In this document: positions 1 to 64,000 of the stretch, piece after piece
How the letters are laid out: every line of letters begins with the position of its first letter
Numbering within the stretch: position 1 is the first letter of the stretch
Origin: Oceanobacillus kimchii X50
GTDB lineage: Bacteria; Bacillota; Bacilli; Bacillales; Amphibacillaceae
Assembly (NCBI RefSeq): GCF_000340475.1
Contig: NZ_CM001792.1
Coordinates: 261,425-325,424, forward strand
DNA length: 64,000 bases
Direction of reading: 5' to 3'
Translations under genes and position numbers: made by a program
The notes under the pieces: generated by a model
What the model saw: the letters and a program-made list of their open reading frames with translations, nothing else
What the model was told of the DNA's origin: nothing
Database searches by the model: none

Positions 1-144
1 GGGCTGTACAAGCAGATATTTATGTAAGGTGAAGGTAAATATTTTATTTAATCAAGAGATAAACACATATTGTGATCAAAGGTCATTTCCTATAATATAT
101 AGAATATACAGTCTTTAACGAATTCTTTTGTAGAGGGTGATCGG

Positions 145-762
145 ATGAAGCTCATTGGTAGACTGCTGTTAATAGTTGGAATAGTCATGGTTGCGGTAGC
201 TGGATTTCATTTATATCAGACTGAAAAATCCCAAGATGAAGCTTTACTTGAAGCAGAAGAACGTATAAAGCAAGGCCTAACGGAAACTGAAGGGGAAACA
301 GAAGGTTCTGCATCAGTTGATAAAAAGGAACCAATAGATTTTCAAACAGAAACTGGAGAAGCATTTGGGACTTTAGAAATTCCAAAACTAGAAAAAACAC
401 TACCGATTGTAGCTGGGACAGATCCAGATTCTTTAGATCGAGGAGTGGGACATTTAGATAATTCTATGTTGCCTAGTCAAGGAGAACAAATCGTCTTATC
501 TGGTCATCGTGATACTGTATTTCGTAATTTTGATCAAATAGAAATAGGGGATCAATATATTGTCCACTTACCTTATGGATCGTACACATATGAAATTAAA
601 GAGACAGAAATAGTTCCAGAGGATGACACATCCGTAATCAGACAAATGGGTGAAGAAGTTCTAGTCGTAACAACGTGTTATCCATTCCACTACGTAGGAA
701 ATGCACCGGAACGTTTTGTTACGTACGCTTATCCCGTAGAGATGCATGCAAATAGCGACTAA
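145..762 (+). CDS. Class D sortase
   Basis: Membrane-anchored transpeptidase that cuts a C-terminal sorting motif in exported proteins and attaches them to the cell wall. The 205-residue protein has one N-terminal membrane segment (about 4-24), an acidic linker, then the sortase barrel. The catalytic triad is visible: His121 in LSGHRDT, Cys178 in TTCYPF and Arg190 in PERF. These motifs and the short length fit class D, whose known members (Bacillus SrtC/SrtD, YhcS) use LPNTA- or LPDTS-like motifs. The ATG follows AGAGGGTG, and a TATAAT box lies at 91-96. No substrate gene is adjacent, but an exported amidase ending in an LPQTA signal lies 17 kb downstream. Class assignment is by motif only. 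Confidence 0.92.
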   Translation: MKLIGRLLLIVGIVMVAVAGFHLYQTEKSQDEALLEAEERIKQGLTETEGETEGSASVDKKEPIDFQTETGEAFGTLEIPKLEKTLPIVAGTDPDSLDRGVGHLDNSMLPSQGEQIVLSGHRDTVFRNFDQIEIGDQYIVHLPYGSYTYEIKETEIVPEDDTSVIRQMGEEVLVVTTCYPFHYVGNAPERFVTYAYPVEMHANSD

Positions 763-925
763 TGAGCATTTTAGGTAGGCACTTGAATTGCTTGCTACGG
801 ACATAGATCACTAATCCGGTAAAGAAAGAACGATTTTTGATTCGTTTCACTCGTTCTGTGCTCTTTGATAGGAGAAGTCCTGCTGATGGAATTCTCACTT
901 ATTATATTGGGAAGGTGAGAAATAT

Positions 926-1813
926 ATGGAAAAATCTTTTCTATCTATTGATTTAGGGGGAACATATACAAAATATGGATTGGTTGATCAAAAGGGTAAT
1001 GTAAGTAAAACATATAAGATAATAACACCAAAGGACTTGTCAGCATTATTAGAAGCAGCAAGAGTAATGGTAAATCAAAATCCAACCATCGATGGTATCG
1101 CTATTAGTGCTCCTGGAGCAGTTTCACATTCAGGGGTCATTCACGGAACGAGTGCAATACCATATATACATGGTCCAAACATTAAAAAATTAATGCAGCA
1201 ATCTACTGATAAAAAAGTTTCAATTGAAAATGATGCAAATTGTGCTGCTCTAGCAGAAAGCTGGAAAGGTAATGCGCAAGAAGTACAAAATGCTATTGTT
1301 ATTGTTGTAGGAACTGGAATAGGTGGGGCTTTTATTCATCAAGGAGTTGTTCAGCAAGGAAAGCATTTACATGCTGGTGAATTTGGTTATATGCTGCTAA
1401 AGCATGAAGGTCAATGGCATTCTTGGAGTGAGGTTGCCGCGATGTCTTCATTAAGAAAAGAAGTTGCTAGGCAAAAAAGTGTTCCGTACGAAAGTATATT
1501 CACTGGAGAGCAAATTTTTGAAATGGCTGCAAACGGGGATCCTGAATGTATACGTGCGATTAAACAGTTCTTTTATTACCTTGCAGTGGGAATTTATAAT
1601 ATCCAGCATATGTATGATCCTGATATAATTCTTTTTGGTGGGGGAATCAGCGCGAGAGAGAATTTCATAACTGAGTTATATCGTGAGTATGACGCCTTAA
1701 CGGAAAATATGCATTTTGAAACGGTTCGACCAATACTAGATACGTGTTCTTTTAAACAACATGCGAATTTAGTTGGAGCAGTAAAGCATTTTCTACAATC
1801 AGAAAGAAATTAA
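926..1813 (+). CDS. ROK family sugar kinase
   Basis: Cytoplasmic ATP-dependent kinase, probably phosphorylating a hexose or beta-glucoside. It has the N-terminal phosphate loop DLGGTYTK (9-16), the catalytic Asp103 in ENDANCAALAE, the GTGIGGA adenosine motif (129-135) and HAGEFGY (149-155). The cysteine-rich zinc motif (CxCGxxGC) that follows in glucokinase-type ROK proteins and ROK repressors is missing. There is no N-terminal helix-turn-helix, so this is an enzyme rather than a repressor. In this it resembles BglK-like and other zinc-less ROK kinases. 295 residues is a normal length. A GAAGGTGAG site precedes the ATG. It stands alone, so the substrate cannot be inferred. Confidence 0.88.
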   Translation: MEKSFLSIDLGGTYTKYGLVDQKGNVSKTYKIITPKDLSALLEAARVMVNQNPTIDGIAISAPGAVSHSGVIHGTSAIPYIHGPNIKKLMQQSTDKKVSIENDANCAALAESWKGNAQEVQNAIVIVVGTGIGGAFIHQGVVQQGKHLHAGEFGYMLLKHEGQWHSWSEVAAMSSLRKEVARQKSVPYESIFTGEQIFEMAANGDPECIRAIKQFFYYLAVGIYNIQHMYDPDIILFGGGISARENFITELYREYDALTENMHFETVRPILDTCSFKQHANLVGAVKHFLQSERN

Positions 1814-1907
1814 TCAAACGTTTAATTAAGTTGTATTATTCGTTTGAAAATAGAACTTTGCAATACATTATTTCAAGAGAAAAACTAAACAAAGGTAGGT
1901 CCACAGC

Positions 1908-2414
1908 ATGAGTGAAAAATTAACATTTAGAAACGCCACTATAGAAGATTTACCAGAAATAGTTGCTATATATAATTCGACGATCGCAAGTAGAATGGTA
2001 ACAGCGGATACAGAACCTGTCACCGTAGAAGATAGATATCATTGGTTTAGTGAACATGAATCTGAAAGACGACCTTTATTAGTAGCAGAATTGAATGGAG
2101 AAATCTGTGGGTGGATTAGTTTGGAGTCCTTCTACGGACGACCTGCTTATAATCATACTGCAGAGGTTAGTATATATATGAACAGTCGCTTTAGAGGAAA
2201 AGGATTGGGAAAGAAATTATTAAGCTATATTATAGAAAAAAGTCCTGTTTATGGAATCGAAATATTATTGGGATTCATATTTGCGCATAATGAGCCAAGC
2301 ATTAAATTATTTGAGCACTTCGGGTTTGAACAATGGGCTCATCTACCGAGCGTTGCGAAACTGGATCGTGTGGATAGGGACGTTATTATATTTGGGAAAA
2401 GCTTAATAAAATAA
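1908..2414 (+). CDS. GNAT acetyltransferase (phosphinothricin-acetyltransferase-like)
   Basis: Acetyl-CoA-dependent N-acetyltransferase of 168 residues. The acetyl-CoA loop RGKGLGKK lies at about 96-103. The opening pattern (FRNATIEDLPEIVAIYN) and the FAHNEPSIKLFEHFGF segment near 125-140 are typical of the Pat/YncA branch, which acetylates phosphinothricin, methionine sulfone or similar small amines. The substrate here is unknown. The gene follows the ROK kinase by 94 bases and ends at a clear terminator. Confidence 0.88.
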   Translation: MSEKLTFRNATIEDLPEIVAIYNSTIASRMVTADTEPVTVEDRYHWFSEHESERRPLLVAELNGEICGWISLESFYGRPAYNHTAEVSIYMNSRFRGKGLGKKLLSYIIEKSPVYGIEILLGFIFAHNEPSIKLFEHFGFEQWAHLPSVAKLDRVDRDVIIFGKSLIK

Positions 2415-2420
2415 GTAAGT

Positions 2421-2449
2421 AAAAGGATTAACTTGTGTAATCCTTTTTT
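2421..2449 (+). terminator. Intrinsic terminator after the acetyltransferase
   Basis: A 10-bp inverted repeat (AAAAGGATTA / TAATCCTTTT, loop of 7) runs directly into a T tract, seven bases after the stop codon. Confidence 0.88.
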
Positions 2450-2581
2450 CATGGAAAAAAATGCCTAAAATTCACTTTACAATAGGGGTTATTTGTTTTA
2501 ATATTAATATTCTGATTTTATACCACATTATGGACGGGTGATTGAAAAGGAAATTGAGATACATAGATGAGGAGTTTTATA

Positions 2582-3157
2582 ATGAGATTATTTCATGGAA
2601 AGCAAAAAGGGGTATTGTATTTGCTTGAGTGGGGAGTTGTGATTTTATTGTTGAGCTTCTTTATTATGAAGTGGTTTGATTACACACAATATCATTTTTC
2701 TGCAGATGCTGCTTTTGAAGAAGAACAAGATTTAAACTTTTACGGACCATCGAAGAAAGTTGAAAAAGTGGTTATTGATGATCGGGTATTTTACTTGAAT
2801 ACATATGATGATCAATTCTCTGTTGGAATATTAAAGAAAGATTTTGGACTTCTTTGGAAATATGAAAATTCCTTTTTTAGTATTAAAAGGGAAGATGAAG
2901 ACCCTATAACCTACTTAAACGATGGATATATGGAAAATAATGATGTGTACTCTATTTACCTAGTAGGCGTTGTCAATGATCCGGATATTAAAAAGATACG
3001 AATACAGTTTAATGATGAAAAAACATTAGCTTATCCGATAAAAGATAGTGGTATGTTTGCGTTTTTCATTGAAGATAATCATGTTGGTTATGGTAATTGG
3101 GAGAAATTACTTGGAATAAATAAAAATGGTAAAGTGATTTATGAGAAAGCATTATAA
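2582..3157 (+). CDS. Hypothetical single-pass membrane protein
   Basis: I do not recognise the family. The 191-residue product has a short basic N-terminus, one membrane segment (about residues 12-34), and an extracellular region of about 150 residues rich in Asp, Glu and aromatics and predicted mostly beta. The ATG at 2582 is preferred to the in-frame ATG at 2567 because GAGGAG sits seven bases upstream of it. The layout (N-in anchor, folded extracytoplasmic domain) suggests a surface-attached protein. It is monocistronic, with no context to suggest a role. Confidence 0.7.
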   Translation: MRLFHGKQKGVLYLLEWGVVILLLSFFIMKWFDYTQYHFSADAAFEEEQDLNFYGPSKKVEKVVIDDRVFYLNTYDDQFSVGILKKDFGLLWKYENSFFSIKREDEDPITYLNDGYMENNDVYSIYLVGVVNDPDIKKIRIQFNDEKTLAYPIKDSGMFAFFIEDNHVGYGNWEKLLGINKNGKVIYEKAL

Positions 3158-3230
3158 GTTCATAGCCGTTCACGTATAACAAATGATAAAATAATTAGAT
3201 AGATGGAAGATGAAGAAAAGAGGGTTTTCT

Positions 3231-3812
3231 ATGACAGAAATATATTTAGTTAGGCATGGGGAAACGAATTGGAATAAGGAAGGAAGAGTACAAGGAAGAA
3301 CGGACATTCCTCTAAATGAAACGGGAAGAATGCAAGCAAAACTTTGCTTTAACGGAGTGAAAGAATTTGAACCATCGATTCTAATTGCCAGCCCTTTACA
3401 ACGAGCCAAAGTAACAGCTGAAATTCTAAATGAACAATGGGGTTTACCCATTATTGAAATGGAAGAATTTAAGGAACGGTCCTATGGTGATGCGGAAGGA
3501 ATGACATTGGCGGATAGGGAACGATTCTTTCCTGATAAAGACATTCCGAATATGGAAAAATTGGAAGATGTAAAACAACGGGGGATTAAGGGAATACAAG
3601 AAGTATGTCAACGATTTCCAAATAAAAAAATCGTAATCGTAGCTCACGGAGCGTTAATCAATGCGATTCTATCGGTAATTTCTAAAGGAGAAATTGGAAC
3701 TGGGAAAACACATTTAAACAATACGTGTATTAATAAGCTCACTTTCGTTGATAAAGTGTTTGTAATTAAAGATTATAATAACACGGATCATCTAATAACT
3801 GTGAATGATTAA
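3231..3812 (+). CDS. Histidine phosphatase (phosphoglycerate mutase-like) family protein
   Basis: Cytoplasmic phosphatase of the histidine phosphatase superfamily. The RHGE motif is at residues 8-11, with His9 the phospho-acceptor. The second arginine motif (ASPLQRAK, about 53-60) and the C-terminal catalytic VAHGAL also fit. At 193 residues it is shorter than glycolytic dPGM (about 250) and resembles PhoE/CobC-type phosphatases, so glycolytic mutase activity is unlikely. The ATG at 3231 has AAGAGGG six bases upstream; an in-frame ATG at 3210 has no such site. The substrate is unknown. Confidence 0.88.
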   Translation: MTEIYLVRHGETNWNKEGRVQGRTDIPLNETGRMQAKLCFNGVKEFEPSILIASPLQRAKVTAEILNEQWGLPIIEMEEFKERSYGDAEGMTLADRERFFPDKDIPNMEKLEDVKQRGIKGIQEVCQRFPNKKIVIVAHGALINAILSVISKGEIGTGKTHLNNTCINKLTFVDKVFVIKDYNNTDHLITVND

Positions 3813-3832
3813 TTTAATAGTGAATTCATTTT

Positions 3833-3876
3833 AAAAATCCTGAGTAAGTATGTATGAGCTTATTCAGGATTTTTAA
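3833..3876 (+). terminator. Intrinsic terminator after the histidine phosphatase
   Basis: Inverted repeat of AAAAATCCTGAGTAAG with CTTATTCAGGATTTTT (one mismatch), loop of about 10, ending in a T run. Confidence 0.88.
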
Positions 3877-4092
3877 TCTGTATGGAGTCGGCAGTAATAC
3901 CATCGAAATGAAGTCTTAAAGTCTTAACTGGTACAAAAGTATGTTCTGCCTTGTTTTAGACAATATTTTCATAACAAAAACAGTACTATTTACCCTGCAA
4001 ATGGAGAAGGTGTTTTATTATAATGATGCATATAAGTAGGAAAATAAAACCAATATAGAATAATAAATCGGGTATAAAGAGGTGGTAACACA

Positions 4093-4512
4093 ATGGATGT
4101 ATTTTCTATTAATGCAGAATTAAGCCGACTACAACATCGTATTTATTTAAATAATAACGACTTACAAGCAAAGCAAGAATATTTAGAGCGATTAAAGCGT
4201 ACATTGCATAGCCTTGATTCCAAACGAGGGGACTTTCGTGGAAATAATCAATTATGTACGAAACCAGAATGTTCAAAGTCTACTTTTTTTGGGAATAATG
4301 CAGATACTGTTGAAGGGCTACGTGATAGTGACATCATTCCTAGTTATAAGGACATTACAGATAATCAGTTACATAGGAAGATTGATCAGATTGAAACTAA
4401 GATTAAGGAACTTGAAGGAGACATAAGTGCGCTAAATAGTTCTATTAATACCCTGGAATCAAGTAAGAGAAGTTTAATAGATAGGAGAAATGAAATGAGG
4501 AGATTATCATGA
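4093..4512 (+). CDS. DUF5082 (YwqH-like) coiled-coil protein
   Basis: A 139-residue, mostly helical protein. Two coiled-coil arms (about 5-40 and 95-135) flank a centre with the family pattern: LC..PE near 54-58, a WxG-like FFGNNAD near 65-71, and IIPSYKDI near 80-88. DUF5082 proteins such as Bacillus YwqH are encoded just upstream of DUF5344 (YwqI) and LXG-domain toxins exported by the type VII (Esx/Yuk) system, and are thought to be targeting partners. A GAGGTGG site precedes the ATG. The stop overlaps the start of the next, decayed gene (ATGA), as in intact ywqHI pairs. No toxin gene remains. Confidence 0.85.
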   Translation: MDVFSINAELSRLQHRIYLNNNDLQAKQEYLERLKRTLHSLDSKRGDFRGNNQLCTKPECSKSTFFGNNADTVEGLRDSDIIPSYKDITDNQLHRKIDQIETKIKELEGDISALNSSINTLESSKRSLIDRRNEMRRLS

Positions 4513-4814
4513 GTTAGGAAATCCAACTGAATTATAATTTAGTAGGTTTTTAGCGGTTCAGCGTACTAATGATTCTGTAGAAACGAACATAAACAGGAGA
4601 ATTAATTGATGATACTATACTAAAAACCACGACATTATAAAATAATAATTTTTTTAATTGAGGATATAAAGGGTTATTACATGATAATTTAACAGTTACG
4701 CAGATGAATATCCAGTCTTTTGGACAAGCAGAAGAGCAGATGATTAAGGGCCGTTCCGGATATGGTAATAGAGACCCCTTCAAGACTTTGGTTTCGTTAG
4801 AAGGGGATTTATAG
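4509..4814 (+). pseudogene. Decayed DUF5344 (YwqI-like) gene
   Basis: The ATG at 4509 overlaps the DUF5082 stop and follows GAGGAG, but the third codon is TAG. Translating on through frame changes gives MS*EIQLNYNLV, then TNDSVETNINRRIN in a second frame, then GLLHDNLTVTQMNIQSFGQA and a further tail ending at TAG 4812-4814. The first piece and the LLxxNxxxTxxxIxSFxxAEEQ piece match the expected start and end of a YwqI-like protein. There are several stops and at least two frameshifts, so no functional product is expected. This is the relic of a type VII LXG toxin locus. The assignment is from pattern memory. Confidence 0.7.
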
Positions 4815-5384
4815 TCACCATTTTGAAATAGAGTTCATTTCAAAAGCTTCCATTTTTTCTATTAAAGATTTAGGATTTGGGTCGATAATAATTAAATCTA
4901 AGTATGATTTTTTCATAAATCCCTCTTTGACCGTGTTTTCCAACATGCTTATTAAAGGATCATAAAACCCATTTATATTTAGAAATCCACAAGGCTTTTT
5001 GTGGTAACCTAATTGTAGCCATGTAAAGACTTCAAACCATTCCTCGAGGGTTCCAGCACCTCCGGGTAATGCAATAAAACCATCTGCGAGTTCTGCCATC
5101 TTCGCTTTTCGTTCGTGCATATCAGCAACAGTATGTAATTCATTTATATCTTCATGAGCGATTTCAACATCTACCAGTTTTTGAGGAATAACCCCAATGA
5201 CGTGACCGTGATAAGTAAGAGACGCATTTGCTAATTCTCCCATGCATCCTACTTTTGCACCGCCATAAATTAATTTTCGATTGGTTAATGCCAAGAACTT
5301 TCCCATGTCATTAGCTGCTTTTACATAGCTTTCGTTGGCTCCATTACTTGAACCACAGAAGATAGCAATATTATTTAAATTCAT
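4815..5384 (-). CDS. LOG family protein (YvdD-like nucleotide phosphoribohydrolase)
   Basis: Cytoplasmic Rossmann-fold enzyme of the LOG family, once annotated as lysine decarboxylase. It probably hydrolyses nucleoside 5'-monophosphates (cytokinin riboside monophosphates in plants and some bacteria). The two signature motifs are present: PGGAGTLEE at 107-115 and the HERK segment near 90-93. FCGSSNG lies at the N-terminus and GGAKVGCMG at 41-49. The ATG at 5384 follows AAGGAGGAGGG; upstream in-frame ATGs have no site. 189 residues is typical. It converges with the decayed ywqI-like gene. Confidence 0.9.
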   Translation of the reverse strand: MNLNNIAIFCGSSNGANESYVKAANDMGKFLALTNRKLIYGGAKVGCMGELANASLTYHGHVIGVIPQKLVDVEIAHEDINELHTVADMHERKAKMAELADGFIALPGGAGTLEEWFEVFTWLQLGYHKKPCGFLNINGFYDPLISMLENTVKEGFMKKSYLDLIIIDPNPKSLIEKMEAFEMNSISKW

Positions 5385-5567
5385 TGTTTTTCCCTCCTCC
5401 TTCACTAGCATTATAGTATATTTTAGAATTATTTCCACATTGTTCGAGGTGTTTTACTTTTTTAGAATTGAATCAGATGACAATTATGAAATTGACTCAA
5501 CTAGTAAGCTTAGATATTTTTGTGTCATAATATAAGTATTATAAATTGCTAAAGTGAGGGATTTATT

Positions 5568-6020
5568 GTGAGAATTAGAAGTTATATGAAGAAAGATAAG
5601 GGGAGTTTTTTACGTTTATCTAATCGATTAACAAATGTGGATTTCCCCCAGTATAGAGATATGGAAGTTATGGAGATAAAACAAAAGCAACTTGCTTTGA
5701 AAAGTCTTGAGAATAATAAAGATAATATATTTATTGCTGAAGTTGAAGGAGAATGTATTGGTTTTATCGAAATGAAAGAAAAACAAGACTTCTTCTCCGA
5801 TAAGATATATGCATATGTTGCCACGTTAGTCGTAGATGAACGGGCAGAAGGTAAAGGTGTTGCAAAACGATTGATGAAGCATGCAGAAGATTGGGCCGTG
5901 CAACGGGATATATCTGTGTTAACATTAGATGTATTTGCTTCAAATAATCGTGCGAGACAGTTTTATCAACATATGGATTTTGAAGAAGATGTTATTAAGA
6001 TGACGAAAGAATTACCATGA
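5568..6020 (+). CDS. GNAT family N-acetyltransferase
   Basis: A 150-residue acetyltransferase with the acetyl-CoA loop EGKGVAKRL near 92-100 and the C-terminal ASNNRARQFYQHMDF segment typical of GNAT. The GTG start follows GAGGG by seven bases. A TTGACT hexamer 17 bases from TATTTT (5492-5520) is a plausible promoter. It may share a transcript with the next gene, 37 bases downstream. Substrate unknown. Confidence 0.88.
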   Translation: MRIRSYMKKDKGSFLRLSNRLTNVDFPQYRDMEVMEIKQKQLALKSLENNKDNIFIAEVEGECIGFIEMKEKQDFFSDKIYAYVATLVVDERAEGKGVAKRLMKHAEDWAVQRDISVLTLDVFASNNRARQFYQHMDFEEDVIKMTKELP

Positions 6021-6057
6021 AAATGAATTGCCTTTAGGATGAGAAGGAGAAAAACAG

Positions 6058-6378
6058 ATGAATGTCGACTATGTAAAAGTAGAGGTATACTTACCAGAAG
6101 AATATGTAGAAACCATGAGGAATGAGTTAAATGACCATGGTTTTTTAACCGTCGGTAATTATGATCATATTATTTCCTATTCAAAGGTAAAAGGGTTTTG
6201 GAGACCGCTGGAATTTGCTACTCCTTTTGAGGGAGAGCACGGGAAAATAACTCATGGAACAGAGTGTAAAATGGAGTTTAGCTGTATGCGGGATCAAATT
6301 GAACAAGTCCGAAAGATAATCATTGATAATCATCCATATGAGGAGCCAATAATTTATTTTATACCTATTTTAGTATAA
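6058..6378 (+). CDS. NIF3/CutA-like small protein
   Basis: A 106-residue protein whose sequence (YVKVEVYLPEEYVETMRNEL near the start, HPYEEPIIYFIPI at the end) matches the stand-alone CutA/PII-like domain found inserted in NIF3/YqfO proteins. The family has a ferredoxin-like fold and may bind metal or small ligands, but has no firm function. The HPYEEP motif near the C-terminus is its hallmark. A GAAGGAG site precedes the ATG. No membrane segment or signal peptide is seen. Confidence 0.75.
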   Translation: MNVDYVKVEVYLPEEYVETMRNELNDHGFLTVGNYDHIISYSKVKGFWRPLEFATPFEGEHGKITHGTECKMEFSCMRDQIEQVRKIIIDNHPYEEPIIYFIPILV

Positions 6379-6389
6379 TACGTAGTACA

Positions 6390-6630
6390 GAGAAAGGTGC
6401 TCAGGACGTAACTAGAATTTTTCAGCCAAAAGACGGATTATAATCACAATTAAGCGTAATCGATTTTCTGCGCGTGATGCAATGCTATCGAGGTCTTCCT
6501 TGTCCAGTAGGAGTGAAGCTCACCAGCCGCCTCTGATAAGCAGAGTATATTTATGAAGCGGGTTTTCAAAACCCATTCATTCGGATTTATTTTTTGTGTA
6601 CATACTTTTGTCCTATCCACTCCTTTTTTT
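6390..6630. repeat. Dispersed intergenic repeat, copy A (internally deleted)
   Basis: The core at 6463-6575 matches the copy at 23033-23330 nearly base for base across ATGCAATGCT.TCGAGGTCTTCC, CTCACCAGCCGCC and GAAGCGGGTTTTCAAAA. It lacks about 33 bases of the other copy between GGAG (about 6511) and GCTCACC. The right end (TTTTGTCCTATCC) is inverted relative to the left end of the other copy (GGATAGGACA). It has no coding capacity. The sequence type is common between genes in Bacillaceae genomes. Confidence 0.82.
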
Positions 6631-6663
6631 CTGAATATTCTTTTTTAAATAGGTGTTGAAAAG

Positions 6664-6977
6664 ATGCAGAAAAAACAACTCCTTATTTTTATCTTCGTCT
6701 TTGGCTTATCGTTAACTACTGGTTGTATGCGAAATATGTGGTTGGATATAACGGTTTTTGTTGGTACTAAAAGGGAAAAAAGAAAGGTTTTCTCGTATAA
6801 CTATTTAAATGAACAACATGAAAAAATAGATAAAATAATACAAATGGTAGTTATTGTACTAGCTCCGATAACATTACAACCAATTATAAATATACGTTGG
6901 CTGAGACTCCATTTTGGACAACAATTATTGTTGTTGGCATTTTATTGATTATCGCTTACATTATCTTTAATTCTTAA
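6664..6977 (+). pseudogene. Frameshifted small membrane protein gene
   Basis: From ATG 6664 a hydrophobic N-terminus (residues 5-20, ending TTGC, a weak lipobox) is followed by a basic region up to about 6850. Beyond the A-rich run near 6830-6845, a second frame encodes NGSYCTSSDN, a Thr-rich stretch, and a convincing membrane segment FWTTIIVVGILLIIAYIIF before TAA at 6975. The zero frame instead runs out at 6948 with unnatural sequence. One indel most likely split a gene for a small two-segment membrane protein. Family not recognised. Confidence 0.6.
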
Positions 6978-7022
6978 GCTCTCATTAACGCTGAGATAAT
7001 ACAATTTTTTCAGCTTTTTTAC

Positions 7023-7094
7023 ATGTATTCGTGTAAATTATAAAGAGAATAAATAAAAATCTAACTTGTACGAATAACTTTGGCTATGTATAAT
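7023..7094 (+). promoter_or_regulatory. Promoter with two AraR boxes upstream of the GH43 gene
   Basis: TTGTAC (7066-7071) lies 17 bases from TATAAT (7089-7094). Two 16-bp AraR-like boxes occur: ATGTATTCGTGTAAAT (7023-7038) and ACTTGTACGAATAACT (7064-7079); the second covers the -35 hexamer. Their centres are 41 bp apart, about four helical turns, similar to the in-phase pairs that AraR binds cooperatively in Bacillus subtilis. AAGGAGGT precedes the gene. Repression relieved by arabinose is inferred. Confidence 0.8.
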
Positions 7095-7114
7095 ATCGAT
7101 AAGGAGGTAATAAT

Positions 7115-8296
7115 ATGAAAATTAAAAATATTAACCCAGTCGAATTGGAGATAAATGATAGTAATGATGTGAAATCATCCATTCTTCCACGAAAAGTAGC
7201 CGTTGAATTAGAAGATAGTGTGGTTGGAGAAATCGGTGTTTCTTGGGGAGAGTTGAACAAAAAAGAGTTAAAAGAAACAGGAGAAACAGTTGTTTATGGT
7301 GAAGTACATGTAAATGATTACCCCAACCCTTTAATTGAACAACGAGCAGATCCCTATATATACAAACATGTAGATGGGTATTACTACTTTACAGCTTCAT
7401 ACCCATTATACGATCGTATCATATTGCGAAGATCGAAATCCATTCAAGGACTTACAGATGCGGAGGAAGTAGAAATTTGGCACAAACATGAAAAAGGAAT
7501 TATGTCAGAACATATTTGGGCACCAGAAATTCATTTTATAGATAATCATTGGTATATTCACTTCGCAGCCGGTGACCGAGATGATATATGGGCTATACGA
7601 CCGTATGTGATTGAGTGTACTGACAAAAACCCACTAGATGGAAGATGGGGGGAGAAGGGTCAAGTAAATACGAGTTTTCAAAGTTTCTCATTAGATGCGA
7701 CAACGTTTGAGCACCAAGGAGAAAGATACCTCGTTTGGGCGCAAAAAGTTAAAGAAGATACAATATCAAACTTATATATTTCTAAAATGGATAATCCTTG
7801 GACTCTAAAGGGAGAGCAAGTACTTATAGCGACACCGGAATATGAATGGGAACAACAAGGGTTCTATGTGAATGAAGGACCAGCTTTTATAAGTAAAAAT
7901 GGAAGGGTTTACATATCGTATTCCGCTAGTGCAACAGATGACCGTTATTGCATGGGATTACTCTATGCCGATGAAAATAGTGATCTATTAGACCCTCATT
8001 CATGGATGAAATCGTCAAATCCTGTAATGGAATCGAATCACCATGAATTTGGGCCAGGTCATAATAGTTTTACTGTAGATGATTTTGGAGGGGATGTACT
8101 TGTTTATCATGCTAGACCATATAAAGAAATAAACGGTAATCCACTTTATGATCATAATCGTCATGCTCGTGTACAGCAATTATTATGGAGAAAGGACGGT
8201 TTCCCATATTTTGCTTCCCCGGGTATGCGATTGGAAAATACTACGTTACAGGCTAAAGCTATCGTAAAAATAAAAAAAGAAGACGTGGTTACATGA
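7115..8296 (+). CDS. Intracellular GH43 glycosidase with N-terminal Ig-like domain
   Basis: Glycoside hydrolase family 43 enzyme, probably an exo-acting alpha-L-arabinofuranosidase or arabinanase-like enzyme. Residues about 1-65 resemble a bacterial Ig-like (Big_4) domain; the five-bladed GH43 domain follows. The three carboxylates are visible: base Asp79 in RADPY, pKa modulator Asp194 in SLDATTF and acid Glu254 in NEGPAF. WAPEIH (135-140) is also characteristic. There is no signal peptide, so it acts on imported oligosaccharides. It starts the arabinose locus, sits behind paired AraR boxes and ends at a strong hairpin. Xylosidase activity is possible, but the context favours arabinosides. 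Confidence 0.88.
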   Translation: MKIKNINPVELEINDSNDVKSSILPRKVAVELEDSVVGEIGVSWGELNKKELKETGETVVYGEVHVNDYPNPLIEQRADPYIYKHVDGYYYFTASYPLYDRIILRRSKSIQGLTDAEEVEIWHKHEKGIMSEHIWAPEIHFIDNHWYIHFAAGDRDDIWAIRPYVIECTDKNPLDGRWGEKGQVNTSFQSFSLDATTFEHQGERYLVWAQKVKEDTISNLYISKMDNPWTLKGEQVLIATPEYEWEQQGFYVNEGPAFISKNGRVYISYSASATDDRYCMGLLYADENSDLLDPHSWMKSSNPVMESNHHEFGPGHNSFTVDDFGGDVLVYHARPYKEINGNPLYDHNRHARVQQLLWRKDGFPYFASPGMRLENTTLQAKAIVKIKKEDVVT

Positions 8297-8328
8297 TGAG
8301 TTATCCACTATAATTTGAACGTATAAGT
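8286..8328 (+). promoter_or_regulatory. Candidate araR promoter with AraR box
   Basis: TATAAT (8309-8314) is 17 bases from a weak TGGTTA (8286-8291) inside the end of the GH43 gene. An AraR-like box ATTTGAACGTATAAGT (8313-8328) covers the expected transcription start. This fits autoregulation of araR as in Bacillus subtilis. Confidence 0.65.
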
Positions 8329-8333
8329 TTTTT

Positions 8334-8380
8334 GTTGTATTCTGATAGTTAATAACAATCAGAGTACAACTTTTATTTTG
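8334..8380 (+). terminator. Strong intrinsic terminator between GH43 gene and araR
   Basis: A 13-bp stem pairs 8334-8346 with 8358-8370 (one G-U pair, loop of 11), followed by TTTTATTTT. It terminates the GH43 transcript. It also lies downstream of the only visible araR promoter, so araR must be read through it. Confidence 0.87.
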
Positions 8381-8403
8381 GATGAGCGAAAGGGGGAGTT
8401 TGA

Positions 8404-9531
8404 TTGAAAACAAAATATAGTATGGTAAAAGAATATATTCTTTCAAAAATCTTAGACGGTACATTTAAACCCAATCAAAAGATTAGTTCAGAAAGTGAAT
8501 ATATGAAGCAATTTAATGTGAGTCGTCATACGGTTAGACTTGCGATTGGAGATTTAGTTAGTCAAGGATATTTATACAGAGAACAAGGGGCAGGTACTTT
8601 TTGTGCGGATCGCAAGAATATAATGAATTCAGCATCAGTGGTAAATCAAAAAAACATTGCTATAATGACAACGTATATTTCTGATTATATTTTCCCGTCC
8701 ATAATTAGAGGAGCTGAATCGGTCCTTAGTCAACAAGGTTATCAGGTAAGCTTGTTTAGTACGAATAACGATCATGAAAAAGAGAAGCAATTTTTACAAC
8801 AAATCCTAACTCAACATTTCGACGGAGTAATAATTGAACCAACTAGAAGTTCGATATCCAATCCTAATATAAATTATTATTTAAGTTTGGAGAAATCGCA
8901 AATACCATATATTATGATTAATTCATATTATGATGAGCTGGAACCACTAAGTCTTACGATGGATGATGAAGCAGGTGGTTATAAACAAACCGAACACCTA
9001 ATTAACTTAGGTCATAAGAATATCATTGGATTGTTTAAAACAGATGATATTCAAGGAAATAAACGGATGAAAGGTTATTTAAAAGCTCATAGAAAAAATA
9101 ATTTAACTATTGACCCAACAAACATAATAACGTATTTTACAAATGAAAAAGGAACAAAACCATTAAAAGAACTAAGTAGGTTACTAGATAATTCAACGGA
9201 GGAAAGACCTACTGCAATTGTTTGTTATAATGATGAACTTGCAATCAAATTACTTGATGTTCTTAGAGAAAGAAATATATCAGTACCCCATGATATGTCG
9301 ATCGTAGGATACGACGATTCATTCTTAGCTAAAGTTTCAGAAGTGAAATTGACTACAATTGCTCATCCGTTAAGTGAGATGGGATCAAAAGCAGCTGAAA
9401 TGATATTGAGTTTGGTAAAAGGTAATAAACCATTAACAAGAAAAAATGAATCGATTGTATATGAGCCAGAATTAATTATAAGAAATTCAACGATTTCCAT
9501 TAATAATCAAGAAGAAGAGATGCCTATATAA
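8404..9531 (+). CDS. araR: Arabinose repressor AraR (GntR-type DNA-binding domain fused to LacI-type sensor)
   Basis: A 375-residue transcriptional repressor. Residues 1-70 form a GntR winged helix (SESEYMKQFNVSRHTVRLAI, then LYREQGAGTF). The rest is a LacI/periplasmic-binding-like sugar sensor (IAIMTTYISDYIFPSIIRGA, later SIVGYDDSF). This two-family fusion is diagnostic of AraR, which releases its boxes when it binds L-arabinose. The TTG start follows GGGGGAG by five bases. AraR-like boxes lie at every transcription unit of the locus, including its own promoter. Length matches Bacillus subtilis AraR (about 360-380). Confidence 0.93.
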   Translation: MKTKYSMVKEYILSKILDGTFKPNQKISSESEYMKQFNVSRHTVRLAIGDLVSQGYLYREQGAGTFCADRKNIMNSASVVNQKNIAIMTTYISDYIFPSIIRGAESVLSQQGYQVSLFSTNNDHEKEKQFLQQILTQHFDGVIIEPTRSSISNPNINYYLSLEKSQIPYIMINSYYDELEPLSLTMDDEAGGYKQTEHLINLGHKNIIGLFKTDDIQGNKRMKGYLKAHRKNNLTIDPTNIITYFTNEKGTKPLKELSRLLDNSTEERPTAIVCYNDELAIKLLDVLRERNISVPHDMSIVGYDDSFLAKVSEVKLTTIAHPLSEMGSKAAEMILSLVKGNKPLTRKNESIVYEPELIIRNSTISINNQEEEMPI

Positions 9532-9544
9532 AGGCATCTTTTTT
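9518..9544 (+). terminator. Terminator overlapping the end of araR
   Basis: AGATGCC (9518-9524) pairs with GGCATCT (9533-9539), followed by six T. The stem includes the araR stop codon and abuts the AraR box at 9545. Confidence 0.8.
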
Positions 9545-9662
9545 ACTTATGCGTATAAGTTGTAAATATAATTCAAGTAAGTTATTGACTAATTTTTGTT
9601 AAAGTGCTAATATTTACACAATAAACAACTTATCAGTCTAACTAGAATTCATACGTACATTT
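9545..9662 (+). promoter_or_regulatory. Promoter of the sugar ABC operon flanked by two AraR boxes
   Basis: TTGACT (9585-9590) is 17 bases from TAATAT (9608-9613). AraR-like boxes lie on both sides: ACTTATGCGTATAAGT (9545-9560), nearly a perfect palindrome, and ATTCATACGTACATTT (9647-9662). Their centres are 102 bp apart, about ten turns, which suits a repression loop around the promoter. Confidence 0.8.
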
Positions 9663-9710
9663 AAGGTGTATATCTTTCTTAATAAGGGGGATAGAGTTAA
9701 TTAGATAAAT

Positions 9711-9724
9711 TGTAAGCGCTTAAT
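9711..9724 (+). promoter_or_regulatory. Catabolite-responsive element (cre) near the araN ribosome site
   Basis: TGTAAGCGCTTAAT matches the CcpA consensus TGWAANCGNTNWCA except in the last two bases. It lies just ahead of the AGGAGG site, downstream of the promoter, where CcpA would act as a transcription roadblock. Confidence 0.6.
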
Positions 9725-9739
9725 AAAAGGAGGGTTAAA

Positions 9740-11074
9740 ATGAAAAAGTTTTATTTACTTATTTTATTAATTATTTCCACCCTATTAGTTGCATGTGGTG
9801 GTGGCGGTGATGAAGAAGCACAGGCTGATGAAACTAGTGTTATTGGTGATGATATTGAAGGAGCTACAGAATTAACCTATTGGACATTTGCGACACAACA
9901 TGTCGATTTATTTGAAGAATCTGCTAAAAGATGGAATGAAGAAAATCCGGATAATCCTATTAAATTAGTTGCAGAGGCTTATCCATTTGATCAAATGCAT
10001 AATAATCTTTTACTGTCTTTACAATCAGGAAAAGGCGCACCAGATATTGTTGATATTGAGCTTGGTAGATTTGCAAATTACTTACAAGGTGAACCTCAAT
10101 TAGAATCAATGAATGAGTATGTTGAACCTATAATCAATCAAGTGGTAGACTCACGTTTTGAAATTTATGCAAAAGATGGAGAGTATTATGGTATCCCAAC
10201 GCATGTGGGAGCAACAGTGATGTATTACAATACTGAAATTATGGATGAAGCTGGTGTAGATATTGATTCTATTAAAACTTGGGACGATTTTGTAAATGCT
10301 GGTAAAGAAGTTGTCGCGAATACAGATTCAGTTATGTGGAATGTCAGCACAACGGATTGGTTAATGGACTACTGGCCAATGATTTCCCAACAGGATACGG
10401 ATATGTTTGATGAAAACGGCAATCTAATCATGGATAGCCAGACACATATTGATACATTACAATTCTTACAAGATGTCATTTATGAACATGAAATAGCAGA
10501 GTTAACTCCTGGTGGTATGAACCAATCTGAAGAATTCTACGGATACATGTCGGAAGGAAAATCAGCAAGTATATTAGCTCCTATTTGGTATATGGGACGT
10601 TTTCTTGATAATATGCCGGAATTGGAAGGTAAGATTGCAATTAGACCAATGCCTGCATGGGAAGAAGGTGGAGATCGTTCTGCTGGAATGGGGGGAACTG
10701 GGACTGTAGTTACGAACCAAACCGAAGAGGTAGAACTTGCTAAAGAGTTTTTAGCATACACAAAATTATCTGAGGAAGGTAGTCAAGATCTTTGGACGGT
10801 ACTTGGATTTGATCCTCCGAGATGGGATGTATGGGAAAGCGAAGCGGTGAGAGAAAATAATAAATATTATCAATATTTTGGGGATAACATATTCGATGTA
10901 TTGTTAGATGTACGAGAGGAGATCAATGTATTAAATATTACAGAATATACTCCAGATGTAGTAACGGAGTATAATACAAACGTGGCGGAGAATGTTTTAA
11001 GGCAACAAGCACAAACGCCGGAAGAAGCGCTTAAACAAGCTTCCGAGACGATTAAGTCTAGTATGAATGAATAA
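9740..11074 (+). CDS. araN: Sugar ABC transporter substrate-binding lipoprotein (AraN-like)
   Basis: Extracytoplasmic lipoprotein that captures arabinose oligomers for the AraPQ permease. The signal peptide ends in the lipobox LVAC with Cys19 lipidated, followed by a Gly/acidic spacer. The mature part has family 1 binding-protein features: LTYWTF near 48, GAPDIVDIELGRF near 105, then YGIPTHVGATVMYYN near 145. 444 residues is typical. It is first in the unit and followed by a terminator, which would make it more abundant than the permeases. As in other bacilli the ATPase is probably shared (MsmX-type) and encoded elsewhere; none is present here. Confidence 0.9.
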   Translation: MKKFYLLILLIISTLLVACGGGGDEEAQADETSVIGDDIEGATELTYWTFATQHVDLFEESAKRWNEENPDNPIKLVAEAYPFDQMHNNLLLSLQSGKGAPDIVDIELGRFANYLQGEPQLESMNEYVEPIINQVVDSRFEIYAKDGEYYGIPTHVGATVMYYNTEIMDEAGVDIDSIKTWDDFVNAGKEVVANTDSVMWNVSTTDWLMDYWPMISQQDTDMFDENGNLIMDSQTHIDTLQFLQDVIYEHEIAELTPGGMNQSEEFYGYMSEGKSASILAPIWYMGRFLDNMPELEGKIAIRPMPAWEEGGDRSAGMGGTGTVVTNQTEEVELAKEFLAYTKLSEEGSQDLWTVLGFDPPRWDVWESEAVRENNKYYQYFGDNIFDVLLDVREEINVLNITEYTPDVVTEYNTNVAENVLRQQAQTPEEALKQASETIKSSMNE

Positions 11075-11080
11075 ACTTAA

Positions 11081-11114
11081 GAAGAGTAGGATGGTCATAC
11101 CTGCTCTTCTTTTA
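11081..11114 (+). terminator. Terminator between araN and abfA
   Basis: GAAGAGTAGG (11081-11090) pairs with CCTGCTCTTC (11100-11109) with one G-U pair, followed by TTTT. Probably partial, giving excess binding protein. Confidence 0.85.
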
Positions 11115-11132
11115 TGTAAAATAACAAAAATA

Positions 11133-11215
11133 TTGAATTATAAGAAAAATGATGTATAATAACCATATTGCAACTTATACGTACAAATTAATAACTGCAA
11201 ATGAAACCGTATACA
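11133..11215 (+). promoter_or_regulatory. abfA promoter with AraR box and cre site
   Basis: TTGAAT (11133-11138) is 16 bases from TATAAT (11155-11160). An AraR-like box ACTTATACGTACAAAT (11173-11188) lies just past the start site. A cre-like TGAAACCGTATACA (11202-11215) matches the CcpA consensus at all but one position. This implies arabinose induction and carbon-catabolite repression. Confidence 0.78.
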
Positions 11216-11236
11216 AATATGGATTGAGGAGAGTGA

Positions 11237-12757
<1,521 letters not shown>

Positions 12758-12858
12758 CGAAATTGAATTGAAAATGAGTCAATTTCATAATTGCCAATTA
12801 TTATTAAAAAAAAGAATAATTAGTAGTTATATATTATTGATCGGAATATAGGAACAAC

Positions 12859-12997
12859 TTGATTTTGATTGGAATGGAAGGCGGCGACTCCTGGTCAGAA
12901 CAGGGAGTTTGAAGATTCTCTCAGAAATTGTGTTCTTCTTTTACAAGTAAGCTAAAACCCAGTGTCTTCGGAAAGCGTCGTCTGCAATGGAGATCAA
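12859..12997. repeat. Dispersed repeat, diverged copy, in the abfA-araP gap
   Basis: The left part (TTGATTGG-like then GGAAGGCGGCGACTCCTG) and the right part (TTCGGAAAGCGTCGTCTGCA, then GGAGATCAA) match the ends of a small intergenic repeat common in Bacillaceae; the middle is diverged. The arms are partly complementary, so the transcript can fold. It lies inside the presumed ara transcript and may tune araPQ expression. Confidence 0.65.
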
Positions 12998-13065
12998 ACA
13001 GCATCACATTCGAATTTCATATAAATTATCTTATTATGAAATTGGTTCAAATAGGAGGGAATAAA

Positions 13066-14046
13066 ATGGAGTCAATGTCAAATTCTGAAGAACTCTCGCA
13101 TCAAAAACCTGGATCTATTCAGAAAGGCAAACCACCAAAACCAAAAAAGCCAAACAATAAATTTCTCAATTTTATTAATTCGAGAAAAGTTGTACCATAT
13201 TTATTTGTTTCGCCATTCATATTGTCTTTCTTGGTGTTAACGTTATATCCAGCAATACAAGGGATAACAATGAGTTTTCAGCAAATCCTCCCTGGACAAA
13301 ATACATTTATTGGTTTTTCTAATTATGAACGATTGTTCAATCCAGTATTTTTCAAAGCACTTTCTAATACATCACTTTATGTATTATTTACTGTGTTGAT
13401 TCTAACAGTATTACCATTGTTTTTAGCAGTGTTTTTAGATTCAAAATTTGTGAAGTTTAAGACTCTTTTCCGTGCCTCTCTATTTATACCTGCATTAACA
13501 TCGACGATTGTCGGCGGTATGATTTTTCGGTTAATGTTTGGTGAACAGGATACAGCTGTGGCAAATCAAATTATTAATTTTCTTGGATTTGAGACCATGA
13601 ATTGGAGGTTTACAGCTTGGTCGGCTATTTTCTTAATGGTTATTTTAGCATCTTGGCGCTGGATAGGGGTTAATATTTTATATTTTCTTGCCGCCTTACA
13701 AAATATTCCACGAGAGTTATATGAAGCAGCTGAAATCGACGGTGCATCGAAATGGCAAAAACTTCGATTTATTACTGTTCCGCAATTAAAACCGATAATT
13801 ATTTTTGTTAGTTCGATTACGATTATTAACGGATTTAGAATGTTTGAAGAGAGTTTTGTATTTTGGGAAGCTGGTTCGCCTGGAAATATAGGCCTATCGG
13901 TTGTTGGTTACATCTATCAAGAGGGAATCCGTCAAAATGATATGGGGTTCGGAGCGGCAATAGGAGTAGTTTTAATGTTGATAATTGCTGTTGTAAGTAT
14001 GATTTACTTGATTGCAACAGGGGCCTTTAAGAAGGGGGATCAGTAA
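13066..14046 (+). CDS. araP: Sugar ABC transporter permease AraP
   Basis: Inner-membrane permease of the arabino-oligosaccharide importer, MalF-like family. Six membrane segments follow a Pro/Lys-rich cytoplasmic tail (1-40). The EAA loop (EAAEIDGASKWQKLRF from 220) contacts the ATPase. The ATG at 13066 is chosen because AGGAGGGA stands five bases upstream; the open frame extends back to 12928 through repeat DNA without a start site. araQ begins two bases after its stop. 326 residues is normal. Confidence 0.92.
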   Translation: MESMSNSEELSHQKPGSIQKGKPPKPKKPNNKFLNFINSRKVVPYLFVSPFILSFLVLTLYPAIQGITMSFQQILPGQNTFIGFSNYERLFNPVFFKALSNTSLYVLFTVLILTVLPLFLAVFLDSKFVKFKTLFRASLFIPALTSTIVGGMIFRLMFGEQDTAVANQIINFLGFETMNWRFTAWSAIFLMVILASWRWIGVNILYFLAALQNIPRELYEAAEIDGASKWQKLRFITVPQLKPIIIFVSSITIINGFRMFEESFVFWEAGSPGNIGLSVVGYIYQEGIRQNDMGFGAAIGVVLMLIIAVVSMIYLIATGAFKKGDQ

Positions 14047-14047
14047 A

Positions 14048-14890
14048 ATGGTAGAAAAAAGAAAGAATACAATACTTACATGGATAGGCACAATTAGTTT
14101 TACTATTATATCCCTTATAGCGTTATTCCCAATTATTAGTTTGATTATATCATCGTTTCGTCCATCTTCAGAATTAATGCGACAAGGAATATCTTTTAAA
14201 ATCAATTTGAGTGAATTAAGTCTCGATAATTATACTTATTTATTTACTCAAGCAGGCGAATATTGGGCATGGTATGGAAATAGCTTGGTTATCTCAGCTT
14301 TGACCATCATTCTTTCATTATTCTTTTCTTCAATGGTTGGATATGCATTAGCAGTATATGATTTTAAAGGAAAAAATTTATTCTTTGTCTTAGTTTTATT
14401 AATACTTATGATACCTTTTGAAATTTTGATGCTACCTCTCTATCAGCTTATGATAAATACACAATTAATTGATACTTATTTTGCGGTTATATTACCAATG
14501 GTGGTGGCTCCAGTTGCTGTATTCTTCTTTAGACAATATGCGTTAGGATTACCAGTACAGTTAATGGATGCAGCTCGAATTGACGGAAGCACCGAATATG
14601 GCATTTTCTTTAAAATAATGTTGCCTTTAATGGGTCCTTCCTTAGCAGCAATGGCAATTCTGCAAGGTTTATCAAGCTGGAATAACTTTTTATGGCCGTT
14701 ATTGGTACTCAGATCTAACGATATGTTTACGCTTCCTTTAGGATTAGCTACTTTACTTACACCATATGGAAATAATTATGACGTACTTATTGTTGGATCA
14801 GTCTTAACAATTATACCAATTGTAATTTTGTTTATTTTCTTCCAACGTTATTTTATTGCAGGATTAACGACCGGTGGAGTAAAAGGTTAA
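14048..14890 (+). CDS. araQ: Sugar ABC transporter permease AraQ
   Basis: Second permease subunit, MalG-like, forming the AraPQ channel. There are six membrane segments and an EAA loop (DAARIDGSTEYGIFFKIMLP from 174). The C-terminal end GLTTGGVKG is typical of this family. AAGGGGGATC overlaps the end of araP, and the start lies two bases past the araP stop, so translation is coupled. 280 residues matches Bacillus AraQ. It would need an ATPase encoded elsewhere. Confidence 0.93.
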   Translation: MVEKRKNTILTWIGTISFTIISLIALFPIISLIISSFRPSSELMRQGISFKINLSELSLDNYTYLFTQAGEYWAWYGNSLVISALTIILSLFFSSMVGYALAVYDFKGKNLFFVLVLLILMIPFEILMLPLYQLMINTQLIDTYFAVILPMVVAPVAVFFFRQYALGLPVQLMDAARIDGSTEYGIFFKIMLPLMGPSLAAMAILQGLSSWNNFLWPLLVLRSNDMFTLPLGLATLLTPYGNNYDVLIVGSVLTIIPIVILFIFFQRYFIAGLTTGGVKG

Positions 14891-14908
14891 AGACAAAGGT
14901 GGAGATAT

Positions 14909-15541
14909 ATGATGTACTCTGGTGGTTTGATACATTCAATCGATCGAATTTTTGTTTGGATTTCTAAAGCAGCGTTACTCCAGCTAATCTGGTTATGGTA
15001 TACCATTGCTGGATTAATAGTTTTGGGTATATTCCCTGCGACGATTGCTGCCTTAGGAATAGCTAGAAAATGGCTGCAAGGAAATGACGATATTCCGATT
15101 TGGAAGACATTCAAACAAATATATGTTGATGAGTTTAAAAAATCAAATGTATTAGGATGGGTGCTACTTACGGTAGGAATAGTTCTATATTTAAATTTCA
15201 AAGTCATAGAGAGTTATCCAATGAATTTGCCAATAGTAGTACCATTTTCATTTTATTTGATTATACTTTTTTATTTTATCGTATTTGTTTGGTCCTTTCC
15301 GCTGTTAACACACTATAATACTTCTGTTTTAAAACTGTTGAAGATTGCTTTTATTATCGGAATCTCAAAAATTCATGTTTCTCTATTGATTATGATTAGT
15401 TTATTTTCCGTTGTATATGTTTCATTGCAATTTCCTGCATTTTTATTTTTGTTCTTTTCTAGTTTAATTGCAGTAGTGTGGATTTGGTTCTCCTTACGTG
15501 TTTTTAAGAAGATGGATAAAGAACAAACGAATGAGATGTAA
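14909..15541 (+). CDS. DUF624 (YesL-like) membrane protein
   Basis: A 210-residue integral membrane protein with about five hydrophobic segments. The family signature is GIFPATIAALGIARKWLQGND, here near residues 40-60, which also holds the conserved Trp55. DUF624 proteins are regularly encoded beside oligosaccharide ABC transporters (for example yesL in the rhamnogalacturonan cluster), but their role is unknown. Two adjacent ATG codons follow AAAGGTGGAG; either could be used. It sits between araQ and araM in the same direction with 18- and 26-base gaps. Confidence 0.85.
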   Translation: MMYSGGLIHSIDRIFVWISKAALLQLIWLWYTIAGLIVLGIFPATIAALGIARKWLQGNDDIPIWKTFKQIYVDEFKKSNVLGWVLLTVGIVLYLNFKVIESYPMNLPIVVPFSFYLIILFYFIVFVWSFPLLTHYNTSVLKLLKIAFIIGISKIHVSLLIMISLFSVVYVSLQFPAFLFLFFSSLIAVVWIWFSLRVFKKMDKEQTNEM

Positions 15542-15567
15542 CGATTTAAAACTATTGGAGGGATAGT

Positions 15568-16770
15568 ATGGTAAGCTTAGAAAAAATCAATATTCTTGCT
15601 CAAAATTTAAATTTGGAACATGTCGAATTACCGTCTATTTTTCTTGGTCAAGGAGTAATAAAGGAAATAACGGAGTATTTAAAACAAAAAGAGTTCCAAC
15701 ATATTACGATTGTTGTAGATAACAATACGTATGAAGCTGCAGGTAATAGAATTAAATCAAATGTAATAAATGAAGGAATTGAAGTCAATGTAGTGGTTCT
15801 GACAGACAATGAACATCAACAAGTTATTGCTGATGAACAAACGTTGGTGGAACTTTTTACAAAAACATCAGTGTATACGGATGTGTATATTGCTGTTGGA
15901 TCCGGTACTATTCATGATATTACTCGTTTTTGTGCTTACTATATGAAACTGCCATTTATATCCGTGCCGACTGCTGCATCTGTCGATGGATTCACATCGA
16001 AAGGGGCACCTGTCATCTTGAAAGGAGTGAAGAAAACACTTCAAACTTCCTCACCGATAGCAGTTTTTGCAGATACAAACATTTTAGCAAACTCTCCAAA
16101 AGAACTTACAGCAGCAGGATTTGGGGATATGATTGCAAAATATACATCGCTGATAGATTGGAAGATTTCAGCATGGATAGCAAATGAACCATATAATCAA
16201 CAGGCTGCAGATATTACAAAAGCTTCTTTACAACTTTGTGTAGATCACCGTGAAGAAATCGCGGACCGGAGCAGTTATGGATTGGAAATCCTAATGAAAG
16301 CATTAATTGAATCTGGATTAGTTATGCTATTATTGAATTATTCTCGACCAGCTTCCGGAGCTGAACATCATCTGTCTCATTATTGGGAAATGTCCTTATT
16401 AGAAAAAGATAAAAAACAACTATTACATGGAGCAAAGGTTGGGGTCGCTAGTACGATTATTATCAATGAATATAAGAATGAATTGGCAACAAAAAGTTTC
16501 GATTCATTTATTGGAACAACTTTTGAACAACAACTAAAGCAACATTGGCCAGAGATAATGACTCTAATAGATAAGCTACCTTCAGTAAAAGAAGTAGCTG
16601 AGATGTTATCACTTGTTCATGGACCTTCAACGGTTGAAGAATTAGGATTAGAGAAAGAGTTAGTACTAGAAAGTCTACAGAATGCGCACACGTTGCGAGA
16701 GAGATGTACAGGTCTCTTTCTATTAAATACATTATCAACTCATAATCGGATAATAGGTTATGAGTTGTAA
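15568..16770 (+). CDS. araM: sn-Glycerol-1-phosphate dehydrogenase AraM
   Basis: NAD(P)H-dependent, metal-dependent dehydrogenase converting dihydroxyacetone phosphate to sn-glycerol-1-phosphate, the head group of heptaprenylglyceryl phosphate ether lipids in bacilli. The NAD motif GSGTIHD is at 111-117 and TAASVDGFTSKGAP at 135-148. Metal ligands are likely Asp187 (GFGDM), His267 (AEHHLSHYWE) and His287 (LLHGAK). 400 residues and the place in an ara operon match Bacillus subtilis AraM. No direct arabinose role is known. The next gene starts before its stop codon. Confidence 0.92.
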   Translation: MVSLEKINILAQNLNLEHVELPSIFLGQGVIKEITEYLKQKEFQHITIVVDNNTYEAAGNRIKSNVINEGIEVNVVVLTDNEHQQVIADEQTLVELFTKTSVYTDVYIAVGSGTIHDITRFCAYYMKLPFISVPTAASVDGFTSKGAPVILKGVKKTLQTSSPIAVFADTNILANSPKELTAAGFGDMIAKYTSLIDWKISAWIANEPYNQQAADITKASLQLCVDHREEIADRSSYGLEILMKALIESGLVMLLLNYSRPASGAEHHLSHYWEMSLLEKDKKQLLHGAKVGVASTIIINEYKNELATKSFDSFIGTTFEQQLKQHWPEIMTLIDKLPSVKEVAEMLSLVHGPSTVEELGLEKELVLESLQNAHTLRERCTGLFLLNTLSTHNRIIGYEL

Positions 16771-17014
16771 AGGCTGCAATAGGAAAACTGACTTTTCCTC
16801 AATTCAAGTGGATGAACTTGTAAAAGAACAGCTTGCTTTGGAAGAGGATTTAGTTGATGACGCAATATTTGAACATAGACTAGACAAGTGTAATCAATGT
16901 ACAGCCTTGCTCAATCAAACCACTTGCAGTTATTGTGGTTGCTTTGTAAAGTTTAGAGCGCGATTAGCTTATAAAACATGTCCCTATCCATCTGGAGGAA
17001 AGTGGGATATCTGA
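16760..17014 (+). CDS. DUF6171 cysteine-rich small protein
   Basis: An 84-residue protein with two paired-cysteine sets: CKGC near residues 3-6 and CNQC (44-47), then CSYCGCF (56-62) and a final CPYP before Lys-Trp. This looks like a zinc-binding or iron-sulfur module and matches the small DUF6171 proteins of Bacillaceae, whose function is unknown. Its ATG lies 11 bases before the end of araM, so it is translationally coupled. It may be a structural zinc-ribbon partner; nothing in the context says of what. Confidence 0.75.
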   Translation: MSCKGCNRKTDFSSIQVDELVKEQLALEEDLVDDAIFEHRLDKCNQCTALLNQTTCSYCGCFVKFRARLAYKTCPYPSGGKWDI

Positions 17015-17037
17015 TGTTAGGTTTGGGAGGAATAGAG

Positions 17038-17097
17038 ATGGAAAAACCTCTTATAATTGCGATATCTTCTGTTTCAGGCCAAAACGTATTTAGTTAA
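17038..17097 (+). pseudogene. 5' remnant of a P-loop nucleoside/uridine kinase-like gene
   Basis: After GGGAGGAATAGAG an ATG opens MEKPLIIAISSVSGQNVFS and stops. The first 14 residues are what precedes a Walker A loop (SVSGGGKTT) in uridine-kinase-like P-loop proteins, but the GGKT is missing and the frame ends after five more codons. A deletion just after SVSG removed almost the whole gene. An intact start and ribosome site mean a 19-residue peptide could still be made. Confidence 0.6.
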
Positions 17098-17125
17098 CAG
17101 AACAGTATCAATTATTGACATAGGA

Positions 17126-17162
17126 AAGAAGTTATCTAAATTTATTTGATAGCTTCTTTTTG
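17126..17162 (+). terminator. Terminator closing the arabinose transcript
   Basis: AAGAAGTTATC pairs with GATAGCTTCTT (11 bp, one G-U, loop of 11), followed by a run of T. Confidence 0.85.
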
Positions 17163-17321
17163 TGTATTATAACTCATGAGTAAAAATAAGAATTCGTTCT
17201 ATTAGCTTATTTTTTCCATTTTATGTAAGGAAATCTGACAAACTCCTAGATATCTATTTGGATAAAGATATGATTTTAGTAGAATCATTCTTTCAAAATA
17301 GATTTACAGGAGGCGGAAACC

Positions 17322-19052
17322 ATGAGAATTAAAGCAATGATGAACAACACTGTAGCGATCTTTGTACTTTCATTTACACTACTGATAGGAGTTGCCTTTA
17401 CTCCTACTGTTTTCGCAGAAGAACAATTCAGCCTTGAAGAGATTACTGTTAAGGAGTTAAAGCAGGGCTATCAAGATGGTGATTTTACAGTAGAAGAAGT
17501 AGTAGCGGCATATCTAGAAAAAATTGAACAATATGAGAATACGTACAATGCATTCACATTTATGAATGAAGATGCATTAGAACAAGCAAAAGAAATGGAC
17601 CAACGAATACAGAGCGGGGAAGCTGAAGGCGAACTTGCAGGGGTACCAATTGTAATAAAAGAAGCAGTAGATGTAGCTGGTTTTCCTTCCACTTTTGGAT
17701 GGGAAGGTTTTAGTAAAGCGAATGGGGGCGTTGAAATTATGCCGGAGGTGGACGCACCTATTGTACAGGAGTTAAAAGAAGCTGGAGCTATTATTTTAGG
17801 TAAGACAAATATTCCTGCATTTAGTGCTTCTGGAACAAATGCTAGTTCAAGTTGGGCAGGAGATACTTATAACGCTGTTAATCCTAAATTTGCACCGGGT
17901 GGAAGTAGTTCGGGTACAGCAACAGCGATTTCTGGTAACTTCGCAGTTCTAGGTATTGCTGAAGAAACTGGTGGATCGATTCAAAATCCAGCAGCCGCTC
18001 AAGGTATTGTAGGGGTGAAACCGACGTTTGGTTTGGTTACTAGTGCTGGTACAACACCTTTAGCAGCTAATACTAGGGATGTATTAGGTCCACATGCTAG
18101 AACAGTGGAAGATGCTGCAGCGATGTTGGATGTGATTGCTGGGCAAAATGACCAGGATGAAAATACAGAGCAAGCGGTTATTCCAGAAGAGGGTTACTCA
18201 AGCAGTCTTGATGCTTCAAGTTTAGAAGGAAAGCGTCTAGGAGTTTATGGTGACGGTTGGCGTGATGAAGAACTTTCTAAAGAGACTCAAGAGATGTATG
18301 ATCGTGAAATCAAAGAGTTAGAAGCACAAGGAGCAGAGATTGTCGAAGACCCATTTGCTAATTCGGGATTTAAGGAGTTTGTGGAAGAGTCAGGAAATAT
18401 CGGATACGATGCACTAGTAAGTGATATGCAAAGCTATTTGGATCGTATGGACCTAGACGGGAATATGCCCACAATATCAGAAATATTTAATCAAGTAGAA
18501 GAAGTCCCTTGGGCGGAAGGTGGCCCTCTGAATCACTTTAAAGAAGAGCGCGGAATTAATTTTGAAGAGGATTTAAAAGACCCTTACGAAGTACCAGACC
18601 AAAATGAATTTGAAGAGGTTAGAAATAAGTATATCGAAATAATAGATCAAGTTATGGAGGAAAACGATTTGGACGGTTTCGTTTATCCTCAAATGTCACA
18701 AGAAACACCTCTTTTGCATGATGAAGAGGGAAGCATTGAAGCAACAACAGTATCAGAAATTAACATAAGTGGGTTACCACTTGTGACAGTTCCTGCAGGT
18801 TACTATGAAAGTGGATCACCATTTGCATTAGCATTCTTCGGTAAACAATGGAGTGAAGCAGAATTATTAGCTATGGCGTATGATTATGAGCAAGCTACGC
18901 AACACCGTGAAGCACCTGCACTACAAGAAGGTGAAGAACTGCCTCAAACTGCTACAAATAACTTAAATTATGTTATGTTCGGAGCAATGATTATCGTAGT
19001 GGGTGTTATATTACTCACAAGCAAAAGAATAGCTATAAGAAGAGCGAACTAA
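17322..19052 (+). CDS. Exported amidase-signature enzyme with LPQTA cell-wall sorting signal
   Basis: Secreted amidohydrolase of the amidase-signature family. The Ser-cisSer-Lys triad is visible: Lys113 in PIVIKEAVD, Ser195 in PGGSSSGTA and nucleophile Ser219 in ETGGSIQNPAA. A signal peptide (cleavage after VFA, residue 32) precedes the domain. The C-terminus carries LPQTA (540-544), then a hydrophobic segment and a basic tail ending RRAN, which is a complete sortase signal. It should therefore be covalently wall-anchored. LPxTA resembles motifs used by class D sortases, and one is encoded at 145-762. AGGAGG precedes the ATG. The substrate is unknown. Confidence 0.9.
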   Translation: MRIKAMMNNTVAIFVLSFTLLIGVAFTPTVFAEEQFSLEEITVKELKQGYQDGDFTVEEVVAAYLEKIEQYENTYNAFTFMNEDALEQAKEMDQRIQSGEAEGELAGVPIVIKEAVDVAGFPSTFGWEGFSKANGGVEIMPEVDAPIVQELKEAGAIILGKTNIPAFSASGTNASSSWAGDTYNAVNPKFAPGGSSSGTATAISGNFAVLGIAEETGGSIQNPAAAQGIVGVKPTFGLVTSAGTTPLAANTRDVLGPHARTVEDAAAMLDVIAGQNDQDENTEQAVIPEEGYSSSLDASSLEGKRLGVYGDGWRDEELSKETQEMYDREIKELEAQGAEIVEDPFANSGFKEFVEESGNIGYDALVSDMQSYLDRMDLDGNMPTISEIFNQVEEVPWAEGGPLNHFKEERGINFEEDLKDPYEVPDQNEFEEVRNKYIEIIDQVMEENDLDGFVYPQMSQETPLLHDEEGSIEATTVSEINISGLPLVTVPAGYYESGSPFALAFFGKQWSEAELLAMAYDYEQATQHREAPALQEGEELPQTATNNLNYVMFGAMIIVVGVILLTSKRIAIRRAN

Positions 19053-19292
19053 GTAGCTGTTACTAAGACTAGGGATGAGAGAAGAGATTAATTTATAGAT
19101 AAAGTGAACTTGATTCAGGAAGAATCCTGTGCGCAATATGTGGAGTAGGCTTTTGAAAAGTGTAACAAAAATATACCCCACTCATCACTAGGAAAGTTGG
19201 CGAGACCCTATGCAATTATAGAAGGGGTTGGCCCAATCGAATTTTAAGAGAGATTATGTCTAGCGGTTGTCATACCTGTTTCAAATGGATTA

Positions 19293-19337
19293 AAACCGTA
19301 TAGCAAATCCTAAGTTATTAGGATAGCTATACGGTTT
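19293..19337 (-). terminator. Terminator of the rsgA unit
   Basis: Long hairpin: AAACCGTATAGC pairs with GCTATACGGTTT, with an inner ATCCTAA/TTAGGAT helix. On the minus strand it ends in a short TTTT, 40 bases past rsgA. The rest of the 19053-19378 gap shows no gene. Confidence 0.75.
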
Positions 19338-19378
19338 CCCGTCTTTAATGGGGCATCACCACGGAATAAAGTTTCATT

Positions 19379-20434
19379 TTATCTTTTCTTTTTATGCTGC
19401 ATGCTGATTTTCTTCCACTTCTTTTTTTCTTCAGAAGCTAATTTTGCATTTTGTTTTCGTTCGATATAAGCTAACTCACGTTGTAACTTAAGATAACTAT
19501 TCCAACGCCCTTCATCAAGATCACCCGTTTGCAAAGCTTCTTTAACTGCGCAGCTTGGCTCCGTATCATGTTTGCAGTCTGTAAATCTACATTCAGCTAT
19601 CAAATTATTAATATCTGAGAAAGTATGGCTTAATGTATCGCCATCTTCTGTCCATAATTGTAATTCTCGCATTCCGGGAGTATCAATAATTACCCCGCCA
19701 GTTGGTAAGATAAATAATTCTCGATGTGTAGTGGTATGCCTACCGCGTTTATCATCTTCTCTAACAGATCCCGTCTTTAGAACTTTTTCCGTCAAAAGTG
19801 CATTAATAAGTGTAGATTTCCCAGCGCCTGAACTTCCAATTAAGACGACAGAATCATCCTCGTGAATATTGGCCAAAATGTTTTCCTTGCCTTCTTCAGT
19901 AGTCGCATTCCATTTGAATATTGGAATACCAAAAGCAATACTGTCAGCATGTTCAATGTTTGTATCAATATCGCTGGCGAGGTCTACTTTCGAAAATATA
20001 ATACATGGTGAGGCTCCGCTCTCCCAAACAGCAGTTAAATAACGTTCTAATTTCCGTTCATTTAATTTTTCATCCGCACTAATGACAATAAATACTTTTG
20101 TAACATTACTAGCAACGATTTGTGCGTCTGTCTTCAAGCCAGCAACCTTTCGTACAATACTACTAAATCTAGGTAGCACTTTATCAATAATTACGATATC
20201 ATTAGAGTCTTTTTCTTGTAAGGTCACCCAATCTCCAACTGCTGGATAATCTTCTCTAGAGATAGCTTCATGTCGCAATTTTCCTTTTATTACTGCGGGT
20301 TTGGAACCATTTATCGTCTGTAAGATGTATCGTTCTTTTTGTTCCGTTACTACACGAGCTAATAGATCCATTTGTCCGTTATAATTGATTTCTTCTCGAT
20401 ATGCATATTTTTGTTGAAATTCGTTCAAGTTCAT
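19379..20434 (-). CDS. rsgA: Ribosome small-subunit-dependent GTPase A (RsgA/YjeQ family)
   Basis: Circularly permuted GTPase that checks the 30S subunit during late ribosome assembly. An N-terminal OB-like domain is followed by motifs in permuted order: G4 SKVD (148-151), G1 GSSGAGKS (200-207), G3 DTPG (251-254). A zinc site follows with Cys282, Cys287, His289 and Cys295. At 351 residues it is longer than Bacillus subtilis RsgA/YloQ (298), with a Lys-rich C-terminal tail. It is not next to prpC/prkC, so it may be a second, RsgA2-type paralogue. GGAGG overlaps the stop of an upstream 56-codon frame, and an attenuator-like leader precedes it. Confidence 0.9.
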   Translation of the reverse strand: MNLNEFQQKYAYREEINYNGQMDLLARVVTEQKERYILQTINGSKPAVIKGKLRHEAISREDYPAVGDWVTLQEKDSNDIVIIDKVLPRFSSIVRKVAGLKTDAQIVASNVTKVFIVISADEKLNERKLERYLTAVWESGASPCIIFSKVDLASDIDTNIEHADSIAFGIPIFKWNATTEEGKENILANIHEDDSVVLIGSSGAGKSTLINALLTEKVLKTGSVREDDKRGRHTTTHRELFILPTGGVIIDTPGMRELQLWTEDGDTLSHTFSDINNLIAECRFTDCKHDTEPSCAVKEALQTGDLDEGRWNSYLKLQRELAYIERKQNAKLASEEKKKWKKISMQHKKKR

Positions 20435-20440
20435 TTCCTC

Positions 20441-20611
20441 CTAGTGTTTTGTTGACATAAAAAAATTCGGATAGGCACTCGCCAACCGAATAAGACAAAA
20501 CACTAGAATAAACATGTATAAACAATTACATGTTAATGGGCGTCCGGCGTATAGGTAGGCAAGTGCATAAGAAAAATACGATAATTTACATTTATCATTT
20601 TCATCACACAT
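20441..20611 (-). CDS. Leader ORF (56 codons) upstream of rsgA
   Basis: ATG at 20611 stands six bases after GGAGG. The frame (MCDENDKCKLSYFSYALAYL at the start, ending FFMSTKH) stops at a TAG that abuts the rsgA ribosome site, ten bases before its ATG. The peptide has five cysteines and a hydrophobic middle. It covers both arms of a terminator and the upstream antiterminator strand, so its translation could decide which RNA fold forms. It may be a true leader peptide or a small membrane protein. A shorter 23-codon frame beginning nearby (MKMINVNYRI) is an alternative. Confidence 0.55.
   Translation of the reverse strand: MCDENDKCKLSYFSYALAYLYAGRPLTCNCLYMFILVFCLIRLASAYPNFFMSTKH
20442..20566 (-). 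promoter_or_regulatory. Putative terminator/antiterminator switch in the rsgA leader
   Basis: On the minus strand an ATTCGG...CCGAAT hairpin with a GGCGAGTGCC interior is followed by seven T (20459-20491). The upstream strand GCACTTGCC (20558-20566) can instead pair with GGCGAGTGC (20475-20483), with an ACC/GGT extension, which breaks the terminator. A perfect 10-bp repeat TAGTGTTTTG/CAAAACACTA (20496-20505, 20442-20451) encloses the terminator, and AACATGTA/TACATGTT (20511-20534) forms another hairpin. This is attenuator architecture. Confidence 0.6.
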
Positions 20612-20637
20612 CACCTTCCTCCACATTATTTTCATTC

Positions 20638-20666
20638 ATCATACAACAATTTCGGAATAATGTAAA
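20638..20666 (-). promoter_or_regulatory. Promoter of the rsgA leader
   Basis: On the minus strand TTTACA (20661-20666) lies 17 bases from TATGAT (20638-20643). Start of transcription near 20631 gives a leader of about 200 bases. Confidence 0.65.
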
Positions 20667-20747
20667 GAAAATATAGAAAAATTAGGCGATTATACTGATT
20701 TTTCATGGTAAAGTAAAAGAACGAGAATAAATTAAAGGATGATTCTA

Positions 20748-21263
20748 ATGGAATATGTTTTACTAGAACCTTTAAAGTTAGAGGATGCATATGAACTTCT
20801 TTCATTTGAAAAAGAAAATAAAGATTATTTTGAGAGGTTTGTCCCTTCAAGAGGAGAGGACTTTTATGACCATTATAGCTTTATGCACCGTATGGAAAAT
20901 TTAATTAAAGAGCAAAAGGCTGGAATTGGAATTTACTTCTTAATTAAGAATAACCATGGAAATATTTTAGGGCGTATCAATGTTGCTGAATTCGATAGAG
21001 AAAGTGGGCATGGAATTCTGGGTTATCGAATTGGGAAACTATACATAAAACAGGGAATTGCTAGTAAAGCTCTACAAATGTTATTAGATAATGCTGATAC
21101 TTTAGCAATCCATAGTTTAAGCGCTCAAACTACGATAGAAAATAAAGGATCGCAAAAGGTATTACTGCGAAATGGTTTTGTAGAGGATACATCTGTGGCG
21201 AAGTATAAAGTATCGTTTAATAATTCAACTGACGATTTAATTACTTATAGGTGGGTGCGGTAG
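20748..21263 (+). CDS. GNAT acetyltransferase (RimJ/RimL-like)
   Basis: A 171-residue acetyltransferase of the RimJ/RimL-like type (YVLLEPLKLEDAYELLSFEK at the start; IGKLYIKQGIASKALQMLLD around the acetyl-CoA loop; TIENKGSQKVLLRNGFVED near the end). ATG 20748 has AAAGGA nine bases upstream. Its stop codon overlaps the GTG of the following decayed gene (TAGTG). The substrate could be a protein N-terminus or a small amine. Confidence 0.87.
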   Translation: MEYVLLEPLKLEDAYELLSFEKENKDYFERFVPSRGEDFYDHYSFMHRMENLIKEQKAGIGIYFLIKNNHGNILGRINVAEFDRESGHGILGYRIGKLYIKQGIASKALQMLLDNADTLAIHSLSAQTTIENKGSQKVLLRNGFVEDTSVAKYKVSFNNSTDDLITYRWVR

Positions 21264-21742
21264 TGTTAAGTGAACAGGATTTTAAAACTAAATTAAAACA
21301 ATTGTATGATGAAGAAAAAATTAGATTAAAAGATAATGATTTAGAATATGTATTAATCCATATGCTACGTTATATCGGTAGTACGGACAGTGAACTGCGG
21401 GATAATCTTATTTAGTTATTAAGGGATGATTGCTTAAACAATTATGGTTGAAAATCCTTATATAGATGATGAAGAAGTAAGACTTTCTTATATACTTCCA
21501 ATATTATTAAAAAAAGAATCAGGAGAGAATATCATTTTAAATTGGCTCGATGGGATCAACAAAAAGTAGAAATGTTGATAGCTGGAAATAAACAAAGTAA
21601 TAGGTCTTATCGACTTAAGTGGAATGTTATCAATTTTTATAAAGTAGCATATTTCTTTTTGAATCAAAAAAATTTATCCGTAAATATACAGGAGAAACTG
21701 TTGGATTACATACATGAATGGTATGTGAAGGCCTACAGTTAA
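21263..21742 (+). pseudogene. Decayed DUF2785-like gene and trailing fragment
   Basis: A GTG at 21263 with GGTGGG upstream starts a 50-residue piece (containing LEYVLIHMLRYIGSTDSELR) that matches the start of DUF2785 proteins and stops at TAG 21413. Further protein-like sequence follows in other frames: YIDDEEVRLSYILPILLKKE around 21460-21520, then from TTG 21542 a 66-residue frame with a Trp/Tyr-rich end (LLDYIHEWYVKAYS). I do not recognise the last fragment. Two frame changes and an early stop mean the gene is broken. Confidence 0.55.
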
Positions 21743-21755
21743 TGGAGGAAAAGAT

Positions 21756-22238
21756 TTGTTAAAGTTCTTTGAGTATAATTGGCAAGTTCGTGACGAGTGG
21801 CTTAATTGGTGTGAAACTCTACCTGAAGATGAGTTGTTTAAAAGAAGAGTCGGTGGAGTAAATAGTATTCATTATACGTTATTTCATATTATTGAAGTGG
21901 AGTATAGTTGGCTCAGAGCCATTCAAGAGAAGCAAGATGTTCCGATAAACTATAAAGACTATTCATCTATTGCGTCATTACAATCCTTATCAAAAGAATG
22001 TCGGCTTGAAATAGCTAGTTTCTTCGTCGACAATCCTACTTTTGATAGTAACAAACAAGTTCAGCCAGAATGGGAAAAAACAAGCCTATCCATACAAGAT
22101 ATCTTATACCATATCATTGTTCATGAAATTCATCACATTGGTCAATTATCTATCTGGGCGCGGGAAATAGGACTAGAACCTGTCTCTGCTAATTTTGTTG
22201 ACAGGGATATGATTCAAGTATCACATTATTTGGAATAG
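21756..22238 (+). CDS. DinB family protein
   Basis: A 160-residue four-helix-bundle protein of the DinB/YfiT superfamily, probably metal-dependent. Likely ligands are a His in SIHYTLFHIIEVEYSWL (about 37-53) and the HEIHHIGQL motif near 128-136. Members act as thiol-dependent S-transferases (bacillithiol/mycothiol) or have no known activity. The TTG start follows GGAGG by seven bases. It lies 16 bases ahead of the HAD gene and is probably co-transcribed with it. Confidence 0.88.
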   Translation: MLKFFEYNWQVRDEWLNWCETLPEDELFKRRVGGVNSIHYTLFHIIEVEYSWLRAIQEKQDVPINYKDYSSIASLQSLSKECRLEIASFFVDNPTFDSNKQVQPEWEKTSLSIQDILYHIIVHEIHHIGQLSIWAREIGLEPVSANFVDRDMIQVSHYLE

Positions 22239-22254
22239 AGGGAAGTGAACAAGT

Positions 22255-22914
22255 TTGATAAAAGCGGTCCTATTTGATTTGGATAACACATTATTAGACC
22301 GAGATGAATCCATTATCCGATTTATCGAGAGCCAATATAGTCGTATGAAATATATATTTATTGATATTAGTCAGTATTATTATGTCAATCGTTTTATCGA
22401 ATTGGATAAACAAGGATATGAGCCCAAAGAGAAGGTATATAATGTGCTAACTCAGGAACTTTCCTTACCTGTTTTTGCTAGAGATTTACTTTATGAAGAC
22501 TACATGAATCATTTTCATCAATATTGCGTACCATTTTCCCATATAATTGATACATTGAGTAATTTGAAACAATCTGGATATCAATTAGGGATTATAACTA
22601 ACGGGTTGACGGATTTTCAGTCGGCAAGCATTAAAGCTTTACGAATAGAACGATTTTTTGACCTAATCCTTATATCTGAAAAAGAGAAAATAAAGAAACC
22701 AAACGCTAAGATATTTCAACGTGCTTTGAATCGGTTACAACTATCACCGGAAGAGGCAATATTTATAGGTGATCATTATGAAAATGATGTGAAAGCTGCG
22801 GAAAATGCAGGTTTACGTAGCATATGGAAAATTAGAAATCAAGAAGTCGAAAGCCAATTTCCAACATTTAGCGATTTCACTGAACTCATTTTCATAATTG
22901 AGAAGCTACAGTAA
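22255..22914 (+). CDS. HAD superfamily hydrolase
   Basis: Cytoplasmic phosphatase of the haloacid dehalogenase superfamily. Motif I FDLDNTLLD has Asp8 and Asp10, motif II is GIITNGL (about 116-122), motif III the Lys in KIKKPNAKIF, and motif IV GDHYENDVKAA near 175-185. The helical cap after motif I (subfamily I) fits small-molecule phosphatases of the YjjG/pyrimidine-nucleotidase sort. The TTG start follows GAGGGAAGTG. The substrate is not predictable. Confidence 0.88.
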   Translation: MIKAVLFDLDNTLLDRDESIIRFIESQYSRMKYIFIDISQYYYVNRFIELDKQGYEPKEKVYNVLTQELSLPVFARDLLYEDYMNHFHQYCVPFSHIIDTLSNLKQSGYQLGIITNGLTDFQSASIKALRIERFFDLILISEKEKIKKPNAKIFQRALNRLQLSPEEAIFIGDHYENDVKAAENAGLRSIWKIRNQEVESQFPTFSDFTELIFIIEKLQ

Positions 22915-23032
22915 AGAAGTGATTTATTATTTAAATTAGTAATGAAAGACTGCGTCCCCGTAAAAATAAAGAGCTGAAACTGAACTGATTGTTTCTGTAA
23001 AAACCGATGCCTGTTCTTTTTAAAATGAACGA

Positions 23033-23330
23033 TAGAGGATAGGACATAATATAACGTTTTGTTTAAAAGACAAATGATATTTAGAATAAGCGAAAAAAAT
23101 ATATGGAGATACTTTGAAAATCAAAAAATATTTTCTGCGTGTGATGCAATGCTGTCGAGGTCTTCCTTGTCCTATAGGAGAGAGGCATAGGCGAGACCCC
23201 GGTGCATAAGCGTCTGAAGGCTCACCAGCCGCCTTAAGATAAGCGCAGTATATTTCTGAAGCGGGTTTTCAAAATCTATTCAGACGGGTTTAACTTTTGT
23301 GTAAAAACCTTTGTCTCAACTTCTTTTGTT
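23033..23330. repeat. Dispersed intergenic repeat, copy B (full length)
   Basis: Fuller relative of the element at 6390-6630, keeping the AGGCATAGGCGAGACCCCG section that copy A lost. The left end GGATAGGACATAA and a right end TTTGTCTCAACTTC form imperfect terminal inverted repeats. No coding frame is present. The remaining 22915-23032 stretch shows no gene. Confidence 0.82.
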
Positions 23331-23333
23331 ATC

Positions 23334-23906
23334 CTATAAATTAGCATGTAGCATACCATTGTTGCTGACTTCTGTAATTATTTTAGTCATTTCTTCAGTT
23401 GACTCCTTCATTCCATCTTCTAGCCAACGCTCAATGACGTTAATACTACCACTAATCACATATAGACTAATATACTTGGAACGGGTTTTATTGGATATTA
23501 TATGGTCATGAGTTAATGAACTCATGATATGCGACTGGGCAGCTTCCATTACTCTATGCTGAAAACCCTTGTTACCATGTTCACTAAAAAGAATTCGGAA
23601 ATGCTCACTTCTATTAACTACATAGTCCAGTAAGTATTTTGCCATTGCAAACATTTCTTTTTTATTTTGATAATTATATTGCAGTAAACTTTGATCCAAT
23701 TCTTCAATTATCTCTTCTTCAATATGATTAAGTAAATCATATTGATCCGTGAAATGGCTATAAAAAGTGGAGCGATTGATATCCGCTTGAGAACATAGTT
23801 CTTTAATAGTAATAGAAGAAATGGGTTTCTCATTTAAAAGTTCCATTAAACTGTTTTTTAATACCATTCGAGTATATTTTTTTCTTCGATCTAATTTCTT
23901 TTCCAT
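23334..23906 (-). CDS. TetR family repressor
   Basis: A 190-residue regulator. The N-terminal helix-turn-helix lies at about 30-58 (SSITIKELCSQADINRSTFY, then SHFTDQYDL); the C-terminal ligand domain is helical. It is divergent from the MMPL exporter operon, and inverted repeats fill the shared region, so it most likely represses that operon and itself until a lipophilic or antimicrobial effector binds. The ATG is preceded by AAAGGG. The effector is unknown. Confidence 0.88.
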   Translation of the reverse strand: MEKKLDRRKKYTRMVLKNSLMELLNEKPISSITIKELCSQADINRSTFYSHFTDQYDLLNHIEEEIIEELDQSLLQYNYQNKKEMFAMAKYLLDYVVNRSEHFRILFSEHGNKGFQHRVMEAAQSHIMSSLTHDHIISNKTRSKYISLYVISGSINVIERWLEDGMKESTEEMTKIITEVSNNGMLHANL

Positions 23907-23950
23907 ATAAAAACCCTTTCATTTTGTGTTTTCCAACATTTTTCAGATAA

Positions 23951-24015
23951 GTGTTGTTAAAGTAACACAAGTTAAACAACTGTTTGTTGTGTAACTAACA
24001 TCATGTATATATAAT
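23951..24015. promoter_or_regulatory. Divergent tetR-mmpL operator and promoter
   Basis: Imperfect palindromes GTAACACAAGTT / TTGTTGTGTAAC and AAACAACTGTTTG lie between the two genes. On the plus strand TTGTGT (23987-23992) is 17 bases from TATAAT (24010-24015), and the palindrome overlaps that -35 box. A TetR dimer bound here would block both genes. Confidence 0.68.
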
Positions 24016-24059
24016 GTTAATGTAAAATCATTAAATCATCAAGATGTGGGGAAATTACA

Positions 24060-26123
24060 TTGTCAAATATAATTATTCGATTTAAAAAATCTGTGGTCAT
24101 TCTGTTCTTCGTATTAATGGTGATCTCAGCAGTTGCTTTCTTATTTGTAGATGTTAATTATAATATGCAAGATTATTTACCAGAGGATGCAGAATCAACT
24201 GTAGGATTAGACGTAATGGATGAAGAGTTTTCAAGCGGTGTTACTAATACGAATGTAATGATTGAGAATGTCACGATTCAAGAAGCAATAGACTATAAGC
24301 AAGAAATAGAGTCACTTGATGGTGTCACCGAGGTGTTATGGCTAGATGATGTCGTCGACCTGCGTGAACCAATCGAAGTGGCTGATACTGATACTGTAGA
24401 GAATTACTATAAGGATAATAAGGCACTTTTGGCTGTTACGATAGAAAGTGGTAAAGAAGTAGAAGCTACCGATCAAATTTACGAACTAATCGGTGAAGAA
24501 AATGCCATCTCTGGTGAAGCAGCGAATACAGCGACACAACAGAAGATGGCTGGTAGTGAAACAATGTATGCTGCAGCTTTACTAATCCCGATTATTGTTA
24601 TCATACTTGTTCTATCGACAAATTCATGGTTAGAACCGGTATTTTTCCTAACTGCAATTGGTGTATCTGTACTGATTAACCTAGGTACAAATATCTTTGT
24701 AGGTGAAGTTTCTTTTATTACTCAATCGGTAGCGCCAATCTTACAACTAGCAGTCTCACTGGATTATGCCATATTCCTATTACATAGTTTCCAGGATTAT
24801 CGTAATAGGGGAAATAGGCCTGAAGAAGCTATGAAACTGGCAATGAAAGAATCTTTCCCAGTTGTTAGTGCTAGTGCCTTAACTACTTTCTTTGGATTCA
24901 CAGCTCTAATGTTTATGGACTTTGGAATTGGTGCTGATTTAGGATTAAGTCTTGTTAAAGGTATTTTATTGAGTTTCATTAGTGTCATGGTGTTTCTACC
25001 AGCATTAACATTATTATTCTATCCTTTGATTGATAAAACACAGCATAAATCACTTATTCCAAGTTTCAAAGGTGTAGGAAAGAAATTAATCAAATTACGA
25101 ATTCCGGTATTTATTCTTATAGCACTGGTAATTGTTCCGAGTTTTCTTGCTCAAAGTAGTACTGAATTCACTTATGGTATGGGTGAGCAGCCAGAAAACA
25201 CTCGCTTAGGTTCTGATATAAATCAGATTGAAGAGATTTTTGGAGAATCAACATCTGTCGTTCTATTAGTGCCAAATAATGATATTGGAAAAGAACAAGA
25301 AATGATACAAGAAATTGATACGATAGACCATGTAACATCTGTTGTGGGTTACGCTAATATGGTTGGAAGTACAATTCCACAGGATTATTTAGAGGAAAAT
25401 GTAACCGAACAATTTCTTTCGGAAAACTACAGCAGAATTATTATTAATACTGACGTTGGTGCAGAAGGAGATGTACCATTTTCGTTAGTTGAAGAAGTTC
25501 GAAATGTAGCCTCCTCTTATTATGGAGATGAAGCATTAACGCTTGGAGAAAGTGTTGCGCTCTATGATATGAAAGAAACGGTCACGGCGGATAACAAATT
25601 AGTTAATATCCTTACAATTGTAACTATAGCAATTGTTTTGTTATTCAGCTTCCGTTCGATATCTATACCTGTTGTATTATTGCTGACTATACAATCAGCT
25701 GTATGGATTAACTTATCAGTACCATATTTTACAGATACATCCCTCGTATTTGTAGGATATTTAATTGTGAGTACGGTACAATTAGCTGCAACGGTAGATT
25801 ATGCAATTCTTTTAACCGAGACGTATAAACAAAATCGTAAAGATATGGCCGCCTTACCTGCCATTAAAAAGACGATTGATGATAAATTATTCTCGATAGC
25901 GGTGTCTGCATCGATACTATCTAGTGTAGGATTTATTTTGTGGTTAACTTCATCGAATCCGATTGTAGGATCGATTGGTCTATTGCTAGGTAGAGGGGCG
26001 TTATTAGCCTTTATTCTAGTAATTACATTATTACCAGCATTACTTGTTATTGGAGATAAGTTGATATGGAAGACTACACTCGGTACGAGAGTTTATAAGG
26101 AGGAAAAGCATGAAGATAATTAA
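24060..26123 (+). CDS. MMPL/RND family exporter
   Basis: Large membrane transporter (687 residues) of the MMPL branch of the RND superfamily, driven by the proton gradient and exporting lipids or lipophilic drugs. Two similar halves each have one membrane helix, an extracellular domain, then five helices. Asp-Tyr pairs sit in the helices (VSLDYAIFLLHSF and AATVDYAILLTETY), the expected proton-relay positions. The TTG start follows GTGGGG. The next gene begins 14 bases before its end. Its divergent TetR neighbour suggests induction by substrate. Confidence 0.9.
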   Translation: MSNIIIRFKKSVVILFFVLMVISAVAFLFVDVNYNMQDYLPEDAESTVGLDVMDEEFSSGVTNTNVMIENVTIQEAIDYKQEIESLDGVTEVLWLDDVVDLREPIEVADTDTVENYYKDNKALLAVTIESGKEVEATDQIYELIGEENAISGEAANTATQQKMAGSETMYAAALLIPIIVIILVLSTNSWLEPVFFLTAIGVSVLINLGTNIFVGEVSFITQSVAPILQLAVSLDYAIFLLHSFQDYRNRGNRPEEAMKLAMKESFPVVSASALTTFFGFTALMFMDFGIGADLGLSLVKGILLSFISVMVFLPALTLLFYPLIDKTQHKSLIPSFKGVGKKLIKLRIPVFILIALVIVPSFLAQSSTEFTYGMGEQPENTRLGSDINQIEEIFGESTSVVLLVPNNDIGKEQEMIQEIDTIDHVTSVVGYANMVGSTIPQDYLEENVTEQFLSENYSRIIINTDVGAEGDVPFSLVEEVRNVASSYYGDEALTLGESVALYDMKETVTADNKLVNILTIVTIAIVLLFSFRSISIPVVLLLTIQSAVWINLSVPYFTDTSLVFVGYLIVSTVQLAATVDYAILLTETYKQNRKDMAALPAIKKTIDDKLFSIAVSASILSSVGFILWLTSSNPIVGSIGLLLGRGALLAFILVITLLPALLVIGDKLIWKTTLGTRVYKEEKHEDN

Positions 26124-27933
26124 ATGGTTATGGCTTACACTAGCAATCTTTTTCTTTCCTGTATTGATTACAAATGCAGAAGCGAATACTTCTGATTCTA
26201 ATAATATAGATAGTGAAAATACAGAAGCTGGAGAGATTTCTAGCAAAAATGAAGTTATTTATGCAAATTTACAAGCCGGTGGAAGCTTGAAAGATATGTA
26301 TGTTGTTAATGCTTTTGAATTATCAAAGCCTGGTTTGATTGAGGATTATGGTAATTATCAAGGTGTGAAAAATCTAACAGATACGTCACCTGTAGAACAG
26401 AATGATAATAAGATTTCTATGATAGCAGAAAATGATACTTTTTATTATCAAGGCAATATTGCTAAAGAGTTACCTTGGGCTTTTGATATCACGTATTTTC
26501 TAGATGGTAAAGAAATGGAACCTAAAGAGATGATTGGTAAACCTGGAGAAGTTGAAATAATCATTGATGTTCAAGAAAATGATATGGATACATCTGCATT
26601 CTTTGAAAACTATATGCTTCAAATTTCATTACCATTGAATACAGATCACTTTCAAAAAATAGAGGCACAGGATGCAACCATAGCAAATGCAGGTAAGAAT
26701 AAGCAAATTGCGTTCACCGTAATGCCTGAGGAAGAGGAAACGTTTTCCATTAAAGCACAAACAGATAATTTTGAAATAGATGGCTTAGAAATTTCTGCAT
26801 TACCATCTTCTATGTCTATAGATAGTCCAGATACAGGTGAAATAACGAGTGAGTTTGAATCTCTAACGGATGCTGTTGGAGATATCGATGATGGCGTAGG
26901 AGAATTAAATAATGGCATAACTGGATTAGCTTCTGGATTGTCAGAACTAGAAAATGGCTCATCCCAATATAAAAATGGTATGGATGAATTGAACCAATCT
27001 AGCAGTCAATTAACAAATGCTTCGTCTCAAATCAATGATGCATTATCTGCGATTCAATCCCAAATAGGGCAAGCAAGCGGTGCAAGTGGATTAGAGCAAT
27101 TGGAAGAATTAGAGACTGCTGTAACTGAAATGTCCGATGGATTAGAAGAATTAGCTAATGGCATGGATCAATTAGCTTCCAACTACAGTGACGCAAATCA
27201 AGCTTTAAAGAATGCAATTAACCAGATTCCTGACAGTTCAATTTCAGACTCAGATATTGAGGAGTTATACCAAAGTGGTGCAGATCAAGAAGTTGTTGAT
27301 GAATTGGTAAAAACATACGAAGCAGCTCAGGCGGTAAAAGGAACGTTTGATTCAGTTGGAAAAGCGTTCGGTGCAATTGAACCTAGCTTAACTACTTTTA
27401 GTGAGTCTACAAGAGAAGTATCAGGTCATTTACGTGATTTAGGAGCCGGTTTAGAAGAATCTATGAATCAAGTGGATGTTGATGAAGGGCTGAATGAACT
27501 TACGTCTGGCTTAGAGGAAATGTCTGCTAATTACAGCCAATTTCATGATGGATTGATAGAATATACAAATGGTGTTAATGAATTAGCTAATTCATATGGT
27601 GATATTCATAATGGAATCGGTGAATCTGCTGACGGTGCAGACCAAATTGCTGATGGCGCTAGTGAATTAGAAGATGGTACTGGACAGCTTTATGATGCAA
27701 CCTCAGAAATACCTGATGAAATGCAAGAAGAAATTGATTCTATGATTTCACAATATGATAAATCGGATTTTGATCCAATTTCATTTATTTCCGATAAGAA
27801 TGATGAAATAACGGATTCGGTTGAATTTGTTATTAGTACGGACAGTCTTGTAAAAGAAGAACAAGAAAATACGGAAGAGGAAACTGAAGAAGATAAAGGG
27901 TTCTTAGAAAAATTAAAAGATTTATTTCGATAA
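26110..27933 (+). CDS. Exported heptad-repeat protein (YhgE/Pip-like), partner of the MMPL exporter
   Basis: A 607-residue secreted protein. The signal peptide is at 1-26 (cleavage near NAEA). A beta-rich domain reaches about residue 240. Beyond it are alpha-helical arrays of repeats of the type xxxLxxGxxxLxxG (for example GELNNGITGLASGLSELENG from about 263), then an acidic tail. There is no C-terminal membrane segment, unlike full YhgE/Pip proteins. Overlap with the MMPL gene indicates coupled translation and a joint role, plausibly a periplasm-like adaptor or tether bridging to the wall. This functional link is an inference. Confidence 0.78.
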   Translation: MKIIKWLWLTLAIFFFPVLITNAEANTSDSNNIDSENTEAGEISSKNEVIYANLQAGGSLKDMYVVNAFELSKPGLIEDYGNYQGVKNLTDTSPVEQNDNKISMIAENDTFYYQGNIAKELPWAFDITYFLDGKEMEPKEMIGKPGEVEIIIDVQENDMDTSAFFENYMLQISLPLNTDHFQKIEAQDATIANAGKNKQIAFTVMPEEEETFSIKAQTDNFEIDGLEISALPSSMSIDSPDTGEITSEFESLTDAVGDIDDGVGELNNGITGLASGLSELENGSSQYKNGMDELNQSSSQLTNASSQINDALSAIQSQIGQASGASGLEQLEELETAVTEMSDGLEELANGMDQLASNYSDANQALKNAINQIPDSSISDSDIEELYQSGADQEVVDELVKTYEAAQAVKGTFDSVGKAFGAIEPSLTTFSESTREVSGHLRDLGAGLEESMNQVDVDEGLNELTSGLEEMSANYSQFHDGLIEYTNGVNELANSYGDIHNGIGESADGADQIADGASELEDGTGQLYDATSEIPDEMQEEIDSMISQYDKSDFDPISFISDKNDEITDSVEFVISTDSLVKEEQENTEEETEEDKGFLEKLKDLFR

Positions 27934-27944
27934 AATATATATGA

Positions 27945-27979
27945 GGACTATCGAGTTTAATAGCTTGGTAGTCTTTTTT
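27945..27979 (+). terminator. Terminator of the MMPL operon
   Basis: GGACTATCGAG pairs with CTTGGTAGTCT (11 bp including wobbles, loop of 8), followed by six T. Confidence 0.82.
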
Positions 27980-28064
27980 AGTTGAAGTGAGATGATGAAT
28001 TACAGATGGTATTCAGAATTTTATAACATGAATAGTATAATGATATATAAAGGGGAGAACAAGA

Positions 28065-28607
28065 TTGAAAAGAAAATATGGTGATCGAGGTAATTGGCAG
28101 AGGATTCTAGAGAGAAGATATGCTCAAGCCTACTTAAACGAAAAAGACTTTAAAGGATATATAACATTAATTCATATGAAAAAAGTGGCCCAACCGTTGG
28201 TTATTAATTATGAGCAAGGAGAACAATTGAGCATTGTTGAGGATGGCTATATGTGGTTACAACAATTTCCAGATTGTAAACATTTTGCTGTTACTACAAC
28301 ATTTGATGATAATGGTAATGTGAAGCAGTGGTACATTGATATTGCGTGGACTAATGGGGTGGAAGAGGGGATTCCATACGTTGATGATTTATATCTTGAT
28401 ATCGTTCATTTGCCATCCGGAGAAACGTTTATGTTAGACGAAGATGAACTAAAGGATGCCTTATTAAATAATGAAATTAATCACGGTATGTATGATTTGG
28501 CACGAGAGGAATCTAACAGAATACAAGAACAAATTAAGAAGAATTCATTTTCAATCTTATCATTATCATATGAACATATGGAGTATTTAAAACGTAGATT
28601 AGTCTAA
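28065..28607 (+). CDS. DUF402 domain protein (NtdP/FomD-like)
   Basis: A 180-residue protein with the DUF402 beta-barrel. The segment WYIDIAWTNGVEEGIPYVDD near 90-110 and a following DLYLDIVHLPSGE (metal-binding Asp residues) are typical. Characterised relatives are nucleoside tri-/diphosphate phosphatases (Staphylococcus NtdP) or FomD hydrolase. A C-terminal helical region (about 120-180) follows. The TTG start is placed by AAGGGGAG. The enzymatic role is an inference from family. Confidence 0.8.
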   Translation: MKRKYGDRGNWQRILERRYAQAYLNEKDFKGYITLIHMKKVAQPLVINYEQGEQLSIVEDGYMWLQQFPDCKHFAVTTTFDDNGNVKQWYIDIAWTNGVEEGIPYVDDLYLDIVHLPSGETFMLDEDELKDALLNNEINHGMYDLAREESNRIQEQIKKNSFSILSLSYEHMEYLKRRLV

Positions 28608-28816
28608 ACGGTTTGAGCAAACGTTTGATTTAAGTTGACATGGTTGAATAGGAGCAAGAAGTATGGGTAAAGCAGCATATTAGAATAGAGAGTGTGACAA
28701 AAGGACTTAATACTGAAAAACAACTACTTTACTACCAGTGAAGTGTGAAAAACATCTAGGAAACTCATCCAACAAAATTGAAAAATATCTTGAAAAATGA
28801 AAGGGAGTTTCCCAAC

Positions 28817-28888
28817 TTAATTGTCTATAAATCTAATATTATCAATGATAAGATTAAAGTAGAAAAAGTAAACATGTGGTATTAGCAT
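28817..28888 (-). CDS. Possible small peptide ORF downstream of the RNPP regulator
   Basis: On the minus strand six G lie exactly eight bases before an ATG that opens a 23-residue frame (MLIPHVYFFYFNLIIDNIRF, then IDN). The G run and start fall in the loop of the hairpin at 28867-28923. RNPP regulators often have a signal-peptide gene immediately downstream, in the same direction, as this is. The peptide lacks a basic N-terminus, so secretion is doubtful. Low confidence. Confidence 0.25.
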   Translation of the reverse strand: MLIPHVYFFYFNLIIDNIRFIDN

Positions 28889-28923
28889 AAAAGCTTCCCC
28901 CCACTCACATGTTTACTCTTTTT
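28867..28923. terminator. Bidirectional terminator between DUF402 gene and RNPP regulator
   Basis: A perfect 12-bp stem AGTAAACATGTG / CACATGTTTACT is flanked by CTTTTT on the plus side and five T on the minus side. The 27-base loop is unusually large and contains CCCCCC. The rest of the 28608-28866 gap shows no clear gene. Confidence 0.8.
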
Positions 28924-28932
28924 ATGTACAAT

Positions 28933-30219
28933 CTATAAATCGCCAATATATTCAATGTTCATACGTTTTAATAGGTATTCTTGAGACATTTGAAAGTATA
29001 TAGAAGCAAGCTTATACTTTCCTCTTGTTTTGAATCCATTAGCAAGCCATCCGGAATACTTTAAACAATGTCTCAGGTCTTGAATTTCATCAAAGTAATT
29101 AATTGCTGCAACTCCTACCTCTTCCGTTATATATTGATAATTGGCAAGGTCTTGATACACTTTCAAATGATACGTGTATTTTGGGTGAGCTTCCGGTGCG
29201 TCTTTTATTAAGGCAAATCCTTGATCTATCCAATAAGAAACCTTATCCCATTTCTCATATTTTGCATATTCAATTACGATAGAGAAAATGGTAACAAGTT
29301 TGTTGTTTGCTTTTTGTTTATAGGATAGGCTTTTTTTATAATATGGAATGACCTTTTCTGGCTGTAAATGAGAACTCAATGAACCTAGATTTTGATAAAT
29401 TACTCCTTTTAAGAGTTCAACATCCTCTAACATTCGAGTTTCATTTGTCATTTTTAAAGCTAGCTCATAAGAATCGAGTGCTTCTTTAAGATTATTTCCT
29501 TTCTTATAAGCAATTCCAATTAACAGATAACAGTCAATGGTCCGGTTGATAATGAAGGCACGTTGAAAATACTTTAAAGAAAGTTTTCCGTATTCTATTG
29601 TATTAATTACTTCGTCACAGGAATTATATGCAATGGCAAGCATGTAGTGATGATCAGCTCTCTCCCATCCTTCTAGTACTATATCATCTGATACTACTAA
29701 AGCCTCTTTAAAACACTTTAAGGCTTGATGAATATCTGCATAAGTATGGTGAAAAATCGCTTTGCACTGTAAAAATAAAAATTTTTGATTTGGTGTAAAG
29801 TTGTCTTTTTCTTGTTCTAAGTATTCTAGATAAAAAGTACTACGTTCTTTGTCTTCAAAGAAAAGTGTTAATCGTAAAATCAGTAATTGCAATTCTAAAA
29901 ATGTCGTTTTACGGTAAATATTCTTTATATATTGCAGTTCATTTAATTTTTCTTCTATAAATTTGGATTCTCGATAAATTCGAGCTCGCTTAGAAATGGC
30001 GCGTATTTCCTCAATAAATGCATCCTCATTTTTTTCCTGATCGGAAAGCTCAATATTCAATTTTTGTAATAAAAGGTTAATGACCTCATCACTTGCTGTA
30101 GTGGTATTGTTTTCAATTTTACTTAAATAGGATGTGGAACAAATACCTTTTGCTAATTGAGTTTGTTTAATTTGCTGCTTCAGCCGTTCTAGTTTAATAA
30201 TGTCCCCAATGTTATTCAT
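28933..30219 (-). CDS. RNPP-type regulator (XRE helix-turn-helix plus TPR repeats)
   Basis: A 428-residue regulator. Residues about 5-60 are an XRE helix-turn-helix (GDIIKLERLKQQIKQTQLAK, then STSYLSKIENN). About 340 residues of TPR-like helical hairpins follow (for example ALDSYELALKMTNETRMLED, then IPYYKKSLSYKQ). This is the build of NprR/PlcR/Rap-type proteins, which bind imported signalling peptides. ATG 30219 follows GGGGGAG by four bases. It is divergent from a Nudix gene and has a possible peptide frame immediately downstream. Target genes are unknown. Confidence 0.85.
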   Translation of the reverse strand: MNNIGDIIKLERLKQQIKQTQLAKGICSTSYLSKIENNTTTASDEVINLLLQKLNIELSDQEKNEDAFIEEIRAISKRARIYRESKFIEEKLNELQYIKNIYRKTTFLELQLLILRLTLFFEDKERSTFYLEYLEQEKDNFTPNQKFLFLQCKAIFHHTYADIHQALKCFKEALVVSDDIVLEGWERADHHYMLAIAYNSCDEVINTIEYGKLSLKYFQRAFIINRTIDCYLLIGIAYKKGNNLKEALDSYELALKMTNETRMLEDVELLKGVIYQNLGSLSSHLQPEKVIPYYKKSLSYKQKANNKLVTIFSIVIEYAKYEKWDKVSYWIDQGFALIKDAPEAHPKYTYHLKVYQDLANYQYITEEVGVAAINYFDEIQDLRHCLKYSGWLANGFKTRGKYKLASIYFQMSQEYLLKRMNIEYIGDL

Positions 30220-30400
30220 AGTTCTCCCCCACATTGCACGTATCTATAAAATTGTTATTTTGTATATTAATTAGAATTGTCTGTTATTATTAGTTTAACG
30301 GTAATCTTATAATTGAACAATAAAAATAGGTAAATTTGTATAATTTTGAATGAAAAACCAATAAATACTCCTAGAGTAGTAGATTTTGGAGTGGATATAA

Positions 30401-30805
30401 TTGAACAAATGGATAGGTGCAGCGGCAGTTTGTATAAATAATCAGAGAGAAGTTTTAATGGTTTTTCAAGGAAAGACAAAAGAAATCAAAACGTGGTCAA
30501 TTCCTTCTGGCGGAGTGGAAGGTGGAGAAACATTTGAGGAATGTTGTATACGTGAGTTAAATGAAGAAACGGGATATATTGGAGAATTAATTGGTTCACA
30601 CCCTATTAAAACTAAAAACAGAATAGAAAAAGATATATCTATAAAAGTAAAATATTATGAAGTTAAGATTATTGGCGGAAGTATGCGTATACAGGATCCA
30701 GATGAATTAATCTATGATATTAGGTGGATAAATTTACAAGAGTTACGAGATCTAAATTTAACATTTCCAGAAGACCGCAAGTTTTTAGAAGGATTGCTAG
30801 AGTAA
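30401..30805 (+). CDS. Nudix hydrolase
   Basis: A 134-residue Nudix enzyme. The complete Nudix box GX5EX7REUXEEXGU runs from Gly37 to Tyr59, with Glu52, Glu55 and Glu56 as metal ligands. It likely hydrolyses a nucleoside diphosphate derivative, but the short sequence gives no substrate. The TTG start follows GGAGTGG. The HD hydrolase begins 22 bases after its stop, and the methyltransferase follows, so the three probably form one transcript. Confidence 0.9.
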   Translation: MNKWIGAAAVCINNQREVLMVFQGKTKEIKTWSIPSGGVEGGETFEECCIRELNEETGYIGELIGSHPIKTKNRIEKDISIKVKYYEVKIIGGSMRIQDPDELIYDIRWINLQELRDLNLTFPEDRKFLEGLLE

Positions 30806-30827
30806 GTTCAATCAGGGGGTAATTTGT

Positions 30828-31805
30828 TTGTTGTATGTAGATGAGATATATGGTGAGTTTGAAATTGGTGGAGTACTTGTTGATCTAATAGAAAGCGATT
30901 CTATACAACGATTAAAAGGAGTCTATCAAGGTGGTGCCAGTGCACTTGTAAGTGATAAATGGAATGTTACTAGGTTTGAACATTCTCTCGGTGTTATGCT
31001 ACTGGTAAAACAATTAGGGGGATCATTGGAAGAACAAATCGCAGCTTTACTCCATGATGTATCACACACTGCTTTTTCGCACGTCATCGACCATGTGATG
31101 GATAATAGACAAGAAAACTATCATGAGTTAATATTTCAGAGACTTATTGAAGAATCTACTATTCCAACTATATTAGAGAGTTATGGATACGACTACCAAA
31201 CGATTCTTTTCCATATTGAACAATGGAGAATACTCGAACGAGATGCTCCTCACTTATGTGCAGATCGTGTGGATTACACCTTGCGAGATCTATATCGTTC
31301 GAGACAGGTTGAGTGTCAAGATATCGAACGATTTTTAGAAGACCTTACAATAATAGATGGTTATATGCATTTGCGTACAATTAATGTCGCAGAGTGGTTT
31401 GTTCAAATATACTATCAAGAGGTGTTAGATTATTTTTTGCATCCGAAAAACATATACGCCTATGATCAGTTATCAAAAGTATTAAGAGATGCGTTGGATG
31501 AGAAAGTGATTGTTGAGGATGATTTTCTAAAGCGAGATAACGAAGTGTTAGAGTTACTGAAGAGATCGGGAAATAAGGATATAACAGAAATGTTGAAGTC
31601 TATTCATAAAGATATTCAAGTGGTAACCGTTGATGATAATTTCGATATCTACATAAAAATGAAACCACGCTTAATTGATCCAGATATTATAATTGGCGAC
31701 GAAGTTATTCCGGTGTCACATGTTTCCACGAAAGCGCAACAAATGAATAACTATGCTAAAGAAAGAGCTGAAAAAGGAACTGGGATACGTATTATACAAA
31801 GCTAA
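30828..31805 (+). CDS. HD-domain phosphohydrolase (dGTPase/YedJ-like)
   Basis: A 325-residue metal-dependent phosphohydrolase. The H...HD...D set is present: His52 in TRFEHSLGV, His76-Asp77 in LLHDVSHTAFSH, and an Asp in CADRVDYTLRDLYRSR near 147-162. This arrangement is shared with dNTP triphosphohydrolases and the SAMHD1-like branch. It starts with TTG-TTG after GGGGGT. It probably acts on nucleotides together with the upstream Nudix enzyme, but the substrate is not shown. Confidence 0.85.
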   Translation: MLYVDEIYGEFEIGGVLVDLIESDSIQRLKGVYQGGASALVSDKWNVTRFEHSLGVMLLVKQLGGSLEEQIAALLHDVSHTAFSHVIDHVMDNRQENYHELIFQRLIEESTIPTILESYGYDYQTILFHIEQWRILERDAPHLCADRVDYTLRDLYRSRQVECQDIERFLEDLTIIDGYMHLRTINVAEWFVQIYYQEVLDYFLHPKNIYAYDQLSKVLRDALDEKVIVEDDFLKRDNEVLELLKRSGNKDITEMLKSIHKDIQVVTVDDNFDIYIKMKPRLIDPDIIIGDEVIPVSHVSTKAQQMNNYAKERAEKGTGIRIIQS

Positions 31806-31826
31806 ATATGGGGGAGAGTGATCGTA

Positions 31827-32447
31827 TTGAAGAGAATCGAAAATAACTTGATAGAATCTTATAATAAAATGGCTGAGGAAAGAGATAAGCTCCATATTAG
31901 TGAATGGAAAAAGCGGGAAAGAGACGTTTTCAAGCGTTTTATATTGGAGAAAGAAAGTAAAAATTTACTTGAAGTTGGTGCTGGGACAGGTCAGGACAGC
32001 CTTTATTTTCAACAACTAGGATTAGAGGTAACTAGCGTGGATTTGTCGCCAGAGATGGTAAAGCTTTGTATAGCCAAAGGGCTACATGCAAAAGAAATGA
32101 GTGTCTTTGATTTGGAATTTCCAGACGATATCTTTGATGTAGTGTGGTCATTAAACTGTTTACTACATATTACGAAGGAAGACTTACCACGGGCATTACA
32201 TGAAATTAAACGAGTCCTAAAGCCAGACGGTATATTTTACATGGGTGTATATGGAGGTAAAGACTCTCAAGGGATTTGGGAAAAAGATACGTATAATCCA
32301 AAAAGATTTTTTTCTTTCTACCCCGATGAAAAGATAAGAGATGTTGTAGAAAAAGTCTTTAAAGTAGAGTATATCAACATTATTCCTAAAAATATTATTG
32401 GTGGAGAGCGAGAGCTAAGTTTTCAATCAATGATATTAAAGAAATAA
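31827..32447 (+). CDS. Class I SAM-dependent methyltransferase
   Basis: A 206-residue methyltransferase. Motif I LLEVGAGTGQDSLYF lies near 47-61, with the acidic post-I residue in VTSVDLSPEM. A DVVWSLNCLLHI segment marks motif IV. It resembles small-molecule methyltransferases of unknown specificity. TTG 31827 is preferred: GGGGGAG is ten bases upstream, whereas the in-frame GTG at 31818 is almost touching that site. It ends at a hairpin shared with the converging HxlR gene. Confidence 0.82.
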   Translation: MKRIENNLIESYNKMAEERDKLHISEWKKRERDVFKRFILEKESKNLLEVGAGTGQDSLYFQQLGLEVTSVDLSPEMVKLCIAKGLHAKEMSVFDLEFPDDIFDVVWSLNCLLHITKEDLPRALHEIKRVLKPDGIFYMGVYGGKDSQGIWEKDTYNPKRFFSFYPDEKIRDVVEKVFKVEYINIIPKNIIGGERELSFQSMILKK

Positions 32448-32493
32448 AAAAAACCTCCATATCTATGAGAAGAATGCATGGATTGGAGGTTTA
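32446..32493. terminator. Shared terminator between methyltransferase and HxlR gene
   Basis: AAACCTCC (32451-32458) pairs with GGAGGTTT (32485-32492). On the minus strand a long T run follows, serving the HxlR gene; the plus-strand T run is short. Confidence 0.7.
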
Positions 32494-32841
32494 TGTCTTT
32501 AAATTCTCTTGAAGTTTCTGTTGTTTACGTTTAGTGTGAGCTTGTCCCCATTCATGCATTGCATGAAGCAAATCTTCTAAGGTTCTTCCATATTCACTTA
32601 TAGAATATTCTACACGAGGAGGAACTTCAGGGTAGACGACGCGATCAATGATCTCCTCACTTTCTAACTCTCGTAGATGTTTGGTAAGCATTTTTTGTGT
32701 GATTCCTGGAATACTACGTTTAAGATCACTAAAACGAACGGTTCCTTTTTCCATTAAATGTAATAGAATAATTGGCTTCCATTTTCCGACCAATATACCT
32801 AGGGCATCTTCTACACTACAATGATTTGCATCAATGTTCAT
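32491..32841 (-). CDS. HxlR family redox-type regulator
   Basis: A 116-residue MarR/DUF24-type winged-helix regulator (VGKWKPIILLHLM and GITQKMLTKHLRELE are diagnostic). Cys8, just ahead of the first helix, matches the conserved redox-sensing cysteine of Bacillus YodB, CatR and HypR, which respond to quinones, diamide or hypochlorite. It is divergent from a flavin monooxygenase and an FMN reductase, the kind of genes such sensors control. The ATG follows AAAGGGAT. Confidence 0.88.
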   Translation of the reverse strand: MNIDANHCSVEDALGILVGKWKPIILLHLMEKGTVRFSDLKRSIPGITQKMLTKHLRELESEEIIDRVVYPEVPPRVEYSISEYGRTLEDLLHAMHEWGQAHTKRKQQKLQENLKT

Positions 32842-32865
32842 CTGCTCATCCCTTTCAAAATAACA

Positions 32866-32887
32866 ATAGTATCTTTTAGGAAACTAT
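32866..32887. promoter_or_regulatory. Candidate HxlR operator
   Basis: An imperfect inverted repeat ATAGT-N12-ACTAT lies between the divergent HxlR and monooxygenase genes, similar in style to DUF24-regulator sites. Weak evidence. Confidence 0.4.
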
Positions 32888-32990
32888 GTTTCTTCTAGGT
32901 GCGTACTTCTAAAATAACACTATATCATTCATAATAGCATTAATAGAAAATATGGTACAGCGACAATTCAAAATATTAGAGGTGTTGGTA

Positions 32991-34049
32991 ATGGAGAAAT
33001 ATCGTATTAATCCGAACCAAGGATTAGAATTTGGTTTATATACATTAGGGGATCATATGACAGATCCAAACACGAATAAGCGCATTTCTGCTGAACAGCG
33101 ATTAAATGAGATTATTCGTCTTGCTCAACTTGCAGAACAAGCAGGGATAGATTTTTTTAGTGTCGGTGAGAGTCATCAAGATTATTTTGCTACGCAAGCA
33201 CACTCGGTTGTACTGGGCGCCATTGCACAGGCAACAGAGAAAATAAAAATCGCTAGTTCTTCTACAATCATTAGTACATTAGATCCAGTAAGAGTCTATG
33301 AAGATTTTGCGACGATAGACCTTATTTCTGGTGGACGTGCAGAGATTATTGCTGGACGGGCATCTAGAGTGGGAGTTTTTGAGTTATTAGGCTATGATTT
33401 ACGTGACTATGAAGAATTATATGAGGAGAAGCTGGATTTATTATTACAGCTTAATGAAAATGAAGTTGTAAACTGGGAAGGGGAGTTTCGTGCCCCTTTA
33501 AAAGACGCTAAAGTGCTTCCACGTCCGAAAGAAGGAAGTATGCCTATTTGGCGTGCTGTCGGAGGACCTCCCGCTAGTGCCATTAAAGCTGGTTATGCTG
33601 GCGTGCCAATGTTCTTAGCGATGCTTGGAGGACCAGCACAAAGTTTTAAAACATCCATAGATGCGTACCGTGAAGCTGCACGTCGTGGGGGACATGATCC
33701 TGAACAACTTCCAATTGCTACAGCAGGATTCTTTTATGCTGCGGAAACAACACAGCAAGCTCAACGTGAAATGTATCCTTTTATTAACGAAGGAATGAAG
33801 CTTTCAAACGGAAGAGGGTTTCCGAAGCAACATTTTGCTCAAGGGGCAGACCCAAGAGATGTAATGAATATTGGTAGTCCTCAAGAAATTGTCGAGAAAA
33901 TTCTTTATCAACATGAAATGTTTGGTCACCAACGATACATTGGCCAAATGGATTTCGGCGGTGTTCCATTTGAAAACTTGGAGCGGAATATTGAATATAT
34001 TGGTAATGAGATACTACCTCAAGTACGAAAATATACAGCGAAGAAATAG
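32991..34049 (+). CDS. LLM-class flavin-dependent oxidoreductase
   Basis: A 352-residue luciferase-like monooxygenase using reduced FMN or F420-like flavin. The N-terminal GLYTLGDHM and QAGIDFFSVGESHQDYFAT patterns, then TSTI-like SSSTIISTLDPVRVYEDFAT and GRAEIIAGRASRVG, mark the TIM-barrel. ATG 32991 has GAGGTG six bases upstream; the frame extends further without a site. An FMN reductase follows 11 bases later and can supply reduced flavin. Under HxlR control this suggests detoxification of electrophiles or quinones. Confidence 0.88.
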   Translation: MEKYRINPNQGLEFGLYTLGDHMTDPNTNKRISAEQRLNEIIRLAQLAEQAGIDFFSVGESHQDYFATQAHSVVLGAIAQATEKIKIASSSTIISTLDPVRVYEDFATIDLISGGRAEIIAGRASRVGVFELLGYDLRDYEELYEEKLDLLLQLNENEVVNWEGEFRAPLKDAKVLPRPKEGSMPIWRAVGGPPASAIKAGYAGVPMFLAMLGGPAQSFKTSIDAYREAARRGGHDPEQLPIATAGFFYAAETTQQAQREMYPFINEGMKLSNGRGFPKQHFAQGADPRDVMNIGSPQEIVEKILYQHEMFGHQRYIGQMDFGGVPFENLERNIEYIGNEILPQVRKYTAKK

Positions 34050-34060
34050 GAGGACGTGTC

Positions 34061-34627
34061 GTGAAGATAGTAGGATTATCAGGGTCGGTAGTTGGATCAA
34101 AAACGAGAACGGCAATGAGTTTTACGATAGATAAGTTTAAAGAAAAATATCCAGAGGAAGATATTTCACTCATTGACTTAGCGGACTATGACGTGCAAAT
34201 TAGTGATGGCAGAAACTATTTGGACTATACAGGTGATACAGGATATGTTGCGAAAGAGCTAATGGGAGCAGATATAATTATTATCGGTACCCCAATATTT
34301 CAAGCATCAATACCTGGTGCATTGAAAAATATCTTTGACCTTTTACCAGTGCAAGCTTTCCAAGATAAAGTTGTAAGTATAATTGTGACAGCAGGTTCGA
34401 CCAAGCATTTTCTAACGGTAGAACAACATTTGAAACCGATTCTTGGTTACATGAAAGCAACAATTGTACAAACCTATGTATTTATTGAAGAAAAAGATTT
34501 TTATCAAAAAGAAATCACTAATGTCGATGTACAATTCCGTATCGAACGATTAGTGGAAGACTCCATAGATGTAACGCGTGCATTTCAAAAAATTCGAGAA
34601 GAAAAAGATGACAAATATGATTTTTAA
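34061..34627 (+). CDS. NADPH-dependent FMN reductase
   Basis: A 188-residue flavodoxin-like NAD(P)H:FMN oxidoreductase (SsuE type). The phosphate-binding loop GLSGSVVGSKTRTA is at 5-18, and GTPIFQASIPGALKNIFDLL near 75-94 is a family hallmark. GTG start behind AGGAGG. It forms an operon with the upstream monooxygenase and ends at a strong terminator. The pair resembles two-component flavin monooxygenase systems. Confidence 0.9.
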   Translation: MKIVGLSGSVVGSKTRTAMSFTIDKFKEKYPEEDISLIDLADYDVQISDGRNYLDYTGDTGYVAKELMGADIIIIGTPIFQASIPGALKNIFDLLPVQAFQDKVVSIIVTAGSTKHFLTVEQHLKPILGYMKATIVQTYVFIEEKDFYQKEITNVDVQFRIERLVEDSIDVTRAFQKIREEKDDKYDF

Positions 34628-34647
34628 ATAGCGGTTAAGTGCAAAAA

Positions 34648-34676
34648 ACTTATCTCTTAGGAGGTAAGTTTTTTTT
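34648..34676 (+). terminator. Terminator of the monooxygenase operon
   Basis: A 9-bp stem ACTTATCTC / GAGGTAAGT with loop TTAG is followed by eight T. Confidence 0.9.
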
Positions 34677-34834
34677 AGTCTGCAGGCTTGATTGCTGAGT
34701 GTCCAGAGTGCAGAAGAGTAAGGGGAAATGGTAACTCATAAATGTTAGCAATCGATTGTAGTGAGGATGATAATTAAAGAGAAAAAATGTAGAATAAAAG
34801 AAATGCTAAAACCTTAAAGGTGGATGAATATAAT

Positions 34835-35545
34835 ATGAATATATTAATTGTGGAAGACGATAAGACCATTGCGGCAGGATTAGAGTACTCGTTAAAACAA
34901 GAAGGCTATGATGTGATGGTTTGCCATAAAGTTCAAGAGGCACAGATGAAAATAAATAATGATTTAGATGATATATCATTGTGCTTGTTGGATTTGTCCT
35001 TACCTGATGGGAGCGGCTATGAACTTTGTGAAATGGTGAAGCAACAAGCAGATATCCCGGTGATTTTTCTTACGGTAGTGGATGATGAAGTAAATGTTGT
35101 TATGGGGCTTGATATGGGTGCTGATGATTATATAACGAAGCCTTTTCGAATTCGTGAATTAATCTCTCGAATAAAAACAGTACTTCGGCGATATGAAAGA
35201 AGTAAAATAAATAATGACCAATCATCCAGCATTATTCCTATTGGCCCGATCAACGTTCATACATTGGAAGGAAAAGTATATAAAGGGACAGAAGAAATAC
35301 TATTAACAGCTTTACAATATCGTTTGTTAATGATTTTCGTTAACCATCGTGGACAAGTTTTGTCTAGAAAACAATTGCTTGAATTAATATGGGATGTGGC
35401 TGGTGACTTTGTGAACGATAATACATTAACCGTATATATTAAGCGCCTAAGAAAAAAGATTGAAAATGATGCACAACATCCTACAGTAATTGAGACTGTT
35501 CGAGGGATGGGATATAGGATGGTAAATACACATGTTAAGAAATAA
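34835..35545 (+). CDS. OmpR-family response regulator
   Basis: A 236-residue response regulator. The receiver domain has Asp8/Asp9, phospho-acceptor Asp53 and the Lys of the DDYITKPF loop; a winged-helix DNA-binding domain follows (RKQLLELIWDVAGDF, then VYIKRLRKKIE). ATG 34835 gives the usual MNILIVEDD start; an in-frame GTG at 34820 lies inside the ribosome site. It overlaps the histidine kinase gene by 14 bases. Its likely target is the repeat region ahead of the ABC genes. Confidence 0.92.
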   Translation: MNILIVEDDKTIAAGLEYSLKQEGYDVMVCHKVQEAQMKINNDLDDISLCLLDLSLPDGSGYELCEMVKQQADIPVIFLTVVDDEVNVVMGLDMGADDYITKPFRIRELISRIKTVLRRYERSKINNDQSSSIIPIGPINVHTLEGKVYKGTEEILLTALQYRLLMIFVNHRGQVLSRKQLLELIWDVAGDFVNDNTLTVYIKRLRKKIENDAQHPTVIETVRGMGYRMVNTHVKK

Positions 35546-36533
35546 TGAGGTTCAGAGATATTTGTTTATCTCAATTGGCATTCTAATAATTAGTACGATT
35601 TCGATATCATTTATTTCGACTGTAGCTGCTGTATTTGTTTTTGTATCGACTTCTCTAATTATTACTGTTTTTTTATGGATGACATACTGGAGATATAAAC
35701 AAATTAAAAAACTTTCTCATTATTTGCGACAAATATCAGCTGGGAATATGTCACTTGATGTACGGGATAATCGGGAAGGAGAACTGAGCATATTAAAAAA
35801 TGATATTTATAAAATGAGCTTAATGCTATCTGAGCAACGTGAAGACCTAAAAAAAGATAAACAAAAATTAACAGATGCTATCTCTGATATTTCTCATCAG
35901 CTAAAAACTCCACTTACATCGATGACGGTAATGGCAGAATTACTTAGTGATGAGACGATGGATGATGATAAACGATTGGAGTTCACACATAATATTCGTA
36001 AACAACTTGAACGTATGGACTGGTTGGTGTCTTCTTTATTAAAGTTATCAAAAATAGACGCAGGTACCATTCAGTTTGCGAAGGAACGAGTAATTGTATC
36101 TAATCTAGTTGATGAAGTCATTGCTTCTTTGGAAATACCGATGGAACTAAAAGACATCAGTTTCCAAAAGCTAGGTGATAGAGAAGTTACTTTTTTAGGG
36201 GATTACAATTGGACGAAAGAAGCGTTGATTAATATTATGAAAAATGCGATTGAGCATACACCTGAGGCTGAACGTATCGCCATAAGCTTTAAAGAGAATG
36301 CACTTTATACAGAGATTATCATACAGGATACTGGGAAGGGAATTGCAAAACAAGATATTCCTTATATTTTTAAGCGGTTTTATAAAGGTGGAAATGCCAT
36401 AGATGGAAGCGTAGGAATCGGATTAGCAATGGCGCATAGTATTATTACAAATCAACACGGCGATATTGAAGTAGTAAGTGAAGAAGGAAGGGGAACAACG
36501 TTTACTATAAAATTATATAAACAAGTGATTTGA
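35532..36533 (+). CDS. Intramembrane-sensing type histidine kinase
   Basis: A 333-residue sensor kinase. Two membrane helices (about 9-28 and 31-51) are joined by only a few residues, so there is no real extracellular sensor. This is the layout of intramembrane-sensing kinases that rely on an ABC transporter to detect peptide antibiotics. A HAMP-like linker, then His122 in SHQLKTP, then N-, G1- and G2-boxes (NIMKNAIEHT, DTGKGIA, GIGLAMA) follow. The adjacent ABC transporter is the probable sensing partner. Confidence 0.9.
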   Translation: MLRNNEVQRYLFISIGILIISTISISFISTVAAVFVFVSTSLIITVFLWMTYWRYKQIKKLSHYLRQISAGNMSLDVRDNREGELSILKNDIYKMSLMLSEQREDLKKDKQKLTDAISDISHQLKTPLTSMTVMAELLSDETMDDDKRLEFTHNIRKQLERMDWLVSSLLKLSKIDAGTIQFAKERVIVSNLVDEVIASLEIPMELKDISFQKLGDREVTFLGDYNWTKEALINIMKNAIEHTPEAERIAISFKENALYTEIIIQDTGKGIAKQDIPYIFKRFYKGGNAIDGSVGIGLAMAHSIITNQHGDIEVVSEEGRGTTFTIKLYKQVI

Positions 36534-36541
36534 TTTAGAAG

Positions 36542-36596
36542 GTGACAATATTGTCACTGAATTAGTCACTGAGCCGTCATTTTGGACAAGTATGAT
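36542..36596 (+). promoter_or_regulatory. Response-regulator target and promoter ahead of the ABC genes
   Basis: A perfect 16-bp palindrome GTGACAATATTGTCAC (36542-36557) overlaps direct repeats GTCACTGA (36553-36560 and 36565-36572) and GTCAT (36576-36580), spaced 11-12 bases. A TATGAT box follows at 36591-36596 with no good -35. Tandem sites one turn apart beside a weak -35 suit activation by an OmpR-type regulator. Confidence 0.65.
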
Positions 36597-36628
36597 AAAG
36601 ATAAAGCAATACGAGGAGGAAGATTCAC

Positions 36629-37312
36629 ATGGAAATGTTAAGAATAGAAAACTTGTCTAAAGTTTATGGGAAAGGTGACACTGCGGTAAAAGCACTAGAT
36701 GATATATCATTCTCTGTCGACAAAGGAGAATTTGTAGCAATTATTGGTCCATCCGGTTCTGGTAAATCTACGTTACTTCATTTACTTGGAGGCGTAGATC
36801 GTCCTACAGAAGGAAAGGTATTCGTAGATGGAACGGACATGTATCAATTGAATGAAACACAATTGGCGATTTTTCGAAGAAGGCAAATTGGATTGATATA
36901 CCAATTCTATAATTTACTACCAATACTAACAGTTGAAGAGAATATTACATTGCCATTACTATTAGATTCTCATAAAGTGGATCAAAAACACTTTAAAGAG
37001 ATTGTAGACATTTTAGGTTTACAAAAACGTATCGAGTACTTGCCTAATCAATTATCAGGAGGGCAACAACAACGTGTTTCGATAGGAAGAGCAATAATTA
37101 GTAACCCTTCTATTATTTTAGCAGATGAACCAACAGGGAATTTAGATAGTGAAAATAGTAAGGAAATCGTGGATTTATTGAAAATGTTTAATCGAACTTA
37201 TAACCAGACACTTGTAGTTATTACACATGACGATCGAATTGCACTACAAGCAGATCGTGTTATCTCAATTGAAGATGGAAGGATTGCTAAGGATGAGGTG
37301 ATCCGTCCGTGA
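36629..37312 (+). CDS. ABC transporter ATP-binding protein (MacB/BceA type)
   Basis: A 227-residue ATPase of the FtsE/MacB/BceA family. Walker A GPSGSGKS (40-47), signature LSGGQQQR, and Walker B IILADEPTGNLDS are intact. GLIYQFYNLLP is the family's Q-loop stretch. GGAGGA precedes the ATG. Its GTGA end overlaps the permease start (GTG at 37309). Together with the permease it would protect against or sense cell-envelope-active peptides. Confidence 0.93.
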   Translation: MEMLRIENLSKVYGKGDTAVKALDDISFSVDKGEFVAIIGPSGSGKSTLLHLLGGVDRPTEGKVFVDGTDMYQLNETQLAIFRRRQIGLIYQFYNLLPILTVEENITLPLLLDSHKVDQKHFKEIVDILGLQKRIEYLPNQLSGGQQQRVSIGRAIISNPSIILADEPTGNLDSENSKEIVDLLKMFNRTYNQTLVVITHDDRIALQADRVISIEDGRIAKDEVIRP

Positions 37313-39918
37313 ATATCGTAAATAAAGTAACGATAAGGCATTTGAAAGAAAATAAACGACGAACACTTGTAACCATTATAGGAGTAATTATCTCGGTAGC
37401 TATGATTACCGCAGTTGCAACGTTAGGTCTGTCCTTTCTAGATTTAAATCAGCGTCAAACTATTGAAAATACAGGAGAATGGCATTATAGCTATAACGAT
37501 TTAAATGAAGAACAATATCAAGCAGTGAAAGATCATGATAAAACGGAATCTATTGCTCTTATGAACGAACTCGGGTTTGCACCACTAGAAGGAGAAGGTA
37601 GTAAACCATATGTGTATGTGCATCAATTAAATAAAGCAGGAATGGACCAATTTCAAGTGAAATTACAGGATGGTAGACTTCCTAAGAAACCAAACGAAGT
37701 TGTTCTATCTGAAGTGTTATTACAGTCAGGCTATGATAAGGAAATTGGAGATACAATCCATTTAGAAGTTGGAAAACGTTATTCATTATCTGAAGAAATG
37801 GCAGGGGAAGGCCCACTAAATCAAAATACTTCAGCTTCCGTGGCCGAAGGTGAATTGGAAGAAGAGTTAAGAAATACAGAAGAATATACGTTTACAGTTG
37901 TCGGTACGATAGAAGAGCCTTTATGGGATTATTCTTGGGCACCGGGATATAGTATGCTTTCGTATATTGATGAGGACATTCTCGCCACAGAGGAAAATGT
38001 AACCGTCTTTGTGAAAAGCAATGATATCTCAACTTCGCTTTTTGATGCTATTCCAGTGTTTGCTAAGAATCAAAACATAGACCAAAATCAAATTGAATTT
38101 AATTACAACCTTCTCGAAGCATATGTTGTATCTCCGAACGAAGGAGCAATGACAACTGTTTTTGGCTTAATAGCGATTATCATTGTCATTATCATGATTG
38201 GCTCTGTTGCCTTGATTTATAACGCATTTGCCATCTCAGTATCAGAACGATCACGTTACTTAGGAATGTTATCTAGTATTGGGGCGACAAAACGACAAAA
38301 GCGGAATTCAGTATTTTTTGAAGGAATTATTATTAGTTTAATTAGTATTCCTTTGGGAGTTGGAGCAGGACTTTTAGGGATCGGCATTACTTTATACTTT
38401 GTTAATCGTATCCTTTCGGAAGCACAGTTTGATGTGGATTTACAGCTCATTGCTTCGTTTGGCTCGATCGGAATTGCGGTTGTAATTTCTTTTATCACGA
38501 TTATGATTTCAGCATATATTCCAGCAATTCGTGCCTCAAAAGTAACGGCGATTGATGCTATTCGTCAATCGAAAGATATAAAACTAACTAAGAAAAAAGT
38601 AAAAGCAAATCCACTTGTGCGAAAAATATTTGGCTACGAGGCGGAAATAGCTTTAAAAAATCTTAAACGAAATAAGAAACGGTATAATGTTACAGTTTTA
38701 TCTTTGATTGTGAGTATAGTTTTATTTTTATCCGTAGGGTATTTTTCCAACACAATGACAAAATCATTTGAGTTACAATCAAATCAATTAAATTATGATA
38801 TAGCAGCTTCTTCATCTACTGGTTATGGTGGAGTAGAAGAATTGAAACAAGTAATGGATAATATCCAAGGACTTCAAGAAGTAAACAACACGATCATGTA
38901 TCAAAAAATGAATATGAGTGGAATCGTAAAAGAGGAAATGGCAGGGGAGCCAATTACTTCTTTGGAAAATGCTTCTGATTATATTAGTGATCAAGGAGTA
39001 CAATATTTCATGCAGTTTATTGCTTTGGAGGATAAAGCTTTACAAGATTATGCCGAAGAAAATGGAATCTCATACAGTGATATAGATGAAGGAGAAGGTA
39101 TACTGATTAATCATGTATCTTATCCAGATGATAATCAGGGTAAGTATGTAGAAACAGAAGTACTTGATGCAGAAGTTGGAGATTCGGTGATAGCAGCTCA
39201 AGAAAATTACGATGAAGAGACTGGAGAAGTTTCTTTTGAAAGAGTATCCCAAATAGATATAGCTGGTCTAGCCGATCATTTCCCGATGGGTAATTTTTAT
39301 CCCTCACCGGACACATTATTTTTTGTAGTATCTGAAAAGACATTGGCTAACATTGATGAACAGACAGATTATCAACCAGATGGAATGACATTATATATTC
39401 AAACGGAAGATCCAGTAAGTACACAAGAGTATATAGAAGAATTAGAAGTGGCAAGTGAACTTAATATAGCCAACCAATATTTTTATGAACAACAAGATAG
39501 ACAGATGACACTAATCCTTTCCATATTTGTTTATGGATTCATTACTTTAATCACATTGATTTCTGTCGCGAATATCTTTAATACAATATCAACGAGTGTG
39601 GCATTACGTCGAAGAGAATTCGCAACCATGAAGTCGATTGGAATGACACCTAAAGCCTTCCGTAAAATGATTCAATTTGAAAGTGTTTTTTATGGATTGA
39701 AGTCTCTTTTATACGGGTTGCCGATTAGTATAGGTGTTATGTATTTAATTTATAATCAAACACAGAATACTTTTTCTTATTCGTTCTCCATACCTTGGAT
39801 AAATATTGCAATTGCTATATTGGCTGTATTTGTCATTGTTAGTGTAGCTATGTTATATTCGATTTCGAAAATTAAAGACGATAATATTATTGAAACATTA
39901 AGACAAGAAAATATTTAA
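37309..39918 (+). CDS. FtsX-like ABC permease with two large extracellular domains
   Basis: An 869-residue permease with two FtsX units. Each has a membrane helix (near 15-45 and 455-480), a large extracellular domain (about 50-280 and 490-750), then three helices. That gives eight helices with two outer domains, unlike BceB (ten helices, one domain), and closer to double-MacB permeases near salivaricin/lantibiotic-type systems. GTG start overlaps the ATPase stop. The cargo is unknown; a mechanotransmission role, rather than transport, is likely for FtsX/MacB-fold proteins. Confidence 0.88.
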   Translation: MNIVNKVTIRHLKENKRRTLVTIIGVIISVAMITAVATLGLSFLDLNQRQTIENTGEWHYSYNDLNEEQYQAVKDHDKTESIALMNELGFAPLEGEGSKPYVYVHQLNKAGMDQFQVKLQDGRLPKKPNEVVLSEVLLQSGYDKEIGDTIHLEVGKRYSLSEEMAGEGPLNQNTSASVAEGELEEELRNTEEYTFTVVGTIEEPLWDYSWAPGYSMLSYIDEDILATEENVTVFVKSNDISTSLFDAIPVFAKNQNIDQNQIEFNYNLLEAYVVSPNEGAMTTVFGLIAIIIVIIMIGSVALIYNAFAISVSERSRYLGMLSSIGATKRQKRNSVFFEGIIISLISIPLGVGAGLLGIGITLYFVNRILSEAQFDVDLQLIASFGSIGIAVVISFITIMISAYIPAIRASKVTAIDAIRQSKDIKLTKKKVKANPLVRKIFGYEAEIALKNLKRNKKRYNVTVLSLIVSIVLFLSVGYFSNTMTKSFELQSNQLNYDIAASSSTGYGGVEELKQVMDNIQGLQEVNNTIMYQKMNMSGIVKEEMAGEPITSLENASDYISDQGVQYFMQFIALEDKALQDYAEENGISYSDIDEGEGILINHVSYPDDNQGKYVETEVLDAEVGDSVIAAQENYDEETGEVSFERVSQIDIAGLADHFPMGNFYPSPDTLFFVVSEKTLANIDEQTDYQPDGMTLYIQTEDPVSTQEYIEELEVASELNIANQYFYEQQDRQMTLILSIFVYGFITLITLISVANIFNTISTSVALRRREFATMKSIGMTPKAFRKMIQFESVFYGLKSLLYGLPISIGVMYLIYNQTQNTFSYSFSIPWINIAIAILAVFVIVSVAMLYSISKIKDDNIIETLRQENI

Positions 39919-39926
39919 TTAGGAAG

Positions 39927-39972
39927 CGCATGTAATATGATGACCACTTATCATATTACATGCGTTTTTTTT
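39927..39972 (+). terminator. Strong terminator after the ABC permease
   Basis: A perfect 15-bp stem CGCATGTAATATGAT / ATCATATTACATGCG (loop of 8) is followed by eight T. Confidence 0.93.
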
Positions 39973-40026
39973 ACAGGTAAGACAGTATATAAATTTGGAC
40001 CTCATATTTGTAGGTAGAAATTGCCA

Positions 40027-40278
40027 CGTCCAGATCCAGCGCCCAAAAACTAGGCGACTTCACGAAATCGCCCTACGATACAGAAGACTTGCCGAATGTT
40101 CTTTATGAGGCATAGCCGCACTTATACCCTTGCGGTGAAAGTCATTACGGCTCGTCCCTCACCGTGATTCCTTTATCTCAAAGGAAAGAGGAAGTTCGAC
40201 CTTCGTTGAACCACCCCCCTAAAAAACAGGGGGCGCACTCGCTACATTTCTAAACGGGCGCTTGCGCTTTTGGTCTTT
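40027..40278. repeat. GC-richer dispersed repeat element
   Basis: A block clearly less AT-rich than its surroundings, beginning GTCCAGATCCAGCGCCCAAA and ending GGGCGCTTGCGCTTTTGGTC, with a CCCCC/GGGGG hairpin at about 40213-40232. No frame is credible. The start and end match a family of intergenic repeats I recognise from Bacillaceae genomes. There is one copy in this window. Confidence 0.65.
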
Positions 40279-40375
40279 TTCACTATGCTATAAAAAAGAA
40301 CATTTTGTGAATGTAGAGGGATTATTAAGCAGTGTATAGAATATAAAACTATATCGGAATGATTGAGGTGATGGT

Positions 40376-41587
40376 ATGAACCTACAAAAATGGAAGAATC
40401 CTTCTTTACTTCTTACTTCTATTGGAATTGCAAATATTGGTGATTTTATTTACTTAGTTGCGATCAATATTCTAGTATTTCAAATGACAGGGTCTGCAGC
40501 AGCAGTAGCTGCATTGTGGTTAATCGGACCATTGACAAATATATTTGCAAAGTTTTGGACAGGGAGTTTTATTGATTATCGTAGTAAGCGAAAAGTGATG
40601 ATGTCTACATATGCAATTCGAGGTATATTTATATTCATTCTCCCATTTATGGATAATTTGTTTTTGTTATATAGTGTTTTAATAATATTAAGTATTGCTA
40701 AGGCATTCTTTAACCCGGCATCTATGACATATATTACAATAGTCGTACCGAAAAAAATGAGAAAAAGGTTTAACTCTATTCGCGCTTTTGCATCTTCTGG
40801 TGCCTTTATTATTGGCCCGTCTATTGGAGGAGCATTAATCTATGCGACTTCTATTGATGTAACATTATGGATTAATGCGATCTTTTTCTTACTGTCTGCT
40901 GGTCTATTATGGTCGTTGCCGGAAGAAAGAAAGCGTGCAGAGCAGATTCCACAATTGACAATCAAACAAGTTATGAAAGATTTCACCGTCGTCCAGAACT
41001 TTATGAAACATAACCGATATGTAACTGGTATATATCTAGGCTTCATTGTTGTATTATTATGTACATTTGCCATGGATGCACAAGAAGTAGTCTTTACTCA
41101 ACAAGAGGTTGGTCTGTCGGAAGTGGATTATACGTTATTGATTAGTATTACAGGGATTGGTTCAGTTACCGGTGCAATTTTGCTATCGATCATTTCTAAT
41201 AAGTTATCTTTACGAATGATGATTGTTGTGGGATTAACATTTGTGGCAATTGGATATATCATATACGCGTTTTCTTGGTCTTTTATATCGATTACGATTG
41301 GGTTTATCATTTTAGGTTTCTTTCTTGTATTCTTAAATGCTGGAATGATGACGTTTTATCAAAACAATATCCCAATTGATTTAATGGGGAGAGTGACGAG
41401 TATCTTTGATTTGATTCAAAGTACGTTGCAAGTATTAATTGTTCTAGCGGTAGGATTACTGGCAGATATTATATCATTGCGTGGTACAATCGTTAGTTTA
41501 TCAATTTCAATGTTCATATTATCGATAATGTATATGTTTTTTGTATTAAAACCAACGCATGTAAAACTATATCAAGATGCTTCCTAG
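40376..41587 (+). CDS. MFS exporter (EntS-like family)
   Basis: A 403-residue major facilitator with 12 predicted helices. The motif between helices 2 and 3 (GSFIDYRSKRKVM, about 63-75) is the MFS signature. The sequence is of the MFS_3/EntS-like family, often drug or siderophore exporters. AGGTGATGGT precedes the ATG. It is flanked by a repeat upstream and the ileS leader downstream, so it stands alone. The substrate cannot be inferred. Confidence 0.88.
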   Translation: MNLQKWKNPSLLLTSIGIANIGDFIYLVAINILVFQMTGSAAAVAALWLIGPLTNIFAKFWTGSFIDYRSKRKVMMSTYAIRGIFIFILPFMDNLFLLYSVLIILSIAKAFFNPASMTYITIVVPKKMRKRFNSIRAFASSGAFIIGPSIGGALIYATSIDVTLWINAIFFLLSAGLLWSLPEERKRAEQIPQLTIKQVMKDFTVVQNFMKHNRYVTGIYLGFIVVLLCTFAMDAQEVVFTQQEVGLSEVDYTLLISITGIGSVTGAILLSIISNKLSLRMMIVVGLTFVAIGYIIYAFSWSFISITIGFIILGFFLVFLNAGMMTFYQNNIPIDLMGRVTSIFDLIQSTLQVLIVLAVGLLADIISLRGTIVSLSISMFILSIMYMFFVLKPTHVKLYQDAS

Positions 41588-41596
41588 TTCATTATA

Positions 41597-41625
41597 TTGA
41601 CTTTCTTTCTTGCATTCGATACTAT
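41597..41625 (+). promoter_or_regulatory. ileS leader promoter
   Basis: TTGACT (41597-41602) is 17 bases from TACTAT (41620-41625), just past the MFS gene and ahead of the T-box. Confidence 0.75.
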
Positions 41626-41631
41626 ATTCTT

Positions 41632-41915
41632 ACGGTCAATAAAATGATGAATTCGATGACGAGAACGAGTAATTAGGAACGTCTTATCTACAGAGAGTTG
41701 ACAATAGCTGAAAGTCAATGGTGAGAAGCTTAATGAAAATCATCTCCGAGAAGCAAAGTTGAACGGTTACTGGTAAACTTTGACGGTCTCCAACCGATAT
41801 CTTGGACGCGTATGATGGTACGTAGTGCTAATTAGAAAAAACCGCTACGATGGTTTTTTATTTTTGTCTAATAATGGTAATACTCGATTCTACGTGGTGG
41901 ATTCGAGTTTTTTTA
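41632..41915 (+). ncRNA. T-box riboswitch (isoleucine) leader of ileS
   Basis: The 350-base gap before an isoleucyl-tRNA synthetase gene has T-box features. AGTA and CAGAGAG/GGTGAGA stem I motifs lie near 41668-41727. GAAAATCATC near 41734-41743 places an ATC isoleucine specifier codon. A stem at 41755-41783 (AAAGTT/AACTTT) follows. A diverged T-box GATGGTACGTAG lies at about 41813-41824. The terminator AAAAAACC / GGTTTTTT (41836-41857) competes with CGTAG/CTACG. A second hairpin with seven T ends near 41915. Uncharged tRNA-Ile should turn the gene on. Confidence 0.78.
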
Positions 41916-41937
41916 ATTTAATGAAGAGGTGAATGGA

Positions 41938-44900
41938 ATGGATCACGCACAACGTGAACGAAGCATGAGGGCACATTGGAAAGACAATAAAACGTTTCAA
42001 CGCTCCATTGAAAATAGAGAAGGTCAACAAACGTATGTATTTTATGAAGGACCACCAACGGCAAATGGAATGCCACATGCTGGCCATGCGCTAGGTCGTA
42101 CGATAAAAGACTTTGTTGCCCGTTACAAAACAATGTCTGGTTATCAAGTATTACGTAAAGCAGGCTGGGACACACATGGTCTACCAGTAGAATTAGAAGT
42201 AGAAAAACAGCTTAATATCCGCGGAAAAGATGATATTGAGAAGTTCGGTGTAGAGAAATTTATTGAGAAATGTAAAGAAAGCGTCTTTGTTTATGAAAAT
42301 GAATGGAAGGAATTCACGGATAAGCTTGGGTATTGGGTAGATATGGAAAATCCATACAAAACATTAAATAACCCATATATTGAGTCTGTTTGGAATATCC
42401 TTGCTACTATTCATGATGAAGATTTACTTTATAAAGGCCATCGTGTAGTTCCATATTGCCCAAACTGTGAGACATCTTTAAGTTCTCATGAGGTGGCACA
42501 AGGTTATAAAGATGTGACGGATTTATCCGTAACTGCTAAATTCCGAGTTAGTGACAAAGAAAATGAATTTATCCTTGGATGGACAACAACTCCTTGGACA
42601 TTACCCGGAAATGTTGCGTTAGCGGTGAATCCGGAAATGACCTATGTAAAAGCAAAACAGGGTGAAGAAATCTATGTCGTTGCTAAATCGTTAGTGAACT
42701 CTGTTCTAGGTGAAGCGTATGAAGTGGTAGAAGAACTAGCTGGAGAAGATTTAATCGGTATCAATTATGAAGCTCCATTTGACTTTATTTCTTTAGATAA
42801 TGGTCATTACGTTATCGGTGCAGATTTTGTTACCGATACAAGTGGTACGGGTATTGTTCATTTAAACCCAGCACATGGGGAAGACGACTATAATGCTATC
42901 CAGGCAAAAGGCATGGATTTTGTAAATGTAGTCGATTCAAAAGGAAGATATAAGGATGAAATCGCTCCACTTGTAGGACAGTTTGTGAAGGATAGCGATG
43001 TAGATATCATTAAAATGCTAGCAAAAGATGGAACACTATATGAAAAGCAAAAATATGAGCATAGCTATCCTCATTGCTGGAGATGTGATACACCATTACT
43101 TTACTATGCAATGGAAGGTTGGTTCATTAAAACCACTGCAGTAAAAGAAAAAATGCAGGAAAACAATCAATCTGTTGAGTGGTTCCCGAACCATATGCGT
43201 GATGGGCGTTTTGGTAACTTCTTAGATAATATGGTCGATTGGAATATTGGACGTAATCGCTATTGGGGAACACCATTAAATGTATGGGTATGTGATGATT
43301 GTGGTAAACAAAAATCTCCTCACTCAATCCAAGAATTACGTACTTTTGCAGATAGTGACGTACCAGAAGATATTGAATTGCATAAACCATATGTTGATAA
43401 AATTACGTTTGACTGTGAATGTGGCGGTAAAATGCATCGTACGAAAGAAGTTATTGATGTTTGGTTCGACAGTGGATCGATGCCATTTGCACAGTATCAT
43501 CACCCGTTTGAAAACGATGAACTATTTAATAAACAATTCCCAGCGGATGTGGTTATTGAAGGTGTCGATCAGACACGTGGCTGGTTTTACAGTCTCCTAG
43601 CGGTATCTACACTGTTTACCGGAAAAACACCGTACAAACGAGTATTGTCGCTTGGCCATATTCTAGATGAACATGGGCAAAAAATGTCTAAAAGTAAAGG
43701 GAATGCTTTAAATCCTGTAGAACTTATTGAAGAGTTTGGTGCAGACGCACTTCGTTGGGCACTACTTGCTGACAGTTCACCATGGAATAATAAGCGTTTC
43801 TCAAAAAAGACAGTTAGTCAAGCAAAATCAAAAGTGATTGACACCATATTAAATGTGTTTTCATTCTACTCTATGTATGCTGACATTGATAAATTTACTG
43901 TTGAAGAACATGCAAGTGATGCTAAAACGACAATGGATCATTGGATTCTGTCCCGATTAAATTCGGTGATTAAAGAAGTTACCACAAGTCTCGATCAATA
44001 TGATATTACAAAAGGTGCTCGATCCATTGCGTTATTTGTAGATGAATTAAGTAACTGGTATGTACGTCGTTCTAGACAGCGTTTTTGGAGCAGTGGCATG
44101 AATGAAGATAAGAAAGCTGCCTTCACTACATTGCACGAAGTACTAACAAAACTCACTCAGTTAATGGCGCCATATACACCATTCGTTGCAGATGATATTT
44201 ATACAAATCTGCAAGGGGACAGTGTTCATGTATCGGACTTCCCGAAAGTGGACGAAGATGCAATCGATGAGAAACTAGAAGCAGATATGCAGGGTGTGCT
44301 TGAAGTCATTGAGGGAGCACGTTCACTCCGTAATGAAGTAAACATTAAAACAAAGCAACCTCTAGCAGAACTAGTGGTTGTACCAAATGACGCCCAACTT
44401 CAATCTGGGTTACAGGCATATACCTCTATTATTGAAGAGGAAATTAATGTAAAACAAGTTAGTTTTAAGAAAGACACTGCTGATTTCTTGGATACAGAGA
44501 TGAAACTTAATTTCCCAGTTGCTGGACCAAAACTGGGTAAACAAGTTGGCCAAGCAAAAGGAAAAGTAGAAAACTTTACGGAACAAGAAAAAGAAGCATT
44601 CTTAGTGGACGGTACAATTACTGTTGAGCTTCAAGATGGTAGTAAGGCCACTCTTGAAAAAGAAGACATTATAGTAGAGAAAAAAGGCCAAAAAGGATAT
44701 CAATTATTTGAAGGCAATCGATTTGTGCTTTTATTGGATACCAACTTGACGGAGAAGTTAAAGGAAGAAGGTTTTGTAAGAGAGTTTATTCGTGCGGTAC
44801 AAACATATCGTAAAGAACTTGACCTTCCAGTTGAACAACGTGTGGATGTGTACGTAAATTCCAATGAAAATGCAGAGCGGATTTTATCAGAATTCGATTC

Positions 44901-45006
44901 TCTAATCCATGAGGGATTAATTGTTAACAGTATTCAATTTTTAGAAAAAGAGAATATGAAGCAAGTAACAGTAAATGATACGGAGATGGGTTTATCTATA
45001 GTATAA
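41938..45006 (+). CDS. ileS: Isoleucyl-tRNA synthetase, type 2 (long form)
   Basis: Charges tRNA-Ile in the cytoplasm. The 1022-residue class I synthetase has HAGH at 47-50, KMSKS at 582-586, an editing domain with [15 protein letters not shown], and paired cysteines in WVCDDCGKQ and CECGGK. Length and the N-terminal pattern fit the type 2 (eukaryote-like) IleS rather than the about 920-residue bacterial type 1. Type 2 enzymes are known for low mupirocin sensitivity. ATG 41938 is chosen, as AGAGGTG lies six bases upstream; GTG 41929 lies within that site. Whether a type 1 ileS also exists elsewhere cannot be seen. Confidence 0.93.
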
Positions 45007-45008
45007 GC

Positions 45009-45036
45009 AAAAGCAGGGGAGGTCCCCTGCTTTTTT
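45009..45036 (+). terminator. ileS terminator
   Basis: AAAAGCAGGGGA pairs with TCCCCTGCTTTT, loop GG, then further T, three bases after the stop. Confidence 0.93.
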
Positions 45037-45139
45037 GTATGCATAAGTATATATAATCATTTATAAATACTTCGGTAAAAATAGCAGGAATCTTCTTAAT
45101 TCATGTCGAATATTAAGTAGGATTAAGGAGGAAATAAAA

Positions 45140-45658
45140 ATGTCTAAACATATAGGTTCTATCAATAAAGATCAACACGTTTACATTGCAGAAAAGGATG
45201 ATATGAAAGGCATTGTTCGCTTGTTGAAAGGAGTCTCTTCATGGTTACAGGAGAGTCGTTTAAAACAATGGGAGTTTCTAAATGAAGGCGGAGAAGATCC
45301 AGAAATTAAACAGGCGATTGAGGATGAGAATACGTTTGTAGTTAAAGAAGGTGACGATTTAATAGCAACCTTTACGCTATATGAAATTCAAAATCCTTGG
45401 GATAAAAATATTTGGGGGCAATCCAGCGATGATGCCTTTTACTTACATAGGCTATCCGTTGATTACTCTCGATTAGGAACAGGTCTAGGTCGTGATGTCA
45501 TTGCCTGGATGGAAACATATACAAAAACACAAGGAATGAAACGCATTCGCCTAGATTGTGTAGAAAATAACGAAAAGCTTAATTCCATTTATCAAAACCT
45601 TGGCTATGATTATAAAGGAACTAATCACGAACACTGCCGTTATGAGAAGATGTTATAA
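45140..45658 (+). CDS. GNAT family N-acetyltransferase
   Basis: A 172-residue acetyltransferase. The acetyl-CoA loop is RLGTGLGRDVI near 113-123, preceded by the strand FYLHRLSVD; a C-terminal CVENNEKLNSIYQNLGY segment follows. AGGAGG precedes the ATG. It stands alone between the ileS terminator and a bidirectional hairpin. Substrate unknown. Confidence 0.87.
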   Translation: MSKHIGSINKDQHVYIAEKDDMKGIVRLLKGVSSWLQESRLKQWEFLNEGGEDPEIKQAIEDENTFVVKEGDDLIATFTLYEIQNPWDKNIWGQSSDDAFYLHRLSVDYSRLGTGLGRDVIAWMETYTKTQGMKRIRLDCVENNEKLNSIYQNLGYDYKGTNHEHCRYEKML

Positions 45659-45663
45659 ATGAG

Positions 45664-45690
45664 ACGCATATCCCTTTGTCGGATATGCGT
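45664..45690. terminator. Bidirectional terminator between acetyltransferase and SulP gene
   Basis: ACGCATATCC pairs with GGATATGCGT (10 bp, loop of 7), with short T runs on both strands, between converging genes. Confidence 0.82.
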
Positions 45691-45699
45691 TTCTCTATG

Positions 45700-47151
45700 T
45701 TAGTGCATGGAATTATTCGAAAGCTTATCCATTGATTGAAGAAGTTGTGTACTCTCTTTGTTCATACCTCTAATTCGTACAACAATATCGTTTGCCTCAA
45801 ACTTTGTTTTAATCTTGTCTAATGCACCGACTGCAGAATCATCCCATAAATGAGATTCGCTTAGGTCGATTTCTATATTATTTACACTGTCATGAAAATC
45901 AATCTGTAATAAAAAGTCCGTAACGGATGCAAAGAATAGCGGACCTTGTACTTTATAATAACGTGTGTCATGATTTAATGTTTTAATTACGTTTACTTTT
46001 GAGATTTTCGCAGCGAAGAATATCATGCTGAGAAGGACCCCTGCAAGAACTCCGTATGCAAGATTATGAGTTAATACAACCGTACCAACAGTAACAATCA
46101 TTACTATAGCGTCAGTACGTGGAATACGGTGAATGTGTAGTACCGAATTCCAATCAAATGTACTCACTGATACCATAATCATTACTCCCGCTAGAGCTGC
46201 CATTGGAATTTGAACTACGATATCTCCTAAAATTAATATAAGGAACATTAAGAACACACCAGCAACAAATGCAGATAGTCGCCCACTTCCACCAGACTTC
46301 ACATTAATAACGGATTGTCCGATCATGGCACATCCAGCCATACCTCCAAAACAACCTGCTACAATGTTAGCAATTCCTTGCCCTCTGGTTTCTTTGTTTT
46401 TATTGCTTTCCGTATCTGTCATATCATCAATAATATTGGCTGTTAATAATGATTCCAGAATCCCAACAATTGCTAAAGCGAGGGCATACGGCAAGATAAT
46501 CATTAATGTCTCAAAGTTTAGTGGTATATTAGGTAGAGCAAACATAGGTAAAGATTGTGTTAACTCTCCCATATCGCCAACATTACGTACACCTATATTC
46601 ATTGTTAATGCAATAATTGTAACAACAATAATTGCTACTAAAGTAGATGGCACAGCTTTCGTTATTCGAGGGAAAATATAAATTATTGTTAGAGTTAAGG
46701 CTACTAAAGCATACATAATCCATGTCTCGCCTACAAAATGCTGTAATTGTGAGGTGAAGATAAGAATTGCTAAAGCATTAACAAATCCTGTCATTACAGT
46801 TCTAGGAACAAATTTCATAAAGCGTGCTAATTTAAAAATGCCAAATAAGATTTGAAGAATTCCCGTTAAAATTGTAGCTGCTAACAAATATTCAATTCCG
46901 TGATTAGCTACCAAAGTTACCATTACTAATGCCATTGCGCCAGTTGCTGCAGAAATCATTCCAGGACGTCCGCCGACGAATGAAATCATCACTGCAATAC
47001 AAAAGGATGCATAAAGTCCAACCATTGGATCTACACCTGCAATTATAGAAAAGGCAATCGCTTCAGGAATTAAAGCAAGTGCGACAACGATTCCTGCCAA
47101 TATATCTCCTTTGATGTTTCCAAACCATTGTTCCTTCCATGTTTGTTCCAT
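45700..47151 (-). CDS. SulP family anion transporter with STAS domain
   Basis: A 483-residue membrane transporter. About 12-14 helices (residues 10-380) hold the SulP signature ([20 protein letters not shown], then GLYASF). A C-terminal STAS domain (about 390-470, [18 protein letters not shown]) lies in the cytoplasm. Family members carry sulfate, bicarbonate or other anions, often with sodium. Cyanobacterial BicA is a relative. In a salt-tolerant host bicarbonate or sulfate uptake is plausible, but the substrate is not shown. No regulator is adjacent. Confidence 0.9.
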
Positions 47152-47343
47152 ATTTATACCTCTTTCAATCTATTAAAATTTATTAAACCAAAATGATAAA
47201 CACCATAACAATTTATAACAGATGACAACAATATACAAGTTATCAACCTGTTTATAATTTAATTATTAATAATTCGAAACAATTTAATAAATAATTGAAA
47301 AAGTAGTATTATAAAGATAAAATAATATTAATTTAGTATAAGG

Positions 47344-47868
47344 ATGAATGGAAGTGAGGAGAAAGTGATATTTCAGTCGAATCAAATATACATAAGAGAA
47401 GCAACGAACAATGATATAGGGTATATAACAAACGTAGAGAATAGTGAAGAGAACAAACCTCATATTCTACCTTGGACAGAGGACCAGCATCGCAAGACTA
47501 TGCAAGAGGAGGATTCCTATTATTTGATTGTTGTTGAGAAAATTACGAATCGCAATGTCGGATTTATTATTTTAAAAGGATTGACCAGTACGAATAAAAG
47601 TATAGAGCTCGTCCGTATTGCCATAGAAGAAAAAGATAAAGGCATTGGCAAAGAAGCATTGAGCTTAATTAAAGTATGGGCGTTTAATTCCTTTGAAGCG
47701 CATCGATTGTGGTTAGATGTAAAAACCGATAATAAAAAAGCAATTAATATTTACAAAACAGAAGGATTTACTTTAGAAGGAACATTACGAGAGTGTTTGA
47801 AAGTAGGAGAAACATATGAATCACTACATGTAATGTCCCTATTAAAACATGAGTTTCAAAGTAATTAG
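47344..47868 (+). CDS. GNAT acetyltransferase (RimL-like)
   Basis: A 174-residue RimL-type acetyltransferase. EKDKGIGKEALSLIKVWAF near 98-116 forms the acetyl-CoA loop; HRLWLDVKTDNKKAINIYKT and GFTLEGTLRECLKVGE are family landmarks. The start is uncertain: ATG 47344 has only a weak AAGG upstream, while an in-frame GTG at 47365 lies three bases past GAGGAG. Substrate unknown. It converges with the DHFR-like gene. Confidence 0.85.
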   Translation: MNGSEEKVIFQSNQIYIREATNNDIGYITNVENSEENKPHILPWTEDQHRKTMQEEDSYYLIVVEKITNRNVGFIILKGLTSTNKSIELVRIAIEEKDKGIGKEALSLIKVWAFNSFEAHRLWLDVKTDNKKAINIYKTEGFTLEGTLRECLKVGETYESLHVMSLLKHEFQSN

Positions 47869-47882
47869 GTCTTTCTTTTAAA

Positions 47883-48422
47883 CTATTTATATTGCAGAAG
47901 AACATTTCCTGACTTAAACCGATGCATTAAACTTAATTTTAATTCTTTTGAGTGACTGTGAGACAGTCTCTTTCCACCACCTAATATAACGGGATTAAAG
48001 ATACATTGATACTCGTCAATAATATCATTTTTGATAAGCGATAGGGCTAGATCTCCACTTCCTAATAAAACGATATTTTCGTTACTGTTCTTGTATTGCT
48101 CAATACTATTTTGATAATCTGAGCCTAACAATGTAGTGTTCTTCCAATTTGCTTCAGTCAGAGTTTTCGAAATAATAAGTTTAGGTTTTTCGTTCATAAT
48201 TTTTGCAATAGACGGGTTATCATCTAGTGCTACTTCTGTATTCCAGTAAGCTTCCATATGTTCATATGTTTTCCTACCAAATAGAATAAGATCAGCTTGT
48301 TGAAGGTTTTGAAAAGCAAAAGAATGGTACTCATCATCGACGTGATGCCAGGATAAGTCACCTGCGATTCCTTCATAATAGCCATCGATACTTAGCATAA
48401 TGTGCCACGTTAATTTTCCCAC
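47883..48422 (-). CDS. Dihydrofolate-reductase-like (RibD C-terminal) family protein
   Basis: A 179-residue DHFR-fold protein of the YwjB/YyaP group (HIMLSIDGYYEG near the start, LILFGRKTYEHM near 48-59, and PVILGGGKRLS near 150-160). These are NADPH-binding reductases of unknown substrate, related to the RibD reductase domain, and not the folate enzyme. GTG 48422 is chosen because AAGGAG stands ten bases upstream; the frame extends further without a site. Two more relatives lie at 59584-60770. Confidence 0.82.
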   Translation of the reverse strand: MGKLTWHIMLSIDGYYEGIAGDLSWHHVDDEYHSFAFQNLQQADLILFGRKTYEHMEAYWNTEVALDDNPSIAKIMNEKPKLIISKTLTEANWKNTTLLGSDYQNSIEQYKNSNENIVLLGSGDLALSLIKNDIIDEYQCIFNPVILGGGKRLSHSHSKELKLSLMHRFKSGNVLLQYK

Positions 48423-48632
48423 GATTACCACACTCCTTAGACATATTTTAATGAATTTAGATATATCAAATTTCTTTTTAATTGCTTTATTATCAAAGGG
48501 GGTACACATCGAAAGCAGGAAACTAGAGAAAGAAGAAAATACTATCAAATATGTTTACCATCGAGAATTTGCAAAGAGATACCATTTGGTTGCTAACCAG
48601 TGAAATAAAACAACAAATATAAAGGTGATAAC

Positions 48633-49373
48633 ATGAAACAAAATAAATATGATGACCCGACATTTTTCAAAGCATATGCAGAGATGGCAAGGTCGAGGGG
48701 TGGGCTTGCTGCAGCTGGAGAATGGCCAGAGTTCCAAAAGCTTCTACCTGAAATGGGAGGCAAAAGTGTTCTCGATTTAGGTTGTGGATATGGCTGGCAT
48801 TGTAGGTATGCCCGAACTCAAGGTGCAAGTACTGTCGTTGGAATAGATATTTCAGAGAAAATGCTCACGAAAGCCAATGAATTAACCAATGACGATGGAA
48901 TAAGGTATGTAAACTCTGCAATTGAAGATATGGAGTTTTCTAATCAATCCTTTGATATTATTATTAGTTCCTTAGCATTTCATTATATTCAATCTTTTGA
49001 TGAGGCTTGCACAAAGGTGTACAATCTTTTAAAGAAGAATAGTACATTTATATTTTCTGTAGAGCATCCGATCTTTACATCAAGAAACGACCAGGATTGG
49101 ATTTACATAAGCGATTCTAGTGAACCATTATATTGGGCAGTAGATAATTATCAGTATGAAGGGAAGAGAAAGACTTCTTTTTTAAATGGGGAAGTAATAA
49201 AATATCACCGAACGTTATCGACTTATATAAATCAATTAATTAAAGCCGGCTTTCGGATCAATAATGTCGTAGAGCCAGGGCCAACGGAAGAATTGATATG
49301 CCAAATTCCTGAAATGGTGCATGAAAACCGAAGACCAATGTTTTTGCTTATTGCTGCGGAAAAGCGCGAATAG
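48633..49373 (+). CDS. Class I SAM-dependent methyltransferase
   Basis: A 246-residue methyltransferase. Motif I SVLDLGCGYGWHCRYA (45-60), acidic GIDISEKM (about 69-76) and SLAFHYI mark the UbiE/BioC-like fold. KARSRGG-like ARSRGGLAAAGEWPEFQKLL near the start matches a common Bacillus subgroup of small-molecule methyltransferases. AAAGGTG precedes the ATG. It ends at a strong hairpin. Substrate unknown. Confidence 0.87.
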   Translation: MKQNKYDDPTFFKAYAEMARSRGGLAAAGEWPEFQKLLPEMGGKSVLDLGCGYGWHCRYARTQGASTVVGIDISEKMLTKANELTNDDGIRYVNSAIEDMEFSNQSFDIIISSLAFHYIQSFDEACTKVYNLLKKNSTFIFSVEHPIFTSRNDQDWIYISDSSEPLYWAVDNYQYEGKRKTSFLNGEVIKYHRTLSTYINQLIKAGFRINNVVEPGPTEELICQIPEMVHENRRPMFLLIAAEKRE

Positions 49374-49378
49374 TAAGT

Positions 49379-49411
49379 AATAAGGTGACCTAATTAAGGT
49401 TACCTTATTTA
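49379..49411 (+). terminator. Terminator after the methyltransferase
   Basis: AATAAGGTGACCT pairs with AGGTTACCTTATT (13 bp, one G-U, loop of 5). Confidence 0.85.
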
Positions 49412-49578
49412 TGCAATTGATCGGATATTTCCTTGTAACACAGAAATTTTACGCCTTTTAAACAATAAAGTAACTTGCATTTGTACTTTTGTGAATTCTT
49501 TTATGGTTCCACCCTTGCACCCATCTAACTGTTTTTAGCAATTAAGCATGAATTATATTAAACATTTTTTAGAAAAGG

Positions 49579-49627
49579 TTGTTAAATCTAAATATTTGTA
49601 TTATTATAAAATAACAACGTTGTTATT
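49579..49627 (+). promoter_or_regulatory. uxaE-uxaC promoter with palindromic operator
   Basis: TTGTTA (49579-49584) is 17 bases from TATTAT (49602-49607). A perfect 18-bp palindrome AATAACAACGTTGTTATT (49610-49627) covers the expected start site, a repressor position. Its centre (AAC-GTT) is LacI/GntR-like; the regulator is not encoded nearby. The rest of the gap from 49412 has no gene. Confidence 0.72.
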
Positions 49628-49655
49628 ATGTAGTAAAAGAAAGGGGTAGTTTTCC

Positions 49656-51137
49656 ATAGAAACTTTATTAAGTAATTTAAAATTAGGTGAAATTGGAGAG
49701 GGAACTGAGAACATAAAAATATACAAACGATCATTTACACATTATCAAGGAACATTTCTTTTGATGATAAAAGAAAGCGCTAACAAATTTTTGTTAGCAT
49801 CGGGTGAAGGACCATTATATAGTGAATTAAATGGGCAAGAAATTGGTGATGAGGGTAAAGTTTGTCCGTTGACTCACCATAATCGATTGGTGTTAAATCG
49901 CTATTTTGATTATACAGTACCAAGTGCATTTGGAAAAAACACAGCAACTATAGGGCTCGGTGACCGACTTGGAATAGCTTCCCCTGGTCACATTGAAGCA
50001 ATTAAAAATCGAGATGTAAAACCGATATTAGGTCAGCAAAGTATCCGCGAGCTAACTTTAACAAAACGTACTCTGGAAGATATGATTGATACAGCAACAT
50101 TTGCCGTATTTCAAGAAGGATATAAAGACGGGTTTGGAATAGATGCAGACCATATTAAAAAAGAGGAAGATATTAAACGTTCACTAGAATTAGGAGTAAC
50201 GATGCTGACACTAGATTGCTCAGATTATATTCAAAAAGACGTGGAGTCAGCATCTAAAAAACAAGTGCAAGATGAATTTGCGAAGCTAGATGTAAAACTT
50301 AAAAAATATTACCTTAATACCTATTCCAATCAAGTGTTTTCTCTCAAAACGAGAAAAATAGCAGTTAATGAAATTGATGTTATGCGCAATGTTTTAATAT
50401 ACGGAAAAGCGGTTGCTTACATGATACATGTATTTAACACTTATGTTCGACATTTAGATAGAGATTTTGATTTTGAAATATCGATTGATGAAACAGAGGC
50501 GATTACTTCTCCAGAAGCACATTTTTTTGTTGCAAATGAGTTGCGAAAGTCTCAAGTTGAAGTAACCAGTCTTGCTCCTAGATTTTGTGGAGAGTTTCAA
50601 AAAGGAATTGACTATATTGGTGATATAGATCAATTTGAAAAGGAACTAAGTGAACATGTAGATATTGCAAAACATTTTGGTTATAAATTAAGCATTCATT
50701 CCGGAAGCGATAAATTTTCTGTATTTCCAATTATTTCAAAGCATACAGAAAGGATTTTACACATTAAAACAGCCGGTACTTCATGGCTAGAGGCATTAAG
50801 GGTAATTGCGAATAAGAATCCATCGTTATATAGAAAGATACATGCTTATGCTGAAAAAAATGTAGAGCAGGCTTTGAAATACTATCACATTACTCCAAAT
50901 TTTGAAGCGATTACTCCTCTTGAAGACACAAAGGATTCAATGCTTTCTGAGTATCTTAATGATGATAATGCGAGACAATTACTGCATATCACGTACGGAT
51001 TGATTTTAACTGCAAATAGAAATGAGAGTTCTCTTTTTAAGGATGAAATATATTCGATGCTAAGTGAAAATGAAGATGTTTATCGTGAATATCTTATTAA
51101 ACATATAGGTAAACATGTGGAAACATTAGATCTATAA
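49656..51137 (+). CDS. uxaE: Tagaturonate epimerase UxaE, probable AUA start
   Basis: Interconverts D-tagaturonate and D-fructuronate, letting galacturonate-derived material enter the fructuronate route. Stretches such as GLGDRLGIASPGHIEAIKNR, FQEGYKDGFGIDADHIKK, DFEISIDETEAITSPEAHFF and SIHSGSDKFSVFP match the UxaE family. A start at TTG 49761 (458 residues, AAGGA ten bases upstream) loses a likely N-terminal strand. The frame is open back to ATA 49656, which has AAAGGGG nine bases upstream, and codes for plausible protein (ETLLSNLKLGEIGEG); a TAG precedes it at 49647. That gives 493 residues and an AUA start. uxaC follows 10 bases later. Confidence 0.85.
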   Translation: METLLSNLKLGEIGEGTENIKIYKRSFTHYQGTFLLMIKESANKFLLASGEGPLYSELNGQEIGDEGKVCPLTHHNRLVLNRYFDYTVPSAFGKNTATIGLGDRLGIASPGHIEAIKNRDVKPILGQQSIRELTLTKRTLEDMIDTATFAVFQEGYKDGFGIDADHIKKEEDIKRSLELGVTMLTLDCSDYIQKDVESASKKQVQDEFAKLDVKLKKYYLNTYSNQVFSLKTRKIAVNEIDVMRNVLIYGKAVAYMIHVFNTYVRHLDRDFDFEISIDETEAITSPEAHFFVANELRKSQVEVTSLAPRFCGEFQKGIDYIGDIDQFEKELSEHVDIAKHFGYKLSIHSGSDKFSVFPIISKHTERILHIKTAGTSWLEALRVIANKNPSLYRKIHAYAEKNVEQALKYYHITPNFEAITPLEDTKDSMLSEYLNDDNARQLLHITYGLILTANRNESSLFKDEIYSMLSENEDVYREYLIKHIGKHVETLDL

Positions 51138-51147
51138 AGGAGGATTT

Positions 51148-52569
51148 ATGGTGAAAAAGTTTATGGATGATAATTTCTTACTAAGCAACAATATTGCAGA
51201 AGATTTATTTCATAATTATGCTAAAAATATGCCAATCATTGACTACCATTGCCATTTAAGTCCAAAAGAAATTTATATGAATAAAAGGTATTCAAACATT
51301 ACAGAAGTTTGGCTGTATGGAGATCATTATAAATGGAGAGCGATGCGAGCAGCAGGTGTAGATGAGTCACTTATAACTGGTGATGCAAATGATTATGATA
51401 GATTTATGGCTTGGGCTGAAACAGTTCCTAAATTAATTGGTAACCCGCTTTATAATTGGACTCACCTTGAGTTACAAAGATATTTTGGTATAAATGAAAT
51501 TTTAAATAAGGAATCCGGACCATCAATTTGGAAGAAGGTAAATAAACTTTTAATCCGTGATGATTTTGGTGTTAGAGATTTAATTAATCGGTCTAATGTA
51601 CAAGTCGTTTGTACAACTGACGATCCAATTGATGACTTATCCTTTCATCAGATGTTAGTTGAAGATGACGAATTTTCGGTAAAGGTGTTACCCGGTTTTC
51701 GGCCAGATAAAGCAATAGAAATAAATCAGGATGGGTTTATTGACTATGTAGATTTGCTTGAAAAAGTTACTTCTCATTCTACAAAAACATATGATGGTTT
51801 TTTAAGAGCTCTTAGATCTAGAATAGATTATTTTCATCAAAATGGATGCAGAGTCTCTGATCATGCATTAAATACGATGATGTTTACGGAAACAACGAAA
51901 GAAAACGCCAGCAATTATTATGAAAAAGCTATTAGTGGTCAGAAAATTTCTCTTAAAGAAGAAAGTGATTTTAAAAGCTTCACACTAGTATTTTTAGGAG
52001 AACAATATGCAGAAAAAGAATGGGTAATGCAATATCATATAAATGCATTGCGTAATAATAATTCTAGAATGTACAATTATCTTGGACCAGATACTGGATA
52101 CGATGCCATGAATGACGAAGTAATTTCTAAACCATTAGTAAATCTATTAAATGAGCTTGAAAAGAAGGATAGACTTCCAAAAACGATTTTATATTCCCTT
52201 AATCCAAATGATAATCCTGTTATTGCCTCTATAATCGGAAGTTTTCAAAGTGGGAGAGTTCCAGGAAAGCTCCAATTTGGAACAGCATGGTGGTTTAATG
52301 ATACAAAATCAGGGATGATAAAACAAATGCAAACGTTAGCAGATATTGGTGTGTTCAGCCAATTTATTGGTATGCTTACCGATTCAAGAAGCTTTTTATC
52401 GTATCCTAGGCATGAATACTTTAGGCGCTTAGTTTGCTCCCTGGTTGGTGAATGGGTTTATAACGGTGAAGTTCCTTACGACCTAAAATTACTAGGAAAG
52501 ATTATTCAAGATATATCCTACTACAATGCAGCAAGATATTTTGACTTTGGGCTTATATCAGATGAATAA
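51148..52569 (+). CDS. uxaC: Uronate (glucuronate/galacturonate) isomerase
   Basis: Amidohydrolase-fold isomerase turning D-glucuronate into D-fructuronate and D-galacturonate into D-tagaturonate. 473 residues is the usual UxaC length. IIDYHCHLSPKEIY (31-44) holds the His34/His36 metal pair; FLGEQYAEKEWVMQYHINALR, GTAWWFNDTKSGM and LTDSRSFLSYPRHEYFRR are diagnostic. AAAGGAGG precedes the ATG. With UxaE it makes a two-gene module feeding both uronates into fructuronate. The later enzymes (UxuB, UxuA, KdgK, KdgA) are not in this window. Confidence 0.95.
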   Translation: MVKKFMDDNFLLSNNIAEDLFHNYAKNMPIIDYHCHLSPKEIYMNKRYSNITEVWLYGDHYKWRAMRAAGVDESLITGDANDYDRFMAWAETVPKLIGNPLYNWTHLELQRYFGINEILNKESGPSIWKKVNKLLIRDDFGVRDLINRSNVQVVCTTDDPIDDLSFHQMLVEDDEFSVKVLPGFRPDKAIEINQDGFIDYVDLLEKVTSHSTKTYDGFLRALRSRIDYFHQNGCRVSDHALNTMMFTETTKENASNYYEKAISGQKISLKEESDFKSFTLVFLGEQYAEKEWVMQYHINALRNNNSRMYNYLGPDTGYDAMNDEVISKPLVNLLNELEKKDRLPKTILYSLNPNDNPVIASIIGSFQSGRVPGKLQFGTAWWFNDTKSGMIKQMQTLADIGVFSQFIGMLTDSRSFLSYPRHEYFRRLVCSLVGEWVYNGEVPYDLKLLGKIIQDISYYNAARYFDFGLISDE

Positions 52570-52573
52570 TCAT

Positions 52574-52611
52574 AAGGTGGTTGTTTTGATACAAAACAAC
52601 CACCTTAATTT
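52574..52611 (+). terminator. uxaE-uxaC terminator
   Basis: A perfect 14-bp stem AAGGTGGTTGTTTT / AAAACAACCACCTT, loop GATAC-like, followed by AATTT. Confidence 0.85.
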
Positions 52612-52790
52612 AAATTGCTTGGGATTGTTGATGAAGTGGCTAGGTTTTTGAGAGTATGCTACTTTAAATAGATAATATATAGAATAAACAAGAGTTTATT
52701 ATAGTTGTAATTTTTCTAAATGGAAGGAAGAATCATAGAAAAAATAATATAATACTATCTTGAATTCTTATAAATATCAGAGTAAACTAT

Positions 52791-52822
52791 AAATAAGGTC
52801 ATCAGATGACCTTATTTATTTT
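52791..52822 (+). terminator. Second hairpin upstream of lctP
   Basis: AAATAAGGTC pairs with GACCTTATTT (10 bp, loop of 7), then ATTTTG. It lies 180 bases beyond the uxaC terminator and 44 before lctP. It could back up the uxaC stop, end a short transcript, or attenuate lctP. The 52612-52790 stretch has no credible gene. Confidence 0.6.
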
Positions 52823-52865
52823 GTCATCTATGAAATCGCTTCATTGGGGAGAAAGAGGGGTTTTG

Positions 52866-54455
52866 ATGTATTTACTTATAGCACTAAGTGCGATTATTGC
52901 ACCGTTTATTTTTTTAGTGTTATTACGTTTTCCGGCAACAAAAGGAATGACGTGGAGTGCGTTAATTGTAATTTTATTCGCAATTACTGTATGGGGAATG
53001 GAAGGGGAAGTTATTGTATCATCTATTTTCCAGGGGACGCATAAAACATTAACTATTTTATGGATTTTATTTGGAGCACTTGTATTGTTGAATACTCTCC
53101 GCAATACGGGAGCAGTTGATCGAATTAATCAAGGTTTTCAAAGTATTTCAGCAGACATGCGAGTTCAAGTGATTATTGTTGCTTTTTTATTTGGGGCTTT
53201 AATTGAAGGGGCAGCGGGATTTGGTACTCCTGCAATGGTAACCGGACCTTTGTTAGTAGCACTAGGTTTTAGGCCATTGGCAGCAGCTACAATTGCTTTA
53301 GTAGCGGATAGTGCTTCGGTTGCTTTTGGAGCTGTAGGAACGCCGATTGCCGTTGGATTAAGTAATGTTCCTATAGCAAATGCTACGTTCTATGATGATA
53401 TCGGTATCATGGTAACAACATTGGATCTTTTTGCTGGTACCTTTATTCCATTTGTATTGGTTATATTATTAACCATCTTCTTTGGAAAAAACAAAAGTCT
53501 CAAGCAAGCTTTACCTATGCTTCCATGGTCTCTAGTGGTTGGTCTCTCCTATACAGGTTCTGCTTTATTATATGCAGTTGTATTTGGACAAGAATTTGTT
53601 GCCATATTGGCTTCGCTAACAGCATTAGTCATCGCTACACTTACAGCAAAAAAAGGATGGATATTACCAAAAGAAACGTGGAGAGAGGCTGTGCGAGAAG
53701 GGTTTGTGGTTAAGGAAAAGAAATCAGAGATGGGTATTATAGCAGCTTGGTCACCGTATGTTGTTGTCGTTGTTTTATTACTTATGACTAGAATTATTCC
53801 TTGGCTAACCGAATTTACACAATCAGCAATAGATTTATCTTGGACGAATATTTTGGGTGTAGAAGGCGTTTCATCCAATTGGGAGTTTCTGTACTCGCCA
53901 GGTACGATATTGGCAGTGGCAGCGGTTCTATCTGTATTTTTACATAAAAAATCGTTCCGGACCTTTTTAACCGCATCTAAAGACTCACTATCAACCATGA
54001 AGACAACATCCATTTCATTAATTGCTACCTTAGCAATGGTTCATGTATTTACGAATTCGGGAATGAATCTCAATGAACTAGCAAGCATGCCACAATACAT
54101 TGCAGAATCATTAGCAAATTCATTAGGATTTATTTGGTTGCTTGTTGCGCCATTTTTAGGAGAATTAGGTTCTTTCATTACAGGAAGTGCTACGGTATCT
54201 ACACTTACATTTTCTCCGATTCAATATAGTGTAGCGAATCAAATAGGATTGGATGTAAATGCAGTGCTTGCAGCTCAGGTAATTGGAGCGGGAGCTGGCA
54301 ATATGATTTGTGTGCATAATGTTGTTGCAGCTAGTGCCGTAGTAGGGCTGAGTGGTAAAGAAGGGGATATTATACGAAAGACCTTACTTCCTGCCATTCT
54401 TTATGCATTAATTGTTGGAATCGTTGGATTTATTATTGCTCATTTCTTTTTATAG
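52866..54455 (+). CDS. lctP: L-lactate permease
   Basis: Lactate-proton symporter of the LctP/LldP family, 529 residues, about 13 helices. The signature is clear: EGAAGFGTPAMVTGPLLVAL near 115-135, AVGTPIAVGL near 158, GELGSFITGSATVSTLTF near 430 and GAGAGNMICVHNVVAAS near 477. ATG 52866 is chosen, with GAGGGG five bases upstream; the frame extends further back without a ribosome site. The lutR and lutABC genes follow, so imported lactate is oxidised by the Lut complex. Confidence 0.93.
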   Translation: MYLLIALSAIIAPFIFLVLLRFPATKGMTWSALIVILFAITVWGMEGEVIVSSIFQGTHKTLTILWILFGALVLLNTLRNTGAVDRINQGFQSISADMRVQVIIVAFLFGALIEGAAGFGTPAMVTGPLLVALGFRPLAAATIALVADSASVAFGAVGTPIAVGLSNVPIANATFYDDIGIMVTTLDLFAGTFIPFVLVILLTIFFGKNKSLKQALPMLPWSLVVGLSYTGSALLYAVVFGQEFVAILASLTALVIATLTAKKGWILPKETWREAVREGFVVKEKKSEMGIIAAWSPYVVVVVLLLMTRIIPWLTEFTQSAIDLSWTNILGVEGVSSNWEFLYSPGTILAVAAVLSVFLHKKSFRTFLTASKDSLSTMKTTSISLIATLAMVHVFTNSGMNLNELASMPQYIAESLANSLGFIWLLVAPFLGELGSFITGSATVSTLTFSPIQYSVANQIGLDVNAVLAAQVIGAGAGNMICVHNVVAASAVVGLSGKEGDIIRKTLLPAILYALIVGIVGFIIAHFFL

Positions 54456-54462
54456 ATTATCG

Positions 54463-54474
54463 TGGTCCTTACCA
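54463..54474. promoter_or_regulatory. Candidate LutR operator
   Basis: TGGTCCTTACCA is a TGGT-N4-ACCA inverted repeat of the kind bound by FadR/LldR-type GntR regulators, in the gap between lctP and lutR. The spacing is one base longer than usual. Confidence 0.45.
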
Positions 54475-54536
54475 TCAGCTTTTCAAACCGGTTCGTTTCC
54501 ATTAAAATGGTCTCAAGCGATGAGGAGTTGAAATAA

Positions 54537-55247
54537 ATGGAGTATAAACGTATTAAATCCAAAAAAATATATGAACAAGTTGCAGATTCATTAATAGAGA
54601 TGATTAAACAAGGACGTATACAGCCTGGAGATAAACTAGATTCTGTAGAACAATTAGCACAAAACTTTGGAGTAGGAAGATCTGCTATTCGTGAAGCACT
54701 AAGTGGCTTAAGATCTATGGGATTAGTAGAAATGAGGCAAGGTGAAGGTACATTTATTAATACCTTTAATCCAAAAAGATTCACACTACCTGTAAGTACA
54801 GCATTTCTCATGAAACAAGATGATGTAAAAGAATTATATCAAGTGCGTAAAATACTTGAAGGTGGTACGGCGAGGTATGCTGCTACCAGCTATGAACAGT
54901 TAGATTTAGACAAGATGGAAGAAGCATTAAACGTAATGAAAAATGCTAAAGGGGATGACGTATTAGCAGAACAAGCAGATACAGAATTTCACTTAGCGAT
55001 TGCCCAAGCGACACATATGGATTTATTAATCCATTTAATGGGCAGTGTGTCTGATTTGATGTCAGAGACAATTCGAGAAACTAGACAGATTTTATTATAT
55101 TCAGAAGACCGAGCGGATGCGCTATATGAAGAGCATGCACGCATATATCAGGCAATAAAAAATAGACAACCAAATGAAGCGAGAGACGCAATGTATGATC
55201 ATTTAGAAAAAGTAGAAATGCTCTTGTTTAAAAATCTAGATATGTAA
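54537..55247 (+). CDS. lutR: Lactate-responsive GntR/FadR-type regulator
   Basis: A 236-residue GntR regulator with winged helix (SVEQLAQNFGVGRSAIREAL at about 40-60) and an all-helical FCD ligand domain with metal-binding His/Asp residues (DTEFHLAIA, EEHARIYQAI). Placed between lactate permease and lutABC it matches LutR, which represses lactate use until lactate is present. GAGGAG lies ten bases before the ATG. Confidence 0.88.
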   Translation: MEYKRIKSKKIYEQVADSLIEMIKQGRIQPGDKLDSVEQLAQNFGVGRSAIREALSGLRSMGLVEMRQGEGTFINTFNPKRFTLPVSTAFLMKQDDVKELYQVRKILEGGTARYAATSYEQLDLDKMEEALNVMKNAKGDDVLAEQADTEFHLAIAQATHMDLLIHLMGSVSDLMSETIRETRQILLYSEDRADALYEEHARIYQAIKNRQPNEARDAMYDHLEKVEMLLFKNLDM

Positions 55248-55290
55248 TTCTAGCCTCGGTCATAGTTTAAATTAGAAGAGGTGTAACCAA

Positions 55291-56025
55291 ATGAAAGTAT
55301 CGTTATTCATTACATGTGTGAGTGATATTGTATTTGCAGATGTAGGTAAACATACTGTGGAAATTTTAGAACGAGTAGGTTGTGAAGTTGATTTTCCAGC
55401 TGCGCAGACATGCTGTGGTCAACCTGCCTATAACAGCGGCTACCTACAAGAAGCTAAAAAATCAATGAAACAGATGATTAAAGCATTTAAAAATTCAGAG
55501 TATGTAGTTGGTCCTTCTGGATCTTGCGTAGGGATGTTAAAAGAATACCCTCATATTTTTCAAGGGGATCCAGAATGGGAACAACCTGCTATTGATCTTG
55601 CGAATAAAAGCTATGAAATTACTCAATTTTTAGTAGATGTATTAGGAGTAACGGATTTAGGCTCAACTTTCAAAGGAAGAGTTACGTACCACCCTTCCTG
55701 TCACATGACGAGGGTACTAGGAGTAAAAGACGCACCACAAAAACTATTGCAAAGCGTAAAAGGTATTGATTTTGTTGAACTTCCTGTAAAAGAGGATTGC
55801 TGTGGATTCGGTGGAACTTTCTCCGTGAAAAACCCGGAAATATCAAGAGAAATGGTAAAAGAGAAGTCTCAGCATGTGTCCGAAACAAAGGCTGAATACC
55901 TAGTAGGTGGAGATATGGGTTGCTTAATGAATATCGGTGGCAGAATGCGCCGTGAAGGTAAAGATGTCAAGGTGGTTCACATTACAGAAATACTAAATAC
56001 ACATAGTGAAGGAGGAAAAGCATGA
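55291..56025 (+). CDS. lutA: Lactate utilization iron-sulfur protein LutA
   Basis: A 244-residue subunit of the LutABC L-lactate oxidase complex, which makes pyruvate in the cytoplasm. Two cysteine-rich CCG domains are present: TCCGQP at 40-45 and DCCGFGG near 168-174, with HPSCHMTR between. These bind unusual iron-sulfur clusters. AGAGGTG precedes the ATG. Its stop overlaps lutB by four bases. Confidence 0.94.
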
Positions 56026-57458
56026 GCGTAAAAATTGGTGATGTTTCCTATAAAGATCGAATTGATAAGGGAATTGAAAACGACTTTATGCGTCAAGCCG
56101 TTTCTTCGGCACAAGGGAGATTTCGTAAGGGACGACTTTCCCAAGCAGAGGAGTTAGGAAATTGGGAAGATTGGCGCCAACTAGGTTCGGAGATTCGAAC
56201 ACATACATTAGAAAATATAGATTACTATCTTTATCAATTGAGTGAACAAGTAGAGAAACGCGGAGGTAACGTATTTTTCGCACAAACTGCTGAAGAAGCC
56301 AATGAATATATTGAAAATGTTGTGAAAAAGAAACAAGCGAAAAAAGTTGTAAAAACAAAATCCATGGTTACCGAAGAAATTGGATTAAATGAAGCTTTAG
56401 AAAAATCGGGCGCAGAAGTAGTTGAATCTGATTTAGGTGAATGGATCCTCCAATTAGATGAGGATCCTCCATCGCATATTGTTACACCTGCTTTGCATAA
56501 AAACCGTCAACAAATTCGTGAAACATTTGCAGATAAACGTGGATATGATAAGACAGATTCACCAGAAGAACTGGCAGCCTTTGCCCGTGAGCAACTACGT
56601 CACGATTTTCTAACTGCTGATGTCGGTATAACAGGTTGTAACTTCGCTATTGCAGAATCTGGAGCAATTACATTAGTAACCAATGAAGGTAATGCAGAAA
56701 TGGTTACTTCACTACCAGATACACAGATTACAGTGATGGGGATGGAACGATTAGTGCCAACATGGGAGGACATGGAAGTACTTGTTAGTTTACTAACACG
56801 TGCAGCAGTTGGTCAAAAGCTTACAAGTTATATTACAGCCTACACCGGAACTAGATTGGAAGAAGAGATAGATGGTCCAAATGATTATCATCTTGTAATT
56901 GTTGATAATGGTAGATCCAAGATATTAGGAACAGAATTTCAATCTGCACTTCATTGTATTCGCTGTGCTGCATGTATTAACGTATGCCCAGTTTATCGTC
57001 ATGTAGGTGGTCATGCGTATAACTCTATTTATCCAGGTCCAATTGGTGCCGTATTAACACCGCTTCTCGATGGATATGACGATCATAAGGAATTACCATA
57101 TGCTTCTTCTCTTTGTGCAGCCTGTACAGAAGCTTGTCCGGTGAAAATTCCATTGCATGAGCAATTAATTCGTCATCGTGAAATCATTGTAGAGGAGGAA
57201 AAGAAATCTCCAGTTTCCGAAAAAATTATGATGAAAGGTTTTGCTCAATGGGCTTCGAATCCAGCAGCTTATAAGTTAAGTACGAAAGTGGCTAGGACCG
57301 CATTAAAACCATGGACAAAAGATGAGTTTGTCGAGAATGGACCAGGACCATTAAAAGGTTGGACAGATGTACGTGACTTTCCTGCTCCAGGTAAACAATC
57401 TTTCCGTGCTTGGTGGAATGAACGTGCGAAGGGAGAAAAGCAAAATGCCAATTCATAA
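56022..57458 (+). CDS. lutB: Lactate utilization iron-sulfur protein LutB
   Basis: A 478-residue central subunit of LutABC. The LUD domain occupies about 65-300; two [4Fe-4S] motifs follow, [12 protein letters not shown] near 308-319 and [13 protein letters not shown] near 365-377. A conserved C-terminal domain ends the protein. The ATG overlaps the lutA stop and lutC starts inside its end, so the three subunits are translationally coupled. Confidence 0.94.
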
Positions 57459-58146
57459 TCGAGATAAATTTTTAAGTAATTTAGCTGCTAACCTTGGCCG
57501 ACCTCGAAAAATAGAAGGCGTAGAAAGACCGGAGTATAGTGTGCAGCCACAATATGAAGTTCTACAAGGAGCTTCGCAAGATGAGTTAATTGACGTATTA
57601 GAAAAACATTGCGAAGTCATCCATACAGACTTTGTGCGCACGAGTAAACAGGAGCTACCTAATGTTGTACGACAAACTATTGATCGATATGAAGCAAAGT
57701 CCATCATTGTTTCTAATGATAAACGTAACGTGGAATATGGGATGGATCAAGCTTATAATCAGTATGCAGAAGAACTAGATATGCATATTTGGGATGCTTC
57801 TATTGGTAAAGAAAACCAGGTTATTGCAGAGAAAGCGGATGTTGGAATTTCCTTTAGTGATATAACACTTGCAGAGTCAGGAACGGTAACCTTAAAGAAC
57901 GATAAAAATAATGGTAGATCGATAAGTTTAATGCCTAAAAGTTATATCGCTATTATTCCAAAAGAAACAATTGTACCTCGAATGACCCAAGCAGCAAAAC
58001 AAATTCATGATGATCATGTCAATGGAATAGAGACACCTTCAAGTGTTTGTTTTGTCACAGGGCCTAGTAATAGCGCCGATATTGAAATGAATTTAATTGT
58101 AGGTGTCCATGGTCCAGTAAATGTTACGTATATTGTGGTAGATTAA
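57445..58146 (+). CDS. lutC: Lactate utilization protein LutC
   Basis: A 233-residue LUD-domain subunit of the LutABC complex. [20 protein letters not shown] near 130-150 and [22 protein letters not shown] near the end are hallmarks. ATG 57445 is chosen (GGGAG upstream); it lies 14 bases before the lutB stop. The frame can be extended back into lutB but has no ribosome site there. Confidence 0.93.
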
Positions 58147-58150
58147 AAAA

Positions 58151-58180
58151 GAAGTTTTTTAAGAAACTTCAATCGTTTTT
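58151..58180 (+). terminator. lutABC terminator
   Basis: GAAGTTT (58151-58157) pairs with AAACTTC (58164-58170), followed by AATCG and six T. Confidence 0.65.
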
Positions 58181-58277
58181 TAAATGAAATTTAGCAATTA
58201 AGAAATTGATTTGAATATAAAAATACGACAATTCAATAATAAATCGAGAGAATTCATTAGATTAACAGATACATGAT

Positions 58278-58388
58278 AGCAGATGAAATATGAGAGATTC
58301 CTAGAAATAGAGAATTCAATTACAAAGCATTAATGTTTGTATATTGAAAAGGATGGGGACATAATCATATTTCATCTGCTTTTTTTAT
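58278..58388. repeat. Long perfect hairpin with 71-base loop and T tract
   Basis: AGCAGATGAAATATGA (58278-58293) and TCATATTTCATCTGCT (58365-58380) are perfect 16-bp inverted repeats around 71 non-coding bases, ending in eight T. It could be a small RNA with its own terminator, a long-loop terminator, or a decayed mobile element. The 3' end TTCATCTGCTTTTTT recurs at 63051-63065. The flanking 58181-58277 and 58389-58529 stretches have no gene. Confidence 0.6.
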
Positions 58389-58529
58389 TTAGAATTGCTT
58401 TTTTACATCTTTTTGTAAGTTATTTTCTGTAGTTACTCTCCCTTTTAAATCAGTAATTAAAATAAGAACGATTTCCTCATGTGGGCATATGCTGATTGTA
58501 GATTCTATGAAAGGTGGGTTAATGAATAC

Positions 58530-59429
58530 ATGTATTATATTCCATATTATCCAAATGATCTTCGTTATGCTTCTCAGTCTCCCTTAATTACGGAAAAAGA
58601 GAAAGAAAAGTTAGCAGAAATTACATTAGAGAACTTACAAAAAGATGCTGTAACCATTCAATTATTAGATCAGTTAAGCTCATCTACGAATGAACAGCAA
58701 TACTTGAATACACTAAATTACACACGTGAGGTCAAATTGAGAAACATAAATCAATTGGATTATTTATATAGAAATATCACTGGTAATGCCCCGAATTATC
58801 AGAAATCCAGTGAAGCAAGCAGAAATACAGAAATAGGCATACAAGATGTTGTAGAACGATGTATAGAAGATTATGAAGAAAATTATAAAGCTAGTCTAAG
58901 AAGTAGTAGCTCGGCTGTTCAACAATTATACTATCAATTATCTTCCGTAGGTTATATGGCTGCTAACCAATTGTATAATTATCATAATTCGAGAAATAGT
59001 GAATTAGGCATCACTCTGAATAGACAGTTGGAAGATCAGGGTGGATACCCATTTGTTATTGATATAGAGGAAGCCGCTGAACAAAATACAGCTTACCGTA
59101 CAGCAATTTGGACCGGAGAACATTTACAAGTCACATTAATGAGCATTCCTGTTGGTGATAATATCGGTTTAGAAGTACATCCAACTCACGATCAATTCGT
59201 TCGAATAGAAGATGGAGACGGATTGGTTCAGATGGGGAGTCAAGAGAATAATTTAACATACCGACGACAACTTTCTGATAGTAGTGCTGTGATGATACCT
59301 GCAGGAACGTGGCATAATATAACTAATACAGGAGATGAACCACTGAAATTATACACCATTTACGCCCCACCAGAACATCCTTTTGGTACTCTACATCAGA
59401 CAAAAGCGGATGCACTCGCTTCAGAATAA
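58530..59429 (+). CDS. Cupin protein with N-terminal helical (ferritin-like) domain
   Basis: A 299-residue protein. Residues 1-150 are helical with acidic and Gln-rich stretches (TEKEKEKLAEITLENLQKDA), like ferritin-like or coat-associated domains. Residues about 170-290 are a cupin barrel with GLEVHPTHDQFVRIEDGDG and MIPAGTWHNITNTGDEPLKL, giving two of the usual metal-binding His and a third in TWHN. The enzymatic role is unknown. ATG 58530 follows AAAGGTGGG by 11 bases; the in-frame upstream ATG lacks a site. Confidence 0.75.
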   Translation: MYYIPYYPNDLRYASQSPLITEKEKEKLAEITLENLQKDAVTIQLLDQLSSSTNEQQYLNTLNYTREVKLRNINQLDYLYRNITGNAPNYQKSSEASRNTEIGIQDVVERCIEDYEENYKASLRSSSSAVQQLYYQLSSVGYMAANQLYNYHNSRNSELGITLNRQLEDQGGYPFVIDIEEAAEQNTAYRTAIWTGEHLQVTLMSIPVGDNIGLEVHPTHDQFVRIEDGDGLVQMGSQENNLTYRRQLSDSSAVMIPAGTWHNITNTGDEPLKLYTIYAPPEHPFGTLHQTKADALASE

Positions 59430-59443
59430 ATAAGAATATGCTA

Positions 59444-59477
59444 AAAACGCATGAAATCAGAGCTCATGCGTTTTTTT
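59444..59477 (+). terminator. Terminator after the cupin gene
   Basis: AAAACGCATGA pairs with TCATGCGTTTT, loop of about 9, then further T. Confidence 0.9.
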
Positions 59478-59583
59478 ATAATAAAAGGAGAGTAATTTCA
59501 ACTTGTTCGCAAATAAAAAGAAATAGGGCATGGGTAATTGTGGTACATTCCTTTATAAGCAATTAATAGAAAGGGGGAAAAGG

Positions 59584-60166
59584 GTGAGTAGGAAAATTAT
59601 TTATTCACAAATGGTTTCATTAGATGGCTTTATTGAGGGGATTAATGGTGAATTGGACTGGAGCATACCAAGTGATGAATTATTTCGATTTATAAATAAG
59701 CAGGAGGAAAATATAGACACACATTTATATGGAAGGAAAATGTATGAAAATATGTCTATATGGCCAAGTAAAGGACAATCACCAAATGCTTCACAAGAAG
59801 AGAAGGATTGGGCAAAACACTGGATGAACGTAAAAAAATATGTGATATCAAGTAAATTAAAGCAAGAGGATCTTAAATGGAATACAGAGTTGCTGAATGG
59901 TGATATGGTGTCATCCGTCTTACAATTAAAAGGAACTACAGGCAGGGATGTTTCTCTAGGTGGGGCGAGCTAGAGAATTTATTCATCATGACTTAGTAGA
60001 TGAAATTTGGTTATTTATTTTCCCAATATTGCTTGGTGATGGCAAGCCAATGTTTCCTATTATGCCAAATCAAAGAAAATATTATTTAAAAGAGTACAAG
60101 CGATTTGATGAGACTGTTTTTTTAAACTATGCACGAATAAATAACATTCTAAAGGGAGATTTATAG
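59584..60166 (+). pseudogene. Frameshifted DHFR-like (RibD C-terminal) gene
   Basis: From GTG 59584 (after AAAGGGGG) the frame gives VSRKIIYSQMVSLDGFIEG and runs to DVSLGGAS, stopping at 59971. The rest of the domain (AREFIHHDLVDEIWLFIFPI, then LLGDGKP) continues in the frame that ends at 60166. Removing a single A near 59967 (GGGGCGAGCTAG) would join LGGA to AREF. The change is so small that it is either very recent or a sequence error. The next gene is an intact relative two bases downstream. Confidence 0.82.
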
Positions 60167-60167
60167 T

Positions 60168-60770
60168 ATGGGAAAGGTGTATGTAGATATTTCCATGTCA
60201 CTAGATGGGTATATCACTGGAAAAGATGATTCTATGCAACAACCATTGGGAATAAGTGGAGAAGCATTACAGAATTGGATGTTTCAAGGATCATTTGCTA
60301 GTGAATACAATGCTTTTTTTACCATGTCTGAAATAAATCGACGTGTATTTGATAAACCAATCGGGTCGTTAGGTGCAATGATGGTAGGAAGAAGAACCTT
60401 TGATATCGTAAACGGATGGAATGGCAGTCATCCAATAGCAGGTATTCCTATCGTAGTTGTAACACATGAACCACCGAACGAATACGCGAAAAAAGATACA
60501 ACATTTCATTTTGTAAGTGGTATTCATCAGGCAATTGATACTGCAAGACAAATTGCTGGGGATAAGGAAATTAGTATTGGAAGTGCAAGTATCGCACAGC
60601 AATGTTTAGCAGAAAAACTAGTAGATGAACTACATTTACATATTGCGCCTGTACTATTAGGAGATGGTAAGAAATTATTTGCAAGAAACAATCAACAAAC
60701 TCCACTTAAATTAATAAAAGCAATTGATGGGGAATTAGTCACCCATCTTTATTATCAGATAATTTCATAG
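60168..60770 (+). CDS. Dihydrofolate-reductase-like (RibD C-terminal) family protein
   Basis: A 200-residue DHFR-fold reductase (VYVDISMSLDGYITGKDDSM at the start, AMMVGRRTFDIVNGW near 65-79, GSASIAQQCLAEKLVDELHL and APVLLGDGKKLFA near 140-180). It is intact and tandem to the frameshifted relative, in what was an operon. Substrate unknown; NADPH-dependent reduction is inferred from the family. GGGAGA precedes the ATG. Confidence 0.88.
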   Translation: MGKVYVDISMSLDGYITGKDDSMQQPLGISGEALQNWMFQGSFASEYNAFFTMSEINRRVFDKPIGSLGAMMVGRRTFDIVNGWNGSHPIAGIPIVVVTHEPPNEYAKKDTTFHFVSGIHQAIDTARQIAGDKEISIGSASIAQQCLAEKLVDELHLHIAPVLLGDGKKLFARNNQQTPLKLIKAIDGELVTHLYYQIIS

Positions 60771-60858
60771 GCAACTGAAAAAGGATTAACCTCCTCTCGT
60801 ATGGGTATATTGCAAAATACTGAATAGTATGAATGTATTAACGGGAGGGGATTGTTGT

Positions 60859-61230
60859 ATGTCTATCAAATTAAAGCGTAATACTGGGATAATGGGTGGA
60901 GCAACTAGAATTATCGTTAAAGCTGACAGCAAGAAGTTGACAAGTTTAAAGCAGAATGAGGAAACACTCGTCGATTTGCCTGAAGATCAAGCGAAAATTA
61001 CTGCGAACCAATGGTTTTTGGGAAGTAAGCCAACATCAGTAAAAGATGGTGACAACGTGGTAGTGCGCATGAACAACTCTGCCCTTTTATTATATATCAT
61101 TTCCATGGTTGCATTATTCACCGGTTTGTTTACCAGCAATTTAATTATCCTCATTATTGGAATCGTATTAATTTTTATTACTACTATTTTTGCAATTAAA
61201 AATTGGTTTGTGGTTAATGTGGAATCCTAA
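60859..61230 (+). CDS. Small membrane protein of unknown function
   Basis: I do not recognise this family. The 123-residue product has a basic, beta-like cytoplasmic part (MSIKLKRNTGIMGGATRIIV, then residues to about 75) followed by two closely spaced membrane helices (about 77-95 and 98-117). A Gly-Gly-Ala turn and a NQWFLGSKP segment are the only notable features. ATG 60859 follows GGGAGGGG by eight bases; an in-frame ATG at 60829 has no site. Confidence 0.65.
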   Translation: MSIKLKRNTGIMGGATRIIVKADSKKLTSLKQNEETLVDLPEDQAKITANQWFLGSKPTSVKDGDNVVVRMNNSALLLYIISMVALFTGLFTSNLIILIIGIVLIFITTIFAIKNWFVVNVES

Positions 61231-61270
61231 TATAATACGCACTAATCTATATTATTGAGTGGAATCAAAG

Positions 61271-61432
61271 AAAGACTGGAACGAGAGGTGCTCTAACACC
61301 AAAAAATCCGAAGGAGTATAAGAAAGTCGATAATAAAGTCGTTCTAAAACCCAAACGGAGCTAGAAAATTGGAAAGAGTAGTAAATAGACTTGTTCTATA
61401 AATCAAACTAGGTTGACAAATTGGGTAAAGTA
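61271..61432. repeat. Degenerate tandem repeats of about 52 bases
   Basis: Four successive starts AAAGACTGG (61271), AAAGTCGAT (61323), AAAGAGTAG (61373) and AAAGTATTT (61427) are 52, 50 and 54 bases apart. The units share an internal GTTCTAAAACCCAAAC-like block and end with a Gly-rich TTGG. Identity is low but phased. No frame is credible in 61231-61605, and a TATAAT box lies at 61561. Confidence 0.6.
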
Positions 61433-61605
61433 TTTCTATAAAATTAATAAGTCTCCTATTCCTAACAAATAATGGGCTAGTGGTTAAATCGATAATTGAC
61501 ATTTATTGGCGAAGAATAAAATAGCATTTAAAACATTCTGAAAAATAAAACGGATTCGTGTATAATAATTTAAGTAATAAAGGTATACGTATGGAGGCGA
61601 ACAAA

Positions 61606-62454
61606 TTGGAATTAATAAAAGCAACGTCATATTCGAACCTAGCCGCTTTTCTAGCAAAAGTAAATTCTAACCCTGCAAAAAAGTGTGGCTATATTGGTGA
61701 GGATCTTAATCAGATCGAAGAAGTGTTGGTAGAGGATTTTAAACTAGATGAGATAATCATTGCGGTTGAGGGAGACCAAATTGTAGGTATGGTTGCTTTT
61801 GATTACGAAGATGAAGAAGCAGAAGTTTGGGGTCCAGTCGTAACAAGTGAAAATCCAAATCAAACTGCAAATAAACTCTGGTCTCACCACCCGTTTACAA
61901 AACAAAATTGGAACTTACATTTTTTTTACCATGTTAATAACGTTGAAATGAGAACATTTGCGGAAAACTTAAATGCGAGTATACTTGGATATCATACCGT
62001 ACTGCAATGCAATCAATTAGGTAGCACAGGCAAAACAAATTATGAAGAAATAGATTTAAATAATAAAAAAATGATCGGAAGTTTTAAGACATTACATGAT
62101 ACGCTTTTTCCAGATACATATTATCCAGCTAAAACAATTCTTGAGCGTCTCACGGATGAACATCGATTATTAATACGAACTAATGATGTCAATGATGTAA
62201 TTGGGTATGCTTATTTAGAAGGCAGTAAACAGTTTAAAGAAGGAAGTGTGGAATTTATAGGCGTTGATTCTGATTATCGAAAACAAGGTGTAGGAAAGCA
62301 ATTATTACAGCAAAGCATGACACTACTTATGCAAGAGATGGAAATACCATCTTTGTATTTGACAGTTAATGATGAGAATATAGGTGCAATACGTCTTTAT
62401 GAATCAGTAGGTTTTAGACAGGTGAATAATTTTGTGCACTATGAATTAGGTTGA
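61606..62454 (+). CDS. Tandem-domain GNAT acetyltransferase
   Basis: A 282-residue protein with two GNAT-like halves. The N-terminal half (1-135) lacks a clear acetyl-CoA loop and may be structural. The C-terminal half holds YRKQGVGKQLLQQSM near 225-239 and DENIGAIRLYESVGF near 256-270. Such double GNAT proteins include small-molecule acetylases of the mycothiol-synthase style, though the substrate here is unknown. TTG 61606 is preferred: GGAGG lies eight bases upstream, and ATG 61591 has no site. Confidence 0.75.
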   Translation: MELIKATSYSNLAAFLAKVNSNPAKKCGYIGEDLNQIEEVLVEDFKLDEIIIAVEGDQIVGMVAFDYEDEEAEVWGPVVTSENPNQTANKLWSHHPFTKQNWNLHFFYHVNNVEMRTFAENLNASILGYHTVLQCNQLGSTGKTNYEEIDLNNKKMIGSFKTLHDTLFPDTYYPAKTILERLTDEHRLLIRTNDVNDVIGYAYLEGSKQFKEGSVEFIGVDSDYRKQGVGKQLLQQSMTLLMQEMEIPSLYLTVNDENIGAIRLYESVGFRQVNNFVHYELG

Positions 62455-62484
62455 ATATATAAAGGAATTAGAGAGGGAATTTTA

Positions 62485-62934
62485 ATGATACAACGATTAA
62501 AAGAGATAGAAAATGCTCCAATGAAACTACTATTATTGGCGGATCCATCTGAAAGTATTGTAATCGAGTATTTGCAAAGAGGCTCTTGTTATGTATTAGA
62601 GAAAAATAACCAAGTAATTGGAGAATATGTGCTTATCCCAACAAGACCAGAGACTATAGAAATTGTTAACGTGGCAGTTGATGAAAGCTTTCATGGTCAA
62701 GGATTTGGAAAGAAACTTATACTTCATGCAATTGAAGAATCAAAGAAACTTGGATATAAAACGATTGAAATAGGTACGGGTAATAGTGGTGTTAATCAAC
62801 TAGCATTATACCAAAAATGTGGATTTCGAATGATCGGCATTGATCGTGATTTTTTTGTGCGACATTATGATGAACCGATTTTTGAAAATGGAATTCAGGT
62901 AATTGATATGGTTCGGTTATCGATGGATATATAG
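62485..62934 (+). CDS. GNAT acetyltransferase (YvbK-like)
   Basis: A 149-residue acetyltransferase. The acetyl-CoA loop FHGQGFGKKLILHAIEES is near 69-86, and the tail (IDRDFFVRHYDEPIFENGIQ, then VIDMVRLS) matches Bacillus subtilis YvbK. AGAGGG precedes the ATG. It lies 30 bases behind the double GNAT gene, so both probably share a transcript. Substrate unknown. Confidence 0.88.
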   Translation: MIQRLKEIENAPMKLLLLADPSESIVIEYLQRGSCYVLEKNNQVIGEYVLIPTRPETIEIVNVAVDESFHGQGFGKKLILHAIEESKKLGYKTIEIGTGNSGVNQLALYQKCGFRMIGIDRDFFVRHYDEPIFENGIQVIDMVRLSMDI

Positions 62935-63077
62935 AAAGTTGGAAACATACAATGACCTCAACTTTAACTGAAGAATGATGCAGTGCAAAAATCTCAACAA
63001 GTTAATCAGCTAGCACATTGAACATCAATGTATATTTCCTTAGTGGAAACTTCATCTGCTTTTTTGCATCTTTCAAA

Positions 63078-63569
63078 TTAATCAATTTGTCTTGTTATAG
63101 GAATCATAATATTGAAGTGAGGTTGTTCGAGATCTCGATGTACAGGATAAACTTCATGTTTAATTGGTAAATCATCGTAGTATTCAATGTTCGGTTCAGT
63201 GTAAGGGATATAGGTACAATCTTTTAACCAATGATAAATCTTCATATATGTTTTTCCTATATCATCTCCTGCTTGATGAAATGTAATAAGATAAGTTAAC
63301 TCAGGAATATAAATGTCGATCATACCAAGAGGAATTTCCGTATTCTCTTTCACTTGAAATCCTGAGTAATGTACAAATCCATCTGGCCGAGTATGGTAGG
63401 ACAGACCAAGTTGTTTTTGAGAATCTATGATGTCTTTTAACTCAGTGGAGCGGTTATACATGTTTTCAATAGTATGTTTTAGCTCGTTGACTTGAGTATA
63501 TGGCCCCTCCCATTTTAATCCAATTAATCGGTATCCGGGTAAGGTCCTTATATGGAATGTGTCTTCCAT
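63078..63569 (-). CDS. GyrI-like small-molecule-binding protein
   Basis: A 163-residue protein of the GyrI-like/AraC effector-binding (SOUL-like) fold. RTLPGYRLIGLKWEGPYTQV at the start and the central VHYSGFQVKENTEIPLGMID are typical; no DNA-binding domain is present. Stand-alone members can bind hydrophobic drugs, inhibit gyrase, or hydrolyse cyclopropanoid toxins. AAGGAGGC precedes the ATG on the minus strand. Partner unknown. Confidence 0.82.
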   Translation of the reverse strand: MEDTFHIRTLPGYRLIGLKWEGPYTQVNELKHTIENMYNRSTELKDIIDSQKQLGLSYHTRPDGFVHYSGFQVKENTEIPLGMIDIYIPELTYLITFHQAGDDIGKTYMKIYHWLKDCTYIPYTEPNIEYYDDLPIKHEVYPVHRDLEQPHFNIMIPITRQID

Positions 63570-63675
63570 ATCAATTGCCTCCTTTGCTCCAGAATTTATT
63601 TTAATCTATTTTCGACAAATTATAATGATATTCCTTCTTAGTCAAATAAAAAGCTAAAAACTCTAACTTTTTCAT

Positions 63676-63730
63676 CCCGTAAGTAACGGGGCAGTAACCC
63701 GCTTAACCAAGAAGTAAGCGGGTTACTGCC
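63676..63730. repeat. Pair of adjacent perfect hairpins
   Basis: CCCGT/ACGGG (63676-63690) is followed at once by GGCAGTAACCCGCTTA (63690-63705) and its perfect 16-bp complement (63715-63730), loop of nine. Neither strand carries a T run, so these are not classic terminators. They lie between two minus-strand genes. No gene is seen in 63570-63838. Confidence 0.7.
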
Positions 63731-63838
63731 AATAAAATGTTTGTTTCTGTTCAGGGCCTTTAGGTTATACCTTTGTGGTATTTATATAGAGTGAGAATGG
63801 AGAAGTAACGCCCACACCCCCGTTCAATGAATTTCGCT

Positions 63839-64000
63839 TTATTCAAATCGCTGAAAAACTGCCTGTTTTGGAATAGGGTAAATACTTTTTCCAGCAATAG
63901 AATTAATAATCTTTTGATTGCGAAGTACAGATAAGCCTAAGTTAGTCGCACTAGAACCATGAGAATGCTCCAAGTTAGTTAATGTATAGATATGATTATT
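63839..64000 (-). CDS. 3' end of an unidentified gene
   Basis: Minus-strand frame open from the window edge to a TAA at 63839-63841. The 53 visible residues include HIYTLTNLEHSHGSSATNLG and IPKQAVFQRFE at the C-terminus. Composition is protein-like and the frame is uninterrupted, so this is probably the end of a real gene. I do not recognise the family. Confidence 0.5.
   Translation of the reverse strand, partial: NNHIYTLTNLEHSHGSSATNLGLSVLRNQKIINSIAGKSIYPIPKQAVFQRFE

Follow-up and report, generated by a model that had tools for sequence, protein, structure and literature searches.

Several described systems come close to the leader reported here. In Bacillus subtilis, bmrCD is subject to antibiotic-responsive leader-peptide attenuation in which a translated leader open reading frame (ORF), bmrB, is combined with alternative stem-loops and a terminator (PMC4191407). 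The hflXr gene (lmo0762) of Listeria, a homologue of a housekeeping ribosome GTPase, stands under a leader-ORF transcription attenuator, rli80, whose anti-antiterminator region overlaps the ORF; HflX is a ribosome-splitting factor, and the leader peptide carries an RLR motif (PMC6310831). Leaders of the ermC type and the RsgA/CpgA/YjeQ family of GTPases provide two further points of comparison.

The window (the whole stretch of Oceanobacillus kimchii X50 DNA analysed, 64,000 nucleotides, to which all positions refer) holds an RsgA-type gene, rsgA2, whose leader probably acts as a ribosome-mediated attenuator that would make this accessory RsgA paralogue respond to translation that is slow or has stalled. 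In contrast to bmrB-bmrCD, the target of this putative switch is a ribosome-assembly GTPase, the leader ORF has about 22 codons compared to 53 in bmrB, and the terminator lies outside the ORF. It differs from hflXr in that RsgA acts on the 30S subunit and the leaders carry no evident peptide motif.

The rsgA2 product scored 176.2 bits against TIGR00157 (cut-off 100), which places it in the RsgA/CpgA/YjeQ family, and it matches solved RsgA structures by sequence, e.g. 2ykr. The initial annotation had called it an RsgA-type ribosome-assembly GTPase, an assignment that holds for the type; judged by sequence, however, the gene is an accessory paralogue on a branch separate from housekeeping RsgA. 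When 55 RsgA2 proteins were placed in a tree with 24 housekeeping ones, 23 of the latter from the window's own genus, the separating branch had a support of 100/100. The housekeeping copy (298.3 bits, 30% identical to RsgA2) is found elsewhere in the genome, and the housekeeping type was present in 39/39 relatives searched. Within the order, 168 of 299 genomes carried the RsgA2 type (E ≤ 1e-60), compared to 76 of 398 drawn from the phylum, and relative to housekeeping RsgA it forms a separate, accessory branch with a putative attenuator. Translation of rsgA2 likely begins at TTG 20428. The ATG at 20434 was rejected as the start because it lies just 2 nt from the Shine-Dalgarno (SD) sequence, and 27 of the 30 loci in the comparison were assigned TTG starts.

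The divergent neighbour of rsgA2 (20739–21263, plus strand) encodes a GNAT-like acetyltransferase whose best NCBIfam model, RimJ, scored below its cut-off, and in some Ignavibacteria loci (L037, L042, L045, L047) an acetyltransferase-like frame was seen by eye to end ahead of RsgA2. RsgA-like genes were also found on plasmids. On two large plasmids (L225, labelled Lysinibacillus fusiformis in its record, and L226, labelled Stenotrophomonas rhizophila) rsgA2 stands directly before a fosfomycin-resistance-like gene, with HAD hydrolase and methionyl-tRNA synthetase genes coming next in L225.

The features of the locus are collected in Table 1. The initial annotation had described a promoter, a 56-codon frame behind a GGAGG site, a terminator with seven T inside that frame, an upstream strand able to pair with the terminator and a stop codon touching the rsgA ribosome site, and each of these elements was found in place. 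TTTACA or TTTACT-N17-TATGAT was read by eye at the matching place in 6/6 congeners, although promoter-like matches in the leader region as a whole did not exceed shuffled sequence in the promoter scan (8 versus 9.8 expected). The terminator hairpin was missed by a simple scan with loops of 3–8 nt and found once longer loops were allowed. The proposed upstream strand is the right antiterminator partner: on the minus strand GCACTTGCC (within strand 2) is complementary to GGCGAGTGC (within strand 3), and by eye the pairing extends over the full strands with 12 of 13 pairs formed, one of them G-U. It is the TAG of the 56-codon frame that contacts the rsgA SD (GGAGG, 20437–20441).

Our analysis added an outer stem, a helix between the leader SD (strand 1) and the later part of the ORF (strand 2), a 23-codon frame and the TTG start. 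The outer stem, an 11-bp perfect helix next to the rsgA SD, represents a possible second, translational layer of control. The small hairpin between the leader stop and the outer stem is predicted also in the sister genome G010, with one G-U pair. Overall, the 205-nt leader folds at −56.1 kcal/mol (z = −4.04), and 0 of 200 dinucleotide shuffles were as stable. A known Rfam element was rejected, as no Rfam family scored above the gathering threshold in the window (0 matches), nor did any at the leader when 20 loci were scanned. The sole match among these loci was a Bacillaceae-1 RNA (RF01690, 57.3 bits) at L008:166–261 (minus strand), near rsgA2 of one congener and away from the leader.

Table 1. 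Features of the rsgA2 locus in the window, in order of transcription.
Feature	Position	Strand	Basis
Leader region ahead of rsgA2 (promoter, leader, terminator, antiterminator pair)	20428–20666	minus	
Sigma-A-type promoter of leader, TTTACA-N17-TATGAT	20638–20666	minus	promoter scan and congener comparison
Strand 1, leader SD and start region (anti-antiterminator arm)	20602–20624	minus	1:2 pairing in minimum free energy fold
56-codon frame, ATG after GGAGG	20441–20611	minus	judged not the conserved sensor frame
Leader ORF, 23 codons, MKMINVNYRIFLMHLPTYTPDAH, stop TAA	20533–20604	minus	SD duplex; kept in congeners
Strand 2, GCACTTGCCTACC, within leader ORF (antiterminator 5' arm)	20554–20566	minus	fold and comparison of 81 leaders
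Small hairpin ACATGTAATTGTTTATACATGT, after leader stop and ahead of outer stem	20512–20533	minus	fold; not counted in switch core
Outer stem 5' arm, CTAGTGTTTTG	20496–20506	minus	fold; unchanged in sister G010
Strand 3, GGTTGGCGAGTGC (antiterminator 3' arm; overlaps terminator 5' arm)	20475–20487	minus	complementarity to strand 2
Intrinsic terminator ATTCGG...CCGAAT and seven T (strand 3:4)	20459–20491	minus	−10.7 kcal/mol, longer-loop scan
Outer stem 3' arm, CAAAACACTAG	20441–20451	minus	fold; abuts rsgA SD
rsgA2, GTPase paralogue of the RsgA/EngC type, TTG as probable start	19379–20428	minus	TIGR00157, tree

The initial annotation had proposed an attenuator ahead of the RsgA-type gene with the 56-codon frame as its sensor. 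The leader-peptide attenuator is retained, but the 56-codon frame was rejected as the sensor because it is not kept in five of seven congeners: only the window and the sister G010 (RsgA2 91% identical) have it open throughout, and in the five others it stops after 16–31 codons. The 23-codon frame, which begins 7 nt downstream of the 56-codon start, is kept in 7/7 congeners; its length is 23 codons in both window and sister, and 21–22 in the others. Its SD duplex in the window amounts to −15.1 kcal/mol, and it is the frame that a covariance model from other families aligns in the window.

A leader ORF of this kind, defined by an ATG start, an SD duplex of −10 kcal/mol or stronger, 15–32 codons and a position 85–420 nt upstream, was found ahead of 145 of 155 RsgA2 genes by a rule that was set before this count, yet after many leaders had been inspected. 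The 155 loci comprised 55 returned by searches and 100 taken by hand in list order irrespective of leader content, and omit 18 RsgA2 matches among those listed (one being L203) as well as unlisted ones. Four of the ten misses carry a leader ORF further upstream on a looser look, and six loci (L090, L107, L143, L155, L157, L160) had none even in a wider look. By the same rule, housekeeping rsgA genes gave 0/24 and 0/19, the latter with one further locus lacking a recognisable start, as an imperfect control in that these genes often lie close behind an upstream gene. Among 89 long ORFs tested in the window and nine loci, 9 of the 10 positives were rsgA2 itself, leaving 1 positive in 80 control ORFs, which may include the leaderless RsgA2 of L037. 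This single positive is a 19-codon ORF at 17038–17097 of the window (plus strand) with a fair SD (MEKPLIIAISSVSGQNVFS), upstream of an amidase gene at 17322–19052.

In 34 further, mostly more distant loci (28 phylum-draw loci uncounted before, L203 from the same order and five from plasmid records) a leader was found in 19 by the strict rule and in 22 by the looser rule, counts that were partly lowered by starts that are hard to place (doubtful in L197, L198, L201, L211, L212 and L215). The leader-positive loci came from genomes of the same class and the same phylum and include the Listeria record L228. At L205, L218, L222, L223 and L229, all missed by the strict rule, a leader is visible by eye.

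Conservation of the small ORF and of both helices in relatives had been proposed as a check of the initial reading, and both were found to be kept, with some compensatory changes. In the leaders compared, strand 2 is complementary to strand 1 and to strand 3, and strand 3 is part of the terminator, of a hairpin at the rsgA SD, or of both. Across 81 non-redundant leaders, the mean 1:2 pairing energy was −17.2 kcal/mol for matched strands versus −13.1 for strands swapped between leaders (Fisher p 1.4e-12; against shuffles 3.5e-29) and the mean 2:3 energy −27.6 versus −19.6 kcal/mol (p 1.9e-16; shuffles 2.9e-49), p values that overstate independence as the leaders share descent. The 1:3 combination, used as a negative control, gave no signal in the same leaders (−13.2 versus −13.5 kcal/mol swapped; p 0.9; shuffles 0.43). 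For the window alone the swap ranks were modest (1:2, p 0.17; 2:3, p 0.049). Differences in the 1:2 helix read by eye include GAGTGATGT/ACATCACTC in L170, GAGCGATG/CATCGCTC in L150, AGTGTGAT/ATCACACT in L154 and GAGAAGGTGA/TCACCTTCTC in L006.

RNAalifold on 25 leaders of the commonest type produced the 2:3 helix unprompted, with 97.0% of cells paired and double changes in 2 of 8 pairs. The corresponding values were 93.8% and 4 of 6 for the terminator, and a weaker 78.4% and 1 of 5 for the 1:2 helix. The covariation term was small (−0.16 of −11.97), and one shuffle measure of 2:3 was at chance (269/500). Conserved columns of alignment A2 were mostly those of the SD, the start codon and the complementary strands, and the alignment of the seven congeners was too diverged for pair counting. 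The window and its sister G010 differ by 14 substitutions over 196 nt, yet the switch strands, which make up 85 nt, are free of them (P 0.00024, with the strand limits drawn when the substitutions were already known).

Terminators were present in 53 of the 81 leaders versus 5.1 expected, and leaders without one may act on the rsgA SD only. Some leaders in which no terminator was seen by eye (e.g. L015, L150, L165, L170) have strand 3:4 near the target SD and in this may resemble the ermC type, as may the window with its outer stem at the rsgA SD. The rsgA2 leaders differ from ermC in that they often add a terminator, that ribosomes would be expected to stall early in the leader ORF, and that folding gives no release of the SD.

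Folding of the leader in alternative states, also suggested with the initial annotation, bore the switch out in part. The free window leader formed the 1:2 helix and the terminator, masking of the first codons gave the 2:3 antiterminator (19 expected pairs versus 3), and masking up to the stop codon restored the terminator, with off-helix probabilities of 0.74, 0.47 and 0.89, respectively. Start masking added 2:3 pairs in 115 of 145 leaders and halved the off-helices in only 46 of 145 under equilibrium folding; these helices persisted in the sister G010, where the terminator stays, and in L006, L066 and L015. The core of the rsgA SD was mostly paired in the off fold of the window and of 134 of 145 leaders, a count that stands without a control set. 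Start masking did not release this SD (window 0.19 versus 0.48 in the off state; mean 0.33 versus 0.40), and the translational layer is thus without support from this folding. Equilibrium folding is a crude approach and backs the switch no further than this.

A covariance model, R1, was built from 25 leaders with no member of the window's family in the training set and run over 150 genomes of the order. It returned 55 matches at E ≤ 0.01 (E-values are rough) in 52 genomes, 48 of which end 24–369 nt before listed RsgA2 matches, 18 of these being training rows. The window leader was the sole match in its 3.83-Mb genome (E 0.0036, or 6e-5 on the window alone, both rough). Two of the remaining matches were chance matches (L265, L266) and two lie upstream of further RsgA-like genes (L260, L261). 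At the latter loci a more divergent RsgA-like gene with a leader of like kind is followed by an msrA-like gene, and by eye the leaders carry CACGTCCC inside the ORF and GGGACGTG ahead of the T run.

The other three matches (L262, L263 and L264, in genomes G141, G071 and G129) lie upstream of SmdA/BmrC-like multidrug ABC half-transporters, of which L263 and L264 scored below the family cut-off on incomplete pieces. These transporters resemble bmrCD and may be its orthologues. A leader design common to drug efflux and RsgA2 appears from these matches, a further likeness to bmrB-bmrCD. For RsgA proteins in general, a drug response is favoured by the Streptomyces coelicolor paralogue SCO6149, one of the paralogues that WblC activates and that rise when cells are given tetracycline (PMC7157823). 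As counter-evidence, the level of an RsgA in an Enterococcus strain dropped when chloramphenicol was present at sub-inhibitory concentration (PMC12441150).

The locus combines the elements of a leader-peptide attenuator, namely a short translatable ORF behind an SD of its own, found in the window and among the relatives counted in 145 of 155, an intrinsic terminator before the gene, and an antiterminator (2:3) and an anti-antiterminator involving the ORF (1:2) that are mutually exclusive and conserved beyond controls. The comparison established the strands, their conservation and the strong leader SD, and for the kinetics of the switch we infer the following. With no ribosome on the leader, 1:2 would form, leaving 3:4 to form, and the gene would be off. 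Under fast translation the ribosome would pass over strand 2, and 3:4 would again form and keep the gene off. A ribosome held at the start or the first codons would cover strand 1 and free strand 2 for pairing with strand 3, so that the terminator would be broken and the gene turned on.

The signal read by such a switch was weighed against the 81 leader peptides, which show no evident shared motif. As the leader peptide is unconserved, what the leader senses is probably any arrest early in elongation and not a particular amino acid. An attenuator of the trp type, in which a codon run senses one charged tRNA, would have a like anatomy of leader ORF, antiterminator and terminator, but the peptides are not dominated by one residue (Ile, the most frequent, reaches 9.2%), and three identical residues in a row occur in just 4 of 81 (T, V, L, L), with no one residue shared. 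Amino-acid-specific attenuation was rejected on this lack of a regulatory codon run and is the least probable of the readings considered. Of the 8 leader codons that differ between the window and its sister, moreover, 6 do so non-synonymously, and the changes were too few for a codon-position test of the pair to reveal selection on either peptide. An arrest peptide as in ermCL, where the nascent chain and one drug would stall the ribosome at a fixed codon, is improbable: factors acting on the ribosome can have such leaders, as in the case of hflXr and its RLR motif (PMC6310831), yet no shared peptide motif was seen here, and the A-Q-P that recurs in one leader type is a coding shadow of strand 2 (CAGYCC, which 52 of 145 leaders have 39–51 nt downstream of their ATG) and is missing from other types.

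The conserved RNA helices ahead of a ribosome-biogenesis gene could also suggest a riboswitch or autoregulation by RsgA or a ribosomal protein, with the small ORF incidental. Against this stand the strong-SD ORF kept in 145/155 loci, the conserved columns of A2 and the Rfam result given above for the window and the 20 loci, and we consider it highly unlikely. A constitutive leader, in which a weak terminator and a translated small ORF do no more than keep basal expression low, is hardly more credible, and the like holds for translational coupling by way of the 56-codon frame, which is open in the window and G010 and has its stop codon in contact with the rsgA SD. That frame is not kept in 5/7 congeners, and coupling would not need mutually exclusive helices, yet these are conserved. 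A different kind of alternative accepts the same switch and takes RsgA2 to be not a rescue factor but an inducible brake, which would sequester 30S subunits and so reduce translation in dormancy or phage arrest. Overproduced Escherichia coli RsgA inhibits T4 and has been proposed to keep active 70S ribosomes from forming (PMC10475562), but that work concerned the housekeeping protein and not RsgA2, and we regard a brake as unlikely, though deserving some weight.

Returning to the general arrest sensor, its signal is probably ribosome-targeting antibiotics or a comparable translation stress, and RsgA2 made under such stress would act on the 30S subunit. We tentatively put forward, at somewhat less than even confidence, that RsgA2 may be an inducible ribosome-rescue or protection factor ('RsgAr') for arrested or drug-bound 30S, widespread in Bacillota. 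Its leader would be a generic sensor of early elongation arrest, of a design shared with multidrug ABC transporters and reading the first codons and not the peptide; the housekeeping RsgA would build 30S, and the attenuated copy would be made only when translation fails.

The initial annotation knew of no such switch for rsgA, and likewise no account of an rsgA attenuator was found in the open-licence literature, preprints excluded. The main text of an attenuator survey (PMC2965389) is without EngC, YloQ and YjeQ, and nothing relevant was found in the same literature on lmo1330 or on raised RsgA under antibiotics. As far as this literature shows, the kind of mechanism is already known, and the novelty lies in its target, in how widely it occurs and in the absence of any apparent peptide signal.

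In summary, accessory RsgA copies are common in the order, and no account of their role was found in the open-licence literature. The switch ahead of nearly all RsgA2 genes examined would tell the timing, with RsgA2 made when translation of the leader is disturbed. The large natural set of attenuators with little constraint on the peptide may be useful for studying general early-stall sensing. It is predicted that RsgA2 belongs with the translation-stress and intrinsic drug-response genes, such as those for HflXr and BmrCD, and not with routine assembly.
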